From positions 1,670,767 through 1,734,766 of the forward strand of contig CH672415.1 in assembly GCA_000153145.1 (NCBI GenBank): DNA of 64,000 nt. Direction: 5' to 3'. The notes beneath the pieces are model-generated. The model had not been told where the DNA came from, ran no database searches, and worked only from the letters and a program-made list of their open reading frames with translations. The stretch is from a marine actinobacterium PHSC20C1. Lineage in GTDB: Bacteria; Actinomycetota; Actinomycetes; Actinomycetales; Microbacteriaceae. Shown here piece by piece: positions 1-64,000 of the stretch (positions are counted from its first letter, which is position 1; each line of letters opens with the position of its first letter). Made by a program: the position numbers and the translations under genes.

Positions 1-602
1 TCGCACCCTCGACTATGCGCGTATTCGACGACACTGACCAATATGGCATCGTCAAGGACGGGACCGTCTTCGCTGTTCAGCGCAATTTTGACCATCGTCG
101 CGCCCGCCGAGACCTGATCGGCTACCGCCACGATTGCTTGCTCAATTGTTGAGACTTCACACACAGAGAGTGCTGCTGCCCACGCACGCCGCGACGGGTA
201 GCCGCCGGGGGCGGTGATGAATGCTCCCGCAAAACGCAACGCCGGCGTCGAATTATCGGCCTCCCAGCCAGCCAAGAGTGCCGGGTCACCGCCCAGGTCG
301 TCGACTGCTGCGAGACCGCCGGCGATGAGAGCGCGCGGCTCGGTCAATCCCAGGTGCACGTGCGAGTCGCGAAAGCCGGGAAGCAGAACTCCCGGAATCC
401 TGCGAGCGGCAGCGGTTGGGGCAGCGGTTGGGGCATCCGGCACGACCGAGATTCCGTCGGAGCTGAGGGTGACCGTGGCTGGGCCATGCCACTCTCCCAA
501 CCAGTAAGCATCAATCGCGAACTCAACGACCGGATCATGGTCGTGGTGCAGCGACGAGGTCGACGCTGAAGGAATTTCGGGTGGGCTTGCCGCTGCCGTC
601 AC
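1..602 (-). CDS. amidohydrolase family protein (3' end outside window)
   Basis: The reverse strand reads through about 200 codons without a stop. It begins at a GTG whose first bases overlap the stop of the upstream tryptophan dioxygenase (GTGA, 599-602), so the two are probably translationally coupled. An HVHL motif near residue 81, after an LLPGFRDS segment, is the first metal-binding HxH strand of the amidohydrolase superfamily. A VKIALNSEDG segment near residue 168 could follow the beta strand that carries further metal ligands. A 12-bp direct repeat gives an APTA-APTA stretch near residue 60. Its position behind the dioxygenase suggests a job in tryptophan/kynurenine breakdown, possibly hydrolysis of a formamide. 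That is inference, because the C-terminal half is missing. Confidence 0.8.
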   Translation of the reverse strand, partial: MTAAASPPEIPSASTSSLHHDHDPVVEFAIDAYWLGEWHGPATVTLSSDGISVVPDAPTAAPTAAARRIPGVLLPGFRDSHVHLGLTEPRALIAGGLAAVDDLGGDPALLAGWEADNSTPALRFAGAFITAPGGYPSRRAWAAALSVCEVSTIEQAIVAVADQVSAGATMVKIALNSEDGPVLDDAILVSVVEYAHSRGC

Positions 603-1456
603 GAGCGGCCGATCTCGGTGCGCACAGCAAATAGCTCGGGGAAGAAGGTCAGGTCGAGCGCTTTCTGCAGGAATCCGACGCCGCTTGATCCGCCGGTGCC
701 GCGCTTCATCCCAATGATGCGCATCACGGTCTTCATGTGGCGGAAGCGCCACAGCTGGAAGTTGTCTTCGAGATCAACGAACTCTTCACACGCTTCATAG
801 GCGAGCCAGTGTTCGCTCTCATTGTCGTAGATGTGGCGAAAAGTCTCGATGAGATCGTCGTTTTGCTCGTACCCGCGAGTGACATCGCGGTTGAGGACGG
901 CCTCGGGGATGTCGTAGCCGTGACGGGAGAGGTAGCGCAAAAACTCGTCGTAGACGCTGGGCTCGGCGAGCAGTTTGCTGAGCAGCGCGTGAGCTTCGGG
1001 GTGCGATTCGAAGACCTTGAGCATGCCGGCGTTCTTGTTGCCGAGTAGAAATTCGACCGCGCGGTACTGATATGACTGGAATCCGGATGAGCTGCCTAGG
1101 TAGTCGCGGAACTGTGAGTACTCACTCGGGGTCAGCGTCGCAAGCACCGACCACTGCTCGGTGAGGGTGCGCTGGATGTGCTTGACGCGCGCGATGCGCT
1201 TGAGCGCGATTGAGAGGTTGTCGTTGGCGATCAGGTCGCGGGCTGACGTGAGCTCGTGGATCACGAGCTTGAGCCACAGCTCGGTGGTCTGATGCTGGAT
1301 GATGAACAGCATCTCGTCGTGATGCTCCGGGGTGCTCTGCGGAGTTTGAGCGCTCAGCAGCGTGTCTAGTTCCAGGTAGGAGCCGTATGACATCCGCTCG
1401 CTAAAGTCGGTGACAATTTCGTCTTCTATGACGCGTTCGCTGTGAGTATCGGGCAT
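599..1456 (-). CDS. kynA: tryptophan 2,3-dioxygenase
   Basis: This cytosolic haem enzyme opens the indole ring of L-tryptophan to N-formylkynurenine, the first step of the kynurenine pathway. At 285 residues it has the normal bacterial length. Near residues 46-64 it has HHDEMLFIIQHQTTELWLKL, which contains the substrate-side histidine of the family. Near the C-terminus the FRHMKTVMRIIG segment carries the proximal haem histidine, followed by the glycine/serine loop GTGGSSG that closes over substrate. The ATG at 1456 gives a full-length N-terminus. The stop overlaps the GTG start of the downstream amidohydrolase. No kynureninase gene is visible in the window. Confidence 0.96.
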   Translation of the reverse strand: MPDTHSERVIEDEIVTDFSERMSYGSYLELDTLLSAQTPQSTPEHHDEMLFIIQHQTTELWLKLVIHELTSARDLIANDNLSIALKRIARVKHIQRTLTEQWSVLATLTPSEYSQFRDYLGSSSGFQSYQYRAVEFLLGNKNAGMLKVFESHPEAHALLSKLLAEPSVYDEFLRYLSRHGYDIPEAVLNRDVTRGYEQNDDLIETFRHIYDNESEHWLAYEACEEFVDLEDNFQLWRFRHMKTVMRIIGMKRGTGGSSGVGFLQKALDLTFFPELFAVRTEIGRS

Positions 1457-1523
1457 GCCGACACCCTATTGCACTTTTACGACGACCGCCACAGTTGCGT
1501 TTTCTTTCGTTGCGGCGGACAAC

Positions 1524-1877
1524 CTACCCCGCTGCTTCGGACTTCCTCCCTGCTCGCTGTTTGCGCTTCTCGTTCGCAGCAGCGAGAGCCTTACGTGCGA
1601 GAGCGTTTGCTCTTGCGCTAGCTTTCTTCGCTGTTTCAAACTCAGTGCCGAGAAGGGCGAGGCCGCCGATAGTGACCAAGGAGCCCGGGCCAGGCAAAGG
1701 GATCAGCACAATGCCGAGCGCGACGGTCGTACCGCCCACAACACCGACGGTCGTGCGGTAGACGCGGTTCGTCGTCGGATTCTTGCGGATCGCCGCTCGT
1801 GTACCTCGGGCCGCCGAGCTTGCCGCGTGCCCCAGCACGGACCCAGCACGCGCCGCGACCGATTGTTTCTCGTTCAT
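1524..1877 (-). CDS. PGPGW-type small transmembrane protein
   Basis: This 117-residue protein has a basic, alanine-rich N-terminus of about 40 residues. A single hydrophobic hairpin (about residues 43-80) follows, with the sequence LIPLPGPGSLVTIGGLALLG, which matches the family of short actinobacterial membrane proteins named after the PGPGW motif. The C-terminal tail (about 82-117) is highly charged and alanine/lysine-rich, probably a cytoplasmic helix. The molecular function of the family is unknown. It is transcribed towards kynA with a 67-bp gap and shows no obvious functional link to it. Confidence 0.8.
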   Translation of the reverse strand: MNEKQSVAARAGSVLGHAASSAARGTRAAIRKNPTTNRVYRTTVGVVGGTTVALGIVLIPLPGPGSLVTIGGLALLGTEFETAKKASARANALARKALAAANEKRKQRAGRKSEAAG

Positions 1878-2171
1878 TCTGCGATTCTACGAGAGGGAGC
1901 TTCTACCCCGCCCACCCGAATGCAGAAAGCCCCGGCTGCAGAGAGCCCGACTCGGGCAAATTGCAGGTGTTTGTCGGCAGCACCGTCTGTTTCCTATTCC
2001 CTTGCGCCCCTTTTCAGGTTCACATTGTCGACGATTTCGTCGAGGCAACGTTCTAGAAACTGCCCGACGATCTCGAACGTGCCGGTTGCAGATGCGCGTA
2101 ACGAGTCGTGGGTGCAGTCGATAGCATCAGGTTATGGGTTTCGTTTCATTGCCGAAAAGACGGCCTCAAGC
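1878..2171. other. intergenic region with a terminator-like half and a possible ORF remnant
   Basis: This 294-bp gap separates the divergent PGPGW and GntR genes. At 1922-1939 it holds an 18-base segment identical to 17301-17318, where it forms the left half of a terminator. Here the matching CCGGGGCTTT half is absent. On the reverse strand, 1997-2131 is open for 45 codons with a protein-like composition (FEIVGQFLERCLDEIVDNVN) and ends at a stop at 1994-1996, but it has no start codon. It could be the degraded tail of a lost gene. I see no clear promoter hexamers. Confidence 0.3.
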
Positions 2172-2879
2172 ATGACGCCAAAGGTCACCACGACCGACCG
2201 CATTCACATCGCAATTCGCGAAGCGATACTCTCCGGAGAACTCGCTAGCGGATCACTGCATTCGATCTACCAGCTAGCCGATCAATTCAACGTTTCCCGC
2301 ACACCAGTGCGAGATGCCGTGTTGCGCCTTGCTGATGCCGGAATGCTCGAAATTGAACGCAACCGTGGAGTTCGAGTGCGCGGGCTGAAGGTAGATGACA
2401 TCCGCGAGATATTCGAACTACGGCTTCTGCTTGAAGTCCCGGCCGCCGCACTCGCCGCCACTATTGCTGATGACGCTCTGAAGTCGGGCCTCCGAGACTG
2501 CATCGTCGAGTTTGCCAAAGCGACAGACGCTGACGACGCACCAAAATTCATGCAAAGCGACCGAAGGCTCCACGAGCTAATCCTCGCCGTCTCTCGCAAC
2601 TCCAGACTTTCCGCCACGGTGAAATCGTTGCGCGACATGACCCAAGCCTATGGAATCTTGACAGCGGATCAGTCACGCAGCCTTCGACAGATCCAGCACG
2701 AGCACGAGCCGATTGTCGATGCGATTATCGCGCACGACACCGAAATTGCCGCCCGGCTGATGTACGAGCATCTCGTCGAAACTGCGACTCTTCTTATGAA
2801 ACAAGTGTCGAAAGTCTCTGGGGAACCGATCCCCGAGAATTGGCCGGGAGGCTTGATCCCCGGGCAGAAACCTCAATAA
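2172..2879 (+). CDS. GntR family transcriptional regulator, FCD-type effector domain
   Basis: Of 235 residues, about 8-75 form a winged helix-turn-helix (IYQLADQFNVSRTPVRDAVLRL). Residues 85-215 form an all-helical FCD ligand domain whose usual metal ligands are visible (QSDRRLHELI, QHEHEPIVDAI, MYEHLVETA). The open frame extends far upstream, but only the ATG at 2172 gives a normal N-terminus; the longer frame runs through non-coding sequence. The gene lies 41 bp upstream of the FAD/Fe-S dehydrogenase on the same strand. The perfect palindrome between them is the obvious candidate binding site. Members of this family usually respond to organic acids, so a 2-hydroxyacid effector is a reasonable guess. 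Confidence 0.88.
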   Translation: MTPKVTTTDRIHIAIREAILSGELASGSLHSIYQLADQFNVSRTPVRDAVLRLADAGMLEIERNRGVRVRGLKVDDIREIFELRLLLEVPAAALAATIADDALKSGLRDCIVEFAKATDADDAPKFMQSDRRLHELILAVSRNSRLSATVKSLRDMTQAYGILTADQSRSLRQIQHEHEPIVDAIIAHDTEIAARLMYEHLVETATLLMKQVSKVSGEPIPENWPGGLIPGQKPQ

Positions 2880-2904
2880 ACAGGGTGTATTGCGCGCCAT
2901 AGTC

Positions 2905-2920
2905 GAGTAGCATGCTACTC
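2905..2920. promoter_or_regulatory. perfect 16-bp palindrome, candidate GntR operator
   Basis: GAGTAGCATGCTACTC is its own reverse complement over all 16 bases. It ends exactly where the ATG at 2921 begins and contains another in-frame ATG at 2912. A TAGCAT hexamer (2908-2913) inside it could act as a -10 box for a leaderless transcript starting at the ATG of 2921. The adjacent FCD-type GntR gene is the likely cognate regulator. No footprint-level evidence can be drawn from the sequence alone. Confidence 0.6.
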
Positions 2921-5788
2921 ATGCCTACCTTGTCTAACGCCTCGCGTCCTCCCAATACGCCCGATGAGGTCAAAGAACTTGTGGCCCTACTGCGGGAGAG
3001 CGTCGGCGGAACCGTAGACGCCGATACGCGTCGCCGCGCGGAATACTCGACGGATGCCTCCAACTACCGCGTAGTCCCCGACGTTGTAGTGTTCCCTCGC
3101 GACACAGATGACGTCCTCGCGATTGCTGAAGTCTCTCGCTCAACGTCAACCCCACTAACGATGAGGGGCGGTGGCACCTCCGTTGCTGGCAACTCGATCG
3201 GTCCCGGAATTGTGGTCGATCTCTCGCGCTCCGTTAACCGCATCATCGAAGTTGACCCCGACGCCCGCACTGCAACCGTAGAACCGGGAATCATTCTCGG
3301 CTCACTGCAAAAGAGTGCAGCCGTCTACGGACTTCGGTTCGGCCCCGACCCGTCCACTTGGGCGCGGTGCACAATCGGCGGGATGATCGGAAACAACGCC
3401 TGTGGCTCCCATTCTCTAGCCTTCGGACGCACCGCAGACAATGTCATAGAACTCGATATTCTCGACGGCACCGGGCGCCGCTTTATCGCCGGCCGAGGCC
3501 TCGACCATGTACGAGGCCTCGACGACTTTGTGACCAAGAATCTCGGGCTATTCCGGACCGAGCTCGGTCAGTTCGGACGCCAAGTCTCTGGCTATTCACT
3601 CGAACATCTCCTTCCCGAGAATGGCCGCAATCTCGCTGCAGCCATGGTGGGAACTGAGGGCACCTGCGGAGTGGTGTTGGGAGCAAAGGTCAACCTCGTC
3701 GACATGCCGATCGAACCAATCCTGCTCGTACTCGGCTACCCCGATATGTTTGCGGCGGCCGACGCGGTTCCCGCGATCCTTGAGCATCGCCCTGGTGCCA
3801 TCGAAGGTCTGGATGCGCGCCTAGTCGATGTGGTTCGCCGCAGTAGGGGGGAAGCTGCGGTGACAAGCCTCCCCGCTGGCGGAGGGTGGCTACTCGTCGA
3901 ACTATCCGGCATCGACCAAATCGAGACGGTAAACCGTGCAAGAGTGCTCGCCCGAGACTCCGGCGCGATCTCATCGCGAATCATCACCTCAACCAGCGAA
4001 GCAACAACCGTGTGGCGAATTAGAGAAGACGGAGCAGGGCTCGGCGGGCGCACCTCGAGCGGAAAGCAGACGTGGCCAGGGTTTGAGGATGCCGCAGTAC
4101 CGCCCGAGAACTTGGGCAACTATCTTCGCGAGTTCGATACTCTGCTCGAACAATACGGAATCGAAGGCGCTCCCTATGGGCACTTTGGTGACGGCTGCAT
4201 CCACATTCGTCTTGATATTCCTCTCGACCAAGACGGCACAGTGCTGCGATCACTAATGGAAGATGCGGCGAAACTCGTCGCCAGCCACGGAGGTTCCCTC
4301 TCTGGAGAGCACGGAGACGGTCGAGCTCGCAGTGAACTGCTGCCGCTGATGTACAAGGAGGAAACGATTGCGTCCTTCTCTCACTTCAAGAACCTCTTCG
4401 ACCCTCAGAACCTTCTCAACCCAGGGGTCGTGGTCAATCCCGCCCCGATAGACCGGGATCTGCGTCGCCCAAAAGCGTTGCCGATCCTGAGCGTCAACGG
4501 TCTTGCCTTCACCCATGACGATGGTGACTTCGCCACAGCGGTGCATCGGTGCGTCGGAGTGGGGAAATGCCGTACAGACAACACCTCCAACGGTGGATTC
4601 ATGTGTCCGTCATTTATCGCGACCAACGATGAAAAGGATTCCACCCGAGGCAGGGCCCGCGTGCTTCAGGAGATGGCGAACGGGAGCCTGGTCGCCCGCG
4701 ACTGGAGCGCTCCCGAAATCCATGAAGCCCTCGATCTTTGTCTGTCATGCAAAGCTTGTTCCTCCGATTGCCCTGCCGGTGTCGACATGGCGGCTTACAA
4801 AACAGAGATGCTGCACCAGACCTACAAGGGCAAGCTGCGGCCAATAACCCACTATGTGCTCGGTTGGCTTCCGCGCTGGGCGCGTCTCGTGAGCCCGCTA
4901 TCGCAACTCATCAACCCGATCCTTTCCGTGCGGTGGATCGAAAAAATCGTTCTCAACCTTGGCGGGATGGACTCTCGACGCGCAATCCCCAAGTTCGCTT
5001 CCACGTCCTTCAGTACGAGCCAGCGACGTTCCCGCAGGAAAGGTTCCCTAGCGGGCGCTGATAGGCGCGTCCTTCTGTGGACCGACTCGTTCAGCGACAA
5101 CTTCTCCCCCGACATCGCACATTCAGCAATAGCGGTACTCGAAGACGCCGGCTACACCGTCATTACACCTGAACGGCCCGTCTGTTGCGGGCTCACGTGG
5201 ATCACCACTGGTCAGTTGACTGGCGCTCGCCGGATCCTAGGGAACCTAATGGATGACTTCCACCCGCTCGTGGCCGAGGGCGTCCCTGTCCTCGGACTTG
5301 AACCATCCTGCACTGCAGTGCTTCGCTCCGACCTTCTCGAACTGTTTCCCGACGATCCACGAGCTACGGCGATCGCCACCAACTCGTACACGCTGGCGGA
5401 GCTGCTGAGCGCCCCCGCTCCGGTCGGCCCGGTGCCCACCTGGTCGCCGCCCAGCCTCGAGGGCTGCGAGATTGTCGTGCAGCCCCACTGCCACCAGCAC
5501 TCCGTGATGGGATTTGCGCCTGATGCGAAACTGCTCGACGATCTCGGGGCTTCAGTGACCCAACTCGCCGGCTGCTGCGGGCTTGCGGGCAACTTTGGGA
5601 TGGAGAAAGGCCACTATGACGTCTCGGTCGCGGTTGCAGAAAACGCGTTGCTACCCGCATTGCGTGACGCTCCGTCCGGCAGCATCCTGCTGGCAGATGG
5701 ATTCTCCTGCCGAACGCAGGCCGACCAGCTGGCCGACACCCAAGGGATGCACTTGGTGGAATTGCTCGCGTCACGGCTGAAGAGCTGA
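2921..5788 (+). CDS. FAD-binding and Fe-S D-2-hydroxyacid (D-2-hydroxyglutarate/D-lactate-type) dehydrogenase
   Basis: This is a 955-residue single-chain enzyme of the YdiJ type. Residues about 45-190 form a PCMH-type FAD domain (RGGGTSVAGNSIGPGIVVDLS). Residues 270-510 form the FAD-oxidase C-terminal substrate domain (GHFGDGCIHIR, SGEHGDG). Residues 550-640 carry cysteine clusters for Fe-S centres (CVGVGKC...CP and CLSCKACSSDCP). The C-terminal third has two CCG modules (CCGLTW, CCGLAGNFG), as in glycolate/lactate oxidases and heterodisulfide reductases. The family oxidises D-2-hydroxyacids and passes electrons to the respiratory chain. The substrate here is not determined. I prefer the ATG at 2921 to that at 2912, because the latter lies inside the palindrome. 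Confidence 0.9.
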   Translation: MPTLSNASRPPNTPDEVKELVALLRESVGGTVDADTRRRAEYSTDASNYRVVPDVVVFPRDTDDVLAIAEVSRSTSTPLTMRGGGTSVAGNSIGPGIVVDLSRSVNRIIEVDPDARTATVEPGIILGSLQKSAAVYGLRFGPDPSTWARCTIGGMIGNNACGSHSLAFGRTADNVIELDILDGTGRRFIAGRGLDHVRGLDDFVTKNLGLFRTELGQFGRQVSGYSLEHLLPENGRNLAAAMVGTEGTCGVVLGAKVNLVDMPIEPILLVLGYPDMFAAADAVPAILEHRPGAIEGLDARLVDVVRRSRGEAAVTSLPAGGGWLLVELSGIDQIETVNRARVLARDSGAISSRIITSTSEATTVWRIREDGAGLGGRTSSGKQTWPGFEDAAVPPENLGNYLREFDTLLEQYGIEGAPYGHFGDGCIHIRLDIPLDQDGTVLRSLMEDAAKLVASHGGSLSGEHGDGRARSELLPLMYKEETIASFSHFKNLFDPQNLLNPGVVVNPAPIDRDLRRPKALPILSVNGLAFTHDDGDFATAVHRCVGVGKCRTDNTSNGGFMCPSFIATNDEKDSTRGRARVLQEMANGSLVARDWSAPEIHEALDLCLSCKACSSDCPAGVDMAAYKTEMLHQTYKGKLRPITHYVLGWLPRWARLVSPLSQLINPILSVRWIEKIVLNLGGMDSRRAIPKFASTSFSTSQRRSRRKGSLAGADRRVLLWTDSFSDNFSPDIAHSAIAVLEDAGYTVITPERPVCCGLTWITTGQLTGARRILGNLMDDFHPLVAEGVPVLGLEPSCTAVLRSDLLELFPDDPRATAIATNSYTLAELLSAPAPVGPVPTWSPPSLEGCEIVVQPHCHQHSVMGFAPDAKLLDDLGASVTQLAGCCGLAGNFGMEKGHYDVSVAVAENALLPALRDAPSGSILLADGFSCRTQADQLADTQGMHLVELLASRLKS

Positions 5789-5848
5789 CAGGCGGCGGTT
5801 CACTGCGAGGACATTCTTGGGTAGTCCCGTGATGCAACGCAAGAAAGA

Positions 5849-5879
5849 GGGACTGCTGTGTGACAGCAGTCCCCCTTTT
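5849..5879. terminator. bidirectional intrinsic terminator
   Basis: Perfect 11-bp arms (GGGACTGCTGT and ACAGCAGTCCC) flank a 3-base loop. They are followed by CCTTTT on the plus strand and preceded by an A-rich stretch that serves the minus strand. It sits between the convergent dehydrogenase (ends 5788) and aldehyde dehydrogenase (ends 5891). Confidence 0.88.
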
Positions 5880-5890
5880 CGAATGAAGCG

Positions 5891-7327
5891 TTACGGCCGT
5901 ACGTACGCGGTTTTGCCCTGAGTGAAGAAATCTTGCGCATGCGTGCCTTGCTCGTGGGGACCATAGCTCGATGACTTGCGACCACCGAACGGAACATGCG
6001 GGTCAACCCCCGCGGTTGGCAAGTTGACCATAACCATCCCGGTATCCGACCGGCGTTGATAGTCCTCGGCTTTCGCCAACGATGTCGTGCAGATGCCGGA
6101 AACAAGCCCGAAGGGTGTGTCGTTGGCGACTGCGACTGCCTCATCGTAATTTGCGACTTTGATGACCGAAGCGACGGGGCCGAATACTTCCTCGCACGAG
6201 ACCTGATCGCCATTGAGCGCTCCCACGATGAGTGCGGGGGTCAAGTAGAAACCAGGGTGTTCTCGATCGACGCGATGACCACCGTGGACGGTTGAACCCG
6301 GTGTCGCGCGCGCAATCTCCAAGTACCGCAAGTCAGTATCCAGTTGACGCTGATCGACTACCGGCCCAATATCGACCGTGGCGTCAAGAGCATGCCCGAC
6401 CTTGAGCGTCGCCATTCTTGCAAGCGTTCGTTCGACAAACTCATCATGCACGGAGTCCTCAATGATGAGACGGCTGGATGCTGTGCAGCGCTGTCCGGTG
6501 GAGAAAAATGCGCCCTGAACCGCGCACTCGACTGCGATATCTAAGTCAGCGTCTGAAGCGATAATGAGAGGGTTCTTACCCCCCATTTCAAGCTGCACTT
6601 TTGCGAGTCGAGCGGTCGCGGCCATAGCGACTTTGCGGCCGACTTCGCTTGAACCCGTAAACGTCACGGCGTCAATTCCCGGGTGCGAGCTGATCGCGTC
6701 ACCGATCACAGCGCCAGCTCCCGTTACGAGGTTGAACACTCCAGGTGGAAATCCGACACGGTCAATAATCTCTGCAAGCGCATGCGCACTGCCCGAAACC
6801 AATTCAGCCGGCTTCAGTACTACCGTATTGCCGTACGCAAGAGCAGGCGCAGACTTCCATGCCGGGATGGCGATCGGAAAATTCCACGGCGTAATTATGC
6901 CCACAACGCCCACTGGCTCGCGATGAATATTGACGAATACGCCCTCGCGCGTTGATGGCTGTCGTTCTCCGCGCATCCGGAGTGCTTCACCGCTAAAGAA
7001 TCGAAATATTTGCGACGCTCGCGTTACTTCACCTCGCGCTTCGCGAAGAGTCTTACCTTCTTCGCGAGCAAGGAGTTCGCCAAGTCTCTCCACATCCACG
7101 AGGATCTCAGCCGCGACTGCTTCGAGCAGATTGGCTCGCGTCTGCGGAGAAGTCATCGACCACGCCGGGAGCGCGTGCCTGGCTGCGTCTACGGCGTCGT
7201 CGAGCGCCCCGACATCTACTCGAGCAAAGCCTCCAATCACATCGTTCGTGTCAGACGGATTTACGTTGTCGCGAGATTCATATCCTTCTACCCAGAAACC
7301 CTTAATGTAGCTGCCGTGTGTGCGCAT
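5891..7327 (-). CDS. NAD(P)-dependent aldehyde dehydrogenase, 2-oxoglutarate semialdehyde/succinate semialdehyde type
   Basis: This 478-residue enzyme of the aldehyde dehydrogenase superfamily oxidises an aldehyde to the acid in the cytosol. It shows the cofactor-site motif PWNFP, the general-base region LEMGGKNP and the catalytic cysteine in FSTGQRCTASS. The C-terminal segment (LPTAGVDPHVPFGGRKSSSYGPHEQG) resembles 2,5-dioxovalerate (2-oxoglutarate semialdehyde) dehydrogenases more than generic ones, but substrate cannot be fixed from sequence. The ATG at 7327 is preceded by AGGGA at good spacing, so the longer frame starting at 7420 is not used. It follows the aminotransferase by 37 bp and probably oxidises its semialdehyde product. 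Confidence 0.88.
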   Translation of the reverse strand: MRTHGSYIKGFWVEGYESRDNVNPSDTNDVIGGFARVDVGALDDAVDAARHALPAWSMTSPQTRANLLEAVAAEILVDVERLGELLAREEGKTLREARGEVTRASQIFRFFSGEALRMRGERQPSTREGVFVNIHREPVGVVGIITPWNFPIAIPAWKSAPALAYGNTVVLKPAELVSGSAHALAEIIDRVGFPPGVFNLVTGAGAVIGDAISSHPGIDAVTFTGSSEVGRKVAMAATARLAKVQLEMGGKNPLIIASDADLDIAVECAVQGAFFSTGQRCTASSRLIIEDSVHDEFVERTLARMATLKVGHALDATVDIGPVVDQRQLDTDLRYLEIARATPGSTVHGGHRVDREHPGFYLTPALIVGALNGDQVSCEEVFGPVASVIKVANYDEAVAVANDTPFGLVSGICTTSLAKAEDYQRRSDTGMVMVNLPTAGVDPHVPFGGRKSSSYGPHEQGTHAQDFFTQGKTAYVRP

Positions 7328-7364
7328 CGTGCGTTCCCTGCCTCTTACCGTGTTCAGAAATGGT

Positions 7365-8675
7365 TTAGCGTGCTGCCGTGATTGCAGCTTGAAGAGTCGC
7401 AAGAGCGTCGGTTGCCTCATCGCTCGTAAGCGTCGTTGGCGGCATCAGCCGGATGACGTTTGCTTTGGGACCGCACGCCAAGACGAGCAATCCCTGATCG
7501 AGAGCGCTAGCGCAGACCCGAGCGACGAATTCAGTAGCAGGTGTGCCATCGTCGTTGCGGAACTCAACACCCAGCATCATTCCAAGCCCCCGTACTTCGT
7601 AGCTAAGTGATTGGTTTGCCGCGATACGTTCGAGTCCTGCTTTGAGCTGAGCACCGACAACACGGGCGTTATCAAGCGCGCCCCCTTCAAGGATGTCGAA
7701 TACCGCGAGAGCTGCCGCGCAGGCGACGGGGTTTCCACCAAAAGTACCGCCGTGGGCTCCGGCTGGCCACTGGTCCATGAGGTCGGTCCGAGCAACCATC
7801 GCTGACAACGGCAGTCCGTTGGCGATGCCCTTTGCGAGAGTAATGACGTCAGGAACCACCCCACTGTGCTCGAAGGCGAACATTGTTCCTGTGCGACCAA
7901 ACGCGGACTGGATTTCATCGAAAATTAGCGCGATGCCGTGCTTGTCCGCTCTGTCGCGCAATCCTTGCAAAAATGCGGCTGGCGCGGGGTAGTAACCACC
8001 CTCGCCTTGGAATGGCTCAACGACGATTGCGGCGGTATCGGCGGGCGCCAACACCAGATCGAAGGTCGCATCGAGCTGTGCAAGGCAGCGCTCGACCTCT
8101 GCTTCTTCAGTCGAACCATTCGCAAAGGGAGCGGGAAAGTCAAGATGTTGCACCGAGGGCATAATGCCCTGATAACCGGATTTGTATTTCGCTGACGACG
8201 CCGAGAGCGCCGTCGCCAGCGTGCTGCGCCCGTGAAACGCGCCCTTGAATGCGATAAGTCCTGTGCGACCGGAGGTGCGAGTGACAAGCTTGATTGCCGC
8301 TTCGATGGCTTCGGCGCCGCTATTGGCGAAATAGACCTTTCGGTCGGGGCCGACTGCGTCGACTAGCCGTTCAGCGAGATCGAGGTAGGGCGGGCACAAG
8401 GCAACGTTGTGGCCGACGTGCATGAGCGTGTCAACTTGGGCATGAACCGCAGCCACGACATCAGGATGATTGTGCCCGACGTTGGTTACGGCGACACCAC
8501 TGGCGAAGTCAGTGATGCGGCGACCGTCCTCTGTCCAGATATGGCACCCGAGGGCCCGTTCGATCACCAAGTCTGTCCGACGAGCTGCAGCGGGCGGGAA
8601 GAGCTTGGCGGCGCGCGTGCTCGCAGAGGTGGTCGGCGGGGCAGCGGCAAGGCTGGAAGAGTGCGAAGTTACCAT
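7365..8675 (-). CDS. class III aminotransferase (4-aminobutyrate aminotransferase-like)
   Basis: This 436-residue fold-type I PLP enzyme moves an omega-amino group to an oxoacid and leaves a semialdehyde. Motifs seen are the cofactor pocket LIFDEIQSAFGRTG and the PLP lysine in TLAKGIANGLPLSAM. The N-terminus fits the ATG at 8675; the longer frame to 8795 has no matching N-terminal domain. That start codon lies inside a FadR-type operator. It is the first gene of a two-gene unit with the aldehyde dehydrogenase, the usual gabT-gabD logic. The true amine could be GABA, beta-alanine or a related omega-amino acid. Confidence 0.88.
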   Translation of the reverse strand: MVTSHSSSLAAAPPTTSASTRAAKLFPPAAARRTDLVIERALGCHIWTEDGRRITDFASGVAVTNVGHNHPDVVAAVHAQVDTLMHVGHNVALCPPYLDLAERLVDAVGPDRKVYFANSGAEAIEAAIKLVTRTSGRTGLIAFKGAFHGRSTLATALSASSAKYKSGYQGIMPSVQHLDFPAPFANGSTEEAEVERCLAQLDATFDLVLAPADTAAIVVEPFQGEGGYYPAPAAFLQGLRDRADKHGIALIFDEIQSAFGRTGTMFAFEHSGVVPDVITLAKGIANGLPLSAMVARTDLMDQWPAGAHGGTFGGNPVACAAALAVFDILEGGALDNARVVGAQLKAGLERIAANQSLSYEVRGLGMMLGVEFRNDDGTPATEFVARVCASALDQGLLVLACGPKANVIRLMPPTTLTSDEATDALATLQAAITAAR

Positions 8676-8686
8676 GGTCTGACCAT
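8674..8686. promoter_or_regulatory. FadR-type GntR operator, copy 1
   Basis: ATGGTC-T-GACCAT is a perfect inverted repeat that contains TGGTCTGACCA. This is the core known for FadR-subfamily GntR proteins, and E. coli FadR binds TGGTCNGACCA. It overlaps the aminotransferase start codon (minus strand) and lies 72 bp upstream of the enoyl-CoA hydratase (plus strand), so it could control both directions. A near-identical copy lies at 15892-15904. Confidence 0.78.
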
Positions 8687-8758
8687 ACTGCGATGGGTTA
8701 GGCTTGTCAAAGGATGCTTCGCCCGTATGCGGGGAATGTAAGACGACGAAAGGCCACG

Positions 8759-9553
8759 ATGAGTACCGATCACGATTCCGGACCCGAACACACACGCGTC
8801 GCCCTTGAACGGGACGGCCATGTGGCCATCATTACCTTCGAGAACCCCCCGCTCAATATCATCACTGCGCAATTGCGCCCACAGTTGATGGCCGCGATCT
8901 CTGCCGTGCGCGATGACAGCTCCGTTCGCTGTGTGATCCTTACGGGTGCGGGCGACCGCGCATTCTGCGCCGGCGCCGACCTCAACGAAGAGGCCGAGCT
9001 CACTCCGACCTCGGTGCGCCAGTTCCTCGAGGATGACTGCGAGATCTTCGACGCACTTGAGGAACTCGCCGTTCCGGTGATCGCGGCAGTAAACGGCCAT
9101 TGCATGGGCGGCGGCCTCGAACTCGCTCTCTCGTGCGATATTCGCATTGTCGCGGATGATGCCAAACATCTGGGAGCTGGCGTGAAAGTTGGACTCGTCG
9201 TGAGCACCACCCGCATGACCCGGATCGCGGGTCAAGCGGTCGCGAAAGATGTTCTTCTTACTGGACGCATCTTTGACGGCGCTGAGGCCGTTCGCCTTGG
9301 CCTGGCATCAGAAGCGGTTGCGAGAACGGAAGTGCTCGCCACAGCACTCCGCTGGGCCCACCAAATCTCAGCCCGTGCTCCCCTCGCTGTACGGAGAACG
9401 AAGCAGTCAATACATGAGGCATCAACACTCAGTTATAGCGAGGCCATGTCGCGTGAGCTCGATCACTTTGCGGCGCTTTCCGCTACCGACGACCATAAGC
9501 ACGCGATTCAAGCTTTCTTCTCGCGCACCGACCCCACATTCATTGGAAAGTAA
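8759..9553 (+). CDS. enoyl-CoA hydratase/isomerase family protein
   Basis: This 264-residue crotonase-fold protein has both oxyanion-hole segments: GAGDRAFCAGADL near residue 60 and AVNGHCMGGGLELALSCDIR near residue 105. The family hydrates or isomerises acyl-CoA double bonds. The start at 8759 has GAAAGG upstream; the frame open from 8714 lacks one. It is divergent from the aminotransferase, and its TAA is immediately followed by the ATG of the GntR regulator, so the two form one transcript. With the CoA-transferase at 16018 it implies that a CoA thioester is an intermediate of the pathway. Confidence 0.9.
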   Translation: MSTDHDSGPEHTRVALERDGHVAIITFENPPLNIITAQLRPQLMAAISAVRDDSSVRCVILTGAGDRAFCAGADLNEEAELTPTSVRQFLEDDCEIFDALEELAVPVIAAVNGHCMGGGLELALSCDIRIVADDAKHLGAGVKVGLVVSTTRMTRIAGQAVAKDVLLTGRIFDGAEAVRLGLASEAVARTEVLATALRWAHQISARAPLAVRRTKQSIHEASTLSYSEAMSRELDHFAALSATDDHKHAIQAFFSRTDPTFIGK

Positions 9554-10333
9554 ATGAGCGAGTCACCATATACTGAAGAAACTATGAGTTTGCAACTGGG
9601 ACCACTCAAGCGAGCGAAGACCTACGAGCTCGTAGTCAAGAAAATCAAGGATGAGATCTTCGCTGGCCGATTGCGCCCAGGCGATCGGCTACCCGGTGAA
9701 CGACAGATGAGCGAGCTTCTCAATGTGAGTCGCCCGTCGGTGCGAGAAGCGATTCGAATCCTTGAGGCTATGGAAATCGTGCGCAGCCGCCCCGGCAACG
9801 GCGTGGGATCTGGTCTCGTCGTCTCCACGGAACCAAGTCGCGCTTTGTCAGACCTGCTGGGAGTCCATGTAGCGCTTTCGAGCTACTCAGTTCCTGAGGT
9901 GCTGAGCGTGCGAATGGCACTTGAAGTGCAAGCTGTTCGACGGATCGCGACCAGGGTCGCCTCGATTGACCTTTCCCAGTGTGCAGATACCCTCCAGCGG
10001 ATGGCGGATCCACTGCTCGATCGAGAGAGTTTTCTAGACCTAGACACGGAATTCCATGTCGGTCTCGCCCGTGCTTCGAACAACTTACTTCTTGGCGACC
10101 TGATGGCGGCCCTTCGCGAGGCGGTACGACGGCCCATGGCAGACGCCTTCGACAACGACAACGACTGGGCGGAACGAGCCGTCACGCTGATGAGTGAACA
10201 CACGGCAATTTTCGAGGCGGTCAGCCAGGGCCACGCGGATGAAGCGGAATCCCTAGTGCGTCACCACATCGAAGGCTTCTACCTCACCGACAACGGCGAA
10301 CTTCCTGAGCAATCTCCTAGCGAGAAGGAATAG
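9554..10333 (+). CDS. GntR family regulator, FadR/FCD subfamily
   Basis: This 259-residue protein has a winged helix-turn-helix at about 18-88 (LPGERQMSELLNVSRPSVREAIRIL) and an FCD domain at about 105-245 with the usual ligand set (DTEFHVGLARAS, MSEHTAIFEA, VRHHIEGFY). The start at 9554 abuts the stop of the hydratase gene; an alternative ATG lies at 9584. It is the only regulator inside this catabolic locus. The two TGGTCTKACCA palindromes at 8674 and 15892 match its subfamily's known operator, so it most likely represses both divergent promoter regions, including its own, until an acid or acyl-CoA effector appears. Confidence 0.9.
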   Translation: MSESPYTEETMSLQLGPLKRAKTYELVVKKIKDEIFAGRLRPGDRLPGERQMSELLNVSRPSVREAIRILEAMEIVRSRPGNGVGSGLVVSTEPSRALSDLLGVHVALSSYSVPEVLSVRMALEVQAVRRIATRVASIDLSQCADTLQRMADPLLDRESFLDLDTEFHVGLARASNNLLLGDLMAALREAVRRPMADAFDNDNDWAERAVTLMSEHTAIFEAVSQGHADEAESLVRHHIEGFYLTDNGELPEQSPSEKE

Positions 10334-10336
10334 CGA

Positions 10337-11515
10337 CTAACCGCTGAAGGCGTTGAGCGGATAACCATCACTCCATCGAGCATTGCCGAGCATCATTTCG
10401 GAACCTAAGCGGCCTACTTCGTCACCGCATTTCGCAGCGTGCCCGTTGCCTCCCGTGAGAACACCGACATTGTTGTGAATCTTCTCGATAATGGGAAGCC
10501 CGCTTGGCGCAACCGCAATCGAGCATGCTTGTGAAATGCCGCCTTTCGGCAATGTTACGGGCACGAGTCCCTCCAGCCGACACAGCAAACGCGCTGCGAT
10601 CTCGGGGTCACCGTCGCCGGCATACCACTCGTTGAGCTGGCTCAGCGATTCGAGCATGTGCGCCCTTCGGCCGCCACCGATCTTAATGTAGTGCTTTCCA
10701 TCCGGATATCGCACAGGGGGAACAAGGTAGCAGTTGTCTTCGTCGCTGGCCCCACGGACGATCATGCTGGGGATGCCTTCTAAAGCTGCAACCTGGGCTG
10801 CATCAAGTTCGACCCTGACTACTGTGCGAGCAAAGACAGATAGCTCCTGCTGGCGGAACAGTGGTTCAGCGAACAAGCTATAGACCCCTTGCGCAAACAG
10901 TGCGTTATCAGCTGTGCACTCGAGTCCGCCCGCCGTGCGCACTGAGACTCCCTGCGCACCACGCTCGGCGGAGATCATTATGTCTGGCCAAACGGTGAGT
11001 CCAGATTCGCGACCAACTTCGATCTGGGCACGCACATAATCGAGAGGGTTCACCCACCCGGCGTCCGCTCTCTCATGGAACCCTCGTGCGCCGGTCGCGA
11101 CATCGAGAGCAGAAAACCGTGTGCGCAATGCTGCCGCATCAAGAGGGTCGCAGCGCACGCCCGCCGCCGCGCCCACCGCCATAAGGTTGGCCGCGACGTC
11201 AACCGCATCAGGCGCAGCTGATTCAAGGAGCGTCAGGCATCCGCTTTCCGTGAAGAACGGTATCCCGCTTGACCGCTCCAACTCCTTGTACCTGGCAATT
11301 GAGTGCTGAGCCAACTTCGCCCATACAGGGCTCCCATCCAGCCCTCGAGTCAATCGGGATAAGTCGTTGTGACTGCTGCGGAGACCGGCACGGTCGGCCG
11401 CGGGCTCCGGGGCGCTGATGAGCAAGACACGTGCGCCACCCAGCGCAAGGTACTTGGCCGCGGAGGCTCCCATGGGCCCGCCGCCGACGACAACATGGTC
11501 GAAGTGATTCTTCAT
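10337..11515 (-). CDS. FAD-dependent oxidoreductase, sarcosine/N-methyl amino acid oxidase-like (DAO family)
   Basis: This 392-residue flavoprotein begins with an ADP-binding fold (VVVGGGPMGASAAKYLA) and continues as a DAO-family amine oxidase. A cysteine in the segment ISQACSIAVAPSGLPIIEK aligns with the covalent-FAD cysteine of monomeric sarcosine oxidase, which suggests covalently bound flavin. Enzymes of this kind oxidise secondary or primary amines next to a carboxylate. It is the last gene of the transporter operon and overlaps the preceding oxidase by four bases (ATGA). Three bases separate its end from the convergent GntR gene. The exact substrate is unknown. Confidence 0.85.
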   Translation of the reverse strand: MKNHFDHVVVGGGPMGASAAKYLALGGARVLLISAPEPAADRAGLRSSHNDLSRLTRGLDGSPVWAKLAQHSIARYKELERSSGIPFFTESGCLTLLESAAPDAVDVAANLMAVGAAAGVRCDPLDAAALRTRFSALDVATGARGFHERADAGWVNPLDYVRAQIEVGRESGLTVWPDIMISAERGAQGVSVRTAGGLECTADNALFAQGVYSLFAEPLFRQQELSVFARTVVRVELDAAQVAALEGIPSMIVRGASDEDNCYLVPPVRYPDGKHYIKIGGGRRAHMLESLSQLNEWYAGDGDPEIAARLLCRLEGLVPVTLPKGGISQACSIAVAPSGLPIIEKIHNNVGVLTGGNGHAAKCGDEVGRLGSEMMLGNARWSDGYPLNAFSG

Positions 11516-12636
11516 TTTTCGATCAATCGATCCGGTGAAAATGCTGCGAAACTGGATGCGAATGGTCTACCAAACAGCATGTCGACTATTGCCCCGGCGG
11601 TTTCGGCCGCGAACATGATTCCGTTCTTGAAGTGCCCGGTGGCAACAAAAATCCCTGCGACGGATGACTCCCCCACGATGGGCAGCCCATCGGCGGACAT
11701 GGGCCGTAGGCCAGCCATTGTGCGAACCCAGCGCCCCTGAGAAACAGGCGGCCACAACGAAGCGGCCTCCTCTAGAAGGTACCTCACGTCAGACGCAGAT
11801 GCTGTGCTATCGAAGCCCTCATCTCGCGACGTGGATCCGATGAGCACGGAGCGATCTGAGCGATTCACAATATACGCTCGCTCGTTGCGCAAGTCATAAC
11901 TCGGTTGCGCAGCTCCGCTCGGCAAATCGAGCACGACAACCTGACCGGCAATAGGGCGGACGCACTCTCGCAGTTCGGATGGGAGTCCGCCCAGTGACCC
12001 CGACCATGCTCCGGCAGCAATCACCACCTTGTCCGCGAACACCGTCACCCCCGACTCCAGTCGAACACCGCCCGCGCGCTCGCCACTCAATAGGACCTCT
12101 GACACGTGGCCGTCCACCATGGAGACCCCAGCTTTCACGCACGCGAGAGCGAGAGCGTCGACGAACGCTTTGCTGTCGATCTGGTAATGCTCTTCTAGAA
12201 GCAACCCATCGTGAACCTCAGCCGAGAGGTCAGGCTCACGCTCCCGGCACTCTGCGCCCGTCAGCCTCACGCTCGATAACCCAATCGCTGCGCGTGCTTC
12301 CTCAACCCGATCAAGTACACGGGAGTCTTCGTCTGCCCTCCGCGTGAGCAACGTGGCCTGCTTACGGAAAAGCGTAGATACACCGCTTCGCTCATCTAGA
12401 GCCCTAATGAAGTCAGCAAACTTTTCTCGCGCTGTGACTGAGAGATCTGTTACCGACCGGTCGCCAGCAAGCACCGCGTCCGTGAGGCAGAAAGACAGAC
12501 CGCCCACTGCAGCATAGGACGCGGGCGCTGCAGCCTGGTCGGCGACGACCGTCACCTCGAGACCTTCCTCCGCGGCCTGCCACGCGATAGAGAGACCGAT
12601 GACTCCGCCTCCCACAACGATGACGTCGTGCGTCAC
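11512..12636 (-). CDS. FAD-dependent oxidoreductase, glycine oxidase/D-amino acid dehydrogenase-like (DAO family)
   Basis: This is a second DAO-family flavoprotein, of 374 residues. It has an N-terminal dinucleotide fold (VIVVGGGVIGLSIAWQAA) and the C-terminal flavin-contact motif GLRPMSADGLPIVGES seen in ThiO-like glycine oxidases. Its ATG overlaps the stop of tctA (ATGA, 12633-12636), and its own stop overlaps the start of the next oxidase. Two different DAO oxidases placed directly behind a carboxylate importer suggest that the imported compound is an N-substituted amino acid cleaved in two steps, or that the two form a hetero-oligomer. Neither can be decided from sequence. Confidence 0.85.
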   Translation of the reverse strand: MTHDVIVVGGGVIGLSIAWQAAEEGLEVTVVADQAAAPASYAAVGGLSFCLTDAVLAGDRSVTDLSVTAREKFADFIRALDERSGVSTLFRKQATLLTRRADEDSRVLDRVEEARAAIGLSSVRLTGAECREREPDLSAEVHDGLLLEEHYQIDSKAFVDALALACVKAGVSMVDGHVSEVLLSGERAGGVRLESGVTVFADKVVIAAGAWSGSLGGLPSELRECVRPIAGQVVVLDLPSGAAQPSYDLRNERAYIVNRSDRSVLIGSTSRDEGFDSTASASDVRYLLEEAASLWPPVSQGRWVRTMAGLRPMSADGLPIVGESSVAGIFVATGHFKNGIMFAAETAGAIVDMLFGRPFASSFAAFSPDRLIEK

Positions 12637-14174
12637 TCGCTGTCCTCCAACACGCTCGACTTCAACGCAGCATCAACCGTGCTTGGCGACTTCGCCTTGC
12701 GGCGAATGAACCGCAGAACCGTCGGACCGACGAAGAGCGCAAACGCGAGGATCAGAATCGTCAAAGAGATTGGCCGGGTGAGGAAGATCGACGGATCGCC
12801 ATGCGCGATCGCCAAGCTCCTATCGAGTCCTTTCTCAAGCAGCGGACCCAAAACGAGACCGAGAATCAGGGGCGCAACAGGATAACTAAACCGCTGCATG
12901 AAGAAGCCGACGACGGCGAAGCCGAGCGCGATCCACACGCTCCACATCCGGTTCTGAATACTGAACGCTCCTGCCAAGCACAACAGCAGGATTGCCGGAT
13001 AAATGAAGATGTACCGAAAGCGCAAAATGGCAGCAAACAGCGGAGCCAGCGGCAGATTCAAAACCAGCAAAATCACGTTGCCGATCCAGAAGGAAAGTAT
13101 GAGACCCCAGACCAAAGTGGGTTCTTGGGTAAGCAAAAGGGGACCGGGTTGAACGCCGAAAACCATGAACGCCCCTAGCAGAATCGCTGTTGTGGCCGAT
13201 CCGGGAACGCCAAGCGTCAGCATCGGTACGAACGCACCGTTAGCTGCCGCGTTATTCGCGGACTCTGGGCCCGCGACGCCTTCAATCATTCCGGTACCAA
13301 GAAGCTTCTTGCCGTTCTTCATGCTTCGACGTTCAGCCTCGTAGCTGATAAACGACGCAAGCGTTGCGCCCGCTCCTGGAAGGATGCCAATGAAGAATCC
13401 GATGAGCGAACCACGTCCCGCTGGCTTCCAGGTGCGCCGCAGCTCTTCCTTATTAATCATCATGTCGCGCCATCCGGCCCGAAGCGGCTTCTTCTCGCCC
13501 TGATTGAGCTGCCTAAGCACTTCTGCCAAAGCGACTAGCCCAATGAGCACTGGGATTAGCCCAAGCCCACCGAACAGCTCTACTTGACCGAACGTGTAAC
13601 GAGGGATCGCTGACTGACCGTCGATACCGATCGTGGCGATGATGACACCGAGGAGGCCCATGGCGATGGCCTTAGCGAGCGAACTCCCGGCAAAACCTGC
13701 CACGCTAAGCATGGCAAGTATCGCCAGAGCAACGGTTTCTGGTGGACCGAACTTCAAAGCGAAGCTACTGAGGATTGGCATCGCAACCATCAGTAAGACC
13801 AGGCTGACCGTTCCTCCAATAAACGACGCGATCGCCGCGGAAGAAAGAGCAGCCCCCGCTCGCCCTTTCTGCGCCATCGGATATCCGTCGAACATTGTCA
13901 CGAGTGATGCCGAGTCCCCCGGCGTGCCGATAAGCACGGCACTAATTGTGGCGCCGTATTGAGATCCGTAGTAGATGCCCGCCAGCATGATCAGTGCCGT
14001 GACCGGCTCCATTGTCAGTGTCAGCGGGAGTAGCAGGGCAACACCGGTTGCTGAGCCGAGCCCTGGCAGCAGTCCGATGACGGTACCGACTACCACTCCG
14101 ATTAAACAGAACAGCAGGTTAGACGGGGTGATGGCGGTGTTCCAGCCATCGAGAATGAGCGACCAAGTATCCAT
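12633..14174 (-). CDS. tctA: tripartite tricarboxylate transporter permease, large subunit
   Basis: This 513-residue integral membrane protein has about 12 hydrophobic segments. It carries the family signature [20 protein letters not shown] near residue 70 and a second conserved loop, [15 protein letters not shown], near residue 270. TctA forms the transport path of tripartite tricarboxylate transporters, which are secondary systems that take up carboxylates delivered by a binding protein. It follows tctB by 23 bp and overlaps the downstream oxidase, so transport and oxidation are co-expressed. The length is normal for the family. Confidence 0.95.
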
Positions 14175-14197
14175 GGGATCCCTATGTAGTGAAGCGT

Positions 14198-14800
14198 CTA
14201 AAGAAAGAAGGGTTCGGGCAGAGGAAGGTTAAATAGCACTTCGAACAGCAAGAAGCCGAAGAGCGACGTGACCACGCCGACTAAGAGGGCCGTGCGAAGA
14301 GCTTGTTTCTCAACGAAACGTAGAATCGCGACGATCACGAGCGCAAAGGAAATAGCGAACCCGAGCAATGGCATCAACAGGAGGCCAACCGCGAGGAAAA
14401 GCAGCACCGTGCCAACAGGGTAGGCGGCGGGTAGGGCTCGAATGCGTGCAGCCGTGGAAAGTCGAGTCAGAACAGGTGTCTTGTCGCTCGCGCCGCTGCC
14501 GAGATCCGGCGCGGACTGTTCCGCGCCGGACTCGGCAGTGGCAATTGCTTCGGACTCGTCTAGCTCGTGGTCCGGATCGGAATCGATACGGGCGCCAAAC
14601 AGTGTCTTTGCTGTAATAAAGACGCCCGTTATGGCGAGGGCAACTCCGCACGCGAACGGCAAGGTTCCGGGCGCAAGCCGTCCCCCTTCACCGAGAAGAC
14701 CGTAGCCTCCCGCACCCACTGCCCACACTGTACCGATCGCAATGAGAATCGTTCCGATAACAATCTCACCGAATGAACTACGTAGCCGAAGCATTGTCAC
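14198..14800 (-). CDS. tctB: tripartite tricarboxylate transporter small membrane subunit
   Basis: This 200-residue membrane protein has about four hydrophobic segments, two on each side of a central acidic linker (about residues 78-110, rich in E, D and S). This is the normal arrangement of TctB subunits, which are poorly conserved but constant partners of TctA. Its linker is longer than in compact homologues. It begins nine bases after tctC ends and precedes tctA, giving the standard CBA order. Confidence 0.88.
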   Translation of the reverse strand: MTMLRLRSSFGEIVIGTILIAIGTVWAVGAGGYGLLGEGGRLAPGTLPFACGVALAITGVFITAKTLFGARIDSDPDHELDESEAIATAESGAEQSAPDLGSGASDKTPVLTRLSTAARIRALPAAYPVGTVLLFLAVGLLLMPLLGFAISFALVIVAILRFVEKQALRTALLVGVVTSLFGFLLFEVLFNLPLPEPFFL

Positions 14801-14809
14801 AAGGTTTCC

Positions 14810-15817
14810 TTACTCGCCATAAACGGCGACGAACTCGTCAGCAAGGCTATTGAGGTAGTCCTGCCAGTCTTGGCCCCAGCGAATTTTTACGGTGAGCCCC
14901 GCCGACTCTACATACTTCGCGAACGAGTCGGTTTCGGTCCAGTCCTTGAGTGCGTCCTCGTAGTACTGCTGCGCTTCGGCAGAGACGTTCGGCGGAGCAA
15001 GCACTCCACGGAACTGTCCGAAGTCGAGATCGACGTCATAGCCCGCCGTGCCAGTAGTAGGAACGCCGTCGTAGGCACCCTCGTCGATTGTCGTTTCACC
15101 GTATCCGATGAGGGGGATGAACTCGCCTGCCTCCACCTGACCCGCGACTTCACCGGCATTTGCCACCATTGCCTGGATGTCACCGGAAAGTAGTGCTGGG
15201 ATTGTCTCACCGCCACCGTCAAAGACGACAGGCTCGACATCGATTCCGAGGCCCTCGAGCAAGTCGTGCGTTGGGACCGCCTCGGTGCCATCAGCACTCG
15301 GTAGACCGACCGTGATGGGCTTGCCATCTGCCGTCAATTTTTTGGCATCCTCGACGAAGTCGTCGAAGTTTTCCCATCCGGAGTCTGCGCTGACGACGAT
15401 CCAGTTCACGTCATCAACGAGCATGCCAAGGGGGGTAAAAGTCTGCCAGTCGTACAACAGCTCCGAATTGCGCGCGGGTCCTGATATCAGTCCCGTTTCC
15501 GTAGGAAGGAGAAAATGCGGGTCGCCTTCCTGCTCTAAGAAATAGCTGTATCCGATTGTTCCGGATCCGCCTTCGCGGTTCTCTACTGTGACGTTGATTC
15601 CGGGACGAACCTCTTCAAGACCTGCCGCAACAGCCCTGCCGAACATGTCGCTTCCTCCGCCAACAGAGAAAGGAACGATCATCGTGATGTTTCCTTCAGG
15701 GACCCAGCCGTCAGCTGGACCTTCGGATGCTGGTGCGCTCGTTGTACATGCTGCGAGGGCCAAGGTGGCTAATGCAGCGCCACCTACTAGGGATGCCTTC
15801 TTAATCGGGACCTTCAT
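14810..15817 (-). CDS. tctC: tripartite tricarboxylate transporter substrate-binding lipoprotein
   Basis: This 335-residue exported protein has a signal peptide ending in the lipobox LAAC (cysteine near residue 24), so it is anchored to the outer face of the membrane. The start of the mature domain (ITMIVPFSVGGGSDMFGRAVAAGL) is the typical TctC/Bug strand-loop that grips a ligand carboxylate. A strong AAAGGAG site precedes the ATG at 15817. It is the first gene of a five-gene operon (tctC, tctB, tctA and two flavin oxidases) that reads away from the operator at 15892. Confidence 0.93.
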   Translation of the reverse strand: MKVPIKKASLVGGAALATLALAACTTSAPASEGPADGWVPEGNITMIVPFSVGGGSDMFGRAVAAGLEEVRPGINVTVENREGGSGTIGYSYFLEQEGDPHFLLPTETGLISGPARNSELLYDWQTFTPLGMLVDDVNWIVVSADSGWENFDDFVEDAKKLTADGKPITVGLPSADGTEAVPTHDLLEGLGIDVEPVVFDGGGETIPALLSGDIQAMVANAGEVAGQVEAGEFIPLIGYGETTIDEGAYDGVPTTGTAGYDVDLDFGQFRGVLAPPNVSAEAQQYYEDALKDWTETDSFAKYVESAGLTVKIRWGQDWQDYLNSLADEFVAVYGE

Positions 15818-15891
15818 CTTTTCTCCTTTGAATTGACGTGGTGCAATAACGACACTCGTTGAGAGCTCTGGTCCTCAACTGTTGTTACGCT

Positions 15892-15904
15892 ATGGTCTTA
15901 CCAT
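15892..15904. promoter_or_regulatory. FadR-type GntR operator, copy 2
   Basis: ATGGTC-T-TACCAT differs from copy 1 (8674-8686) at one base and keeps the TGGTNNNACCA frame. It lies in the 200-bp divergent gap, 75 bp upstream of tctC and 114 bp upstream of the CoA-transferase gene. Two such elements, each in one of the two divergent promoter regions of the locus and nowhere else that I found, support a single regulon. Confidence 0.72.
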
Positions 15905-16017
15905 TGCATGATCTGATACTACAATCAATAGAAGAGTCGTCACAACCGTATGACGTTTACGCACTCCGGTTGACCTAGTCGCGCTGGACTCTGTTTCGTT
16001 ATTCAGTCAGGAGCCCC

Positions 16018-17217
16018 ATGAATATCCCCACGCCCCCGCCAACAGCGAACGTCGGACCGACAGCTGCCGCCCTAGACGGCATCCGTATCCTCGACCTGAC
16101 TCAGGTGATGTCTGGGCCGTTCTGCACCATGATGCTCGCCGACCTCGGCGCAGACGTGATCAAGATCGAGAACCCGAACAACGGCGACCAAACGCGCAAG
16201 GATTGGGGCGTCGCCATCAAGGGCGAGGACAGCAGGGCATTCCTCGCCCTCAATCGCAACAAACGGAGCGTCTGCATCGACCTCAAGTCCGAACAAGGAC
16301 TTCAGGACTTCTACGCGATGGTTCGTGACGCTGATGTTGTCGTCGAAAATTTTCGTCCTGGAGTAACCAAAAGGCTTGGGGTCGACTACGACACCCTCAA
16401 AGCGATCGCGCCGCAGCTCATCTATGCGAGCATTTCAGGATTTGGGCAAACCGGGCCGTACGCCAGCTATCCAGGCTACGACCTCATCGCTCAGGGAATG
16501 ACCGGAGTAATGAGCATCACTGGTGACGCCGATGGCGATCCAGTCAAGTGCGGGATCCCCGTGGCAGACCTTGGCGCCGGCATGTTCTGCGCGATTGGAA
16601 TTCTCGGCGCAGTCGTCTCGCGACACCGCACTGGCGAAGGACAATATCTAGAGACCTCGCTGTTCGAATCAGCGCTGGCGATGTCTGTATGGGAGTCGAC
16701 AGAGTTCTTCGCGACAGGAAAAGCCCCCACCAAACTAGGGTCCGCTAACCGAATGTCCGCGCCATACCAGGCGGTCGCGACGAGCGACGGTCACGTAACC
16801 ATTGGGGCCAACAACGACAAACTGTGGCGGGGAACTTGCGCCGTTATCGGCGCACCGGAATTGGCTGACGATGAGCGATTTGCCGACAATGACCGCCGAA
16901 TGGCCAATCGCACCGAACTCATTCCCTTGCTCGAGACGTACTTCGTGACCAAAACGACGGATGAGTGGGTTGATCTCTTCCTCAAAAACGGACTCCCTGC
17001 CGGAGCAATCCGCGACTATGCGTACGTGCTCGGGGAGGACCCGCACGTCAAGGCACGAGAGATGATCGGAAGCTTCGAACATCCAGTCGAGGGCACAATC
17101 CCTGTTCTAGCGTCCCCAATCAGATTGCACGGAACGCCTACAACTATTCGTTCGGCGCCGCCACTGCTTGGTCAGCACACTGACGAAATCTTGGCAAGCA
17201 TACGGGACCGCAATTAG
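16018..17217 (+). CDS. CaiB/BaiF-type (class III) CoA-transferase
   Basis: This 399-residue protein begins with the family start (LDGIRILDLTQVMSGPFCTMMLADLGADVIKIE) and has the conserved aspartate region PGYDLIAQGMTGVMSITGD near residue 155, where the catalytic aspartyl-CoA intermediate forms. The family moves CoA between carboxylic acids, for example formate/oxalate or carnitine. It reads divergently from the transporter operon under the second operator. It probably activates the imported acid or a downstream acid as a CoA thioester, to be used by the enoyl-CoA hydratase at 8759. CoA donor and acceptor are not known. Confidence 0.9.
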   Translation: MNIPTPPPTANVGPTAAALDGIRILDLTQVMSGPFCTMMLADLGADVIKIENPNNGDQTRKDWGVAIKGEDSRAFLALNRNKRSVCIDLKSEQGLQDFYAMVRDADVVVENFRPGVTKRLGVDYDTLKAIAPQLIYASISGFGQTGPYASYPGYDLIAQGMTGVMSITGDADGDPVKCGIPVADLGAGMFCAIGILGAVVSRHRTGEGQYLETSLFESALAMSVWESTEFFATGKAPTKLGSANRMSAPYQAVATSDGHVTIGANNDKLWRGTCAVIGAPELADDERFADNDRRMANRTELIPLLETYFVTKTTDEWVDLFLKNGLPAGAIRDYAYVLGEDPHVKAREMIGSFEHPVEGTIPVLASPIRLHGTPTTIRSAPPLLGQHTDEILASIRDRN

Positions 17218-17304
17218 CCGCAGCCGAAAGACGAATTGGCTACCTAAGGAACCATCGCGAATTCGCCACTCGGGCGGGGTCTCGCGGGAGGCCGCCAACG
17301 CAGA

Positions 17305-17349
17305 AAGCCCCGGCTGCCGACCACTGTGGGCCGGGCATCCGGGGCTTTC
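17305..17349. terminator. bidirectional terminator between CoA-transferase and helicase
   Basis: AAAGCCCCGG (17305-17314) pairs exactly with CCGGGGCTTT (17340-17349) around a 25-base loop. A run of A on one side and T on the other makes it usable in both directions. It lies between the convergent CoA-transferase (ends 17217) and helicase (ends 17362). The left half recurs at 1922-1939 without its partner. Confidence 0.8.
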
Positions 17350-17361
17350 GTATGCGTGTGG

Positions 17362-19635
17362 TTAGAGTGCAGCCAACCTGTCGACGAACGAATCGCCAGG
17401 CGCTACGTCGACCGACTCTGCATCGATCTCGGCACGGCCGAGCAGTTCATCCATCTTGCGACGACGGTTGCGGGGGATGAGCGTTACAACGGTTCCGGCC
17501 TTGCCTGCGCGACCGGTGCGGCCAGCGCGGTGCAGGTACGTCTTGTACTCCTCAGGGGCATCAGCCTGAATAACGAGGCTGATGTCATCCACGTGGATGC
17601 CGCGGGCTGCAACGTCAGTCGCGACGAGCACGTTGACCTTGCCACTCGTGAGCATCTGCAGGTTGCGGGTACGACGCGACTGGTTGAGGTCACCGTGAAG
17701 GCTCGTGGCCGGGGTGCCGCCCATGCTCAAGAATTCAGCCATCTCTTCAGCAAACGCCCGCGTGCGAGTGAAGACGAGAGTCTTGCCCGTGCCAGCAGAA
17801 AGCTGCTTGATGATCGCACGCTTGTCGCGCTGTTCGATGAGCAAAACCTTGTGGTCAATCGTGGAAGAAGCCTGGTCTTCACCAGCAACCTCATGCACGG
17901 CCGGGTCTACAAGAAATTCCTTGACGAGAGTGGCAACACCCTTGTCGAGAGTTGCCGAGAAGAGCAACTTCTGGCCACCTTCGCTGGTCTCACGCAGGAT
18001 GCGCTGAACCGGCTCAAGGAACCCGAGGTCGCACATGTGGTCTGCTTCGTCGAGCACAGTAACCTTCACCTGGCTGAGGTCGAGACGACCCTGCTCGATG
18101 AGGTCTTCAACACGGCCGGGGGTCGCGATGATGACATCGACACCACGGGTGAGGGCTGCAACCTGCTTGTACTGGGGAACGCCACCCACGATGGTCGTGG
18201 TGAACAGGCCAACGCTGCGAGCGATGGGCTGAATGGTGCGGTCGATCTGCTGAGCGAGCTCGCGGGTCGGAGCCAGGATGAGGGCGCGTGGCTTGCGACC
18301 CATCTGACGGTCCTTGCCACCATTGTTTTCCATCAGGCGCTCAACGAGGGGCGCACCAAAAGCGATGGTCTTGCCCGATCCGGTCTTTCCGCGGCCAAGA
18401 ACATCCTTGCCGGCGAGAACGTCGGGGATAGTTGCTGCCTGGATGGGGAACGGCGACTCTGCACCCATGGATGCGAGCTGACGCGAAATGTTTGAGCCAA
18501 TACCGAGGTCGAGGAAGGACTTACCTTCAACATCGCTGGCGGTAACCGACTTGGCTACGAGACGCTCAAGAACCACGTCTTCTTGCTGCGAGTGCGACGA
18601 CTTGCCGTCGCGGGCCGGGTAGTACGAGCTTTCTCGCGGCTCTGAACGCTGCGGGCGATCGTTACGGTCGTTGTAGGACGGACGCGCACCACGGTCGGGA
18701 CGGTCACCATACGAGGGACGTTCCGACCGCTGTGGGCGCTCGTTGTAGGCGGGACGCTCGGTACGCTGAGCGCGGTCGTTGTAGGACGGGCGCTCGCTGC
18801 GGCCCGCGGATGCTCCACGGTCAGGACGGTCACCATACGAGGGACGTTCGGTGCGCTGTGGGCGCTCGGTGCGGTCGTTGTAGGACGGGCGCGCACCACG
18901 GTCGGGGCGATCGCCGTACGACGGACGCTCGGTGCGACCCGCGGATGCTCCACGATCCGGGCGGTCGCCATACGCTGGGCGCTCGGTGCGTCCACCAGCA
19001 TTGCGGTCGTTGTACGAGGGACGCTCAGTGCGTCCAGAGTTGTTGCGGTCGTTGTACGAGGGACGCTCGCTGCGGCCCGCGGATGCTCCACGGTCAGGAC
19101 GGTCACCGTACGAAGGGCGCTCGGTGCGACCGGCGTAGCCGCCACGCTCGGGACGTGAATCGCGTTGGGGGCGGTCGCCATAGCCACCGCGTTCAGGGCG
19201 AGAGTCACGCTGAGGACGCTCGTTGCGGTCGCCGTAGGATGGGCGGCCTCCACGTTCGGGACGGTCACCGTAGGACGGACGATCGTTGCTGCGCTGTGGG
19301 CGGTCACCGTAGGCGCCACGTTCGTTGCGCTGTGGGCGGTCACCATAGGAGGGACGATCGTTTCGGTCGCCGTTTTCGGGGCGTCCGCCACGGGCAGGCT
19401 TTTCGCGAGGAGTCCAGTCGGGGCGGCTGTCGCTGCGTCCGCCACGGGCTGCGCCGGGTTTGCGGTCTCCGGTGCGTGCGGCACGGTCATCCGCGCTCCA
19501 GCGACGCTTGGGTGCTTCGCCCTGGTCTGCGCGGAATCCGCGGTGACCTTCGCTGCGTGCTCCGCTGCCGCCCTTAGGGGCAGACTTGAAGTTTTTTCCG
19601 CCACGGCCTGTGGCAGGTTTATTGAAATTAGGCAT
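17362..19635 (-). CDS. DEAD-box ATP-dependent RNA helicase with repetitive arginine-rich N-terminal arm
   Basis: This 757-residue protein has its helicase core at about 375-745. Seen are a Q-motif-like start (LDLGIGSNISRQLASMG), Walker A (GRGKTGSGKT), PTRELAQQ, TPGR, DEAD, SAT, HGDLNQSRR and HRAGRTGRAGK. The family unwinds or remodels RNA and is often cold-induced or ribosome-associated. Residues 1-350 are an unfolded arm of arginine, glycine, tyrosine, asparagine and aspartate, with a tandem repeat at 94-327. In many relatives the arginine/glycine-rich extension is C-terminal; here it is N-terminal. The ATG at 19635 has GGAAAG upstream. The repeat makes long antisense frames appear on both strands. 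Confidence 0.95.
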   Translation of the reverse strand: MPNFNKPATGRGGKNFKSAPKGGSGARSEGHRGFRADQGEAPKRRWSADDRAARTGDRKPGAARGGRSDSRPDWTPREKPARGGRPENGDRNDRPSYGDRPQRNERGAYGDRPQRSNDRPSYGDRPERGGRPSYGDRNERPQRDSRPERGGYGDRPQRDSRPERGGYAGRTERPSYGDRPDRGASAGRSERPSYNDRNNSGRTERPSYNDRNAGGRTERPAYGDRPDRGASAGRTERPSYGDRPDRGARPSYNDRTERPQRTERPSYGDRPDRGASAGRSERPSYNDRAQRTERPAYNERPQRSERPSYGDRPDRGARPSYNDRNDRPQRSEPRESSYYPARDGKSSHSQQEDVVLERLVAKSVTASDVEGKSFLDLGIGSNISRQLASMGAESPFPIQAATIPDVLAGKDVLGRGKTGSGKTIAFGAPLVERLMENNGGKDRQMGRKPRALILAPTRELAQQIDRTIQPIARSVGLFTTTIVGGVPQYKQVAALTRGVDVIIATPGRVEDLIEQGRLDLSQVKVTVLDEADHMCDLGFLEPVQRILRETSEGGQKLLFSATLDKGVATLVKEFLVDPAVHEVAGEDQASSTIDHKVLLIEQRDKRAIIKQLSAGTGKTLVFTRTRAFAEEMAEFLSMGGTPATSLHGDLNQSRRTRNLQMLTSGKVNVLVATDVAARGIHVDDISLVIQADAPEEYKTYLHRAGRTGRAGKAGTVVTLIPRNRRRKMDELLGRAEIDAESVDVAPGDSFVDRLAAL
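18655..19356. repeat. degenerate tandem repeats coding for RPSYGDR/RPSYNDR units
   Basis: Within the helicase gene, about 17 copies of a (R)P(S/A)Y(G/N)(D/E)R unit occur in residues 94-327. Many sit in longer 20- to 30-residue modules such as RPDRGASAGR-(S/T)ERPSY. The DNA repeats are imperfect, and the codons differ enough to suggest age. Such an array can change length by recombination or slippage. The amino-acid composition (Arg, Tyr, Asp, Gly) is typical of RNA-binding, phase-separating disordered regions. Confidence 0.85.
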
Positions 19636-19972
19636 AGTTCTTTCCGGGTTATTCGTAGATGAAACACATCTAGTGCGTGGAGCACGCGCGCACGCTAACG
19701 CTCACAAGTTCCTACTAAAAAGAACCAACGTGAGCATTCGTGCACTGCACTTCTGAACCCGGGCAGTCTTTGACCGAGGCCGTCACATACATTCGTGTGA
19801 TTGTCATCAGCTGGATTGGCTGACAAACCGGCCCGCAAGACTTACAAACCCTTACGCGAGATTTCGCGCTGTCTTGAGCCGACCTAACTACGTTACTCCA
19901 TTGAGCACCCGATAGCGAGAGCCAACTGGATGCTGGGGCCGAGCGATTGCCGACTCGACCCCAGCGATTCAA
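19636..19972. other. 337-bp intergenic region upstream of the helicase
   Basis: This gap separates the helicase start and the end of the TM2 gene, both on the minus strand. Next to the helicase start is a small hairpin (TAGATG 19656-19661 with CATCTA 19667-19672) and then GC-rich GTGC/GCAC repeats, so the mRNA may have a structured leader. A long leader would suit a cold-regulated helicase, but that is inference. I see no open frame of protein-like composition and no RNA gene here. Confidence 0.35.
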
Positions 19973-21013
19973 CTATTCGACTGTGAGAGTCCACGCGCCA
20001 TCGGCGCCTACGGTGATTGCAGAGGGGCCAGCGCTCAATGGCACGGTTCCCGAGTACTCCCCGATTTCGTTAACTAGAAGGCCCAAGCTGAAGGCCTTGC
20101 CAGTCTCTTCGCTAAGAAAGAAGTTGCTCTTTCCGGCATGCGTAGCAGTGAGCTTGGCTGCATCTCCGCTGTAGAGGAATACGGCGTCGCCACTGCCTGC
20201 GGTGGCAAGCGCTGGGGCCGACGAGACGGGGGCGATGAGCATAGTCCAGTCGCCATCGGCCGTTACCTGCAGAGTTGTTCCCTCGGAGAACGAGTTGAAG
20301 CCGTAAGCAGAAGTTCCCGCATAGTCGCCGATAGTGTTCACGAGCAGGTCGCCCGTGCTCTCGTTGTCTTTGTTGAGAACAGAAACGGAAAAGTTGGATG
20401 ATCCTGCGTGAGTTGCGGTGACGATGCCCACAACGGCACCCTCAGGGAGGTCAACGAGGCTGTCTCCGGTTCCAGACTCAGTGACTTCGTCGAACGTTCC
20501 GAACGCGTCATCTGCCCATCCTTGGACAGCAGGAACTTCAGGCTCAGCGGCCTCAGCAGGTTCCGCCGCGTCCTCTTCAACTGAAGAGGAAGGCGCACTG
20601 TCGCTTGCTGGTGCGGCATTGCCCGCGTTAACGCTCGACATAACTATCGAGAGAACAACGAGTACGCCCGTGACGATCCACGCGACCTTCTTATTTTCGT
20701 TGTAGCCAACAAGGGGGTTTCCGGCCTTGTCGCGCTGGGCGCCGGTAAGTGTGAGGATCAGGTCGATGAGCACCCAGATGCCTGCACCACCGAAAGTGAT
20801 GAGCTTCAGGATGCCGGTTCCGACTTTACCGAGGTAGAAACGGTCGACAGCGAGGAAGCCAAGCAGCAGCGAGAGCAACCAGGTCACGATGAAGGACTTT
20901 CCTTGAACTGCAGGAATTGGAGCGGCAGCGGCCGGAGCCGTCACCACGGTCTCGGGCGAAACTGCTGGCGCTTCTGGAACCGCGCCGGGGGTGGAATTAC
21001 TGTCGGACATCAT
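19973..21013 (-). CDS. TM2 domain-containing membrane protein with duplicated C-terminal domain
   Basis: In this 346-residue protein an alanine/proline-rich cytosolic start (about 40 residues) leads into a TM2 module (about 45-100: two helices around LGFLAVDRFYLGKVGTGILKLITFGGAGIWVLID). A third membrane helix follows near 120-140, then an acidic linker. The C-terminal part holds two similar beta-rich repeats of about 70 residues. Each begins with TATHAG-SNF and ends with DGDWTMLI or DGAWTLTV. They are probably extracytoplasmic. The start is taken at the ATG pair 21013/21010, with an AGAAAG-type site upstream, rather than the frame opening at 21166. Function is unknown. Confidence 0.78.
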   Translation of the reverse strand: MMSDSNSTPGAVPEAPAVSPETVVTAPAAAAPIPAVQGKSFIVTWLLSLLLGFLAVDRFYLGKVGTGILKLITFGGAGIWVLIDLILTLTGAQRDKAGNPLVGYNENKKVAWIVTGVLVVLSIVMSSVNAGNAAPASDSAPSSSVEEDAAEPAEAAEPEVPAVQGWADDAFGTFDEVTESGTGDSLVDLPEGAVVGIVTATHAGSSNFSVSVLNKDNESTGDLLVNTIGDYAGTSAYGFNSFSEGTTLQVTADGDWTMLIAPVSSAPALATAGSGDAVFLYSGDAAKLTATHAGKSNFFLSEETGKAFSLGLLVNEIGEYSGTVPLSAGPSAITVGADGAWTLTVE

Positions 21014-21255
21014 GACTCTTTCTCTTGGCGGTGCAACTTGAGCAGCACGAGCTGTGATCGCGTCGAGCACGGGATGTGCGCGCACACCGAAGCAGACGAC
21101 ATTGGCCCAGATGATGCACCGCATCACCGGACCGATGTCGCCAAGAAGCCTCGGGCGGCTATACAACTATTGTCTCGACCCGGACTGACATTTGATCAAT
21201 TTCGGAGATAGCGGGCGCCCACTTCGACATCCCGGCGAGCGCCAGAGTTATCCGG

Positions 21256-22404
21256 CTACTTGAGGCGGGAATTCACTGCGAACTGCAGCGCGAAGGTGTC
21301 GATCTGCTCGCCCACCGGCGCCAGCCACTCGCCCACTTCGCGGAGCAAATCCTCGGGCGTGACCAGACGTACTGCGTTCTGAGGCTCTGTCGCAATCGTC
21401 AGCGGCGCATCTGCCAGTCGGTGCACAACAGCCCACGAACGAATCTTCAGCTGTGGTCGATCTGCCGAGTATCGTTGCGCTGCAATTGCGGTCGTGACGT
21501 TGATATGTTCGTCAATTTTTCCGTCGCGCACTACGCGACCCCACGCATCAAGCACGTACTGGCCTGGCATCCACAGCACGGAATCGATGAGCGCAATCTG
21601 GCTGCCTGCGACCACCGCATGCCCAACATGGGAGGTGCGCGAACCGGGAAGTTCGAGGCCACCAACAAGCGTGACCCCCGGCATCACCAGAAGTTGCTCC
21701 AATAGAGGCGTGCTCAGCCGCTCGGCAACGGCCAACCGACGCTCTAGTTCCCCCGAGTTCTCGTTGAGAACGAGAGGCTCACCAGCGAAATAGCGCTCGC
21801 GTAGACCACCGGGAAACACAGTTTGCGCTGCCGTCATGATGTTTCGTCGCCAGTGAGCAAAGCTACTCACCTGCGTGTTCAGCCTCGACCACACGACAAT
21901 TGCGAGCACTACAAATAGCGCCCCAGCAATGAGCAGGGGCAGGTTTGCCAGGTAGGGAATTGTCGTGAATTCGGATGCCAGATTGTTGTTGAGGGCAAGA
22001 ACGACGCCGCCGTACGCCAATCCAAGAATCGCGGTAACAGCGAAGAACAGAAACAGAATTCGGGCAAGCCCGGTAGCAATATTCACACGGCAGAGAGTGA
22101 CCGCGATTACGACCAGTACGAGATCAGCCGCGATTGCGCCCAGCACAAGCTGTCGACTCAAGTCAGCAACGGGAGCCCCGATGTACTCGAACAGATAGGC
22201 GGCGACGCCAGCGAGTGCCACGAGAAGGAACAGCGCAAAGAGCACATGCGTCATAACGGTCAGGGGAGCGAATCGCGGCGGCGACTTCGGCCACACTGTT
22301 GCTTGGTTCGCCCACCGTCGTTGAGCCCATTCAAACTGCCCAGCGCGCACATTCGGCACCGGAATTGATTGTCCAACAGTGCCCGTATCCCCGGCGTTAT
22401 TCAT
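21256..22404 (-). CDS. membrane protein with degenerate NERD-like C-terminal domain
   Basis: This 382-residue protein has four hydrophobic segments (roughly 48-70, 85-105, 112-135 and 150-172). A soluble domain follows, in which PGVTLVGGLELPGSRTSHVGHAVVAGSQIALIDSVLWMPGQY resembles the core of nuclease-related (NERD) domains. In NERD domains the second half usually reads like IDaKxW; here the lysine is replaced (IDSVLW), so nuclease activity is doubtful. The resemblance is judged by eye. The gene stands alone between the TM2 gene and the RND exporter, all on the minus strand. Function is unknown. Confidence 0.55.
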   Translation of the reverse strand: MNNAGDTGTVGQSIPVPNVRAGQFEWAQRRWANQATVWPKSPPRFAPLTVMTHVLFALFLLVALAGVAAYLFEYIGAPVADLSRQLVLGAIAADLVLVVIAVTLCRVNIATGLARILFLFFAVTAILGLAYGGVVLALNNNLASEFTTIPYLANLPLLIAGALFVVLAIVVWSRLNTQVSSFAHWRRNIMTAAQTVFPGGLRERYFAGEPLVLNENSGELERRLAVAERLSTPLLEQLLVMPGVTLVGGLELPGSRTSHVGHAVVAGSQIALIDSVLWMPGQYVLDAWGRVVRDGKIDEHINVTTAIAAQRYSADRPQLKIRSWAVVHRLADAPLTIATEPQNAVRLVTPEDLLREVGEWLAPVGEQIDTFALQFAVNSRLK

Positions 22405-22469
22405 GACAGATTCTCCATTTCCCCCGGATCAGCCTAGGGCATCCGGAGGAAATGGACGAGCCTGAGATC

Positions 22470-25400
22470 TTACGGGGCTGTCGCTACCGAAGCAGCCTCA
22501 CGGCGAGCGCTCTTGGCCGCTCGACGGCTCTTGCGGTCAGTGCCTGCAGCCCTGCGGTCCTCGCGACGTTCCTTGGCGCCCTCAACGAGGTAGTAAAGAA
22601 CGGGAAGTACAACGAGCGTCAGCAGAGTCGAAGAAACGAGTCCACCAATCACGATGATCGCGAGCGGCTGCGAGATGAATCCACCCTCGCCCGTGAGACC
22701 AATGCCGAGCGGCAGGAGCGCAAAGATCGTTGCCGCCGCGGTCATCAGGATTGGGCGAAGTCGTCGGGACGAACCCTCGATGATTGCCTCGCGGGCCCGC
22801 ATGCCCTTCACTCGATACTGGTTGATCAAGTCAACGAGTACGATCGCGTTTGTCACGACGATACCGATCAACATGAGCACACCGATCAGCGAAGCAACAC
22901 CGAGCGGGATGCCCGAAATCACTTGAAGCGCAATCGCACCAGTCGCCGCGAATGGAACCGATACGAGAAGCAGCAACGGCTGGCGCAGGCTCTTGAAGGT
23001 TGCGACCATCACGACATAGACGATGAGGATAGCGACCAGGAGAGCAAGGCCGAGCTGCTGGAACGCGTCTGTCTGTTCAGTGGCGACACCACCGAGCTCC
23101 GCTGATGCCCCCGCAGGAAGGTCGGCCTCGTCAACTGCGGCGGCAACCAGAGCGGATGCCGTACCAACGTCGTCACTACCCGGCGTCACGCTGAGAGTCG
23201 CACTGCGCACTCCCTTCACTGAGGTAATGCTCGCCGGGCCGTCTTCGACGTCCACGGTTGCCACATCGGTGAGAGGAACGAGCCCTGCGGCACTCGGAAT
23301 GTCGAAGTCGCGTAGTTGCTTGATCGTGACAGGTGCCGACTCGTTGAGGATATAGATCGAGAGAGTGGCCTCATCAATCACTGCACTACCGACAGCGCTC
23401 GGATTCATAGCACCAGCCACAATTCCACCCACGGCGATTTCGCTGAGGCCGAGCTTCGCAGCCTTGGCGCGATCTACCGTGATTGAGATAAACGGCTGCT
23501 GCTCCGAGAGATTGCTGGTGGCTTCGGCAACCACGTCAAGGTCGCGCACTTGCTTGAGCAGGGCATCCGATGCTTCGCGAAGTTCGGCGTCGCTCGTTGC
23601 GGTGATGTTAATCTCGATGTCGCTCGACGCGAAACCGCTGGAGGCTGAGGCAAGCGTGACCTCGCCAGCATCATCTACACCGGCGACGGCGTCACGCACG
23701 GCCTTTTGCAGCTCGACCTGATCAACCTCTGGGTCGGTGGTGAGCGAGAAGGTGCTTGCGCCACTTCCCGAGAATGCGGCACGCAACGAACCGCCGCTTG
23801 AGCCAATTGACAGCTGAACGGTTTCGACACCCTTCAGCCCCATCAGAACATCTTCAACCTTCTTGGCGGCTTCGTCGCGCGCCTCCAAGCTGGCACCGAG
23901 CGGCAGCGTTTGGCTGACGGTGAGCGTGTTCTGACCGCTATCGCCGATGAAGTTCGTCTTCATGAAGGGAACGAGTGCAACAGTTCCCCCCAGCAGCAGT
24001 ACTGCTGTGAGAAGTGTGGCGACGGGGCGTTTGAGCGTCCACTTGATTACCGGGAGGTAGCCACGCTGTAGCGCGGTGGTCTTCTCTTGCTGGGGAACGC
24101 TGGCGGCATGAGCGTGCTCGACAGCGGCTTCGGTGTGGCGGGGCGCGACTTTGTTTCCGAGGAACCAGTACGCCAACACGGGCACAATGGTGAGCGAGAC
24201 GAACAGCGATGCTGCGAGCGCAATTGCTGTCGTGAGCGCGAATGGCCGGAACAACTCACCCGTTATGTCGCCAACGAGTGCGAGCGGCAAGAACACCGCA
24301 ATCGTCGTCACGGTGGATGCGGTAATTGCTCCCGCAACTTCCTTTACGGCGGTCTGGATGGCCTGCAGTTTCGGCTCCCCCATCGACACGTGGCGCTTGA
24401 TGTTCTCAATAACGACGATGGAGTCATCCACCACTCGACCAATTGAGATCGTGAGCGCACCGAGCGTGATGATGTTGAGCGTGTAGCCCGAAACCTGCAT
24501 CCCGATGAATGTAATGAGTACGGATGCCGGAATGGAGATTGCGGTGACCAAAGTCGAGCGAATCGACAGCAGGAACACCAGGATCACGATCACGGCAAAG
24601 ACGAGTCCGAGCAGCCCCTCGGTCGTGAGGCTATTAATGGACTCCTGGATGAACGGCGCTTGGTCGAAGACAACCGTGAACTTCGTGTTGCTGCCGAGAG
24701 CGCTCTCGAGTTCGGGGATGAGTTCGTTGACCGCTTGCGATACGGCGACGGTGTTGCCCGAGGGGCTCTTCGTTATCGCGATTGTGAGGGCATCTTCGCC
24801 ATCAACTCGCGAAATTCCTGTCTCTGGGTCATCAATGACCTCAACCGTCGAAACATCGTCGAGGGTCACAACTTCAGTGTTGGTACCGCCGAGCAACGGA
24901 AGCGCGCTAATTGCATCAGCCGTCGTGATGCGGTTACCCGCCTGCACGGTGAGAGTTTGACCGTCTTCAGTGATCTCGCCCGCTGGCAACAGCACGCCGT
25001 TGTCATCGAGCGCGGCACGGATGTCCTGGTTGGTAAGCCCATTCGCCAAGAGCTTCTTGGGATCGGGAGTGATAACGACACGCTGCGTCGAGGTGCCGAG
25101 CAGGCTTGCGTCACTGACGCCATCCAGCTTCTTTAAATCGACGAGGGTGGAGGCTTCGAGCTTGCGTGACAGTTCGCGGGCGTCGAGATCACTCGAGACG
25201 GCAATCTGCACGACGGGCAGATCCGTGAAGTTGAAGGTAAAGACTTGGGTGTCAGCAGAGCCGGGCAACTGACCAGAAATTCGGTTAATGGCGAGTTGAA
25301 TTTTCTGCTCAGCTGTCGCGATGTTGGTGCCGTACTCGAAGGAGGCCGAGATGTTTGAAAAATTAGAGTTCGAGGTGGCCGTCGTCGATTCAAGGCCGGG

Positions 25401-25625
25401 CACACCCTGAATTGCTGCCTCGATGGGAGCCGAGAGGTCCTTGTCGACGACTGCGGGCGAAGCGCCGGGGTAGGTCGAGACGATAAAGATCTGTGGGAGC
25501 GACAGTGAGGGGATCAGCTCTTGCTTGAGCGAGGTAAGCGCAACACCACCGAAGATTCCGATGACGATTGTGACGAGCGCAATGAGGGCTCGGTTGCGCA
25601 ATGAGAATACGGAGAGCAGGTGCAC
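22470..25625 (-). CDS. RND-family efflux transporter (HAE1/AcrB-SwrC type)
   Basis: This is a proton-driven exporter of about 1051 residues with the repeated RND plan: one helix, a large external loop, then a helix bundle, all twice. It has LKQELIPSLSLPQIFIVSTYPGASP after the first helix and the paired aspartates of the proton relay in GRVVDDSIVVIENIKRH. No adaptor or outer channel gene is next to it, as is common for such pumps in Gram-positive bacteria. The frame opens at a GTG at 25658. However, a second GTG at 25625 has GAAAG at proper spacing and yields the family-like start MHLLSVFSLRNRALIALVTI. I therefore use 25625. Confidence 0.92.
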   Translation of the reverse strand: MHLLSVFSLRNRALIALVTIVIGIFGGVALTSLKQELIPSLSLPQIFIVSTYPGASPAVVDKDLSAPIEAAIQGVPGLESTTATSNSNFSNISASFEYGTNIATAEQKIQLAINRISGQLPGSADTQVFTFNFTDLPVVQIAVSSDLDARELSRKLEASTLVDLKKLDGVSDASLLGTSTQRVVITPDPKKLLANGLTNQDIRAALDDNGVLLPAGEITEDGQTLTVQAGNRITTADAISALPLLGGTNTEVVTLDDVSTVEVIDDPETGISRVDGEDALTIAITKSPSGNTVAVSQAVNELIPELESALGSNTKFTVVFDQAPFIQESINSLTTEGLLGLVFAVIVILVFLLSIRSTLVTAISIPASVLITFIGMQVSGYTLNIITLGALTISIGRVVDDSIVVIENIKRHVSMGEPKLQAIQTAVKEVAGAITASTVTTIAVFLPLALVGDITGELFRPFALTTAIALAASLFVSLTIVPVLAYWFLGNKVAPRHTEAAVEHAHAASVPQQEKTTALQRGYLPVIKWTLKRPVATLLTAVLLLGGTVALVPFMKTNFIGDSGQNTLTVSQTLPLGASLEARDEAAKKVEDVLMGLKGVETVQLSIGSSGGSLRAAFSGSGASTFSLTTDPEVDQVELQKAVRDAVAGVDDAGEVTLASASSGFASSDIEINITATSDAELREASDALLKQVRDLDVVAEATSNLSEQQPFISITVDRAKAAKLGLSEIAVGGIVAGAMNPSAVGSAVIDEATLSIYILNESAPVTIKQLRDFDIPSAAGLVPLTDVATVDVEDGPASITSVKGVRSATLSVTPGSDDVGTASALVAAAVDEADLPAGASAELGGVATEQTDAFQQLGLALLVAILIVYVVMVATFKSLRQPLLLLVSVPFAATGAIALQVISGIPLGVASLIGVLMLIGIVVTNAIVLVDLINQYRVKGMRAREAIIEGSSRRLRPILMTAAATIFALLPLGIGLTGEGGFISQPLAIIVIGGLVSSTLLTLVVLPVLYYLVEGAKERREDRRAAGTDRKSRRAAKSARREAASVATAP

Positions 25626-25739
25626 GAGGTAACTTTCGTTGCTGTCAAACGCGGGCACGGTGGCAACGCCACAACATGGTTAAGCCAATTCTTTCAGCAC
25701 CGAGCGTTCTCCGCGTACTCTCGCGAGATTAGTTGTGGA

Positions 25740-27161
25740 CTAGACCACGTTGGCGAGCTCACTGCTCGCTGGCGAGAATGGATGCCGCATCACCGTCGAC
25801 CAGGCGGCGGCAAGTGCCGCGACTCCCCGCTCCAACTCGTCCGCATTCCCGCTGAAGGGAATGCGCAGGAATCGCTCAAATGCTCCGTCCATTCCGAAGC
25901 GGGGACCGGCCGCGATAACAAGTCCCTCATTGCGTGCCGCCAACACCAGTTGCGAACTGACCGGTTGCCCGAGCCCTACCCACGCGGTCATCCCGCCGGG
26001 AGTGTGCGGCATGTGCCAGCTCGGCAGTTGCTCGCTGAGGAGTGCAGCGAGGTGCTCGCGACCGGCGCGTAGTGACGTGCGGCGGGCATCCAAAATTGCC
26101 GGGAAGTCTTCAAGAACGTTGGTGACGACAAGTTGCTCGAGCAGTGGGGTACCTAGGTCGCCGGCGGAGCGAGCGCGCACAAGTTGGCGAATCGTGGCGT
26201 GGTCGGCGCGAATCCAGCCGGTGCGCAACCCTCCCCACACAGTCTTGCCAACGGAGCCGACCGAGATTGCGTTGCCGTGGGCAGCAAATGGCAAACGGGT
26301 GCCATTGCTGTCGAGATCGAGTTCAGCCATTGTTTCGTCGGCGATCACTGCTGTGCCGTGGCGGCTGGCCAACGACAGTAGCTTTCCGCGCAATTCATCG
26401 GGCATCGACTGACCTGTCGGGTTGTGAAAGTCAGGCATCAGGTAGGCGAGTGAGGGACTTGTGCGTTGGATGGCTTGCTCAACGGCGATGGCATCCCATC
26501 CTGTTTCGGTTGAGACTCCCACAGGGACGAGTCGCGCGCCTGCCGCACGAAGGGCGTCGAGTGCGTGCGGGTAGCTCGGGTTTTCCATGAGGGCACGGTC
26601 GCCACGGGACATGAGCGTGCGCGAGATCAGTGCGATCGCGTGCTGCGCGCCCAGCGTCACCATGATCTGGTCAGGGCTCGTTGGCAAACCACGGTCGGCG
26701 TAGCGCTGAGCGATCGCCTCCCGCAAGACGGGAAGACCCACCGGATCAAAGCCAGACTCGCCAAGGTAGGCAGGCAACTGCTCAGCCGCACGCTTCGATG
26801 CGGCGATCACTTCGGGCGCCGCCGACATCGTCGACTTACTGAAATCAAGCATTTGGGGAGCCGCAGCATCCGGAATCAGGCTCGACCGGTGCGGCAACTG
26901 CGCCACACTTCCCGAGCCACGCGTGCTCTCCACATAGCCACCTTCGCGAAGAGACGAGTATGCGGCGGTCACCGTCGTACGACTCACTCCCAGCGCCAAA
27001 GCCAATTCACGCTCAGCGGGCAGCCGCGTTGACGTCAGGATACGGCCATCCATGATGAGAAGTCGGATGCGATCAGCCACAGCAAGGTAAGCCGCATTAG
27101 AGCCACCGTGGCGCCATTCGCCCATCATGACGACCAATGCGCGGGCCGAGAGACTATTCAT
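25740..27161 (-). CDS. MocR-type regulator: GntR helix-turn-helix fused to aminotransferase domain (YczR-like)
   Basis: In this 473-residue protein, residues about 25-85 are a winged helix-turn-helix (LPAERELALALGVSRTTVTAAYSSL). The remainder is a fold-type I PLP domain with the Schiff-base lysine in SVGSVGKTVWGGLRTGW. MocR proteins use PLP or a PLP adduct as effector instead of catalysing transamination. It is divergent from a YczE-type membrane protein, the standard partner of the YczR subgroup. Three AATTGG half-sites lie in the short gap between them, so it likely controls yczE and itself. Confidence 0.92.
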   Translation of the reverse strand: MNSLSARALVVMMGEWRHGGSNAAYLAVADRIRLLIMDGRILTSTRLPAERELALALGVSRTTVTAAYSSLREGGYVESTRGSGSVAQLPHRSSLIPDAAAPQMLDFSKSTMSAAPEVIAASKRAAEQLPAYLGESGFDPVGLPVLREAIAQRYADRGLPTSPDQIMVTLGAQHAIALISRTLMSRGDRALMENPSYPHALDALRAAGARLVPVGVSTETGWDAIAVEQAIQRTSPSLAYLMPDFHNPTGQSMPDELRGKLLSLASRHGTAVIADETMAELDLDSNGTRLPFAAHGNAISVGSVGKTVWGGLRTGWIRADHATIRQLVRARSAGDLGTPLLEQLVVTNVLEDFPAILDARRTSLRAGREHLAALLSEQLPSWHMPHTPGGMTAWVGLGQPVSSQLVLAARNEGLVIAAGPRFGMDGAFERFLRIPFSGNADELERGVAALAAAWSTVMRHPFSPASSELANVV

Positions 27162-27177
27162 GAGGCCAGAATACCCG

Positions 27178-27215
27178 AATTGGCCTCTTGTTCAGAGTCC
27201 AATTCCGTAATTGGA
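27178..27215. promoter_or_regulatory. triple AATTGG half-site array, candidate MocR (YczR) operator
   Basis: TCCAATT-CCGT-AATTGGA (27198-27215) is a perfect 7+7 inverted repeat. A further AATTGG lies at 27178-27183, exactly 31 bp before the one at 27209-27214, which places the two direct copies on the same DNA face. The array covers the gap between the divergent MocR and YczE genes. MocR proteins are known to bind spaced direct repeats, which fits. Confidence 0.62.
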
Positions 27216-27222
27216 TACTGTC

Positions 27223-27912
27223 ATGACTCCCCGCGCAACTATGGCTCGCCGTGTTGCCCAACTCGCCGTTGGGCTTTTCTTCTATGGCTTCGCTATCGCG
27301 CTGATGATTCGCGCCGAAGTGGGGGTCGCCCCCTGGGACGTGCTCGGTCAAGGAATCTCCCTAACCACGGGAATTCCCTTTGGCTTTGTCACCAACATTG
27401 TTGGACTGATCGTGTTGCTGTTGTGGATTCCGATCCGCCAGAAGCCCGGTATCGGCACTGTGTTCAACGTTGCGCTCGTTGGCCCTTTCGCCCAATTCGG
27501 ACTCTGGGTACTTCCCGAGATCGAGGGACTGTTCTTGCGAATCCTGATTTTCATTGCCGGCCTGGCGCTCCTCGGAATCGCTACCGGACTCTACTTGGGT
27601 GCACGATTCGGGCCTGGACCACGCGACGGCCTCATGACGGGCATCCACCATCGCTTCGGCGGCAAGATCTGGATCGTGCGCAGCAGCATCGAGCTCGTTG
27701 TTCTCACGATCGGCGCGATTCTTGGCGGCAACCTGGGCTGGGGAACTCTTGCCTTTGCGCTGCTGATCGGCCCAATCGTGCACTTCACCATCCCGCTGTT
27801 GATGGTTCCTGCCGCACGACAGAAAGCCGATCCTGCCGTGACGACAGCCGCAACGTCAACCGCGGAGGCCGACTCCCCTATTGCAGACTCTTGTGAGCAA
27901 ACGCAACCATAG
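27223..27912 (+). CDS. YczE/YyaS/YitT family membrane protein
   Basis: This 229-residue polytopic protein has five or so hydrophobic segments. It carries the family features RAEVGVAPWDVLGQGIS after the first helix and YLGARFGPGPRDGLMTGIHHR in the middle. Members are paired with YczR-type MocR regulators and are presumed transporters of a pyridoxal-related or other small compound; no substrate is proven. I start at the ATG of 27223. The TTG at 27211 lies inside the operator. No clear ribosome site is visible, so the message may be leaderless. Its 3' end overlaps the convergent MerR gene by 35 bp. Confidence 0.88.
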   Translation: MTPRATMARRVAQLAVGLFFYGFAIALMIRAEVGVAPWDVLGQGISLTTGIPFGFVTNIVGLIVLLLWIPIRQKPGIGTVFNVALVGPFAQFGLWVLPEIEGLFLRILIFIAGLALLGIATGLYLGARFGPGPRDGLMTGIHHRFGGKIWIVRSSIELVVLTIGAILGGNLGWGTLAFALLIGPIVHFTIPLLMVPAARQKADPAVTTAATSTAEADSPIADSCEQTQP

Positions 27913-28687
27913 CGGCGCGCACAAACTCGGCTCCCGCCTGACCGCCGTAGTTGCGAGCGAAGCGCGGATCAGCCACATACAGATCGGCAAGCCCCAAGTA
28001 GTAGGCGACGGGAGGGCCAACCTTGCCCTCACTCGGCGTGCCGGGAATCCCTGCCAGCCAGTCGTAATGGCGCTTGGCTAACTGTTGGCCTTCGTCACTT
28101 TCTGGGCCGATTCCGCGTTCGGCAGCCGACTTCCAATCGGCTGCGAGTCGCTTCTGAGTCGCAGTGAACTCCGCCTTAGCCTCTGCGCTCTTCGCGTTCC
28201 ACCACGAATTGCTTGAGGCGTAGGCCTCCGCGCCCCACCGCTGCTCAACTTCGTCTCTGTGCTCGGTATGGTCAAATCCGTCGAGCATTTCTTCAGCCAT
28301 GAGTGTTTCTCCTTCACTAAGTTTGTGAATCGTGGTGGTCACCGAGGCAATGAGGCGGTCGATGCGCTGCTTCTCGGCGTGCAGCAGGCGCACATGGTCT
28401 TCGAGCGCTCGCGTGTCATCGCGTTGCCCTGCGAGCACGTCGGAGATGGCCGGGAGTCCGAGCCCCAACTGGCGCAAAAGCAGGATGCGTTGAAGCCGAG
28501 CCAACATTTCGGCGTTGTAGTACCGGTAGCCGTTGGTGCCGATCCGGCTGGGGCGCAGCAGGCCAATGTCGTCGTAGTGCCGAAGGGTGCGCGACGTGGT
28601 ACCCGCGAGGCGGGCAACATCGTTGATCGAGCGGTCGCTCGTGTGTCGGTCGCTGCCAGCAGTACTGTGATCGCTCTCGTGTGCCAT
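27878..28687 (-). CDS. MerR family regulator with TipAS-like C-terminal domain
   Basis: In this 269-residue protein, residues about 18-85 are a MerR winged helix (SINDVARLAGTTSRTLRHYDDIGLLRPSRIGTNGYRYY). A dimerisation coiled coil follows (about 95-130). The C-terminal half resembles the TipAS ligand domain of the thiostrepton-sensing TipAL protein (SWWNAKSAEAKAEF, GIGPESDEGQQLAKRHYDWLAG). Such proteins activate their own promoter when a peptide-type drug binds. The promoter directly upstream has the stretched spacer typical of MerR control, so autoregulation is likely. The real ligand is unknown. Confidence 0.9.
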   Translation of the reverse strand: MAHESDHSTAGSDRHTSDRSINDVARLAGTTSRTLRHYDDIGLLRPSRIGTNGYRYYNAEMLARLQRILLLRQLGLGLPAISDVLAGQRDDTRALEDHVRLLHAEKQRIDRLIASVTTTIHKLSEGETLMAEEMLDGFDHTEHRDEVEQRWGAEAYASSNSWWNAKSAEAKAEFTATQKRLAADWKSAAERGIGPESDEGQQLAKRHYDWLAGIPGTPSEGKVGPPVAYYLGLADLYVADPRFARNYGGQAGAEFVRAAMVAFAHKSLQ

Positions 28688-28693
28688 ACCTCG

Positions 28694-28725
28694 ACGGTAG
28701 GGGTTGACGTTACGTCAATGTCAAC
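28694..28725 (-). promoter_or_regulatory. MerR-type promoter with 19-bp spacer and palindromic operator
   Basis: On the minus strand a TTGACA box (28719-28724) is followed after 19 bp by TACCGT (28694-28699). In between lies the perfect palindrome TTGACGT-T-ACGTCAA (28704-28718). A spacer of 19 bp instead of 17 is the hallmark of promoters that MerR proteins activate by twisting DNA. The expected transcription start falls at or next to the ATG at 28687, so the mRNA is probably leaderless. Confidence 0.75.
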
Positions 28726-28737
28726 TAACGGGCGTGG

Positions 28738-29379
28738 CTACTCCGAGAATTGCACCGGAACGTAAACATCCTGAACGCGATCATTCAGCGCAGTGTGGTC
28801 GTTCCTAGTGAAGATGCCACAGGCGTTCGCCACACAATCGGCATCCTGAGCGAGCGGATCACCCAACTCGAGATACGCCGTGAAAGTGCCCTCCGATGAG
28901 CTGTCATAGCTGCGAGCGCCGAAAAGTCGCCACGCCCAGTCGGCATTAATCCAATTGCTCGGCGCCCACTGCACAGTGCCCGCAGCGACGTCCTCTTGTT
29001 GCTGGCTGGGAACACCGCCAATGCAGGGACCCGGCTTCTCCGATGGCGAATCAGGGACTACGCACACCGCTACGTAAACACCCTGCGAACCGTCATATCC
29101 GGAACCACTCACGACGACGCGTTCACCGCGAACGAGCGCTTCAGTGTTAATCGGTTCACCGTTTTCACCGGCAACGCTAAGAACGCGGGTACGCCCATCG
29201 TCACCGGCCGCGGTTACGGAGAGAGGCCACTGCTCGTCAGTTTGCTGCTGGTTCGATTGTCCAGCGCTCTGATGGGTGAGGATCGGAACAACAATGATCG
29301 AGAGAGGCACGAGTACGACGACGAGTACTGCAATCACGATCCACGGCCACCGGCGGCGGCGCACTGCAGTTCGGGTCAT
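28738..29379 (-). CDS. secreted or membrane-anchored hypothetical protein
   Basis: In this 213-residue protein a basic start (RTAVRRRRWPW) and one hydrophobic stretch (about 12-34) form a signal anchor. A serine/glutamine-rich linker follows, then an extracytoplasmic domain of about 150 residues. The domain has two cysteine pairs (C near GVYVAVCVVPDSPSEKPGPC and C-VANAC) and a Trp-rich middle, and ends in QDVYVPVQF. The beta-rich look and cysteine spacing recall neocarzinostatin-like and surface-protein domains of actinobacteria, but I cannot assign a family with confidence. It reads towards the MerR gene and may be a separate transcription unit. Confidence 0.6.
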   Translation of the reverse strand: MTRTAVRRRRWPWIVIAVLVVVLVPLSIIVVPILTHQSAGQSNQQQTDEQWPLSVTAAGDDGRTRVLSVAGENGEPINTEALVRGERVVVSGSGYDGSQGVYVAVCVVPDSPSEKPGPCIGGVPSQQQEDVAAGTVQWAPSNWINADWAWRLFGARSYDSSSEGTFTAYLELGDPLAQDADCVANACGIFTRNDHTALNDRVQDVYVPVQFSE

Positions 29380-29478
29380 GCCCTCAGTCTAGGGCGGCCA
29401 TGCTAGCGCTCTACTGGCCTGAGTTGTCATAAGGTGAGTCTGTGGGCAGTCCGCCGATACTCACTCGAGAGGCAGCGA

Positions 29479-29880
29479 ATGATTCGTGAACTTGCTGCTG
29501 TCGCGGTTGGCGGTGCGCTCGGAACTGGGATGCGTTTTGCACTCGATCTCGCCTTCGCCACCAACGACGGACTCTTTCCCGTCTCCACTCTCGTGGCCAA
29601 TATTCTCGGCAGTTTCGTGCTCGCCCTCGTAGTTTCCAAGCTGTGGGAACCCTCACCTGACTGGGCGCGGGCAGGACTGGGTGCAGGCTTGCTCGGTTCG
29701 TTCACCACGTTTTCTGCGCTCGCGATCGCTTTCCTTCATCTCGGTAGTGCAGACCAGTGGATGCTCGCGCTCATCTATGTCGCCGCGACGATGGTTCTCG
29801 GGCTCGCCGCGGCCGCTTTCGGGCTCAGAATGGGAAGCGCACGAACACGTGCCCGTCAACCGGATCTGGTGAACGAATGA
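29479..29880 (+). CDS. crcB: fluoride ion channel subunit CrcB (first copy)
   Basis: This 133-residue membrane protein has four helices. It carries the family motifs GGALGTGMRFALD near the N-terminus, STLVANILGSF and GLLGSFTTFSA, which contains the phenylalanine/threonine fluoride track. CrcB/Fluc proteins are dual-topology dimers that let toxic fluoride leave the cell. GAGAGG precedes the ATG at 29479 at good spacing. The upstream frame to 29434 has no support. The stop overlaps the start of the second copy (ATGA), so the two are coupled. I see no fluoride riboswitch upstream. Confidence 0.93.
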   Translation: MIRELAAVAVGGALGTGMRFALDLAFATNDGLFPVSTLVANILGSFVLALVVSKLWEPSPDWARAGLGAGLLGSFTTFSALAIAFLHLGSADQWMLALIYVAATMVLGLAAAAFGLRMGSARTRARQPDLVNE

Positions 29881-30254
29881 CCGGCACCGTGGTGTTTGCG
29901 ATTCTGGCTGCCGGCGCAGTCGGCGCGATATTGCGCTATCTCACTTCTCGCGCGTTTGCCGCACAGCCGGGGTTCCCGTGGGCTGTCCTCATAGTTAACG
30001 TGGCGGGGTCGGCGCTCGGTGGTTTGCTTGCCGGACTCGCCCATATCGGCACGATCGACCCTAACCTTGAGATCGTTTTGCTCACAGGACTGTGCGGTGG
30101 GCTCACCACCTTCAGCACGCTGAGCGTAGAGACCATGCAAATCATTACTCTCAAGCGCGTCCGCATTGCCCTGCTCAGTGTTGCCGCCAACCTAGTCGGC
30201 GGCATCGGCAGCGCTGCGGCAACCTACTTTTGGTTAATCGCGATCGCTAGCTAG
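29877..30254 (+). CDS. crcB: fluoride ion channel subunit CrcB (second copy)
   Basis: This 125-residue four-helix protein has GAVGAILRYLTSRAF, LIVNVAGSALGGL and GLCGGLTTFSTLSVE, all Fluc motifs. It overlaps the first copy by four bases. Gram-positive bacteria often carry such adjacent pairs whose products have opposite membrane orientation and form a heterodimer, and that is the likely case here. The charges near the helix ends differ between the copies, which fits opposite insertion. The frame opening at 29757 lies inside the first gene and is not real. Confidence 0.93.
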   Translation: MTGTVVFAILAAGAVGAILRYLTSRAFAAQPGFPWAVLIVNVAGSALGGLLAGLAHIGTIDPNLEIVLLTGLCGGLTTFSTLSVETMQIITLKRVRIALLSVAANLVGGIGSAAATYFWLIAIAS

Positions 30255-30291
30255 CGAAGAAGCGACCGTTGCAGCCGCAGATTTTCGCAGG

Positions 30292-31407
30292 CTAGCGCTT
30301 CATCGCCTGAATCTTGCTGAGGGTCGCAATGACCTGTCTGGCGATCATCCGCCCCGCTCTGTTTGCACCAATAGTGGATGCTTGCGGGCCGTAACCGGCG
30401 AAAAAGACGCGCGGATCCTTCCACGCGATGCCCTGGCCCACAGCGACGCCGCCCTCTTTTTCGCGCAGTTTCAGCGGTGCGAGGTGGCGCAGTTCTGGAC
30501 GGAATCCGGTCGACCAGATGATGGCGTCAGCTTTTTGGAACGCACCATCTTTCCAGCGAACCCCGTCAGGTTCGATGCTGGAAAACATGGGGCGAGGCGT
30601 AAGCACTCCACGTTCTATGCCTGCCTGGATGCGACGAGTGCGGGGAACACCGGTACCGCTGACGATACTGGGAAGAGCTCGCCCGGCACGCGCTGCTTCG
30701 TCTTGCATCTGCACCGCTTCTTTGCGGGCTTCAAGGTTCAGTTCACCGTCCTCGAGAAAATCGATTGGGCGGCGGCTGACCCAGGTCAGATTTGCGGCGA
30801 CGTTTTCCAGTTCAAGCAGGAAGCCGATGGCCGAGGTGCCGCCCCCGACGACGACAACGCTCTGATCGGTAAATTCGCGCGCGCTCTTGTACTCGCTTGT
30901 GTGCAAGTGTCGGCCCTCAAATGACTTGAGGCCCGGATACCACGGAATGAACGGTGCACCCCACGTGCCCGTTGCGTTGACCACGGTCATCGTGCTGACG
31001 GTCTTCGTCTCTTCGCCGTCGAGAGTGAAGGTCACGTTGAGGTGTTCGCCTTCGTTCTCAACCGAAATCACATCCGCGTTGCGCACTACTTGAAAGTCAT
31101 AGTGCTTTTCGTATTCGCGGTAGTAGTCAGACACAACCTTCTTGGCTGGCATATGACGATCGGCGGTTTCAAAGCTGAGCCCCACAGAGTCAAGGCCTGG
31201 AAGATCGTTGATGCGATGGGCAGAACCAATGCGCAATGCTTCCCACCGAAATTGCCACGCACCGCCAGTGTTCGGACCCCGATCGAGCAGGACAAAGTCG
31301 TTGCCGGGATCGAGCCCAAGCCTGCGTAAGTAGTAGGCAACCGAGAGTCCCGCTTGCCCAGCACCAATGACGACAACAGAGGTGTCGGTGGCGGTAGTGG
31401 ATGTCAC
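30292..31407 (-). CDS. NAD(P)/FAD-dependent flavoprotein monooxygenase-like oxidoreductase (CzcO-like)
   Basis: This 371-residue protein has two dinucleotide-binding folds: VVVIGAGQAGLSVAYYLRRLG at the N-terminus for FAD and VVVVGGGTSAIGFLLELE near residue 165 for NAD(P). An intermediate segment, TGGAWQFRWEALRIG, is typical of flavin-containing monooxygenases and their CzcO-like relatives. Another conserved stretch, IIWSTGFRPELRHLAPL, lies near residue 300. The substrate is unknown; relatives oxygenate sulfur or nitrogen compounds or ketones. It is a single gene convergent with crcB and carries no clear regulatory site. Confidence 0.88.
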   Translation of the reverse strand: MTSTTATDTSVVVIGAGQAGLSVAYYLRRLGLDPGNDFVLLDRGPNTGGAWQFRWEALRIGSAHRINDLPGLDSVGLSFETADRHMPAKKVVSDYYREYEKHYDFQVVRNADVISVENEGEHLNVTFTLDGEETKTVSTMTVVNATGTWGAPFIPWYPGLKSFEGRHLHTSEYKSAREFTDQSVVVVGGGTSAIGFLLELENVAANLTWVSRRPIDFLEDGELNLEARKEAVQMQDEAARAGRALPSIVSGTGVPRTRRIQAGIERGVLTPRPMFSSIEPDGVRWKDGAFQKADAIIWSTGFRPELRHLAPLKLREKEGGVAVGQGIAWKDPRVFFAGYGPQASTIGANRAGRMIARQVIATLSKIQAMKR

Positions 31408-31562
31408 GGACTAACGTTACCCGTCAGTGGCCTACCTGTGCATTGACTAAGAGGACCTTGGTCTCCATCGTGCTAAACTGTGGGCTAGTTTTCATCCATC
31501 CCTGTTCGCTCGTTCACTGACCACCGTTAGTGCACCGGGACAGACGTATGAGGGGGTCTCGC

Positions 31563-31784
31563 ATGGGACGCGGCCGTCAGAAGGCAAAGCACACCAAAGT
31601 CGCTCGGGATTTGAAGTACTTCAGCCCAGACACTAACTACGGTGCGCTTGCTCGAGAATTGAGTGGGTCAGAGACCAGTGCTCCTGTCTCAGAAGACAGT
31701 GAACAGTGGCCGGAATACTCCGCTGGAGGAAGCTTCAGCGAAGAGTACGAAGCCGAAGACGACGAGGAGTCTCGTAGCGCCTAA
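31563..31784 (+). CDS. DUF3073 family protein
   Basis: This small acidic protein of 73 residues has the conserved actinobacterial start MGRGRQKAKHTKVARDLKYFSP followed by TNYGALARELSG and an acidic, serine/glutamate-rich tail. GAGGGGG precedes the ATG at 31563, so the longer frame at 31530 is unlikely. An extended -10 element (TGCTAAACT, 31471-31479) lies upstream. Function is unknown. The basic N-terminus and acidic tail suggest a nucleic-acid- or ribosome-associated role, but that is a guess. In mycobacteria the family member neighbours purM; here purM is 14 kb away. Confidence 0.93.
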   Translation: MGRGRQKAKHTKVARDLKYFSPDTNYGALARELSGSETSAPVSEDSEQWPEYSAGGSFSEEYEAEDDEESRSA

Positions 31785-31820
31785 CAGCGAACGTCTTCAC
31801 ACGCAGAATTTGTAAAGAAA

Positions 31821-31870
31821 AAACAAAGACGAGCGCCCTACCCCTTCGGGTCGGGCGCTCGTCTTTGTTT
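31821..31870. terminator. strong bidirectional terminator
   Basis: Arms of 18 bp match perfectly (31821-31838 with 31853-31870) around a 14-base loop that itself holds ACCC/GGGT. A-rich and T-rich flanks serve both strands. It separates DUF3073 (plus) from the convergent E1 beta gene (minus). It also marks the right edge of the core genes before the sugar-acid locus. Confidence 0.95.
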
Positions 31871-31893
31871 ATGCGCGACTGCCCGCGCTGATG

Positions 31894-32877
31894 CTAGAAC
31901 GCAACAAGTTCCTTCGCTCTGGCCACGATGGCGTCGACGGACGGCAACCATGCGTCCTCGAGAACGCCTGCATACGGCACAGGTGAGTCGGGGCTGGAGA
32001 GCAGCGACGGCGGAGCATCCAGAAGCGTGAAATGTTGTGTAGTCATTCGCGAGACCAACGATGCGCCCCAACTGCCGTCTTGCGGAGACTCCTGAACAAC
32101 CAATAGTCGCGATGTTTTCGCCAGCGAACGAGCAACCGCGGCATCATCGAACGGAATCAGCGTTCGAGGGTCAATAACTTCAGCCGCGATACCAACCGCG
32201 GCGAGCGCCTCGGCCGCCTCCACAGAACGGTGCCGCATCTGCTGCGTCGCAACAATAGTGATGTCGCTACCTTCGCGAACGACGGATGCCACCCCCAGCG
32301 GCAGAACCGCTGCATCTCCCGTCGGCACCGTACCTTTCACCGAGAAGAGTCCCTTGTGCTCGAAGAAGAGCACCGGGTCGTTGTCGCGAATTGAGCCACG
32401 CAAGAGTCCGTAAAGGTCTTCCACTGTGGCCGGAACCACAATCTTGAGGCCCGGAACGTTGAGGAACCAGTTCTCGCCAGCCTGAGAATGTTGAGCCGCG
32501 AATCCGGTACCGGCACCGTTTGCCATTCTGATGGTCAGCGGTACGGTGACTTGGCCACCCGTCATATAGCGGTGCTTAGCAACCTGGTTGACGATCTGGT
32601 CGTAGCAAACCCCCGCAAAGTCAGCGAACATGATCTCGGCCACCGGGCGAAGTCCCATGATGGCGGCGCCAAGAGCGGCCCCGACAATTGCCTGCTCGGA
32701 GATAGGGGTATCGCGCACGCGGCGCGGACCGAACTCCTCGAACAGTCCAGCAGCCGTCTTGAAGGCGCCACCGGCCGCACCGATGTCTTCACCGATCATG
32801 AACACGTCGGGATCTTCACGCATCTCGTCAGCAATGGCACGCGCGATCACTTGGCGATAGTTAAGGGTGTCGCTCAT
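31894..32877 (-). CDS. 2-oxoacid (pyruvate/acetoin-type) dehydrogenase E1 component, beta subunit
   Basis: This 327-residue transketolase-like protein contributes the glutamate that activates thiamine diphosphate (VFMIGEDIGAAGGAFK near residue 25). It also has the family's helix and loop FGPRRVRDTPISEQAIVGAALGAAIMGLRPVAEIMFADF. With the alpha subunit it decarboxylates a 2-oxoacid or acetoin and passes the acyl unit to a lipoyl E2. The start overlaps the alpha gene by four bases. No E2 or E3 gene is close by, so the partner must be elsewhere or the pair acts on its own. Confidence 0.93.
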   Translation of the reverse strand: MSDTLNYRQVIARAIADEMREDPDVFMIGEDIGAAGGAFKTAAGLFEEFGPRRVRDTPISEQAIVGAALGAAIMGLRPVAEIMFADFAGVCYDQIVNQVAKHRYMTGGQVTVPLTIRMANGAGTGFAAQHSQAGENWFLNVPGLKIVVPATVEDLYGLLRGSIRDNDPVLFFEHKGLFSVKGTVPTGDAAVLPLGVASVVREGSDITIVATQQMRHRSVEAAEALAAVGIAAEVIDPRTLIPFDDAAVARSLAKTSRLLVVQESPQDGSWGASLVSRMTTQHFTLLDAPPSLLSSPDSPVPYAGVLEDAWLPSVDAIVARAKELVAF

Positions 32878-33857
32878 GAGTAGATGTGCTCCATTCCGGC
32901 AGAAAGTTCGGGCTCGGGCCAGGTGAGGGCGAGATCGCGGGCAGCATCGACATCGGTGTGGGCTGTGCGCTCCACTTCGGCAGCAGCATCCGCTCCGCCA
33001 CTGGCTTCAATCGCGTTTCGCAATTGCACAATGGGGTCGCGCGCGAACCACGACTTCACTTCTTCTTCTGGGCGATACTTTGCGGGGTCGCTGCGTGAGT
33101 GTCCGCTGTGGCGATAGGTGTCGGCCTCAATTAGGGTGGGGCCTTCTCCGGCGCGCGCACGCTCAACGGCGGTCTTGGTTGCCGAGCGCATGGCAATGAC
33201 GTCATTGCCGTCGACGAAGACTCCGGGCATTCCGTAGGAGGCTGCACGGTCGCTCAAGCGTTCAATGGGCGTCGTTGATGCCAGAGTCGAGTATTCGCCG
33301 TACTGGTTGTTCTCGATCACGAAGATGGCTGGCAGCTTCCAGATGGATGCCAAGTTGAGCGACTCGTGGAATGCGCCGATGTTTGTTGATCCATCACCGA
33401 AGAATGCGACGCTCACTTCGGAGGTTCCTCGATAGCTCGCCGCCAGTGCGGCGCCCACCGTTGTCGGAAGATGGCCGCCGACGATCGCATTCGACCCCAG
33501 CGCACCGACAGAGACATCGGCAAGATGCATGGAGCCGCCTTTGCCTCCACACAACCCACCCGCACGCCCCAAGATTTCTCCAAAGGCGCGGTCTAAAGGG
33601 GCCCCCATAGCGAGCACAGCTCCGTGGCCGCGATAGGTGCACGTCATGGTGTCGCCGGGGCTCAACGCGCTGCACACACCAACCGTCACTGCTTCCTGCC
33701 CTTGGCACAGATGGGTGCTTCCGCGCACCAGATTCTGACTGAATAGCCCCATGATTTCGTCTTCGAAGAAACGAATCTCGTACATCGAACGCAACAACTC
33801 AAGGGCGTCTGCGGGTAGCGGATCGGCAAGGGTGGGGTTCACGGGGTGATATGTCAT
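32874..33857 (-). CDS. 2-oxoacid (pyruvate/acetoin-type) dehydrogenase E1 component, alpha subunit
   Basis: This 327-residue protein has the thiamine diphosphate motif FFGDGSTNIGAFHESLNLASIWKLPAIFVIENNQYG (GDG to NN) near residue 150. The serine phosphorylation-loop region, HSGHSRSDPAKYR, is also present. Its short form and N-terminal region (LLRSMYEIRFFEDEIMGLFSQNLVRGSTHLCQGQEA) fit acetoin dehydrogenase-type E1 alpha. It lies just downstream of the LacI gene at the end of the ABC/enolase operon. This suggests that the pathway of this locus ends in a 2-oxoacid. Confidence 0.93.
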   Translation of the reverse strand: MTYHPVNPTLADPLPADALELLRSMYEIRFFEDEIMGLFSQNLVRGSTHLCQGQEAVTVGVCSALSPGDTMTCTYRGHGAVLAMGAPLDRAFGEILGRAGGLCGGKGGSMHLADVSVGALGSNAIVGGHLPTTVGAALAASYRGTSEVSVAFFGDGSTNIGAFHESLNLASIWKLPAIFVIENNQYGEYSTLASTTPIERLSDRAASYGMPGVFVDGNDVIAMRSATKTAVERARAGEGPTLIEADTYRHSGHSRSDPAKYRPEEEVKSWFARDPIVQLRNAIEASGGADAAAEVERTAHTDVDAARDLALTWPEPELSAGMEHIYS

Positions 33858-33870
33858 GGGCTAAAACTTT

Positions 33871-34932
33871 CTACTTCTGTCGCGGCGGACCGCAACTGTC
33901 TGTGGTTCGGAATCCTGTCGGCAGATGGGTTTCTGCACCGGCCTCGCCAGAAAATTGAGCAAGCACAAGCTCGGCGGCTGTGCGCCCGATCAGTGCCGGG
34001 TCACGCGAAATGGTGCTGATAGCGGGGGTGAGAAACTCTGACAGCGCAACGTCATCGCACGTCACGAGGCTGACGTCCGCGGGAATGCTGAGCGAGAGTT
34101 CGCGCAGGGCGCGCAGTACACCGACGAGAATCTGGTTGCTTCCCGCGATGAGAGCGGTAGGAGCATCCGCCCCCGTCATGAGTTCTTTGGTTGCGCCGTA
34201 GCCGTGCTCAGCGCTGAAGTCACCCATGCGAATCGTGGAGGTGATGTTCGGATGCTCGCCAGCAACTTTCGCGAGTGTCTCCGCCCGTTCACGCGAGGGG
34301 CGCACTTGCGAGCTGCCGTTTACGAGGGCAATGGATTGATGCCCCAGAGAAATCAGGTGCTCGACAGCAGCACGGATGCCTGTGGCGTGGTCGCTGAGCA
34401 CGGCAGCGGCTGAGGTTGCTGCGATCTCACGGTCAATGAGCGTGATCGGGTAGTGCGCCGATTCCAGTGCCTTATTGAGCGCTTCATCAGTTTCGTCGCT
34501 GACCGAAATCAGCAGCCCATCAATGCGCCGCTGCTCCATCGACCGTAATTGTTCGAGCGCGAGACCTGGTTCGTTGAATGAGTTGGCGACCAACATCGAA
34601 TATCCGCGCTGGCGGAGCACCCGCTCAGCGCCCATCGCGATCTGTGCCAACAGTGGGTTGCCAATGTCGGCGGCAACGAACCCGATCGTGAAACTCTCAC
34701 CAGTGCGCAGGCTTTGCGCCAGCGCGTCTGGCTGAAAACCCAACTCCTCGATTGCAGCAAGCACGCGTTCGCGCATCTTGTCGCTGACATCAGGATGATC
34801 GGAGATCACTCGAGAAACCGACGAGATAGCTACTCCCGCACGCTCGGCCACTTCACGCATACCTGCTCGACGAAGCGGCGGCGTTGACCGACGCTCGTTA
34901 GCGCCTCGCCGGTTTCCAGAGTGATCGTTCAT
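33871..34932 (-). CDS. LacI family transcriptional regulator
   Basis: This 353-residue repressor has a helix-turn-helix and hinge at about 20-75 (REVAERAGVAISSVSRVISDHPDVSDKMRERVLAAIEELGFQPDALAQSL) and a periplasmic-binding-protein fold for a sugar effector. The frame opens at a GTG at 34944. The ATG at 34932 has AGGTGG eight bases upstream, which overlaps the stop of the enolase gene, so I start there. It is embedded in the minus-strand operon and probably senses the imported sugar or sugar acid. It probably controls the divergent promoters near 39.3 kb and perhaps 41.9 kb. Confidence 0.9.
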   Translation of the reverse strand: MNDHSGNRRGANERRSTPPLRRAGMREVAERAGVAISSVSRVISDHPDVSDKMRERVLAAIEELGFQPDALAQSLRTGESFTIGFVAADIGNPLLAQIAMGAERVLRQRGYSMLVANSFNEPGLALEQLRSMEQRRIDGLLISVSDETDEALNKALESAHYPITLIDREIAATSAAAVLSDHATGIRAAVEHLISLGHQSIALVNGSSQVRPSRERAETLAKVAGEHPNITSTIRMGDFSAEHGYGATKELMTGADAPTALIAGSNQILVGVLRALRELSLSIPADVSLVTCDDVALSEFLTPAISTISRDPALIGRTAAELVLAQFSGEAGAETHLPTGFRTTDSCGPPRQK

Positions 34933-34944
34933 GTTCTTGTCCAC

Positions 34945-36111
34945 CTAGTCTTTCGAGACCCGATACTGGTCGATGTAGTCCCAGTTCAGATCCCAGCCCA
35001 GCCCCGGGCGATCGCTCAGGGTCAGGGTGCCGTTGTTGAGTTTTGGCCTGTTAGTGATCATGTTCCACCAGAACGGGTCGCGATCGGGGTGGAAACACTC
35101 GGCGATTGTGCCGTGAGGCTGGCTCGCCAGCAAGTGCGTAGAAACCTGCGGTTCTTCATGGTGCCCCATTTGCACGTCGTAGGAGGTGGCGATCGCGGCG
35201 GTTCGCAACCATGCGGTTGGTCCTCCTGACCACGACGAGTCAAAGTTGCACACGTCGATTGCTCCGGTCTCCATGAGGTCGCGGCATCCGCTTGCACTGA
35301 ATTCGGTTTGGCCAGCACAGACAGGGACTGAGCCCTGATAGCGCACGTCGCGCATCGACCGTTTATCGTTGTGCCACTCCACGGGCTCTTCGAACCAGCG
35401 GATGTTGAGGTCAGCAATCCGACGACTCAGGTCAACAGCGACGGCCGGTTTGTATCCCTGATTGGCGTCGATGCAAATGATGAAGTCATCGCCAGCTGCC
35501 TCACGTGCTGCGGTGATGCGTGCTGCGTCTTCTGCCGCGCTGAGTCCACCAACTTTGAACTTCACACCGGCGAGGCCGAGCTCCTGATAGTTGTGCATTT
35601 CGTCGGCAATGCTTCCGAGGGGTTCACCGTAGTAACCACCGATGGCGATCATCGGCAGCTCATTGCGATACCCACCCCACAGTTTCCAGAGGGGCATTTT
35701 TAGGGCTTTGCCTACGGCATCCCAGATGGCGGTGTTTACTGCGGCGAGGGCGACGAGACCGAGCCGGCGGTCACGGAGAATATCGAAGGTCACTTTGTAC
35801 CCGGAATCCCACAGGCGCTCAATGGCCATTGCATCTTGGCCGATCAGCGTTGGCGCAAGTTCTTCGTGAATGATGCGATCGATGTCAAACATCGTCTCGT
35901 GTTCATCCCCGGTATAGGCCTCTCCAATGATCCCCGCATCAGTATGAACCCTGGTCACAATGGTTGCGCGATGAGTCATGTGGTAGTGGCTACCACGAAA
36001 CTCTCGGGCAAGCGGTGCGACCATGGGGATCGTCTCGATGCGGGTAATCGTCAGGCCGTGCGCTTGTGGATCCAGCGGATCGCGTTCAGCGTGAACTCGT
36101 TGATCATGCAT
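34945..36111 (-). CDS. mandelate racemase/muconate lactonizing enzyme family protein (enolase superfamily), probable sugar-acid dehydratase
   Basis: In this 388-residue protein the enolase-superfamily barrel shows a KFK catalytic pair (GLAGVKFKVGG), metal ligands in CIDANQGY and WFEEPVEW, and a late histidine in QMGHHEEP. The third metal ligand is unusual: the expected GE reads AGQTE, with glutamine at the usual place and a glutamate two residues on. Such enzymes remove a proton next to a carboxylate, usually dehydrating an acid sugar to a 2-keto-3-deoxy acid. It sits between the solute-binding protein and LacI genes, so its substrate is likely what the ABC system imports. Confidence 0.87.
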   Translation of the reverse strand: MHDQRVHAERDPLDPQAHGLTITRIETIPMVAPLAREFRGSHYHMTHRATIVTRVHTDAGIIGEAYTGDEHETMFDIDRIIHEELAPTLIGQDAMAIERLWDSGYKVTFDILRDRRLGLVALAAVNTAIWDAVGKALKMPLWKLWGGYRNELPMIAIGGYYGEPLGSIADEMHNYQELGLAGVKFKVGGLSAAEDAARITAAREAAGDDFIICIDANQGYKPAVAVDLSRRIADLNIRWFEEPVEWHNDKRSMRDVRYQGSVPVCAGQTEFSASGCRDLMETGAIDVCNFDSSWSGGPTAWLRTAAIATSYDVQMGHHEEPQVSTHLLASQPHGTIAECFHPDRDPFWWNMITNRPKLNNGTLTLSDRPGLGWDLNWDYIDQYRVSKD

Positions 36112-36134
36112 ATTCTGTGAACTCCGTTATTCGC

Positions 36135-36152
36135 CCACCACGCGTGTGGTGG
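36135..36152 (-). promoter_or_regulatory. intra-operon stem-loop between binding protein and enolase genes
   Basis: CCACCAC and GTGGTGG form a perfect 7-bp stem with a GCGT loop, GC-rich and without a following T-run in either direction. It lies in the 73-bp gap between the solute-binding protein stop and the enolase start. Hairpins at this place often stabilise the abundant binding-protein message against 3' decay, a probable role here. Confidence 0.55.
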
Positions 36153-36184
36153 ATCTGATGGCTCGGTCTCGTCGTCAATCGCAG

Positions 36185-37474
36185 TTAGCCGCGTTGCTGC
36201 TTTTCGAGGTTGTCGAGGAAGGCAGCCAGGTCACCCGAGATCATCGTCTGAGTGAGGTTCGTCCAGGAAGCAGACTGCGCAGCGCCATTAAACTGGTTCT
36301 GAGCAACATCCACTCCGCCAACGGCGTCAACGATGTCGAGAATCTGGCCTGCGCCGGTGCTCCCGGTCACGCCAACAACATCTACGTCGGTACGGTTCGG
36401 GAACTGGCTTGCTTCCTTCAGCAGGATCGTCTGCCCTTCAGCCGAGGCCATGGTCTCGATGAGCTTCAGAGCAGCCTCAGGATTCGCCGACTTTGCGCTA
36501 ACTCCGTACATCAAGACCGGGTTGAAGAACTGACCCTGCAGGGTTGTTCCGGCAACCTTGGGTGCGTTGAAGACTCCATAGGCGTCGGTGCCGAGTTTGT
36601 CGTCCCACACCTTCCAGTTGATTGCGTTAGAAACAAGCCCTGGGACCATCGCGACCTTGCCTGCAGCAAAGTCTGCTTCGACATCCGTGAACTTCTTGCC
36701 GGCGAAATCATCGTTCCAGCAGTCAGCGTTGTAGGAGTCGAGCAATGGCTGAAGCGAATCCATAAAGCGTTCGTCGTTGAGCGCAATGTCTCCTGATCGA
36801 ACAGCGTTTACGTCGTCAGTTGAGAAGAATTGCGGAGAGAGCGATGACCACGCCCACCAGAGGATGAACGAGTCACTCCCCGACATGCCAATCGGTGAAA
36901 TACCTTCAGCGTTGAAGGCATCACACGTGGCAAGCATGTCGTCCCACGTGGCTGGCGGAGCCTCAGGGTCAAGGCCGACCTGTTCGAAGAGCGCCTTGTT
37001 GTAGTACCAAACGACTCCCTGGGCACCGACCGGAACGCCCGCGAATACGGAGTCGTCGGCGACATCCTTGACGGTGGCGGACCATCCACTGAGAAGATCA
37101 GCATCGGCAAATTGGTCTTTACTGAGATCGGTTACTGAGCTGAAGAGCGACTCAAAGTTTGCACCCGGCAACATCTCGACAACATCGCCGAGCTTCCCTG
37201 CGCGAGCCTTTGTCGTTGCGGATGCCAAGAACTGGTCGAACGGAACCCGATCCTGTTCTGCTTCGACTCCATTCTGCTCAGTGAAGAGCGCAAGGATGTC
37301 GTTCATAGCCTTGCCCTGACCCTGCGTTGTGTCAGCGTCTCCGCTGGTCAGCAGAGTAATGGGTGAATCAGCAGAACCTGTGCTCTCGCCACTAGCGCAG
37401 CCTGCGAGCAGTGCGCCGACACCGATTGCAGCAGCAATCGAGAGCCCACGTCGTTTCGTAAATATCTGTGACAC
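36185..37474 (-). CDS. ABC transporter extracellular solute-binding lipoprotein (carbohydrate type)
   Basis: In this 429-residue protein a basic start (MSQIFTKRRG) and hydrophobic core lead to the lipobox LLAGC near residue 24, so the mature protein is lipid-anchored outside the cell. The mature part is a family 1-type sugar-binding protein (ITLLTSGDADTTQGQG, WDDMLATCDAFNAEGISPIGM). The start is a GTG at 37474. It is preceded at five bases by the perfect ribosome site GGAGGTAA (37480-37487), which settles the start against the longer frame at 37552. It is third in the operon after both permeases. Confidence 0.93.
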   Translation of the reverse strand: MSQIFTKRRGLSIAAAIGVGALLAGCASGESTGSADSPITLLTSGDADTTQGQGKAMNDILALFTEQNGVEAEQDRVPFDQFLASATTKARAGKLGDVVEMLPGANFESLFSSVTDLSKDQFADADLLSGWSATVKDVADDSVFAGVPVGAQGVVWYYNKALFEQVGLDPEAPPATWDDMLATCDAFNAEGISPIGMSGSDSFILWWAWSSLSPQFFSTDDVNAVRSGDIALNDERFMDSLQPLLDSYNADCWNDDFAGKKFTDVEADFAAGKVAMVPGLVSNAINWKVWDDKLGTDAYGVFNAPKVAGTTLQGQFFNPVLMYGVSAKSANPEAALKLIETMASAEGQTILLKEASQFPNRTDVDVVGVTGSTGAGQILDIVDAVGGVDVAQNQFNGAAQSASWTNLTQTMISGDLAAFLDNLEKQQRG

Positions 37475-37580
37475 TGGTCTTACCTCCATAGTGTGATTGT
37501 GATGTGCTTCCTTGCCCACCTTGGGGTCGTGCGGGGATGGTCTTGCGATCAACCCTGTGGGGTAGGGGGCGGTCTGAGAT

Positions 37581-38399
37581 TCAGTCCTTGACCGCCCCCG
37601 ATATGGCCCCTGCTTGCAGCCATCTCTGTCCTACGACAAAGAGCAATAACACCGGGGCAGTGCCCACGAGCATGGCGGCCGCAGTCAGCGGTCCCCCGGT
37701 GCGGAACTGTGACGAAAACTGCGCGATTGCAACTGCGACAGTTGGCGTGTCCCCTGAGGGAAGCAAAAGCAGCGCGAGAAGCAGCTCGCTCCACTGCAAG
37801 AAACACGTAAGGATGAATGCGGTCGCGAGTGCGGGGCGCGCCATCGGCAATGCGATGGAGAAGAACTGCCGGATCGGGCCAGCGCCATCCACATCTCCGG
37901 CTTCGAAGACTTCTGACGGCAATTGTGAGAAGAACGAGCGCATGAAGACGGTGGCCCATGCCGAGAACATGACTCCGTAAACGACTCCGAGCCAGACGAG
38001 CGAGTCAAGCATCCCCCACACTTGAAGGAGCTCAAACATGGGGATGACGAGGGCTGCGGCAGGCAGGAACATTGCGCCAGTGGTCAACGCAATGGTGAGC
38101 CGGTGGCCCATGAATTGATAGCGCGCTAGGGCGAATCCAGTGCACGCGGCCAGTGCGACGGCAAGTGTTGCCCCGACCCCGACAGTGATCGTGGAGTGCA
38201 AGATTGCTTGAGCCATTCCGCCGGTGACCCAGACGGTAGTCAAGTTCTCGAAGGTCCAGGTGCCACCAAAGTTAGCGGGTTCACCGACGTATTCCGCGGT
38301 GGGCTTGAGGGCAACACGCACCACCCACAGGATCGGGCCAAGCACGACGACGAGAGCGACGGCGACAATAGCGGTTTCGAACCAGTTGTTTTTCGTCAT
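37581..38399 (-). CDS. ABC transporter permease, MalG-like (carbohydrate importer)
   Basis: This 272-residue protein has six hydrophobic segments. The cytoplasmic EAA loop (EAGDVDGAGPIRQFFSIALPMARPALA) docks the ATPase. The start at 38399 follows GGAGGAG and lies three bases past the stop of the other permease; the frame to 38600 overlaps that gene. There is no ATPase gene in the operon, so a shared MsiK-like ATPase elsewhere probably powers the importer, as is common in actinobacteria (inference). Confidence 0.93.
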   Translation of the reverse strand: MTKNNWFETAIVAVALVVVLGPILWVVRVALKPTAEYVGEPANFGGTWTFENLTTVWVTGGMAQAILHSTITVGVGATLAVALAACTGFALARYQFMGHRLTIALTTGAMFLPAAALVIPMFELLQVWGMLDSLVWLGVVYGVMFSAWATVFMRSFFSQLPSEVFEAGDVDGAGPIRQFFSIALPMARPALATAFILTCFLQWSELLLALLLLPSGDTPTVAVAIAQFSSQFRTGGPLTAAAMLVGTAPVLLLFVVGQRWLQAGAISGAVKD

Positions 38400-38401
38400 G
38401 A

Positions 38402-39295
38402 CTAGTTCCACTCCTCCGTCTTGCGGATGCGTCGCATTCCCGCCTGAATGAGCACGATGAGCGCGATAAACACGAGGCTGACAACCGCGATTGCGGCTCC
38501 GCGCCCCAGCGTTGATCCCTGATTGAGCGTGGCGTAGATCGCATAGTCGAGAGTGGTGGAAGCCACACCGGGGCCACCCTGGGTGAGTCCATAAATCCAC
38601 GGGAAGAATCCGGTGACAGTAGAGATCGTGAGCAGCAGAATCCAGAAACGAGTGATGGGCCGAAGTGCCGGTCGGTAGATATGCCAGATCATCTGCCAGC
38701 GGTTCACGCCGTCGAGTTGGGCGGCTTCAATGAAGCTTGGGGAGATTGCGGCGAGCCCGGTGGAGTAGAACAGCACACCGCTTCCGAGTGTTGCCCAGCC
38801 GATCACGACGACAACGGTAATGAGCACAAAGTTGGGGTCGGTGAACCAGCCGGGAGCAAGAAATCCGAGCCCTGCCGCGCGAAGGCCGGAGTTGACCGGG
38901 CCCTCGTCGGCAAGCACGATGCGAAAGACGCCACCGACGATGATGGGCGGGAGCATCGCGGGAATGTAAAGAATCGCGCGAATAGTTGAGGCGGCCTTCA
39001 TCGGAAAGACCGCGATGGCCATCACGAATGGTACGAGCACCCAAACCACGACGCCGCCAACGAGGAGGAGGTTGTTGAGGAGGATGCGGTAGAAATCTGG
39101 CCAGGTTGCCAAGAAGATGAAGTTGTCGAGCCCGACGTTGATGGGCTCGGAGAGTCCGTCGTATTGGGTCGTGGAGTAATAGAGCACAGCGCAGAGGGGC
39201 CAGAAGATGAACGCCAGAATGAGCAGCAGCTGGGGCAGCACGAAGGCTTGACCGGGGCTGGTCACTTTCGATCGGGTGCGCGTCTTTGCTGCCAT
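38402..39295 (-). CDS. ABC transporter permease, MalF-like (carbohydrate importer)
   Basis: This 297-residue inner-membrane protein has about six helices and the EAA loop FIEAAQLDGVNRWQMIWHIYRPALRP. It is the first gene of the minus-strand operon: permease, permease, binding protein, enolase, LacI, E1 alpha, E1 beta. It is divergent from the glycosidase gene across a 98-bp gap that must hold both promoters. Confidence 0.93.
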   Translation of the reverse strand: MAAKTRTRSKVTSPGQAFVLPQLLLILAFIFWPLCAVLYYSTTQYDGLSEPINVGLDNFIFLATWPDFYRILLNNLLLVGGVVVWVLVPFVMAIAVFPMKAASTIRAILYIPAMLPPIIVGGVFRIVLADEGPVNSGLRAAGLGFLAPGWFTDPNFVLITVVVVIGWATLGSGVLFYSTGLAAISPSFIEAAQLDGVNRWQMIWHIYRPALRPITRFWILLLTISTVTGFFPWIYGLTQGGPGVASTTLDYAIYATLNQGSTLGRGAAIAVVSLVFIALIVLIQAGMRRIRKTEEWN

Positions 39296-39347
39296 TCGTT
39301 GTTTTCCTCGGGAGTTCGCGATGGGGCTTTCGTTGAGAGCGTAAGTT

Positions 39348-39390
39348 GGTTACATTCGTCCTGTCAACGTTTCTGGAAAGGTTACCGGTT
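39348..39390. promoter_or_regulatory. divergent promoter region with GGTTAC direct repeats
   Basis: Two GGTTAC copies (39348-39353 and 39380-39385) lie 32 bp apart, three helical turns. The second is part of GTTACCGGTT next to the ribosome site of the glycosidase gene. A CAACGTTTC stretch with a central CG lies between them. LacI proteins bind short palindromes with a CG centre, so ACCGGT or AACGTT could be the operator. The evidence is only suggestive. Confidence 0.35.
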
Positions 39391-39393
39391 TTG

Positions 39394-41856
39394 ATGAACC
39401 TCTTCTCGCATCCTCTCGCCACACCGTCGTGGGAGATGGAACAAGCCGCCCCGATGCGGCTCCATACGCGCTCCCTGTGGAGCACCCCGACAGAGCACGA
39501 AGAAGGCGCCCCTGCCGAGCGAATCATTCACCAGCGGGCGATTTTCACGAACAAACCAGCGACCTTTAACCGCCTCTCGGTAGCCAAAGCTCCCGGCTAC
39601 CACAAATGCGCAAGCGGTCAAGAAATTGATGCCGCACTCGACGTAGTGGTCTTCACTGCCGACGGCGAAAACGAGTGGCGTGAAGTAGGCCACTTGCGAT
39701 CCACTGCCGAAGAAGTTCTCGCGGATGGAGCCAGCCTTGACCTCGGCGGGCTCGAAGCAAGCTCCCTCGTAGCTCAAGTGCGGCGTGCAGCGACTGATGA
39801 ATGGTGGCCGGGGTGGAACCTTGCCTCCACCGGCATGATTCTCGAAGGCGAAACCAACAACCAGTGGGAGCCTGACAATGAGGGCAGCCTCGCCGTTGCC
39901 TCAATCAACCTCGCCGACCAATCGGCGGGCGTCAGCGCACGAACAACTCAGACCGAAGTGCGATTCACGACAGACCACCTGCAGGTCGGCTTTCGCCTCG
40001 CCTCGCCCGCATGGTCGTACCTCGCCCTCGACGCTGATGGCGACGGAAAGACCCACGTCAACCTGCTGCAGATGCCCCGCTCCATGGACATCGTGCGCAG
40101 CGGCGTTTACCCCTCGGGCGTCTACCCAGTGCTGCGCGACCAAAACGCCGAATACCTTGCTCAAGGGCCGCGATTTACTGCAACCGGCGGCCTCATGCCG
40201 CTCGGTTTTCTGCACACTGATTACGTCGGCACCACCACGGTAAACGGGTCGACCGTGCGCTATGAGTTCGTGAGTGACGCGGCATCTCAGCGGTACGTTC
40301 TCGAATTTACGGTCGAAGCAGACCGCATCCGGATGCACGTCGAACGCACCAGCGACACTGAACGCCGCGCCTGGACCAGCTCTGCCTGGCACATCGCAAC
40401 GAACAATCGTGTGACTCCATCGTGCGCGCTCGGCCCGCTCGCCTACCGTGGCGAAACCGGGCTCCTTACTGGCGCTGTCGCCTGGCATTTTCCGCGCCAC
40501 GGCACCCTCAACATTTCGGCGAGCGACAGCGTTCAATGGAGAAGCGACTCGGTTCGCCCCCTCGATACCAACACGCTTGAACTCAAGGTGGGCGAGATCG
40601 CCACCGACTTTGGCGACTACATTCTCCCGGCCGGTCATCACACGGCAGACATTGAGTTGGTCGTGGAGACGCCATCGCTCACGACGCTGGCCGACGACAC
40701 TCCTGCTGCGATTCGCCGGATGCTCGAACGTCACACCCTCACGGCGCTACCGTTCCGCGGCGACACCGCTACCTACTCAAACAACGGTGCCTCGATGCAC
40801 TGCACGACATCCCTCGCTGATGTCTCAGTCATCGCCGAGCAACTAGACGAGACCACCACCCTGCCCGCAATGGAATGGGTTGGTCGTTCCCTGCAGCGCT
40901 GGCTTGACGGCGCGCCCAGTTATGGAAGCGGCACAACCTCGCACGGCGACCACCGCCTCGACGACGAGTACGTGCACATGAGCGGCAACACCCTCGGTGC
41001 TGCCGCCCGCTTTGCGGCGTGGGAAAAGTCCGGCGACTGGTTTGCTCGCAACCGCACCGTACTCCTCCGTGAACTTGAGGGCATGCTCGCACGGGATGTT
41101 GACGACGATGGCCTAGTCGAGTCAACCCTGCGTATTGGCAACAGTGGCGACCACCAGTGGAGCACCTGCTGGGCAGATGTGCTGTCATTTGGTTGGAAAG
41201 ATGCGTGGGCCAATGCTGTCGTCTTCGAAACGTGGACGCTCTGGATCCCCGTGCTCGAAGCACACGGCGAGAACGAGCTTGCGGCACGAATCGCAAAAAG
41301 TCGCAGCAAACTTCAGAGCGTCTACTTCGATACCTTCTATAACCCCGAAACCGGAATTATTGCCGGCTGGCGTTCGAAAGATGGCACCCTGCACGACTAC
41401 GGCTTCTCGCAACTCAACGGCATGGCCTGCATGACAGAGCTGCTGCCCGTCGACAAAGCTCGTGGCGTGATGGAGTCCCTCGTCGCCGCCTGGGAATCAA
41501 TCGGGCTCGATGACTTTCGCAACGGCATCCCTCTCAACATCTGGCGCATTCCGGAATACGACATCGGTGGCGTCGTGTTCGGCCTACCGATGGGCAGCTA
41601 CCAGCAGGGTGGGTATTCGCACCACGGAGCGCGCGTCATCGTCGATGCGCTTGAACGTGTCGGGCTCTCCGAGAAGTCGGCCCAGGTGTTGGAAGACCTC
41701 GCGACAACGATTGCCGATGACACCTCGTTCGGCGGGCTTGGCTCCGGCAACGACTGGAGAATGAAAGACGGCACCCCCAGTGGCTACGAAGGCCAGCTTG
41801 TTGAAGGCTTCAGCGTTCTCGCTTCGGCGCTCAGTCGCTATCGCGTCACCAGCTAG
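39394..41856 (+). CDS. six-hairpin (alpha/alpha toroid) glycoside hydrolase-like protein
   Basis: This is a large cytosolic protein of 820 residues without signal peptide. The N-terminal half is beta-rich. The C-terminal half is helical, with features of six-hairpin glycosidases (HMSGNTLGAAARFAAWEKSGD, DVDDDGLVESTLR, WSTCWADVLSFGWKDAWANA, GSYQQGGYSHHGARVIVDAL). I cannot name its GH family or its catalytic acids with certainty; GH15/GH63/GH116-type folds look similar. Being cytosolic and next to a sugar importer, it may cleave an imported glycoside or oligosaccharide. The start at 39394 follows GGAAAGG at long spacing; the frame to 39346 is less likely. Confidence 0.65.
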   Translation: MNLFSHPLATPSWEMEQAAPMRLHTRSLWSTPTEHEEGAPAERIIHQRAIFTNKPATFNRLSVAKAPGYHKCASGQEIDAALDVVVFTADGENEWREVGHLRSTAEEVLADGASLDLGGLEASSLVAQVRRAATDEWWPGWNLASTGMILEGETNNQWEPDNEGSLAVASINLADQSAGVSARTTQTEVRFTTDHLQVGFRLASPAWSYLALDADGDGKTHVNLLQMPRSMDIVRSGVYPSGVYPVLRDQNAEYLAQGPRFTATGGLMPLGFLHTDYVGTTTVNGSTVRYEFVSDAASQRYVLEFTVEADRIRMHVERTSDTERRAWTSSAWHIATNNRVTPSCALGPLAYRGETGLLTGAVAWHFPRHGTLNISASDSVQWRSDSVRPLDTNTLELKVGEIATDFGDYILPAGHHTADIELVVETPSLTTLADDTPAAIRRMLERHTLTALPFRGDTATYSNNGASMHCTTSLADVSVIAEQLDETTTLPAMEWVGRSLQRWLDGAPSYGSGTTSHGDHRLDDEYVHMSGNTLGAAARFAAWEKSGDWFARNRTVLLRELEGMLARDVDDDGLVESTLRIGNSGDHQWSTCWADVLSFGWKDAWANAVVFETWTLWIPVLEAHGENELAARIAKSRSKLQSVYFDTFYNPETGIIAGWRSKDGTLHDYGFSQLNGMACMTELLPVDKARGVMESLVAAWESIGLDDFRNGIPLNIWRIPEYDIGGVVFGLPMGSYQQGGYSHHGARVIVDALERVGLSEKSAQVLEDLATTIADDTSFGGLGSGNDWRMKDGTPSGYEGQLVEGFSVLASALSRYRVTS

Positions 41857-41868
41857 CCCACCCACCCG

Positions 41869-41904
41869 CTAACCTGCTCACCAACTAACCAGTCAACCGG
41901 TTAG
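41869..41904. promoter_or_regulatory. CTAACC/GGTTAG half-site cluster upstream of the oxidoreductase gene
   Basis: CTAACC occurs at 41869-41874 and 41885-41890 (16 bp apart). GGTTAG at 41899-41904 forms an inverted repeat with the second copy and contains AACCGGTT (41895-41902). The elements resemble the GGTTAC and ACCGGTT copies near 39.35-39.39 kb, so the same regulator, probably the LacI protein, may act at both places. Confidence 0.4.
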
Positions 41905-41921
41905 GCCTCCGGAGGAGTTCA

Positions 41922-42971
41922 ATGAAGAAGATCCGAGTCTCAGTAATTGGGGCAGGCTCGTGGGCCGTTGCCGCCCACCTGCCCGCCCTGAAGTCTCGTG
42001 ATGATGTTGAGTTGGTTGGCGTGTGCCGGTCGAATTTGGATGCCGCCGAACGCATCCGAGACACCTTTGGTTTTGAGTTTGCTTCCGCCGACTATCGTGA
42101 CGTTCTCGCCCCAGGGGTGGATGCGGTTATTGTCGCGTCGCCGTCATCGCTGCATCATGAGCATGCTGCTGCCGCGCTGCGGTCTGGTGCACATGTGTTG
42201 TGCGAGAAGCCGATGACGATTGCGTCGGCGGAGGCGTGGGATCTGGTGAAGATTGCCCGTGAACACAACCGCGAGCTGTTGATCGCGTTCGGGTGGAATT
42301 TCATGGCGATGATCCGCGATGCGAAAGAGTTGATCTCTCAGGTCGGCATTGGAACTTTGGAGCATGTCACCGTGCACATGTCGTCGAGCACTCGCGAACT
42401 ACTGAGCGGCACAGGCTCTTATCCCGATTCGGCCCCGGATTCTGTGCCCCAGACCGCGACGTGGACTGATCCGCTCGTTTCGGGTGGTGGCTATGGCCAA
42501 GCGCAATTGAGTCATGCCCTCGGGCTGACCCTCGCCTTGTTTCCCGACCGCGTTGTTGCGGCATCCGCACAGCTGTTTGGTGCCGCTACGACTCCGGTGG
42601 AGTTGCACGATGCGGCAGTGCTGAATTTTGAGAGTGGGGCGATTGGAGTGCTCTCGGGGGCTTCAGCTCATGCGGGAGCGTGGAAAGATAAGCACGATTT
42701 GCAGGTGCGCGCAGTGGGCAGCGAGGGGCAAGCCATGGTTGATGTTCTGCGCGAAGAGGCCTGGATTTATCGGCCAGACAGCGGAGAACACCGCCTTGAT
42801 CTTTCGCCGGGTGATGGCGCGTATCAGGCAGAAGGTCCAGCCAACGCGCTCATCGAGATCGCCCTTGGGCGGGGAGACAACCCGGCCCCCGGAACGCTTG
42901 GCGCCCTCACGGCAGAGGCACTTGAACTTGTGTACCGAAGTGCCGCCAAGGGCGGGAGTGTCGCCCGATGA
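41922..42971 (+). CDS. Gfo/Idh/MocA family oxidoreductase
   Basis: This 349-residue NAD(P)-dependent enzyme has a Rossmann start (VSVIGAGSWAVAAHLPALKSR) and the conserved EKP motif (GAHVLCEKPMTI) near residue 95, whose lysine takes part in catalysis. The C-terminal alpha/beta domain binds the substrate. Relatives oxidise a hydroxyl of a sugar, inositol or sugar acid. A GGAGGAG site precedes the ATG. It overlaps the following enolase-type gene by four bases (ATGA), so the two steps are coupled. Confidence 0.92.
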   Translation: MKKIRVSVIGAGSWAVAAHLPALKSRDDVELVGVCRSNLDAAERIRDTFGFEFASADYRDVLAPGVDAVIVASPSSLHHEHAAAALRSGAHVLCEKPMTIASAEAWDLVKIAREHNRELLIAFGWNFMAMIRDAKELISQVGIGTLEHVTVHMSSSTRELLSGTGSYPDSAPDSVPQTATWTDPLVSGGGYGQAQLSHALGLTLALFPDRVVAASAQLFGAATTPVELHDAAVLNFESGAIGVLSGASAHAGAWKDKHDLQVRAVGSEGQAMVDVLREEAWIYRPDSGEHRLDLSPGDGAYQAEGPANALIEIALGRGDNPAPGTLGALTAEALELVYRSAAKGGSVAR

Positions 42972-44110
42972 GCATCCCCACAATTGCGCGCATCGACGCC
43001 TACCCCTTGCCGTACCGCGAAACCAACGACCACGACAGCACCCGCTACAGCTGCCTTGTGCGAGTCGAGGATGCCGCCGGCACTGTCGGCTGGGGCGAAG
43101 CTGCGACGATCGTGCGCGAGGCTGCAAGCGCGGCTGCCGTTCTGGTTCGGGGTTTTGCTGGCGCACTCGCGGGCACCCCAGCGAGCCCGGAAGCGGCGAA
43201 CGCAACAATGGCGACTCATGCGTGGTGGCACGGCGGTGCGGGGATTGCGAGCTTTGCGGTGTCGGCGATTGATATGGCGCTGTGGGATCTGGTCGGCCGC
43301 CGTGAGGGCACCAATCTGGCGGTGCTTCTTGGCGCTTCCTCCGATGCAAGCCTCGACACCATCATCACGTGTCATGCCTCTGTGGAAGATCTGGGCGAGA
43401 TGACTGCTGAGATGGCCGAGTGGGTGGCGCATCGCGGAGCATCCGGAATCAAAATTGCGTTTGGCAAAACGGGAGCTTCGCGATTGGGCGTGGAACTGGA
43501 GCGCGATATTGCCTTCATGACTGCGCTTCGAGGGGCCCTGGGTGATGACACCCCCATCATGATTGATGTGGGTCCCCGCGTTGGCTGGAATGTCGAGCAA
43601 GCTCAGGCTCGCATCGACACCCTCGCTCCTCTCGGTCTCGCGTGGCTTGAGGAACCGCTCGGGGCTCGAAACCCTCAGGGGTACCGTCAACTTCACGACA
43701 ATGCACGCGGCGTGCTCATTGCCTACGGCGAGCGCGAGTGGAATGTCACCGGGGTGCACGAGATTGTGAGCACGGGAACGGTGGATGTCGTCGGCATGGA
43801 CCCGGGTCGCATCGAAGGCGTGAGTGGTTTTCGAGCTGCGGCCGCGCTGTGTGCCGCTGCCGGGGTCAAGGCGAATGCTCATGCGTTCGCTGGACCGTTG
43901 GTCTTCGCCTCATCGCTCGCACTGTCGTTAGCGAGTGAGGCGTGCTCCGAGTTCGAGCTTGCTCCGACCCGTAACGAACTGTATGACTTCGTGGGTGCGC
44001 CCGAGCTTCATTCGAGCGTCGGGCGGCTCTCCGCCCTCACCGAACCCGGTTTGGGTATTGCCGTTGATGGGGATCGTGTTCGCGCCGCGAGCGCGGCGTC
44101 CGGGTTGTGA
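42968..44110 (+). CDS. mandelate racemase/muconate lactonizing enzyme family protein (second enolase-superfamily member)
   Basis: This 380-residue protein has the barrel motifs GIKIAFGK (catalytic lysine region, KxxFGK variant), IMIDVGPRVGW, WLEEPLGA, IAYGEREW and a late NAHAF. This set differs from the other enolase-type enzyme at 34945, so the two are not recent duplicates. The expected activity is acid-sugar dehydration or epimerisation. It follows the Gfo/Idh gene in one transcript. Its 3' end overlaps the convergent class V aminotransferase-like gene by about 100 bp. Confidence 0.87.
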   Translation: MSIPTIARIDAYPLPYRETNDHDSTRYSCLVRVEDAAGTVGWGEAATIVREAASAAAVLVRGFAGALAGTPASPEAANATMATHAWWHGGAGIASFAVSAIDMALWDLVGRREGTNLAVLLGASSDASLDTIITCHASVEDLGEMTAEMAEWVAHRGASGIKIAFGKTGASRLGVELERDIAFMTALRGALGDDTPIMIDVGPRVGWNVEQAQARIDTLAPLGLAWLEEPLGARNPQGYRQLHDNARGVLIAYGEREWNVTGVHEIVSTGTVDVVGMDPGRIEGVSGFRAAAALCAAAGVKANAHAFAGPLVFASSLALSLASEACSEFELAPTRNELYDFVGAPELHSSVGRLSALTEPGLGIAVDGDRVRAASAASGL

Positions 44111-45384
44111 CCGTAGGTCTGGCGGCTCCAGCTCACCAGGGTCGGCACAACATCTTCGGCGAATCGTTCGTAGTCTTCTGCTGAGTTGTAGGCGTGGGCG
44201 GCAAGGCGCAAGTAGCCGGTGCCGCGCCAGTTGGTGATCTGGGTTTCAAAACCGAGTTCGTCAGTGATGCGTTGACGCACGTCGTTCGCTTGAGGGCCGG
44301 TTGCTCCCAGCGTGCCTGGCAGGCGCAGCAGTCGCATCCCGGGGGCCGGCATGCCGACGACTACGCGTGATTCTTCACCTGATGCCGCATCGAGCGCGTC
44401 AGCAACTACTTCAGTGGAGTAGTCGAGCAGTGACTCAATGTAGGCCCGAATGGCGTCCCAACCAATGCGATCTTCGAGACCAGTAATCGCGTCTACCGTC
44501 GCGAGGTAGGGCGTGTAGTCGAGGGTTCCCTGAAAATCGAAGCGTGAAGGAAACGGTTCATCCATGCCCCAAGAATCGATCACGGGGTAAAGGTTCTTAG
44601 CGAACCCCTTTTCAGCAACGAGCACTGCGGTTCCTCGAAAACCGCACGCGAACTTGTGCAAATTTCCCACCCACGCGGATGCCGCGACACCCTCTGCTGG
44701 GCGGTGCTTCACGCCGGGGGCGTGCGCTGCATCCACGAGCAACGGAACTCCGTGCTTGGCGGCGAGTTCTGCGAGGGCGGCCACCGGAAACTCGCGTGCC
44801 GTTGAGGAACTTGAGGCGTCAATGACGAGTCCCGCTGGTTTCTTGGCGAGGGCTTTGCCGAGCTTGGCGAGCACCTCATCCGCTGACGCATCCAGTTCGA
44901 TGGGCACGGTGCGCACTTTTGCGCCACGCTCACGCGCTTCGCGCTTTGCCGAGAATGCGACGGCACCGTAGGCGTGGTCGGTGACGAGAATCTCGTCGCC
45001 AGCACTTAGCCCGAGAGCGCGAATGGATGCCGTCATTCCGGCACTGGCGTTGGGCACGAAACCGAAGTGCTCGGCATCCACACCGATGAAGTTGGCGAGA
45101 TCCGTGCGGGCCTGCGCAACCCGCGTCGAGGCGGCCATGAACCAGCGCTGTGGGGCAGCTTCGGCCTCTTGCAGGTAGGCCATGCGGCGCAGTTGGGCGA
45201 AGACGGGAACCGCTCCAAAGGAGCCGTGATTGATGTGGCGCCAGCGAGTGTTGAGACTCCAGAGAGCGGCAGCCGCTGAGCCGTCGCGCGCCTCGAGCGG
45301 CTCGGGGCGGTGGTTGTGCTCGACGTCGTCGTCGCTCTCGACGTCAACCGAAGTTTCGGGCTTCTTAGTTGCCATAGCGCCCAT
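44008..45384 (-). CDS. aminotransferase class V-fold PLP-dependent protein (isopenicillin N epimerase-like)
   Basis: This 458-residue fold-type I PLP protein has the family start WRHINHGSFGAVPVFAQLR near residue 50, the aspartate region PLLVDAAHAPG and the Schiff-base lysine in VGNLHKFACGFRGTAVL. Relatives include cysteine-desulfurase-like and isopenicillin N epimerase-like enzymes; the reaction here is unknown. The catalytic fold ends near residue 420. The last 35 residues come from sequence that overlaps the enolase gene on the other strand, probably after loss of an earlier stop. An alternative ATG lies at 45375. It follows purM with a short overlap. Confidence 0.85.
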   Translation of the reverse strand: MGAMATKKPETSVDVESDDDVEHNHRPEPLEARDGSAAAALWSLNTRWRHINHGSFGAVPVFAQLRRMAYLQEAEAAPQRWFMAASTRVAQARTDLANFIGVDAEHFGFVPNASAGMTASIRALGLSAGDEILVTDHAYGAVAFSAKREARERGAKVRTVPIELDASADEVLAKLGKALAKKPAGLVIDASSSSTAREFPVAALAELAAKHGVPLLVDAAHAPGVKHRPAEGVAASAWVGNLHKFACGFRGTAVLVAEKGFAKNLYPVIDSWGMDEPFPSRFDFQGTLDYTPYLATVDAITGLEDRIGWDAIRAYIESLLDYSTEVVADALDAASGEESRVVVGMPAPGMRLLRLPGTLGATGPQANDVRQRITDELGFETQITNWRGTGYLRLAAHAYNSAEDYERFAEDVVPTLVSWSRQTYGHNPDAALAARTRSPSTAIPKPGSVRAESRPTLE

Positions 45385-46471
45385 TCAAGCGCACGGCACC
45401 ACCATTCACACCCTTGGCACCCTGTTCGAATCCAGAAAGGTCACGCGTAGTCATCGAAACTCGGCCAACTTCCCACGAGGGGATGCCGTCGGCAGTGAGC
45501 GCGGCGATGGTCGCGTCGGCAGAGTCTGCTGCCACAATCGCAATCATGCCGATGCCGAGGTTCCAGGTTCCTTCGGCACTTTCGAGGCTGGAACCGGCCA
45601 GGTCGGAGAGCACCCGGAACACGCTGGGCGGCGACCAGGTCGAACGTTCAACTTCGACCCACGAGCCAACGGGAAGTACGCGTGCAAGGTTGGCGGCGAT
45701 TCCACCACCGGTGACATGGCTGAGCGAGTGCACAGCACCCGGCTGTGCCTCAAGAAGGTTGAGCAGCGGCGTTGTGTAGAGGCGGGTGGGCTCGAGGAGC
45801 ACCTCTCCCACGATTCCACCAAGGTCGTCAAGACGGTCGGTGTAGCTGATCTTGTTGTTCGCCAAAATGTGGCGCACGAGAGAGAAACCGTTTGAGTGGA
45901 TGCCGGAAGACTCCATCGCGATCACGACGTCGCCATCCGCAACGAGGTGGGGGCCCAGCTGGGCGCCCGCTTCAACAACACCGGTTGCTGCACCAGCAAC
46001 GTCATAGTCGTCTGGACCGAGAAGGCCGGGGTGTTCTGCTGTTTCGCCGCCGACCAACGCGGTGCCGGTTGCGGAGCATCCGCGAGCAATGCCTGCAACG
46101 ATGTCAGCGATGCGCGAAGGAACGACCTTGCCGCACGCGATGTAGTCGGTCATGAAGAGTGGCTTGGCGCCAACCACAACGATGTCGTCAACAACCATCC
46201 CGACGAGGTCTTGACCGATGGTGTCGTGCTTGTCGAGAGCCTGCGCGATTGCGACTTTCGTGCCAACGCCATCCGTCGACGTCGCAAGCAGGGGGTGCGC
46301 GTACGACTTGAGGAACGAGACGTCAAAGAGCCCAGCGAATCCACCGAAACCACCGACAACGTTGGGCCCGTGAGTCGCGCTGACGGCCGCTTTCATTAGT
46401 TCGACAGCAAGGTCACCGGCTGCGGTATCAACGCCGGCTGCGGCATAACTGGAGGAAGAGTTCTCGGTCAC
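45365..46471 (-). CDS. purM: phosphoribosylformylglycinamidine cyclo-ligase
   Basis: This 368-residue enzyme of purine synthesis closes the imidazole ring to make aminoimidazole ribonucleotide from FGAM and ATP. Seen motifs are ATSTDGVGTKVAIAQ, LVGMVVDDIVVVGAKPLFMTDYIACG, ALVGGETAEHPG and HSNGFSLVRH. The length is normal. It is divergent from purF across a 132-bp gap and translationally close to the class V gene behind it. Confidence 0.97.
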   Translation of the reverse strand: MTENSSSSYAAAGVDTAAGDLAVELMKAAVSATHGPNVVGGFGGFAGLFDVSFLKSYAHPLLATSTDGVGTKVAIAQALDKHDTIGQDLVGMVVDDIVVVGAKPLFMTDYIACGKVVPSRIADIVAGIARGCSATGTALVGGETAEHPGLLGPDDYDVAGAATGVVEAGAQLGPHLVADGDVVIAMESSGIHSNGFSLVRHILANNKISYTDRLDDLGGIVGEVLLEPTRLYTTPLLNLLEAQPGAVHSLSHVTGGGIAANLARVLPVGSWVEVERSTWSPPSVFRVLSDLAGSSLESAEGTWNLGIGMIAIVAADSADATIAALTADGIPSWEVGRVSMTTRDLSGFEQGAKGVNGGAVRLNGRYGN

Positions 46472-46535
46472 AGTTCAAGCGTACCGGCACCTCGCGCGAC
46501 CGCTGCCAGCACGAGGCTGAATGCACTCCGTCTAG

Positions 46536-46575
46536 GGTGTGAGAAACTAGACCGTACTCACACCGGGTACGGTCT
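46536..46575. promoter_or_regulatory. two interleaved perfect stems upstream of purF
   Basis: Stem A pairs GGTGTGAG (46536-46543) with CTCACACC (46557-46564). Stem B pairs AGACCGTAC (46549-46557) with GTACGGTCT (46567-46575). The 5' arm of B lies in the loop of A and the two share base 46557, so they form either a strained H-type pseudoknot or two mutually exclusive folds. They lie 28-68 bp upstream of the purF ATG, in the purM/purF divergent gap. At DNA level they could also be overlapping operators. No match to known purine or ZTP riboswitch cores was seen. Confidence 0.6.
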
Positions 46576-46603
46576 CTTCGACCTCAGGGAGCCACGCGAA
46601 AGC

Positions 46604-48061
46604 ATGTGCGGCATTGTCGGTATCGTCTCTTCTCAACCCGTCAACCAGCAGGTCTACGACGCACTGTTGCTGCTGCAACACCGCGGCCAAGACTCCACAG
46701 GGATAGCCACTGCCGACGGCAGCACCCTGCATTTGCAGAAAGCCAACGGCCAGGTTCGTGAGGCCTACCGCACTCGCGACATGCGCAACCTTGTCGGAAC
46801 CTCGGGCCTCGGCCACGTGCGCTACGCCACCAAAGGCAACGCGTTTAATGAGAATGAAGCCCAGCCGTTCTACGTGAATGCGCCCTACGGCATCATCCTT
46901 GTTCACAATGGCAACCTCACCAATACTCAGCAGCTCACTGACGAACTGTTCCGCATTGACCGCCGCCACCTCAACACCACGAGTGACACTGAACTGCTCG
47001 TCAACGTGTTGGCCAACGAACTTCAAGAGCAGGTTTCGGGAAACGACCTCGATCCCGAGCAGGTTTTTACCGCCATCTCACGCGTGCACGACCGGGTCGA
47101 GGGTTCCTATGCCGCGATCGCGCTGATCGCTGGCCACGGTTTGCTCGCGTTCCGTGACCCGTACGGCATCCGCCCGCTCGTTTTGGGTCGCCGCCAGACG
47201 GGTCTCGTCGGCAACGAATGGATCGTGGCATCCGAATCTCTCGTGCTCGAGAGTGCCGGCTACGAACTGGTTCGGGATGTTGCTCCCGGCGAAGCAATTT
47301 TCATCACGCCAGACGGCGAGATGTTCTCCAAGCAGTGTGCCAAGGCACCGGTGCTGATCCCGTGCTCGTTCGAATACGTGTATCTGGCTCGTCCAGACTC
47401 GATCATGAACGGCATCTCCGTTTACGAAGCCCGCTTGCGTTTGGGCAACAAGCTCGCTGACACGATCGCTAAGTTCACCCCCATGGGCGATATTGATGTT
47501 GTCATGCCGATTCCCGACTCCTCGCGCCCCGCCGCAATGCAGGTCGCGCAGAAGCTTGGCGTTGAGTACCGCGAAGGTTTCTACAAGAACCGCTACGTCG
47601 GGCGTACCTTCATCATGCCCGGCCAGGCCGAACGCAAAAAGAGTGTCAAGCAGAAACTGAACGCGATGAGCAGCGAGTTCAAGGGCAAGAACATTTTGAT
47701 CGTCGATGACTCCATCGTGCGTGGAACCACCTCGAAAGAGATCGTTCAAATGGCTCGCGAAGCCGGCGCCAATAAGGTCACCTTCACGTCAGCGGCACCT
47801 CCCGTGCGCTTCCCGCACGTCTACGGAATCAACATGCCAACCCGTGCAGAACTCATCGGGCACGGTCGCAAGATTCCCGAGATCGCAATAGAACTTGGTG
47901 CCGACGCCCTCATCTACCAAGAGGTCGAAGACATGCAGGCTGCGATTGTCGCTGGCTCAAATGTGACCTCACTCGAAATGAGCTGCTTCACTGGCGACTA
48001 CATTTCAGGCAACATCACGCCCGCCTACCTCGACTGGCTTGAAAAGACCCAGCTGAGCTAG
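46604..48061 (+). CDS. purF: amidophosphoribosyltransferase
   Basis: This 485-residue enzyme catalyses the first committed step of purine synthesis, transfer of glutamine amide nitrogen to PRPP. The N-terminal nucleophile cysteine is residue 2 (MCGIVGIVSS), so only the methionine has to be removed and no propeptide is seen. The glutaminase half shows LLLQHRGQDSTGIAT and GHVRYATKG. The phosphoribosyltransferase half has the PRPP loop ILIVDDSIVRGTTSKEI. Cysteines late in the chain (MSCFTGDYI) could serve an Fe-S cluster as in the Bacillus enzyme. The stop TAG shares CTAG with the stop of the convergent gene. Confidence 0.98.
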   Translation: MCGIVGIVSSQPVNQQVYDALLLLQHRGQDSTGIATADGSTLHLQKANGQVREAYRTRDMRNLVGTSGLGHVRYATKGNAFNENEAQPFYVNAPYGIILVHNGNLTNTQQLTDELFRIDRRHLNTTSDTELLVNVLANELQEQVSGNDLDPEQVFTAISRVHDRVEGSYAAIALIAGHGLLAFRDPYGIRPLVLGRRQTGLVGNEWIVASESLVLESAGYELVRDVAPGEAIFITPDGEMFSKQCAKAPVLIPCSFEYVYLARPDSIMNGISVYEARLRLGNKLADTIAKFTPMGDIDVVMPIPDSSRPAAMQVAQKLGVEYREGFYKNRYVGRTFIMPGQAERKKSVKQKLNAMSSEFKGKNILIVDDSIVRGTTSKEIVQMAREAGANKVTFTSAAPPVRFPHVYGINMPTRAELIGHGRKIPEIAIELGADALIYQEVEDMQAAIVAGSNVTSLEMSCFTGDYISGNITPAYLDWLEKTQLS

Positions 48062-48477
48062 CCCTCGAGCGTGCCCTCGTACGACTCAGGCTCAACAGTT
48101 TCGTGTTCGACGGTTGCTGCTCGTGACCGACGAATCGACACTCGGTCGAGCACTAGGGCAACGAGCGCGCCTACGGCAACGCCTGCAGGAATACCAAACA
48201 GGCTGAAATAGCCGAAGAGTGCACCAAAGCCGACTGCGGGGTCGACCGGGAACGACATCGTGAGGATGAACGTCACAATCGCACCGATGCCGCCGCCGAT
48301 AATCAGAAACGGCCCAAACTTGGGCGCCCGGCGAATTCTCGCGCTGCCAGACTCTACCGAGTGAACATAGGTCGGCGCGCGAGTCTCTGCCGCCTCAGTG
48401 TTCTGCTCAGGCTGGTGCGGTGCGGATGCCGCGGGCTCGTGTTCTGGCGTTGTGCTCACGGAACTATTCTCTCCCAC
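48058..48477 (-). CDS. conserved actinobacterial membrane protein, two helices
   Basis: In this 139-residue protein about 50 residues of proline/glutamate-rich soluble sequence are followed by two hydrophobic segments (about 53-73 and 82-110; GPFLIIGGGIGAIVTFILTM and LFGIPAGVAVGALVALVLD) and a charged tail. Database names such as potassium transporter for relatives have no visible basis here. Its stop codon shares the four bases CTAG with that of purF on the other strand. Its start overlaps the sterol-carrier-like gene by about 22 bp, so it is probably co-transcribed with it. Function is unknown. Confidence 0.75.
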   Translation of the reverse strand: MGENSSVSTTPEHEPAASAPHQPEQNTEAAETRAPTYVHSVESGSARIRRAPKFGPFLIIGGGIGAIVTFILTMSFPVDPAVGFGALFGYFSLFGIPAGVAVGALVALVLDRVSIRRSRAATVEHETVEPESYEGTLEG

Positions 48478-48827
48478 GCGACTGGCAAGTACTCACTAAG
48501 GTCGGCACGCGACCCGGAGGCACTGATGTCGCCGGAGTCGAGGGCCTCGGCCCACTCCCGCGTTCCCGTGGCCAAGGCAATCCAGGTTGCGGCATCCATT
48601 TCCACAACATTGGGCGGAGTGCCCCGGGTGTGGTTGGGGCCTTCGATCGCTTGAACGGCGCCGAAGGGCGGCACTCGCACCTCTACCGAGTTGCCTTCAG
48701 CGTCTCGCCCCAAAACTTGCAGGAGATATCTCACTGCGGTGGCGGTCGCATCGCGATCGGCTCTACCGTCTTTGACCATTCGGATGCTTGCTTCGCCAGC
48801 AATTGCGGCAATCTTCAGCTGTGCCAT
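48456..48827 (-). CDS. sterol carrier (SCP2-like) family protein
   Basis: This 123-residue soluble protein begins MAQLKIAAIAGEASIRM and has a central segment of beta strands with EVRVPPFGAVQAIEGPNHTRGTPPNVVEMDAATWIALATG. That segment matches the actinobacterial proteins annotated as sterol carrier orthologues, which sit beside purF in mycobacteria. The family may bind lipids or hydrophobic ligands; no activity is established. It forms a two-gene unit with the membrane protein downstream and is divergent from purD. Confidence 0.8.
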   Translation of the reverse strand: MAQLKIAAIAGEASIRMVKDGRADRDATATAVRYLLQVLGRDAEGNSVEVRVPPFGAVQAIEGPNHTRGTPPNVVEMDAATWIALATGTREWAEALDSGDISASGSRADLSEYLPVAWERIVP

Positions 48828-48894
48828 GCCTAAACGCTAGCAAGTTGGACTGTACGCGAGCAAGGAACACTGAACGCTTCGTTAGGCTGTGCTT

Positions 48895-50145
48895 GTGCGA
48901 ATTCTTGTTCTTGGTTCCGGTGCCCGCGAGCACGCGATAGTTACGTCTCTCCTCAGCGAGGAAGAGGCCCACGAAATCACGGCTGCGCCTGGCAACGCCG
49001 GCATTGCGGCGGTTGTTGAAACTGTCGCGCTCGACCCGACTCGCGGTTCAGTTGTCACCGAGTACGCCCTCGACAACGACATCGAGCTGGTCATTATTGG
49101 GCCAGAATCTCCTCTTGTTGAGGGTGTAGCTGACGCTCTTCGCCGCCGCGGAATCGCCGTCTTCGGCCCGGGCAAAGCTGCTGCGGCGCTTGAGGGCAGC
49201 AAAACTTTTGCGAAGCGCATCATGGATGCCGCCAACGTGCCCACCGGTCGCGCTCACCGAGTCGGCTCGATTGACGAAGCTCTGGAGGCTCTCGATGAGT
49301 TCGGGGCTCCGTACGTTGTGAAGGCTGACGGTCTCGCTGCCGGCAAAGGTGTTCTCGTTACCGGCGAGCGCAACGCGGCTGTTGATCACGCCAAGCACTG
49401 GCTCACCTACGGCAGCGTGCTCGTTGAGGAATACCTCGCGGGTGAAGAAGTTTCCCTCTTCTTGTTGAGCGATGGCCACAGTGTTGTCCCTCTATCTCCC
49501 GCGCAAGATTACAAGCGTGCTTATGACGGCGACGACGGACCAAACACGGGCGGCATGGGCGCGTATTCTCCGCTCAACTGGCTCCCCGCGGGTTTCGTTG
49601 ACGAAGTAATTGACACCATTGCGCTGCCCACTATTCGTCAGCTCGCTGAGGAGCAAACACCCTTCATCGGGCTGCTCTACTGCGGGCTCATTGTCACCAA
49701 GGACGGCATCCGCGTTATTGAGTTCAACGCCCGTTTCGGTGACCCCGAGACTCAGGTCGTTCTGCCCCGTTTGGTCACACCGCTCAGTTCGCTGCTGTAC
49801 GCGGCGTCGACGGGTGGCCTCGCCGACCTCGCAGCGCCCGTTTTCAGCGACGACGTTGCTGTGACAGTTGTTCTCGCGAGCGAGGGCTACCCCGAGAACC
49901 CCAAGATTGGGCGACCGATTACAGGGTTGGATGCTGCACTCGCCGTCCCCGGAATCACTATCGCCCACGCGGCCACCGCCAAAAAGGGTGACGAGTTTGT
50001 CGCCACCGGCGGACGCGTGCTGAGCGTTGTCGCGACCGGCGCGACGTTTGCGGTTGCCCGCGAACGCGCATACGAAGCCCTCGGGCACATTCACCTTGAG
50101 GGTGCTCACTTCCGCAGCGATATCGCCCTGCGCGTCGCGAAGTGA
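48895..50145 (+). CDS. purD: phosphoribosylamine-glycine ligase
   Basis: This 416-residue ATP-grasp enzyme joins phosphoribosylamine and glycine to GAR. The N-terminal MRILVLGSGAREHAI begins at the GTG of 48895; a GTG two codons earlier is less typical of the family. Further motifs are VIIGPESPLVEGVADALRRRGIAVFGP, LEGSKTFAKRIM and the ATP-grasp glycine loop YVVKADGLAAGKGVLV, with RFGDPETQVVLPRL near residue 290. The stop overlaps the GTG start of purC. Confidence 0.97.
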   Translation: MRILVLGSGAREHAIVTSLLSEEEAHEITAAPGNAGIAAVVETVALDPTRGSVVTEYALDNDIELVIIGPESPLVEGVADALRRRGIAVFGPGKAAAALEGSKTFAKRIMDAANVPTGRAHRVGSIDEALEALDEFGAPYVVKADGLAAGKGVLVTGERNAAVDHAKHWLTYGSVLVEEYLAGEEVSLFLLSDGHSVVPLSPAQDYKRAYDGDDGPNTGGMGAYSPLNWLPAGFVDEVIDTIALPTIRQLAEEQTPFIGLLYCGLIVTKDGIRVIEFNARFGDPETQVVLPRLVTPLSSLLYAASTGGLADLAAPVFSDDVAVTVVLASEGYPENPKIGRPITGLDAALAVPGITIAHAATAKKGDEFVATGGRVLSVVATGATFAVARERAYEALGHIHLEGAHFRSDIALRVAK

Positions 50146-51047
50146 GCAACGGCGTGAACGACGCTGGTTCGGATGCCACAGCGAACGGCGATTCTTCCGC
50201 GCGCGCCTGGGCGCTGACGTATTCCGGCAAAGTCCGCGACCTGTATGTGCGGCCCGACGAGCAACAGCTTGTGCTCATGGTTGCCAGTGATCGGGTCAGT
50301 GCGTTTGACCATGTGCTGGAGCCGGGCATCCCGAACAAGGGTGCGCTGCTGACGCAATTGAGCAAGTGGTGGTTCGCGCAGCTGGCTGACGTTCCTAACC
50401 ATTTGGCGGATGCTGCTGGTGTCGACGCCCCCGCAGAGCTCGCTGACCGCTCAATGATCGTGAAGCGCTTGGAGATGTATCCCGTGGAGTGTGTCGTTCG
50501 CGGCTACCTGTCGGGCAGTGGCTGGTTGGAGTATCAGGAGTCGCAGAGCGTGTGCGGCATTGCGCTGCCTGCCGGTTTGAGCGATGGCGACCGCCTGCCC
50601 GAACCGATTTACACACCGGCGTGGAAAGCGCCGATGGGTGAGCATGACGAGAACATCAGCTTTGAGCGCACCGTCGAACTCGTGGGTGCTGAGGTTGCGA
50701 CTGCGCTTCGGGATGCTTCGCTCGACATCTTCGCGCGGGCCTCAGCCATCGCGGAGACTCGTGGCGTGATTCTCGCTGACACCAAGTTCGAGTTCGGGGC
50801 CGACCCGGAGACCGGTGCTCTCGTACTGGCCGATGAGGTTCTGACAAGCGACTCGAGCCGCTACTGGGATGCCGAACTCTACGCCGCCGGAGGCCCCGGT
50901 CGTCTCGCAAGCTTCGACAAGCAAATCGTGCGCAACTGGCTCTCCGCCAACTGGGACAAGCAGGGCACCCCGCCCGAGCTCCCCGCCGAGATTGTTGAAC
51001 AGACTGCTGCGCGCTATCGCGAGCTGATTGAGCGACTTACCGCGTAG
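50142..51047 (+). CDS. purC: phosphoribosylaminoimidazole-succinocarboxamide synthase
   Basis: This 301-residue SAICAR synthase joins aspartate to CAIR. Motifs are YSGKVRDLYV, LMVASDRVSAFDHVL, MIVKRLEMYPVECVVRGYLSGSGW and ILADTKFEFG. The long form of about 300 residues is the one found in actinobacteria and fungi rather than the short 240-residue Bacillus form. The GTG start overlaps the purD stop by four bases, and the first 20 residues are poorly conserved. purS, purQ and purL do not follow here. Confidence 0.97.
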   Translation: MSNGVNDAGSDATANGDSSARAWALTYSGKVRDLYVRPDEQQLVLMVASDRVSAFDHVLEPGIPNKGALLTQLSKWWFAQLADVPNHLADAAGVDAPAELADRSMIVKRLEMYPVECVVRGYLSGSGWLEYQESQSVCGIALPAGLSDGDRLPEPIYTPAWKAPMGEHDENISFERTVELVGAEVATALRDASLDIFARASAIAETRGVILADTKFEFGADPETGALVLADEVLTSDSSRYWDAELYAAGGPGRLASFDKQIVRNWLSANWDKQGTPPELPAEIVEQTAARYRELIERLTA

Positions 51048-51142
51048 CTCGAGCCAATTCGGTAAACTGCAACTGCGTGCTGTCACGCCGAACCTTCTTC
51101 CGGAACCCACGATCCGGCTGCGGAAGGCAAAGGGGATCCTGA

Positions 51143-51256
51143 ATGCCCGACAGTTGGTCTGATTCCTTTTCTGTAGTGCCCCGGTCGGGCGATGGTGAGC
51201 GTGGGTTGCTGTTTCGCCTTCCCACAGTGGCACCAGAAGGAGAAGATCATGACTAA
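51143..51256 (+). CDS. possible 37-residue leader peptide or small protein
   Basis: A short frame begins with an ATG preceded by AAGGGG at eight bases and ends eight bases inside the DUF4287 gene (MPDSWSDSFSVVPRSG...). The good ribosome site and the overlap suggest translational coupling, but the peptide has no known motif and may not be conserved. It is too small to be judged by composition. Confidence 0.3.
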   Translation: MPDSWSDSFSVVPRSGDGERGLLFRLPTVAPEGEDHD

Positions 51257-51911
51257 GCAAGAGTCGTTCAAGCGTCGGATCCGTGAGCGAATGTTGACGA
51301 CCGGCGAGCGCTACGCGGAAGCTAGGCGGATGCTCGTGGCCCAGGCCACACCGTCGACCTCGACCCGTCCGTGGGTTGCCGCGCCGGAGCTCACCGATGA
51401 GGCGATCCGTGCCGGAACCGGCAAAGGCTGGGAAGAGTGGTGCGCCCTCATCGACCAGTTCCCGGGTCGGGCAGACGGCCACACCGCTATCGCCAAACAC
51501 GTGCGTGATGACCTCGGCGCTGGTGACTGGTGGAGTCAAGGGGTGACAGTCGGCTACGAACGCATTACCGGGCTCCGGCTGCCCCACCAGATGCCCGACG
51601 GCACCTTTACCGCCAATAAGTCAGCAACAGTCGCGATCGAGGCCGAAGAACTTCGTCGCCTACTTCTCGACGATGACGACCGGGCCGAGCTATTCCCCAC
51701 GGTTGACACTGAGTTGAAATCCAAGCTGACCGCGAAGGCCATCAGGGTCGGGATGGGCACCGGCTCCGCCATCATCCGGCTCGAAGAACGAAACGGTGGC
51801 CGCACCCAAATCGCCATCCAGCATTCGCAACTCCCCACCTTCGATGACGTCGAGGAGTGGAAGTTCTACTGGGGCGAATGGCTCGAAGCGATCAATGAAG
51901 CGGCCAGCTAA
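51249..51911 (+). CDS. DUF4287 domain protein with SRPBCC-like C-terminal domain
   Basis: In this 220-residue protein residues about 50-110 (TGKGWEEWCALIDQFPGRADGHTAIAKHVRDDLG) match the DUF4287 helical domain. The second half (KSKLTAKAIRVGMGTGSAIIRLEE to WKFYWGEWLEAINEA) has the strand and final helix pattern of SRPBCC/Bet v1-type ligand folds. The N-terminal 35 residues are basic. AGGAG precedes the ATG at 51249 at seven bases. Function is unknown. Homologues are often annotated as hypothetical or as polyketide-cyclase-like. Confidence 0.8.
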   Translation: MTKQESFKRRIRERMLTTGERYAEARRMLVAQATPSTSTRPWVAAPELTDEAIRAGTGKGWEEWCALIDQFPGRADGHTAIAKHVRDDLGAGDWWSQGVTVGYERITGLRLPHQMPDGTFTANKSATVAIEAEELRRLLLDDDDRAELFPTVDTELKSKLTAKAIRVGMGTGSAIIRLEERNGGRTQIAIQHSQLPTFDDVEEWKFYWGEWLEAINEAAS

Positions 51912-51943
51912 GGGATAGCCCCGGCTGCCGCCCCCTCACCCAG

Positions 51944-52417
51944 TCAACGCAGGATGGTGATTCCGAAGGTGGCAAGCACGCCAAAGGCGACACCCCAGAT
52001 GATGATCGAGATCGTCTGCCACAGAATGACCGCGTTCTTTGATGCGCCGAATGAGACCATCGCGGCCGAGGTGATCTGGCTCGGCAAAATGGTTTGGCCG
52101 AGCAGGCTCACCCCAGCAACCCCATAGCGGTCGAAACGAGCGCGAAGTTTCTCGCGACGGGCTGACTCCGGTTTGGGCTCCGAGCGGCCCGTGACTTTCG
52201 AGCGAACCCCGTGCGCGCTCAGCACGAAGATAAGCATCGACACGACATTGCCGATGATTGCGGCCACGATGACGACCACTGGGTTAATGCCGAGAATTAC
52301 CCCAATAACTGAACCGCCATACGACTCAACGAAGGGGATCGCGGCGGCGAGCATCACACCAACCCACTGCAGCAGCTCGGGGAGTCCTGACGTGAAATTG
52401 CTGAGAGTGTCATACAT
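51944..52417 (-). CDS. small multidrug export-type membrane protein
   Basis: This 157-residue protein has four hydrophobic segments. It shows ML-AAAIPFVESYGGSVIGVILGINPVVVIVAAIIGN near the N-terminus, which corresponds to the conserved E-x-R/Y-G motif of the putative small multidrug export family. After a basic loop (about 75-100) come QTILPSQITSAAMVSFGAS and the last helix. The transport role of the family is predicted from name only. It is convergent with the DUF4287 gene and divergent from the histidine kinase. Confidence 0.8.
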   Translation of the reverse strand: MYDTLSNFTSGLPELLQWVGVMLAAAIPFVESYGGSVIGVILGINPVVVIVAAIIGNVVSMLIFVLSAHGVRSKVTGRSEPKPESARREKLRARFDRYGVAGVSLLGQTILPSQITSAAMVSFGASKNAVILWQTISIIIWGVAFGVLATFGITILR

Positions 52418-52569
52418 GGCATGCCTTTCGATTAAGCGAGCGGATGATGTGATGCATCCGAGTGGTTACCGGCGTTGGTGCCCGGCGATGTTTCAATCTT
52501 TGCCGCCAATTTCGGCGCTGGGCAGTGGCACGGTGTCACGGCATCCGCTGCACTTTCGCACCAGCGACC

Positions 52570-52607
52570 GTGACAAATGTCACTGCTCTACGCTGGGGAA
52601 CATGTTC
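52570..52607. promoter_or_regulatory. two palindromes upstream of the two-component system
   Basis: GTGACA-AA-TGTCAC (52570-52583) is a 6+6 perfect inverted repeat. GAACATGTTC (52598-52607) is a perfect 10-bp palindrome 14 bases downstream. Dimeric NarL/DesR-type response regulators bind such short dyads, so the first may serve for autoregulation of the kinase/regulator pair. The ATG of the leader frame lies in the second palindrome. Confidence 0.5.
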
Positions 52608-52652
52608 GCCTCAACCGCCCCTGCGCCGACCACCCGCCAAGGGTCGTTGTGA
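52602..52652 (+). CDS. possible 16-residue leader peptide coupled to the histidine kinase
   Basis: ATG (52602) to TGA (52650-52652) codes for MFASTAPAPTTRQGSL. Its TGA overlaps the likely GTG start of the kinase (GTGA, 52649-52652). The overlap is of the same type as between many genes here. Whether it is translated is open, since only a weak GGGG stretch precedes it. Confidence 0.25.
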   Translation: MFASTAPAPTTRQGSL

Positions 52653-53884
52653 GGCCGGGCGCCGCCCCGGCTTCCCCTCGGGAGAAGCCTCACGGTCGCG
52701 AACAGGCACGCGGTGTACGCACCACATGGAACTACACTCTCGCCTCGATCGTGTTCTTCTACGTTGTGTTCAATGCGGTTCTCGTTCTGAACAACCTGGC
52801 CAATCTTGCGGATTCCCGATCACCGCTCGATGCGCTCTTGGTCGTCTTGACAGTTGTTGCCGCCGCGGCGCAGGTTCGCGGATGCTGGTTCTTGCGCACA
52901 GGCCGCGGAGAGGGAATCCCTCACAAGTGGTGGCTGTTCGCCCTCCTTGCTCCCGCCGCTGCCGTCTGGGTGATTGGGCTGTTCCATCCTGAGGTGGGCT
53001 TTCTCGCGGCGCTTCCTCTGTGGATGAGCGTCTGTGCAATTGCGCCCCTCGTTCCGCGGCGGCATCTCTGGAACGTGCTGATCGCCGGGCTGATCATTGC
53101 GATCGCGCATCCGGTGATCTCAACCGCCCTGCTAGGAAACCCCGTCAGCGCCGGCGCGATTAGCAATGCTTGGGTCACCATCGTTTATGGTCTGCTGCTG
53201 CCGATCATGATTTTCTCCGGACTCTGGTGGTGGGACATTGTTGTCACCCTCGACCGTCACCGTTCAAGCGCCGCCGAACTCGCTGTTGCCGAAGAACGAC
53301 TGCGCTTCGCCTCCGACCTGCACGACATCCAAGGGCACCACCTGCAGGTCATCGCCCTCAAATCTGAACTGGCCGAACGGATGCTCGCCATCGACCCTGA
53401 GGCGGCCCGCGAACACATTCACGAGACTCGGCTGATCGCCAAGCAGGCGCTCGAAGAGACTCGTTCCCTCGTGGCCGGGTATCGAGAAGTCGAGCTCGAC
53501 AACGAACTCGAGAACGCTCGCGAGGTGCTTTCGGCGGCGGGCGCCCAGTGCGAGCTAGTCGTGGGCAGCATGCCTCCCGATGCCGAAACAAGGCGCGCTC
53601 TTGGGTTGGCCGTGCGAGAAGCCACAACGAACATCCTGCGGCACAGCGAGGCAACTCACGTGTCGATTCGGCTCGACACCGACAACGTTGAGAGCACGCT
53701 CGCGATGAGCAATAACGTGCTGCGAACCTCTGCCTCGTTGGGGGATGCTCCCAGCAGCGGCCTCGCCGGCCTGCAGGTTCGGGTGGCCGCCCTCGGCGGT
53801 GAACTCGCTACCGACGTCGATGCGAGTGGTGACTGCTTCGAGTTGCGGGTGCGGATCCCCGCCCGAACGAGCGTGAAAGCATGA
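52649..53884 (+). CDS. sensor histidine kinase, DesK/NarX-like (HisKA_3)
   Basis: This 411-residue membrane kinase has six hydrophobic segments in the first half (about 28-190), which act as a membrane sensor without a large external loop. The dimerisation/phosphoacceptor motif is RLRFASDLHDIQGHHLQVIALKSELAERM near residue 225 (histidine of DLHD). The ATPase domain is REATTNILRHSEATHVSI and GLAGLQVRVAALGGEL. I start at the GTG of 52649, preceded by AAGGG at five bases; the frame to the ATG at 52577 would begin inside a palindrome. It overlaps the response regulator by four bases. Confidence 0.9.
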   Translation: MRPGAAPASPREKPHGREQARGVRTTWNYTLASIVFFYVVFNAVLVLNNLANLADSRSPLDALLVVLTVVAAAAQVRGCWFLRTGRGEGIPHKWWLFALLAPAAAVWVIGLFHPEVGFLAALPLWMSVCAIAPLVPRRHLWNVLIAGLIIAIAHPVISTALLGNPVSAGAISNAWVTIVYGLLLPIMIFSGLWWWDIVVTLDRHRSSAAELAVAEERLRFASDLHDIQGHHLQVIALKSELAERMLAIDPEAAREHIHETRLIAKQALEETRSLVAGYREVELDNELENAREVLSAAGAQCELVVGSMPPDAETRRALGLAVREATTNILRHSEATHVSIRLDTDNVESTLAMSNNVLRTSASLGDAPSSGLAGLQVRVAALGGELATDVDASGDCFELRVRIPARTSVKA

Positions 53885-54525
53885 GCGACACTGCCGTGAC
53901 CGCGGTCGATGCGACGCCACGCGTCATCCGCCTTCTTATTGCCGACGATGAGCACCTCATCCGGGGTGCACTCAGCGCGCTGCTCAATCTGGAGCCTGAC
54001 ATCGAGGTTGTCGCGAGTGTCGACAACGGTGTGGCTGCGGCGGAGCGTGCCCTCGAGCTGCAACCGGATGTCTGCCTGCTCGACCTCGAAATGCCGCAGG
54101 CCGACGGCATCGAGGCCGCCACCCGCATCCTCTCGACCGTCGCAACGAAGGTGGTCATCGTCACCCGCCATGCGCGGCCGGGCGTGCTGCGCCGGGCACT
54201 CGCCGCACGCGTCTCGGGCTTTGTACCCAAGTCGACACCCGCCGAGGACTTGGCTGCCGTGATCCGGGATGTCGTGGCCGGCAAACGCTACATTGATGCC
54301 GAAATTGCGGCGACGGCCCTCACTGCCGAACGCTGCCCCCTCACCGACCGGGAGCTCGATGCGCTGCGGTTCAGCCGCTCCACCATGAGCGTGCAGGAGA
54401 TCGCCGACACCCTACATCTCGCGCCGGGAACCGTGCGCAACTACCTGTCCTCTGCGATGACGAAACTCGACGCCCACTCTCGGCATGATGCCGCCGACAA
54501 GGCGTGGCAGCAGGGTTGGATCTAG
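53881..54525 (+). CDS. NarL/LuxR-type response regulator, DesR-like
   Basis: In this 214-residue protein the receiver domain is about 15-130, with the acidic pair IADDEH, phosphoacceptor aspartate in CLLDLEMP and the lysine in GFVPKS. A four-helix LuxR-type DNA-binding domain follows at 145-210 (LTDRELDALRFSRSTMSVQEIADTLHLAPGTVRNYLSSAMTKL). It is coupled to the kinase by ATGA. DesK/DesR systems sense membrane fluidity or envelope state, but no desaturase or other obvious target is next to this pair. The TAG stop shares CTAG with the convergent DUF4166 gene. Confidence 0.93.
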   Translation: MSDTAVTAVDATPRVIRLLIADDEHLIRGALSALLNLEPDIEVVASVDNGVAAAERALELQPDVCLLDLEMPQADGIEAATRILSTVATKVVIVTRHARPGVLRRALAARVSGFVPKSTPAEDLAAVIRDVVAGKRYIDAEIAATALTAERCPLTDRELDALRFSRSTMSVQEIADTLHLAPGTVRNYLSSAMTKLDAHSRHDAADKAWQQGWI

Positions 54526-55109
54526 CGGGACGTGTACCCGTAGGTGAAGTGCCCTGCGTAGCGAAACCAGTAGCCCAGTAGCGGGCTGTGGAGCCGAACA
54601 TCCACGTGCTGTTGTCCGTCTGCCCACGATTCGTCGACCGTGACGGTGGCGAGCGCGGGGATGCGGAGGCGCAGGCCGGCCAAGTGCAGCCACTGGCGGT
54701 CAGAGCGCAGCTGCATGCGGCCATCCATGACGGTGAGCGCCATGCGCACTTCGAAGCCGCCGCGTCGCCCCAAGAAATCGTGCAGGCGACCGTCCACGAC
54801 GCGCGTCTCATCCTGCAGTGGGCGGTCGCGGCCAGCGAAGTGGAAGGTGCGCACTGCGCCGAGACCGCCATCGGCAGTGGGGGTGTTGACGACATCGAAG
54901 GGCACACTGCGGGCGTACTCGGGGAAGAGGATGCGCTGCCAGGCTAGAAATGCCAGCACCGGTTTGAGGATGCGCAGTGGCGACCCCGCCACGTCGAAAA
55001 TGCCGCTGCCGACGCCGACGCGCTGACCGCCGTCGAAGTAGGGGCGAAGCTCGGGAGCCAGCAGATCGAGCTCGGCGCCGAGCACCCGCCGGTAGACCGA
55101 CTCGCTCAA
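54522..55109 (-). CDS. DUF4166 domain-containing protein
   Basis: This 195-residue protein has the pattern YRRVLGAELDLLAPELRPYF, GVGSGIFDVAGSPLRILKPVLAFLAWQRILFPEY, GAVRTFHFAGRDRPLQDETRV and LLGYWFRYAGHF typical of DUF4166 proteins, which often accompany saccharopine-dehydrogenase-like or NAD-epimerase domains. Function is unknown. The frame is open much further, but that part lies inside the GlxA gene. A TTG at 55109 overlapping the GlxA stop (TTGA) gives a natural N-terminus (MSESVYRRVLG) and coupling to it. Confidence 0.75.
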   Translation of the reverse strand: MSESVYRRVLGAELDLLAPELRPYFDGGQRVGVGSGIFDVAGSPLRILKPVLAFLAWQRILFPEYARSVPFDVVNTPTADGGLGAVRTFHFAGRDRPLQDETRVVDGRLHDFLGRRGGFEVRMALTVMDGRMQLRSDRQWLHLAGLRLRIPALATVTVDESWADGQQHVDVRLHSPLLGYWFRYAGHFTYGYTSR

Positions 55110-56089
55110 GCCGGAACCGACACTGGCACCGGCACGTGGGCTGCGCAACTGAAGCGGCTGCGATAAGCGCTGGGAGTCATGCCCAGTCTGCGCGCGAAGT
55201 TTTGCCTCAGCACGGCCGCAGAGCCGAAGCCGCTCTCCCATGCCACTTGCTCTAGTCCCAGCTCGGTTTCTTCGAGGAGTCTCTGCGCGTGGAGTAGTCG
55301 CTGCCGTCCAAGCCACGCCGCGGGGGTCGTTCCGAGGTCTGTTTTGAACCGTCGGGCGAAGGTGCGCGGAGACATCTGTGCTCGATGGGCGAGTTCCTCG
55401 ACCGGAAGCTCCTCACGGAGGTTCTGCAGCATCCATTCGGTGACGGCGGAGAACGAGAGTGAGTGCACGGCGGGCAGTGGTTTACTAATGAACTGTGCTT
55501 GTCCGCCATCTCGCTGCGGCGCAATGACCATGCGGCGGGCAATGCGATTGGTGATTTCGGCACCAAGCTCTTGCCTTAGTAGGTGCAGGCAAGCGTCGAT
55601 CCCGGCAGCCGTTCCGGCACTCGTAATGATGCGGTCATCCTGCACGTAAAGCACGTCAGGGTCGACATCAATCTGCGGGTACATCTCGGCAAACTTCTGC
55701 GCATACATCCAGTGCGTGGTCGCGCGACGACCATCCAGCAGTCCGGATGCCGCCAAAGTGAACGAGCCACTACAGATCGCGAGTATCCAGGCTCCACGCG
55801 CAACCGCACGCTCAAGTGCTGCTGACACTCGGGCATCCACTGTGCCCCACGTGGCGCGAGGAACCGGCGTCAGCACAATGACATCGGCCTCATCAGCGAA
55901 CGAAAGATCATTTTCGACGTTCATGGTGTAGCCGATGCTGCTGCGAATGGCGCCCGGATCTGCCGTCAGCACCCGGAAGTCGAACGACTGAATGCCTTCA
56001 TCCGTGCGGTCGAGCCCGAACGCCTCACACGCAAGCCCGAACTCGAATGGGGTGAATCCGTCTTGCACAATGACCGCTACACGTTCCAC
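55106..56089 (-). CDS. GlxA-type transcriptional regulator: DJ-1/PfpI domain plus AraC helix-turn-helix
   Basis: In this 327-residue protein residues about 5-175 are a DJ-1/PfpI-like sensor fold with the nucleophile-elbow segment WILAICSGSFTLAASGLLDGRRATTHW. Residues 225-315 are an AraC-type pair of helix-turn-helix units (ELAHRAQMSPRTFARRFKTDLGTTPAAWL and LEQVAWESGFGSAAVLRQNFARRLGMTPSAYR). Relatives regulate amino-acid, betaine or carnitine catabolism. It is divergent from a small membrane peptide gene. The gap between them carries the 13-bp element also found in front of the P450/IclR pair. Confidence 0.93.
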   Translation of the reverse strand: MERVAVIVQDGFTPFEFGLACEAFGLDRTDEGIQSFDFRVLTADPGAIRSSIGYTMNVENDLSFADEADVIVLTPVPRATWGTVDARVSAALERAVARGAWILAICSGSFTLAASGLLDGRRATTHWMYAQKFAEMYPQIDVDPDVLYVQDDRIITSAGTAAGIDACLHLLRQELGAEITNRIARRMVIAPQRDGGQAQFISKPLPAVHSLSFSAVTEWMLQNLREELPVEELAHRAQMSPRTFARRFKTDLGTTPAAWLGRQRLLHAQRLLEETELGLEQVAWESGFGSAAVLRQNFARRLGMTPSAYRSRFSCAAHVPVPVSVPA

Positions 56090-56129
56090 CGAGACCTCGA
56101 CCCTCTACTGAATCGTCGCCGAAGCGAGA

Positions 56130-56187
56130 TTGGCAGTTTTCATTCGATATATGGCAACACTGCCACTGTTGGCAGCTTTTATATGAT
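56130..56187. promoter_or_regulatory. divergent control region with TTGGCAG repeats and shared 13-bp element
   Basis: TTGGCAG followed by a T-run occurs at 56130-56136 and 56169-56175. In between, ACTGCCACTGTTG (56159-56171) is identical to 57581-57593 in front of the IclR gene. A TATGAT box (56182-56187) could be the -10 element of the small peptide gene at 56203. The same protein, IclR or GlxA, may bind at both places. Confidence 0.5.
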
Positions 56188-56202
56188 CATAGTGTTTGTG
56201 CC

Positions 56203-56319
56203 ATGTTCATTTCAATCATTATCGCCATAGTTTCTGTCCTCGCCATCGCGGCAACCGTCTTCGAACTCCCCGAAGATGGCCACCGCAGAGTGCCTACCGA
56301 TTGGAGACGCCTGCCCTAG
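56203..56319 (+). CDS. 38-residue single-helix membrane peptide
   Basis: The frame ATG 56203 to TAG 56319 codes for MFISIIIAIVSVLAIAATVF, a membrane helix, followed by ELPEDGHRRVPTDWRRLP. The hydrophobic start plus a short basic tail with a DG-RRVPT motif resembles small proteins that I recall as scattered in Microbacteriaceae genomes (memory, not a search). A TATGAT box lies 15 bases upstream. No ribosome site is clear. It lies between the convergent P450 gene and the divergent GlxA gene. Function is unknown. Confidence 0.55.
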   Translation: MFISIIIAIVSVLAIAATVFELPEDGHRRVPTDWRRLP

Positions 56320-56335
56320 CCCAACCACGCATCCT

Positions 56336-57526
56336 CTAAGCAGCAACCACCTTCAGCGGAAGTGACGACAGTCCTTTGAGAGTGTTGTGGAGATACGGCA
56401 CTGGCTCGCCCACGCGTTCGATGCGCTTCACTCGCGTTGCGAATGTCGTGAGCAACACGTCCATCTCGAGTCGCGAAATGGGCTGCCCAACACACTGATG
56501 GATGCCCATACCGAACGCCAAATGACCTCCAGCCTGACGCGTCAACTGATACTCATCCGCATCCTCACCCCACTGAGCAGGATCGCGATTCGCGGCTCCG
56601 GGAAACACGAGAACCTTCTGACCCTCATCGAGCTGGATGCCATGGAATTCGGTCGCTCGCGACGTCGTACGAAAGAACGACTGAAACGGTGACTCAAAAC
56701 GCAGCGCTTCGTCAATCGCAAACTTCATGAGCGACGGCTTCTCGTGCACGGCCTGCCACGCATCCGGGCTTGCGCTGAGGCAGCGGAGCGTGTTTCCGAT
56801 CGCGAGCGCCGTCGTGTCGAGACCAGCCGAAAGCAAGGCCCGCACCAGCAGCGCCGCCTGGTCGCTGGTGATTGCTCCGGCATCAGCGTGCTCCCAGATC
56901 TTTGAGCCGAGACCATCCGCGCTGAGATTTTCGCGGGCGCAGTTCGCCATCACCCAGTCGCGGGTGCCGTCACCCTTCGCAAAGTACTCGCGGTAGCGGT
57001 CATCCTCAGGCCCAAAAGCACTGAAGTTCATTGCACCGTGAGGCAACAGATTCTCCATGCGGCCGTCGCGTGGAATGCCAACAGCATCACCGAAGGCGCG
57101 GATGGGAAAGACTTCGGCGACCTCAGTGATCGCATCGAACTCGCCCTGGGCGATGAGCCCATCGAGCAGTTCGTCGGCAAACTCTTGGAACCCGGCGCGC
57201 AGGGAGCGCACGCCTCGCGGTGAAATGACATCGACCATCGCCGCCCGCATCGGGCCATGAATCGGCGGATCAGATTCGAGGATGCCCTGCGGTCGCCATG
57301 CCGGTTCATGGTGCAGGTTCTTGGGCCCAACGCCAGCGCCGTTGATGAACGTTTCGTGATCGACGAGGATGTCGCGAACTTCAGTATGCCGAGTGAATGC
57401 GAGCACGTCGTACCGCTCCAACCACACGGCAGGGCCAGCCCCGCGCATCCGCTCAAAGAGTGGATACGGGTCAGCGAGGTTCTCATCCGAATACGGGTCG
57501 TCGCTGAACGAAGAAATGGCAGACAT
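56336..57526 (-). CDS. cytochrome P450, CYP199A-like
   Basis: This 396-residue soluble bacterial P450 has the oxygen-activation helix ALLSAGLDTTALAIGN, the ExxR helix (EALRF), the haem-cysteine loop FGMGIHQCVGQPISRLEMDVLL and the C-terminal NTLKGLSSLPLKV. The stretches WRPQGILESDPPIHGPMR, AFGDAVGIPRDGRMENLLPHG and FESPFQSFFRTTSRATEF resemble CYP199A enzymes, which oxidise para-substituted benzoic and cinnamic acids, typically by O-demethylation. Both arginines that hold the substrate carboxylate there seem kept (WRP and LVRALLS), while the two helper serines are replaced. It is divergent from IclR. Its electrons may come from the reductase at 60152. Confidence 0.92.
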   Translation of the reverse strand: MSAISSFSDDPYSDENLADPYPLFERMRGAGPAVWLERYDVLAFTRHTEVRDILVDHETFINGAGVGPKNLHHEPAWRPQGILESDPPIHGPMRAAMVDVISPRGVRSLRAGFQEFADELLDGLIAQGEFDAITEVAEVFPIRAFGDAVGIPRDGRMENLLPHGAMNFSAFGPEDDRYREYFAKGDGTRDWVMANCARENLSADGLGSKIWEHADAGAITSDQAALLVRALLSAGLDTTALAIGNTLRCLSASPDAWQAVHEKPSLMKFAIDEALRFESPFQSFFRTTSRATEFHGIQLDEGQKVLVFPGAANRDPAQWGEDADEYQLTRQAGGHLAFGMGIHQCVGQPISRLEMDVLLTTFATRVKRIERVGEPVPYLHNTLKGLSSLPLKVVAA

Positions 57527-57580
57527 CGAGGCTCCTCTGGCTCATTGCGAACAATCTGACGGTATCGCTCAGTGCAAATC

Positions 57581-57606
57581 ACTGCCACTGTTGTTCTCAC
57601 ACAGTG
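57581..57606. promoter_or_regulatory. divergent P450/IclR control element
   Basis: ACTGCCACTGTTG (57581-57593) repeats the element at 56159-56171 exactly. Its CACTGT (57586-57591) also forms an inverted repeat with ACAGTG (57601-57606) across nine bases. It lies between the divergent P450 (starts 57526) and IclR (starts 57676) genes, a natural site for an IclR-type dimer. Confidence 0.6.
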
Positions 57607-57675
57607 AGACAGCCGTTTGTGGGTCAGGAACGTCGACGCAATGATGAGTCGACGCTCGAAGAGAGGATCACTGTC

Positions 57676-58458
57676 ATGGATTCATCCCTCGAGCGCGGGC
57701 TCGCGCTGCTCAGTGAGATCGCGACGTCAGGAGGCCACACCGCGCACACCCTTGCGGCAACGGTCGGACTCCCCCCGAGCACTACCTACCGATATCTCCG
57801 CACGCTGCGCGACACCGGCTACGTGCGAGAGGTGGACGGTCGCTACGAGCCAGGGCGTGAACTGCTGGCCCTCACCGGTCGCCACAGCGCCCAGTCCGCC
57901 CTCGCCGAAGTTGGCCCGGCAGTGTTGAGCAGCATCGTCGATGCCCTCGGTGAGACCGCAGTAATGATCGTTCGGGTCGGCACGCAGGCACTGTGTCTGC
58001 GAAAGTCCGAACCAGACAAAGCTCTCAAATACACCTTCGCCGTAAACCAACTGCTGCCGCTGCATGCCGGCGCCGGTCAGCGAGTTCTCCTGGCGTGGGC
58101 CCCCGAAACCGTGATCGAGCGAGTTCTTGAGGCCGAGCGTGAGCAGTACACCGACAACACCCTCACCACGGCGCAACTGCACCACACCGTCCAGAGTGTG
58201 CGGCAGACCGGCTGGGCTGTCTCCCGCGGGGAATACGAGGCGGGATCCGTCTCGGTTGCCGTGCCGGTGATGTTTCACGGCGAGGCCGTCTGTTCGCTCG
58301 ACGTCGCCGGCCCCGAATCCCGCTGCGGCGACAAAGGCTGGGTGCCTCGAGCGGTCACCGTGCTGCAATCAGCCGCCACCGACCTCACCGATGCGCTCGA
58401 AAGTTGGACAACATCCTCCTCGAAGGCAACATCTTCCTCGAAGAAAGGGACCTCATGA
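57676..58458 (+). CDS. IclR family transcriptional regulator
   Basis: In this 260-residue protein the N-terminal winged helix is about 1-65 (LERGLALLSEIATSGGHTAHTLAATVGLPPSTTYRYLRTL). The effector domain is about 80-250, with GAGQRVLLAWAPE in the ligand pocket and AVPVMFHGEAVCSLDVAGPE near the end. IclR proteins mostly control aromatic-acid catabolism. AGAGAGG precedes the ATG at 57676; the frame to 57604 is not supported. The stop overlaps the ATG of the lyase (ATGA), so regulator and enzyme are translated together. It likely also controls the divergent P450 gene. Confidence 0.92.
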   Translation: MDSSLERGLALLSEIATSGGHTAHTLAATVGLPPSTTYRYLRTLRDTGYVREVDGRYEPGRELLALTGRHSAQSALAEVGPAVLSSIVDALGETAVMIVRVGTQALCLRKSEPDKALKYTFAVNQLLPLHAGAGQRVLLAWAPETVIERVLEAEREQYTDNTLTTAQLHHTVQSVRQTGWAVSRGEYEAGSVSVAVPVMFHGEAVCSLDVAGPESRCGDKGWVPRAVTVLQSAATDLTDALESWTTSSSKATSSSKKGTS

Positions 58459-60155
58459 CCACGAAACCAGTTCTGCTGATCGGCGACGGAGCCGCAACAC
58501 TCACTGACCTGATCGACGTGGCACGCGACCGCCGACGCGTTGCCCTTGCCCCTGAAGTGGCCGAACGCATGGCACCCAGCCGCGACTGGATCGAAGGCAT
58601 CATCGGCGGCATGGAGGCGGGCAAAGACACCCCACCGATCTACAGCATCAACACCGGCTTCGGTTCCCTAGCCGGTCGACAAGCCTTCGATGACCCCGCG
58701 GATGCCGCTGAGCTAAGTCGCCGCCTCATACTGGCGGATGCTGCGGGCGTGGGTCGCAACGTCGAAGAAGAGGTTGTGCGCGCCACCATTTTCATTCGCA
58801 TCGTGAGTCTGACCCGCGGCTACTCGGGCGTGCAGTTCGCCATCGTGCAGGGCCTCGTGGACATGCTCAATAAGGATGTGTATCCGGCAGTTCCGGAGTA
58901 CGGTTCCCTCGGTGCCAGCGGCGACCTCATTCCCCTCGCCCACATCGCGATCGTGCTCACCGCTCCACCGAACGTTGACGGCAAACCAGTCGACGATGAC
59001 CCTCTCGACTCCGGCGAAGCGTTTGTGGATGGCCGGATTGTGAGCGGTGTCGAAGCGATGGCGCACGCGGGTATCCCGCGCATCCCGATCTCTGCCAAGG
59101 ATGGTTTGGCGCTCTTGAACGGCACCTCGTTCTCGGCAGCGCAGGCAGCCTTGGCCCTCTGGGATGCGCAGGTTCTGCTGGACACCGCCACGATTACCGC
59201 CGTCATGTCAATTGAGGCACTGCGCGGCTTCGGCGACGCTTTCATTGCGGAACTGCATGACGCTCGAGGCCAGAAGGGCCAAATTGCGATCGCTTCGCGC
59301 ATCCGCCAACTGCTGAGCGACAGCACCTTCGTCACCGGTGATCGCGACAACAATCCCGATCGTCAACCGCCGCAAGACGCCTACTCGCTACGGTGCGTGC
59401 CGCAAGTGTTCGGGCCAGTGAAAGACACTCTCGACTTTGTTGCTGGAATCATCGAGACCGAGATCAACGCTGCGACCGATAACCCGCTCATCATTCCCGA
59501 GCTCCCGTCGAGTAGAAGCCTCAAGGCAGTATCTGGCGGCAACTTCCACGCCGAGTATCTCGCTTTCGCCGCCGACTTCCTCTCAATCGTTGTGACAGAG
59601 ATCGGCAACATCACCGAACGGCGGCTGTTCCGCCTCGATGACGGGACTCTCAACCGTGGCCTTCCGGACATGCTCGTCGCTAGCGAAAAAGTTGGGCTCG
59701 ACTGCGGGTTCATGCTGCCGCAATACCTAGCTGCCGCTCTCGTTTCGGATTGCAAGACGCTCGCGCATCCCGACAGCGTCGACTCGATCCCCACTAGCGC
59801 GAATCAAGAAGACCACGTCTCCATGGCGAACAACGCTGGCCGTCACGCGCGAACGATTGTCAGCAATATCCAGCAAGTGGTCGCCATTGAACTACTCATG
59901 GCCACCCAGGCACTCGAGCTTCGAGAAATCGAACGAAAGGGCACCGGGCAAACAATGGGAACGGCCAGCCGTGCCGCCGTCGCACTCGTGCGCGGCACGC
60001 CCGCTAGCGATGGTCGGCCCAACGGTCACCTGAAGAAGGATGCCGTTCTGTATCCCCGCATCCGCGCCGTCGCCGAACTCGTGACGAGTGGTGCCGTGAT
60101 CCGTGCTGCGGATGCTGCGCTCACCCCTGAGGGCACAGCAGCGGGCGAGCAATGA
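58455..60155 (+). CDS. aromatic amino acid ammonia-lyase (HAL/PAL/TAL family) of unusual selectivity
   Basis: This 566-residue enzyme eliminates ammonia from an aromatic amino acid using the self-made MIO cofactor. The MIO triad is Ala154-Ser155-Gly156 (YGSLGASGDLIPLAHI), the catalytic tyrosine Tyr63 (YSINTGFGSLAG), and the acid loop NQEDHVSM is present. The residue pair that sets ring preference is Ser-His in histidine lyase, His-Leu in bacterial tyrosine lyase and Phe-Leu in phenylalanine lyase. Here it is Ala94-Asp95 (LILADAAGVG), which fits none. The chain is also about 55 residues longer than P. putida HutH, and no other hut gene is near. It is coupled to IclR and to the reductase by ATGA overlaps. 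Confidence 0.9.
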   Translation: MTTKPVLLIGDGAATLTDLIDVARDRRRVALAPEVAERMAPSRDWIEGIIGGMEAGKDTPPIYSINTGFGSLAGRQAFDDPADAAELSRRLILADAAGVGRNVEEEVVRATIFIRIVSLTRGYSGVQFAIVQGLVDMLNKDVYPAVPEYGSLGASGDLIPLAHIAIVLTAPPNVDGKPVDDDPLDSGEAFVDGRIVSGVEAMAHAGIPRIPISAKDGLALLNGTSFSAAQAALALWDAQVLLDTATITAVMSIEALRGFGDAFIAELHDARGQKGQIAIASRIRQLLSDSTFVTGDRDNNPDRQPPQDAYSLRCVPQVFGPVKDTLDFVAGIIETEINAATDNPLIIPELPSSRSLKAVSGGNFHAEYLAFAADFLSIVVTEIGNITERRLFRLDDGTLNRGLPDMLVASEKVGLDCGFMLPQYLAAALVSDCKTLAHPDSVDSIPTSANQEDHVSMANNAGRHARTIVSNIQQVVAIELLMATQALELREIERKGTGQTMGTASRAAVALVRGTPASDGRPNGHLKKDAVLYPRIRAVAELVTSGAVIRAADAALTPEGTAAGEQ

Positions 60156-61111
60156 GCATCGACCTTCGAGTACTCAGCAGGGAAACCGTTGCCGACAGGG
60201 TTGACGCTTTCACTCTCGGTCGCCCCGACGGCAGAGCACTTCCCGCGTGGACGCCTGGCTCGCACATCGATCTGACGCTGCCCGGCGGCCTGATCCGGCA
60301 GTATTCGCTGTGTTCTGACCCCGCCGACTCCGTGACGTGGCGGGTTGCCGTTCTCCACGAGCCGGACGGTCGGGGCGGTTCAGTCGCCGCCCACAAATAT
60401 TTGCAGGTCGGGGCTCGGGTTCACGCTGATGGCCCTCGCGACAACTTCGGTTTTACTGCCGAGTCGGCACAGGGAGACAGCGCGGCTCCGTCAGCTGACG
60501 TGCTCTTCATCGCGGGAGGGATTGGGATCACTCCAATACTGCCCATGCTTCGTGCGGCCGACGCCGCCGGAACAAACTGGCGCCTGCTCTATCTCGGACG
60601 CTCCCGCGAGTCAATGAGTTTTCTTGGCGAGCTCGAGGCCTACGGTGACCGGGTGATCGTGCATCCGGGCCATGATCGTGGACGAATCGACCTAGCCGTT
60701 GCCATAGCGACTGCCGGAGTGGTCACACCCCGAGTCTTTGCGTGCGGGCCCGAGCGCATGCTCGAAGCCGTCGCTGCCTACTGCCCAGCCGGGTCGCTTA
60801 ATGTTGAACGGTTCACTGGCAACGGAACAGGAGCCGAGAGTACCGACACTGCATTCATCGTCGAAACCAACGATGGCACCGAGATCGCCGTAGCCGCCGA
60901 CGAAACTATCTTGGCGGCGATGACTCGCTGTGGGGTGCCGGCGCTCAATTCCTGCCAAGAAGGCATCTGTGGAACCTGCGAGACCGTCGTGCTCGGCGGA
61001 GTACCCCTCCATCGCGACGAAGTGCTCAGCGACGAGGAACGCGAGAGCAATGAAACCATGATGATTTGCGTGTCCCGCAGCGTCGGCGAGCGCCTCGTTC
61101 TCGACCTGTGA
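60152..61111 (+). CDS. flavin and [2Fe-2S] oxidoreductase, phthalate dioxygenase reductase type
   Basis: In this 319-residue NAD(P)H-dependent electron carrier, the FMN/FAD-binding barrel (RQYSLCSDPADS) is followed by the nucleotide domain (LFIAGGIGITPILPMLRAA, FACGPERMLEAV). A C-terminal plant-type ferredoxin domain carries the four-cysteine set CQEGICGTCETVVL plus a late cysteine in MMICVSRS. Such reductases feed Rieske oxygenases or, in some systems, P450s. No oxygenase other than the P450 at 56336 is near, so it is the likely partner. Its ATG overlaps the lyase stop. Confidence 0.93.
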   Translation: MSIDLRVLSRETVADRVDAFTLGRPDGRALPAWTPGSHIDLTLPGGLIRQYSLCSDPADSVTWRVAVLHEPDGRGGSVAAHKYLQVGARVHADGPRDNFGFTAESAQGDSAAPSADVLFIAGGIGITPILPMLRAADAAGTNWRLLYLGRSRESMSFLGELEAYGDRVIVHPGHDRGRIDLAVAIATAGVVTPRVFACGPERMLEAVAAYCPAGSLNVERFTGNGTGAESTDTAFIVETNDGTEIAVAADETILAAMTRCGVPALNSCQEGICGTCETVVLGGVPLHRDEVLSDEERESNETMMICVSRSVGERLVLDL

Positions 61112-61171
61112 TCGGCCGGAACGCCCGGGGCGGGACGGAATACCGGCCGTGGTCGCACGGTTGTACAGACC

Positions 61172-62035
61172 ATGACTGATCTGCTCGCTGCCGACACCGC
61201 GATGGGCGCGGTCACGCTCAGCGTCGCCAACCTCGACGCCCTCACCGCCTATTACCGAGATGCCGTCGCCCTCACTGTGCTCAGCGAGTCATCCGACACA
61301 GTCGTTCTCGGTCGCGGCACGACGCCCGTCGTCATCCTCAAGCATTCGCCAGCGCTCAAGCATGCGAGCCCTCGCGATGCCGGACTCTTTCACACAGCCA
61401 TCCTCTTCGACACCGAAGAAGCTCTCGCCGCCTCCGTCTACTCGGTCGCCACTCGGTACCCGAAAACGTTCACGGGCAGCTCAGACCACCTTGTCAGTAA
61501 AGCCTTCTACTTCACCGACCCCGAAGGCAACGGCGTCGAGCTGTATTGGGATCGCGACCGCACCGAGTGGAGCTGGGCTCACGGCACCGTCGAAATGAGC
61601 ACACTCTTTCTCGACCCCAACAAATTTCTGCAAGAGAACCTCACCGAGAGCGCTGTCGAACAGCCCGTCATCGGTGGCGCGCGCGTCGGTCACGTACACC
61701 TGCAGGTCGGTGACGTGACGACCGCACGCGAGTTCTACGTCAACCAGCTCGGGTTCGAAGCAACCACAGAGATCCCCGGCAGCGCCGTGTTCGTGAGTGC
61801 CGGCGGCTACCACCACCACATGGCCATGAACACGTGGAACTCCAGCGGCGCCGGTGCACGGCTGCCAGCGCTCGGCCTCGCCCAAGTCGATATTGCGGTG
61901 CCGACAGCCGACGACCTCGGAGAGCTGGGCGAACGGATGACGCACCACGGCATCCAACTGCGAAACGACGGTGACACTCTCACGTTCGGTGACCCGTGGG
62001 CCAACCAAATCCGGGTAACGACCGCCGCGAAATAG
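61172..62035 (+). CDS. VOC superfamily protein, CatE-like two-domain type
   Basis: In this 287-residue protein two vicinal-oxygen-chelate modules are visible (about 10-130 and 165-285). The C-terminal one, which holds the metal in catechol 2,3-dioxygenase-like CatE proteins, keeps the two histidines (VGHVHLQV and YHHHMAMNTW). The glutamate expected in the last strand is replaced by arginine (DPWANQIRV), so dioxygenase activity is doubtful. It could be a glyoxalase-like or binding protein. It follows the reductase by 60 bp in the same direction and probably belongs to the aromatic locus. Confidence 0.85.
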   Translation: MTDLLAADTAMGAVTLSVANLDALTAYYRDAVALTVLSESSDTVVLGRGTTPVVILKHSPALKHASPRDAGLFHTAILFDTEEALAASVYSVATRYPKTFTGSSDHLVSKAFYFTDPEGNGVELYWDRDRTEWSWAHGTVEMSTLFLDPNKFLQENLTESAVEQPVIGGARVGHVHLQVGDVTTAREFYVNQLGFEATTEIPGSAVFVSAGGYHHHMAMNTWNSSGAGARLPALGLAQVDIAVPTADDLGELGERMTHHGIQLRNDGDTLTFGDPWANQIRVTTAAK

Positions 62036-62098
62036 CGCGAAGGTCGGTGTAGAAAAAAGTGCTTGCCAAAGCGAGTCTTGCGGCGCACACTGTTTTTC

Positions 62099-62473
62099 GT
62101 GGACGCCGATCCCGTAACAACTAATCCGGAACATTACTCCGTGGTGTTCGAGAATGACCGCGTACGAGTGCTTGAGTACACCGACGCGGCCGGCGACAAA
62201 ACAACGCCGCACGAGCATCCCGATAGCGTCATGTACACGCTCAGTGATTTTCGCCGACGCCTCCACGCTGGAGACACCCATCGTGATGTCGAACTGCCCG
62301 CGGGCAAAGCCGTCTGGTTACCCGCGCAGCGGCACAGTGGTGAAAACATCGGCAATACCGCGACGCATGTGATCTTCGTGGAGCTGAAAGGCGGTGCGAC
62401 CGACGCTACCGGAGCGACGAGCGCAACAGACGCCACCGACGTTCAACCGGGCGACTGGATCGGCCCCGCCTAG
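62099..62473 (+). CDS. small cupin-fold protein
   Basis: This 124-residue protein has a cupin barrel pattern: VFENDRVRVLEY, TTPHEHPDSVMY (histidine pair), then LPAGKAVWLPAQRHSGENIGNTATHVIFVELKG. A threonine/alanine/aspartate repeat (ATDATGATSATDATD) forms the C-terminal tail. Start codons are ambiguous. The GTG at 62099 gives the natural N-terminus (MDADPVTTNPEHYSV), while a TTG at 62063 would add 12 residues. It is the last gene in the plus-strand run, 63 bp after the VOC gene. Function is unknown; many such cupins are small dioxygenases or sugar-binding proteins. Confidence 0.75.
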   Translation: MDADPVTTNPEHYSVVFENDRVRVLEYTDAAGDKTTPHEHPDSVMYTLSDFRRRLHAGDTHRDVELPAGKAVWLPAQRHSGENIGNTATHVIFVELKGGATDATGATSATDATDVQPGDWIGPA

Positions 62474-62480
62474 CCGATCG

Positions 62481-63491
62481 TTAGCCGCCGAGAAGCTCGT
62501 CGATTTCGCGGATGATTGGCCACGCACACTCTTCTGAGTTTGAGAGAACAACAACGTCGAGATCCGCCTCGAGGTAGTGCCGAACGATTCCGGATGCTCC
62601 GGGCCCGACTCCATCTGCGAAGTAGCTGCGCACACTGCCGTCTTCGTTCATGTCGAACTCGAGACCGAATCCGTACCAAGTCTCTTCGTCGTATTGCACC
62701 TGCGGGGTAAGGAATTCCTCAGTGAACTCCGCATTGAGCAATTCACCGTTGCGAAGCGCCTGGATAAAGCGCACAAGATCCGCAGCAGTCACATGTGCTC
62801 CGCCATCAGGCAGACCGATGGGCGGCGTGCTGTAAATGTTTGAAACCCAACGGCCGTTAACAAAGTCCCAGCCCTCAGCGACTCGAGGTGCGGCATCCCG
62901 GCGGTCATAGAAGCCGGAATCTATCATCCCTGCTGGCGTGAATACTTCGTCGAAAACATACTGGCGATACTTCTCTTCAGTCACTTTCTCCAATGCGAGG
63001 CCCGCGAGAATATACCCAGCGTTGCTATAGACGCACTCGACTCCTGGCGCTGCCAGGGATTCCTTGTTGATGAACAGAGGCAACTGATCAGCAGGTTCCA
63101 TAATCGTGTAGCTGGGGAACTCTGCCCACAGTTCGGCATAGGTTTCACCCTCTTCTTCATCCACATCATCGGCAATGCCGCTCGTATGGGTGAGAACATG
63201 CAGGAGGGTCACGGCAGGATCGATTTCAGACTCGGCCAAGTCAACGTAGTGATGGATGGAGGTCTCAAGATCGAGCTCCCCCTTCGAAACCTGCTGCAAG
63301 ACGGCAACACTCGTGAAGAGCTTCGTAATCGAGCTCGAATCGAATCGAGTGTCTGCCGTATTGGGAATATCCCACCGGTGACTAGCTTTGCCTGTCACAG
63401 CTTCAAAAATTGTGGCGTTGCCTCGCTTGATTAAGACAGTGCCGGAGAAGTCGTTTTGCTCAAGAAATTCATCGAGCCCAGTGGTGTCCAT
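62481..63491 (-). CDS. beta-lactamase-family serine hydrolase
   Basis: This 336-residue protein of the class C beta-lactamase/esterase fold has the catalytic SxxK in FDSSSITKLFTS (about residue 50) and the YxN motif in VYSNAGYILAG (about residue 155). A C-terminal VGPGASGIVRHY segment stands where the HxG or KTG motif would be. No signal peptide is seen, so it probably acts inside the cell as an esterase, amidase or peptidase rather than as an antibiotic resistance enzyme. It is convergent with the cupin gene and divergent from yceI. Confidence 0.88.
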   Translation of the reverse strand: MDTTGLDEFLEQNDFSGTVLIKRGNATIFEAVTGKASHRWDIPNTADTRFDSSSITKLFTSVAVLQQVSKGELDLETSIHHYVDLAESEIDPAVTLLHVLTHTSGIADDVDEEEGETYAELWAEFPSYTIMEPADQLPLFINKESLAAPGVECVYSNAGYILAGLALEKVTEEKYRQYVFDEVFTPAGMIDSGFYDRRDAAPRVAEGWDFVNGRWVSNIYSTPPIGLPDGGAHVTAADLVRFIQALRNGELLNAEFTEEFLTPQVQYDEETWYGFGLEFDMNEDGSVRSYFADGVGPGASGIVRHYLEADLDVVVLSNSEECAWPIIREIDELLGG

Positions 63492-63629
63492 AGTGCGAGC
63501 CTACCGACAGTCGCTGACCAATAGCAGCGCGAATACCGGGGCCGGCTCCAGGCGGTCGCCCGCTCACGCTCACAGCGAACAGCGCGCGTTTTCGGAATAG
63601 CTATCGACCCCCAATAGTTTCAGAAAAGC

Positions 63630-64000
63630 ATGACTACTTCTCTTGACACCCACACAAACTTTCTTGCCGGAACTTGGGACATCGACGCGATGCACTCAAC
63701 AATCTCATTCACAGTAAAGCACCTCATGATCAGCAAGGTTCGCGGCACCTTTGACGGCTTCAGCGGCACCATCGTCACCTCGGAGAACCCCGCCGAGAAC
63801 AAGGTAAACGCCACCATCGATATGGCGACGATCAACACCAACCAGGCCGACCGCGACGGCCACCTCCGCACCAACGACTTCTTCAAGGTCGACGAGTTCC
63901 CTACTGCGACCTTCAGCTCGACCTCGATCACCATCGACGGAGACGACCTCACAATCGTTGGCGACTTCACTCTCCGCGGTGTCACCAAGCCCATCACCCT
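63630..64000 (+). CDS. YceI family protein (3' end outside window)
   Basis: A plus-strand frame starts at the ATG of 63630 and runs off the end of the window after about 123 residues. It reads AGTWDIDAMHSTISFTVKHLMISKVRGTFDGFSGTI, then ATIDMATINTNQADRDGHLRTNDFFKVDEFPTATFSSTSI. This is the YceI lipocalin-like barrel, which binds isoprenoid-type lipids in known members. No signal peptide is present, as in many actinobacterial YceI proteins. AGAAAAG lies before the start. Confidence 0.9.
   Translation, partial: MTTSLDTHTNFLAGTWDIDAMHSTISFTVKHLMISKVRGTFDGFSGTIVTSENPAENKVNATIDMATINTNQADRDGHLRTNDFFKVDEFPTATFSSTSITIDGDDLTIVGDFTLRGVTKPIT

Follow-up and report, generated by a model that had tools for sequence, protein, structure and literature searches.

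The window, a stretch of 64,000 nucleotides from a genome of 2.77 Mb on a single contig, carries an ammonia-lyase gene of the MIO type between an IclR-family regulator gene and a reductase gene, with a cytochrome P450 gene on the far side of the regulator (Table 1). The lyase reading frame encodes 566 amino acids without an inner stop, and the gene is real and intact. As the sequence-only reading had described, it is joined to both flanking genes by overlaps, which measure four bases each: the IclR gene ends at 58458, past the lyase ATG at 58455, and the lyase ends at 60155, past the reductase ATG at 60152. The P450 reported nearby was also found. The IclR start is ambiguous (GTG at 57604 or in-frame ATG at 57676). 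The GC content of the four genes is 0.605-0.639 and that of the window 0.601. The best solved relatives of the reductase are the P450-reductase fusion chains 6kbh and 6laa and the phthalate dioxygenase reductase 2pia.

Table 1. Genes and residues of the lyase locus, in window coordinates
Feature	Coordinates	Strand	Basis and remarks
CYP199-like cytochrome P450, divergent from the IclR gene	56336..57526	-	PF00067; solved relatives PbdA, CYP199A2/A4; pocket residues
IclR-family regulator	57604..58458	+	PF01614, PF09339; present in 14/14 P450 loci
MIO ammonia-lyase, histidine-lyase family branch	58455..60155	+	PF00221, 532 bits; alignment, tree
Ala94-Asp95 codons, at the Ser82-His83 site of P. putida HAL	58734..58739	+	Alignment
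MIO-forming Ala154-Ser155-Gly156	58914..58922	+	Translation, alignment
FAD/NAD reductase with C-terminal [2Fe-2S] domain, presumed P450 electron donor	60152..61111	+	Pfam; solved relatives

Upstream of the P450, positions 54522-56089 encode an FtrA-like AraC/DJ-1 regulator and a DUF4166 protein; neither had a match among the related loci compared. Downstream of the reductase, a glyoxalase-like gene (61172-62035) and a cupin-like gene (62063-62473) were considered as pathway parts and rejected, being present only in the same-genus loci L122 and L123 when 24 stretches, 20 of them from the clade, were searched.

Family position and ring-binding pair of the lyase

The MIO triad, Tyr63 and the Gln-Glu-Asp-His loop (Gln451-Glu452-Asp453-His454), which the sequence-only reading had taken as signs of an active enzyme, were all found by translation and alignment. 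Tyr63, Asn222, Gln307, Tyr310, Arg313, Met420 and Glu452 correspond to Tyr53, Asn195, Gln277, Tyr280, Arg283, Met382 and Glu414 of Pseudomonas putida histidine ammonia-lyase (HAL), and Ala94-Asp95, proposed to occupy the ring-specificity site, indeed align with Ser82-His83 of its chain 1gkm. With HutH (1gkm of P. putida; 7tqr) the enzyme shares the MIO triad, Tyr53, Asn195, Gln277, Tyr280, Arg283, Phe329, Met382 and Glu414. It differs from HutH in that Ala-Asp replaces Ser82-His83, 12 near-fixed positions are altered throughout its branch, the cut-off of TIGR01225 is missed and the neighboring genes are different.

A His-Leu or Phe-Leu pair marks the tyrosine and phenylalanine lyase classes. 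The window enzyme has neither of these pairs, and position 414 is occupied by Glu. Histidine ammonia-lyase is characterized by a Ser-His motif in the ring-binding region, according to an excerpt of PMC11432326; this motif is absent as well, since the enzyme has Ala94-Asp95. Family models gave a mixed picture. The lyase scored 510.2 bits on the hutH equivalog TIGR01225, under its cut-off of 539.15, as did all five branch lyases scanned (503-517 bits versus 539), the ordinary HutH of the same genome reaching 617. It was accepted by PRK09367, the NCBIfam histidine-lyase subfamily model (531.5 bits, cut-off 524), and its best score on the tyrosine/phenylalanine lyase and aminomutase equivalogs was 330.7 against a cut-off of 800.

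The enzyme had been placed outside the HAL, TAL and PAL classes. This was not borne out: as judged by the tree, it is a branch of the histidine-lyase family, and it keeps Met382 and Glu414-Asp415-His416, unlike the Streptomyces globisporus tyrosine aminomutase and the S. clavuligerus lyase. Tyrosine-type references carry Ala or Gln at 382 and Gln at 414. Nor does the pair serve as a class marker, the use first made of it: the S. globisporus aminomutase reference also reads Ser-His, so that the pair alone has no class-defining power, and it varies within the branch.

This branch comprises 20 sequences (support 100/100). Inside it, the 14 P450-linked lyases form one group (99/97) and the Ala-Asp lyases are grouped with support 100/98; the two trees were built from selected rows, with 27 and 9 relatives from outside the branch. 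For comparison, we defined 116 ordinary relatives as lyases with less than 50% identity and more than 240 bits, counting identical ones once and keeping five references apart. In the alignment, His83 occurs in 113 of these 116 versus none of the 20 branch members (12 Asp, 8 Asn). Position 82 is Ser in 112 of the ordinary relatives and Ala in 11 of the 20. The sequence-only reading had counted on a clade with Ala-Asp and on the rarity of this pair among ordinary histidine lyases, and both hold: Ala-Asp is found in 11/20 branch members and 0/116 ordinary relatives. Ser-Asn and Ser-Asp are the other pairs seen in the branch. The whole branch also differs at eleven more positions, including Gln76, Met200, Phe370 and Ser379, where the ordinary relatives agree to at least 90%, and Tyr53, Asn195, Gln277, Tyr280, Arg283, Met382 and Glu414 are retained in the six branch members compared. 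Three P450-linked lyases retain Ser-Asn, so the pair does not strictly follow the module. As read from alignment and tree, the common mark of the branch is the loss of His83, the older change, and Ala94 arose later, inside the P450 group.

Outside the branch, two lyases from Oscillospiraceae/Lachnospiraceae MAGs (L067, 8001-9521; L079, 8001-9479) carry Ser-Asp, possibly an independent His83 change. A Gemmatimonadota lyase (L039, 8001-9614), also outside it, carries Asn-Cys and adjoins an ordinary-type urocanase and an amidohydrolase, so that an altered pair need not signal a new substrate.

Related loci and their two modules

At E 1e-105 or better, and with the own genome counted, matches to the lyase occurred in 3 of 27 genus genomes, in 9 of 396 genomes of the order sample and in 2 of 394 of the class sample, neither of them new; at E 1e-110, the single match in the phylum sample (1/396) was the own genome. 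In the family sample, 7 of 398 genomes, the own one included, had a match of at least 63% identity. A scan of contigs added, among the matches listed, Arthrobacter sp. SDTb3-6 (L034), a MAG contig titled Rubellimicrobium (L035) and an Actinomycetes MAG (L036), and a plasmid search added Streptomyces sp. NBC_00841 (L192).

Conserved P450 and IclR neighbors, which the sequence-only reading had looked to as a sign of novelty, accompany the lyase in 14 loci (window, L122-L125, L128-L136). The other 13 lyases are 62-97% identical to that of the window, and such recurrence argues for a grouping beyond chance. A reductase match is present in 11 of the 14, directly downstream and on the same strand in seven; some of the remaining matches, only 36-42% alike, could represent different reductases. 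Among the three P450 loci with no reductase match, L124 and L134 reach a contig end 145 and 1,400 bases past the lyase and L129 does not.

Five further loci (L126, L127, L034, L036, L192) carry instead a divergent urocanase. P450 and divergent urocanase were never found together; the 20th locus, L035, is cut by the contig end, so that 126 bases precede the lyase, and its downstream sequence gave no urocanase match. HutI and HutF were identified at these hut-like loci by family models (L034, L126), tblastn (L192) and clustering (L127), and clustering gave only a HutF-like gene at L036. An IclR match was present at L126, L036 and L192, divergent and adjacent at the last, and was not found at L034 and L127. 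The claim that the lyase has no hut neighbors is thus right for the window, the only urocanase of the genome lying at 1.512-1.515 Mb, and fails for the sister loci, which do have hut-type neighbors. Hut-like loci lie at the base of the branch, which makes the direction of the module switch likely and no more than likely, since a single hut-like clade is also compatible with the data (p 0.094, tree test). On the linear plasmid of Streptomyces sp. NBC_00841 (L192, 4692-17992), the hut-like operon, read by eye, lies amid transposase-like ORFs and a reverse-transcriptase-type gene and may be mobile.

The linked urocanases pass the hutU cut-off of 375 with 620-642 bits (own ordinary HutU, 888). They score 620-645 on the S-methyl-thiourocanate hydratase model, on which the own HutU has 681; the thiourocanate-specific cut-offs (880 and 930) are far above these scores. 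HutI and HutF also pass their cut-offs at L034 and L126, so the sister loci may hold an extra ordinary hut operon. We compared 81 urocanase matches, reduced to 62 ordinary and 4 linked after 15 repeats were dropped. All four distinct linked enzymes depart from the 62 at 21 positions where at least 95% of the latter share one residue. Nineteen ordinary urocanases (from 16 genomes plus L201, L203 and L204) have 20 or 21 of these residues, as does the sole urocanase of each of the 14 P450 genomes, and the linked urocanases L202, L205 and L206 have 0/21. The changes in the invariant core point to something other than plain urocanate as the product of the neighboring lyase, and the family cut-offs argue the opposite. 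Given the differences at near-invariant positions, a histidine analogue is the probable substrate of the branch.

The P450 of the window has PbdA (9g9q), CYP199A2 and CYP199A4 as best solved relatives, with 46.1% identity to PbdA and 42.8% to CYP199A4. Membership of the CYP199 family is set at about 40% identity or more, and the P450 lies above this value. Its pocket positions were placed by the Arg-Pro-Pro-Ser motif. The carboxylate arginine, the adjacent arginine, Phe182, Phe185 and Phe298 are common to CYP199A enzymes (PbdA with PbdB; CYP199A4) and 14/14 lyase-linked P450s. These differ from CYP199A in having Asn at 181 and Phe at 295, in all 14, and in forming a separate clade. In CYP199A4, Arg92, Ser95 and Ser244 hold the carboxylate, according to excerpts of PMC11530827 and PMC11854964; the arginine of this triad is retained and both serines are lost in 14/14 lyase-linked P450s. 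In the tree, they form one clade (100/97) apart from seven other P450s of the family sample and two references. The search of 329 family genomes gave 11 P450 matches, four in genomes with a branch lyase (68-100% identity) and seven in genomes without (40-53%). Five of these seven retain both serines, L185 retains one and L191 is too divergent to call. At L198 (8104-11307, genome G080), a P450 53% like that of the window lies with a reductase and an IclR-like ORF, and without lyase; it retains one carboxylate serine.

All 18 genomes searched, i.e. 16 (the 14 P450 genomes, G367 and G075) plus G1499 (L034) and G1500 (L036), and the one plasmid record searched (W01, L192) also contain a lyase of the ordinary Ser-His type and an ordinary urocanase. 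In the own genome, the only urocanase and the only other PF00221 gene both lie at contig 1.512-1.515 Mb, outside the window, the lyase studied here being at 1.729 Mb. Each of the 14 P450 genomes has one urocanase, and G367 and G075 have two each. In G064, a distance of about 7 kb separates the P450 from the ordinary HutI-HutU-HutH genes. Since any match to the lyase query is seen in 245 of the 398 family genomes and in 9 of the 10 genus members sampled, the presence of an ordinary hut pathway counts as support and not as proof.

A candidate route from methylhistidine to urocanate

These features suggest, with about even confidence, an operon of lyase and P450 specialized for a ring-modified histidine, most likely Nτ-methylhistidine, whose methyl group would be removed to yield urocanate for the hut pathway. 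The lyase would eliminate ammonia from Nτ-methylhistidine by MIO chemistry, giving Nτ-methylurocanate. The co-transcribed reductase would feed electrons to the CYP199-like P450, which would oxidize the methyl group; this would leave as formaldehyde, and the resulting urocanate would enter the ordinary HutU pathway, whose genes lie elsewhere in the genome. The IclR protein would switch the operon. We infer the substrate, the order of steps, the formaldehyde release and the regulation. An alanine with an aspartate or asparagine in the pocket might accommodate a methylated ring. Against this reading, PRK09367 accepts the lyase, the sister operons may be ordinary hut operons, the P450 lacks the two serines that grip the carboxylate in CYP199A4, the pair varies among P450-linked lyases, and L039 combines an altered pair with an ordinary-type urocanase.

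The P450 genomes hold a single, ordinary urocanase, so the product of the lyase must become urocanate in order to use the hut pathway. The P450 is the candidate for this step because it is the enzyme present at all 14 loci that could carry it out, and loss of the methyl group from methylurocanate is the shortest step to urocanate. The reverse order, with the P450 acting before the lyase, was rejected by reasoning, as it would deliver free histidine, for which the cell would not require an additional lyase. Muscle protein and dipeptides could plausibly supply methylhistidine as a nutrient.

An excerpt of PMC11530827 reports that CYP199A4 carries out N-demethylation. A passage of PMC11432326 gives Nτ-methylhistidine as a substrate of histidine lyase, with reference to Beliaeva et al. 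2022; the reference list contains, by Beliaeva, Atac and Seebeck (2022), 'Bacterial Degradation of Nτ-Methylhistidine'. Likened by this title, the pathway described there probably shares the substrate and first step with ours. Among the open-licence papers searched, we found none joining methylhistidine, histidine lyase and P450; those on CYP199 with ammonia-lyase had titles on phenolic and aromatic production, a mixed search gave no title on this pairing, and no title concerned bacterial methylurocanate breakdown.

A bolder reading, which we put forward a little more tentatively, is that of a two-enzyme adaptor: a lyase lacking His83 would take the methylated ring and a CYP199-like P450 would demethylate methylurocanate into the ordinary histidine pathway, replacing in Micrococcales-type genomes the complete parallel hydratase-amidohydrolase route of the sister lyases. 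If so, two unrelated modules, one consisting of a P450 and its reductase and the other of a copied hut operon, would solve the same problem behind a single lyase branch, providing a natural test of ring choice by ammonia-lyases. P450 N-demethylation would join amino-acid breakdown, the lyase could be used to make N-methylurocanates, and the annotation would be corrected, a library model calling the gene histidine ammonia-lyase.

Alternative substrates and functions

All the sequence evidence for a histidine-like ring in an altered pocket also fits a different histidine analogue, whose substituent the P450 would remove or oxidize; Nπ-methylhistidine is one example, and other azole amino acids or amino acids with a substituted ring are further ones. 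We consider this unlikely, though well within consideration. CYP199A enzymes oxidize the group across the ring from the carboxylate, e.g. in p-methoxybenzoate (PMC11530827, in excerpt), a geometry that would resemble the Nτ more than the Nπ methyl. Less probable again is that the enzyme serves as an additional, separately controlled histidine lyase of the ordinary kind and that the P450 acts on something unrelated. The retained histidine-lyase catalytic residues, the PRK09367 score and the hutU, hutI and hutF cut-offs passed in sister operons all agree with it, but all five branch members scanned miss the hutH equivalog cut-off, His83 is lost in 20/20, the linked urocanase is altered at 21 near-invariant positions, and the P450 linked at 14 loci is itself one clade. 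These points support the view of the sequence-only reading that ordinary histidine degradation is unlikely; its observation is confirmed, and its interpretation partly supported.

It is quite improbable that O-methyltyrosine or a related aromatic amino acid is converted to a methoxycinnamate and O-demethylated by the P450. Although CYP199A enzymes O-demethylate para-methoxy aromatic acids (PMC11530827, in excerpt), the lyase keeps the histidine-type Met382 and Glu414 where tyrosine-type references differ, its sisters lie in hut-like operons, and the linked P450s lack the two carboxylate serines that 5/7 lyase-free relatives retain. Breakdown of ergothioneine or another thiohistidine appears very improbable indeed. 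The linked urocanase does score about equally on the S-methyl-thiourocanate hydratase model and hutU (645 and 642 bits), but both values are far under the specific cut-offs, and the own ordinary HutU also reaches 681 on the hydratase model. The lyase itself has 134.5 bits to the ergothionase 6s7j versus 306.4 to P. putida HAL, and each of the 14 P450 genomes has only one urocanase, an ordinary one.

In the MAG of L036 (G1500), two further urocanases and three further lyases were left outside our comparison; its four urocanase and five PF00221 matches perhaps reflect several histidine-analogue pathways or mixed bins.
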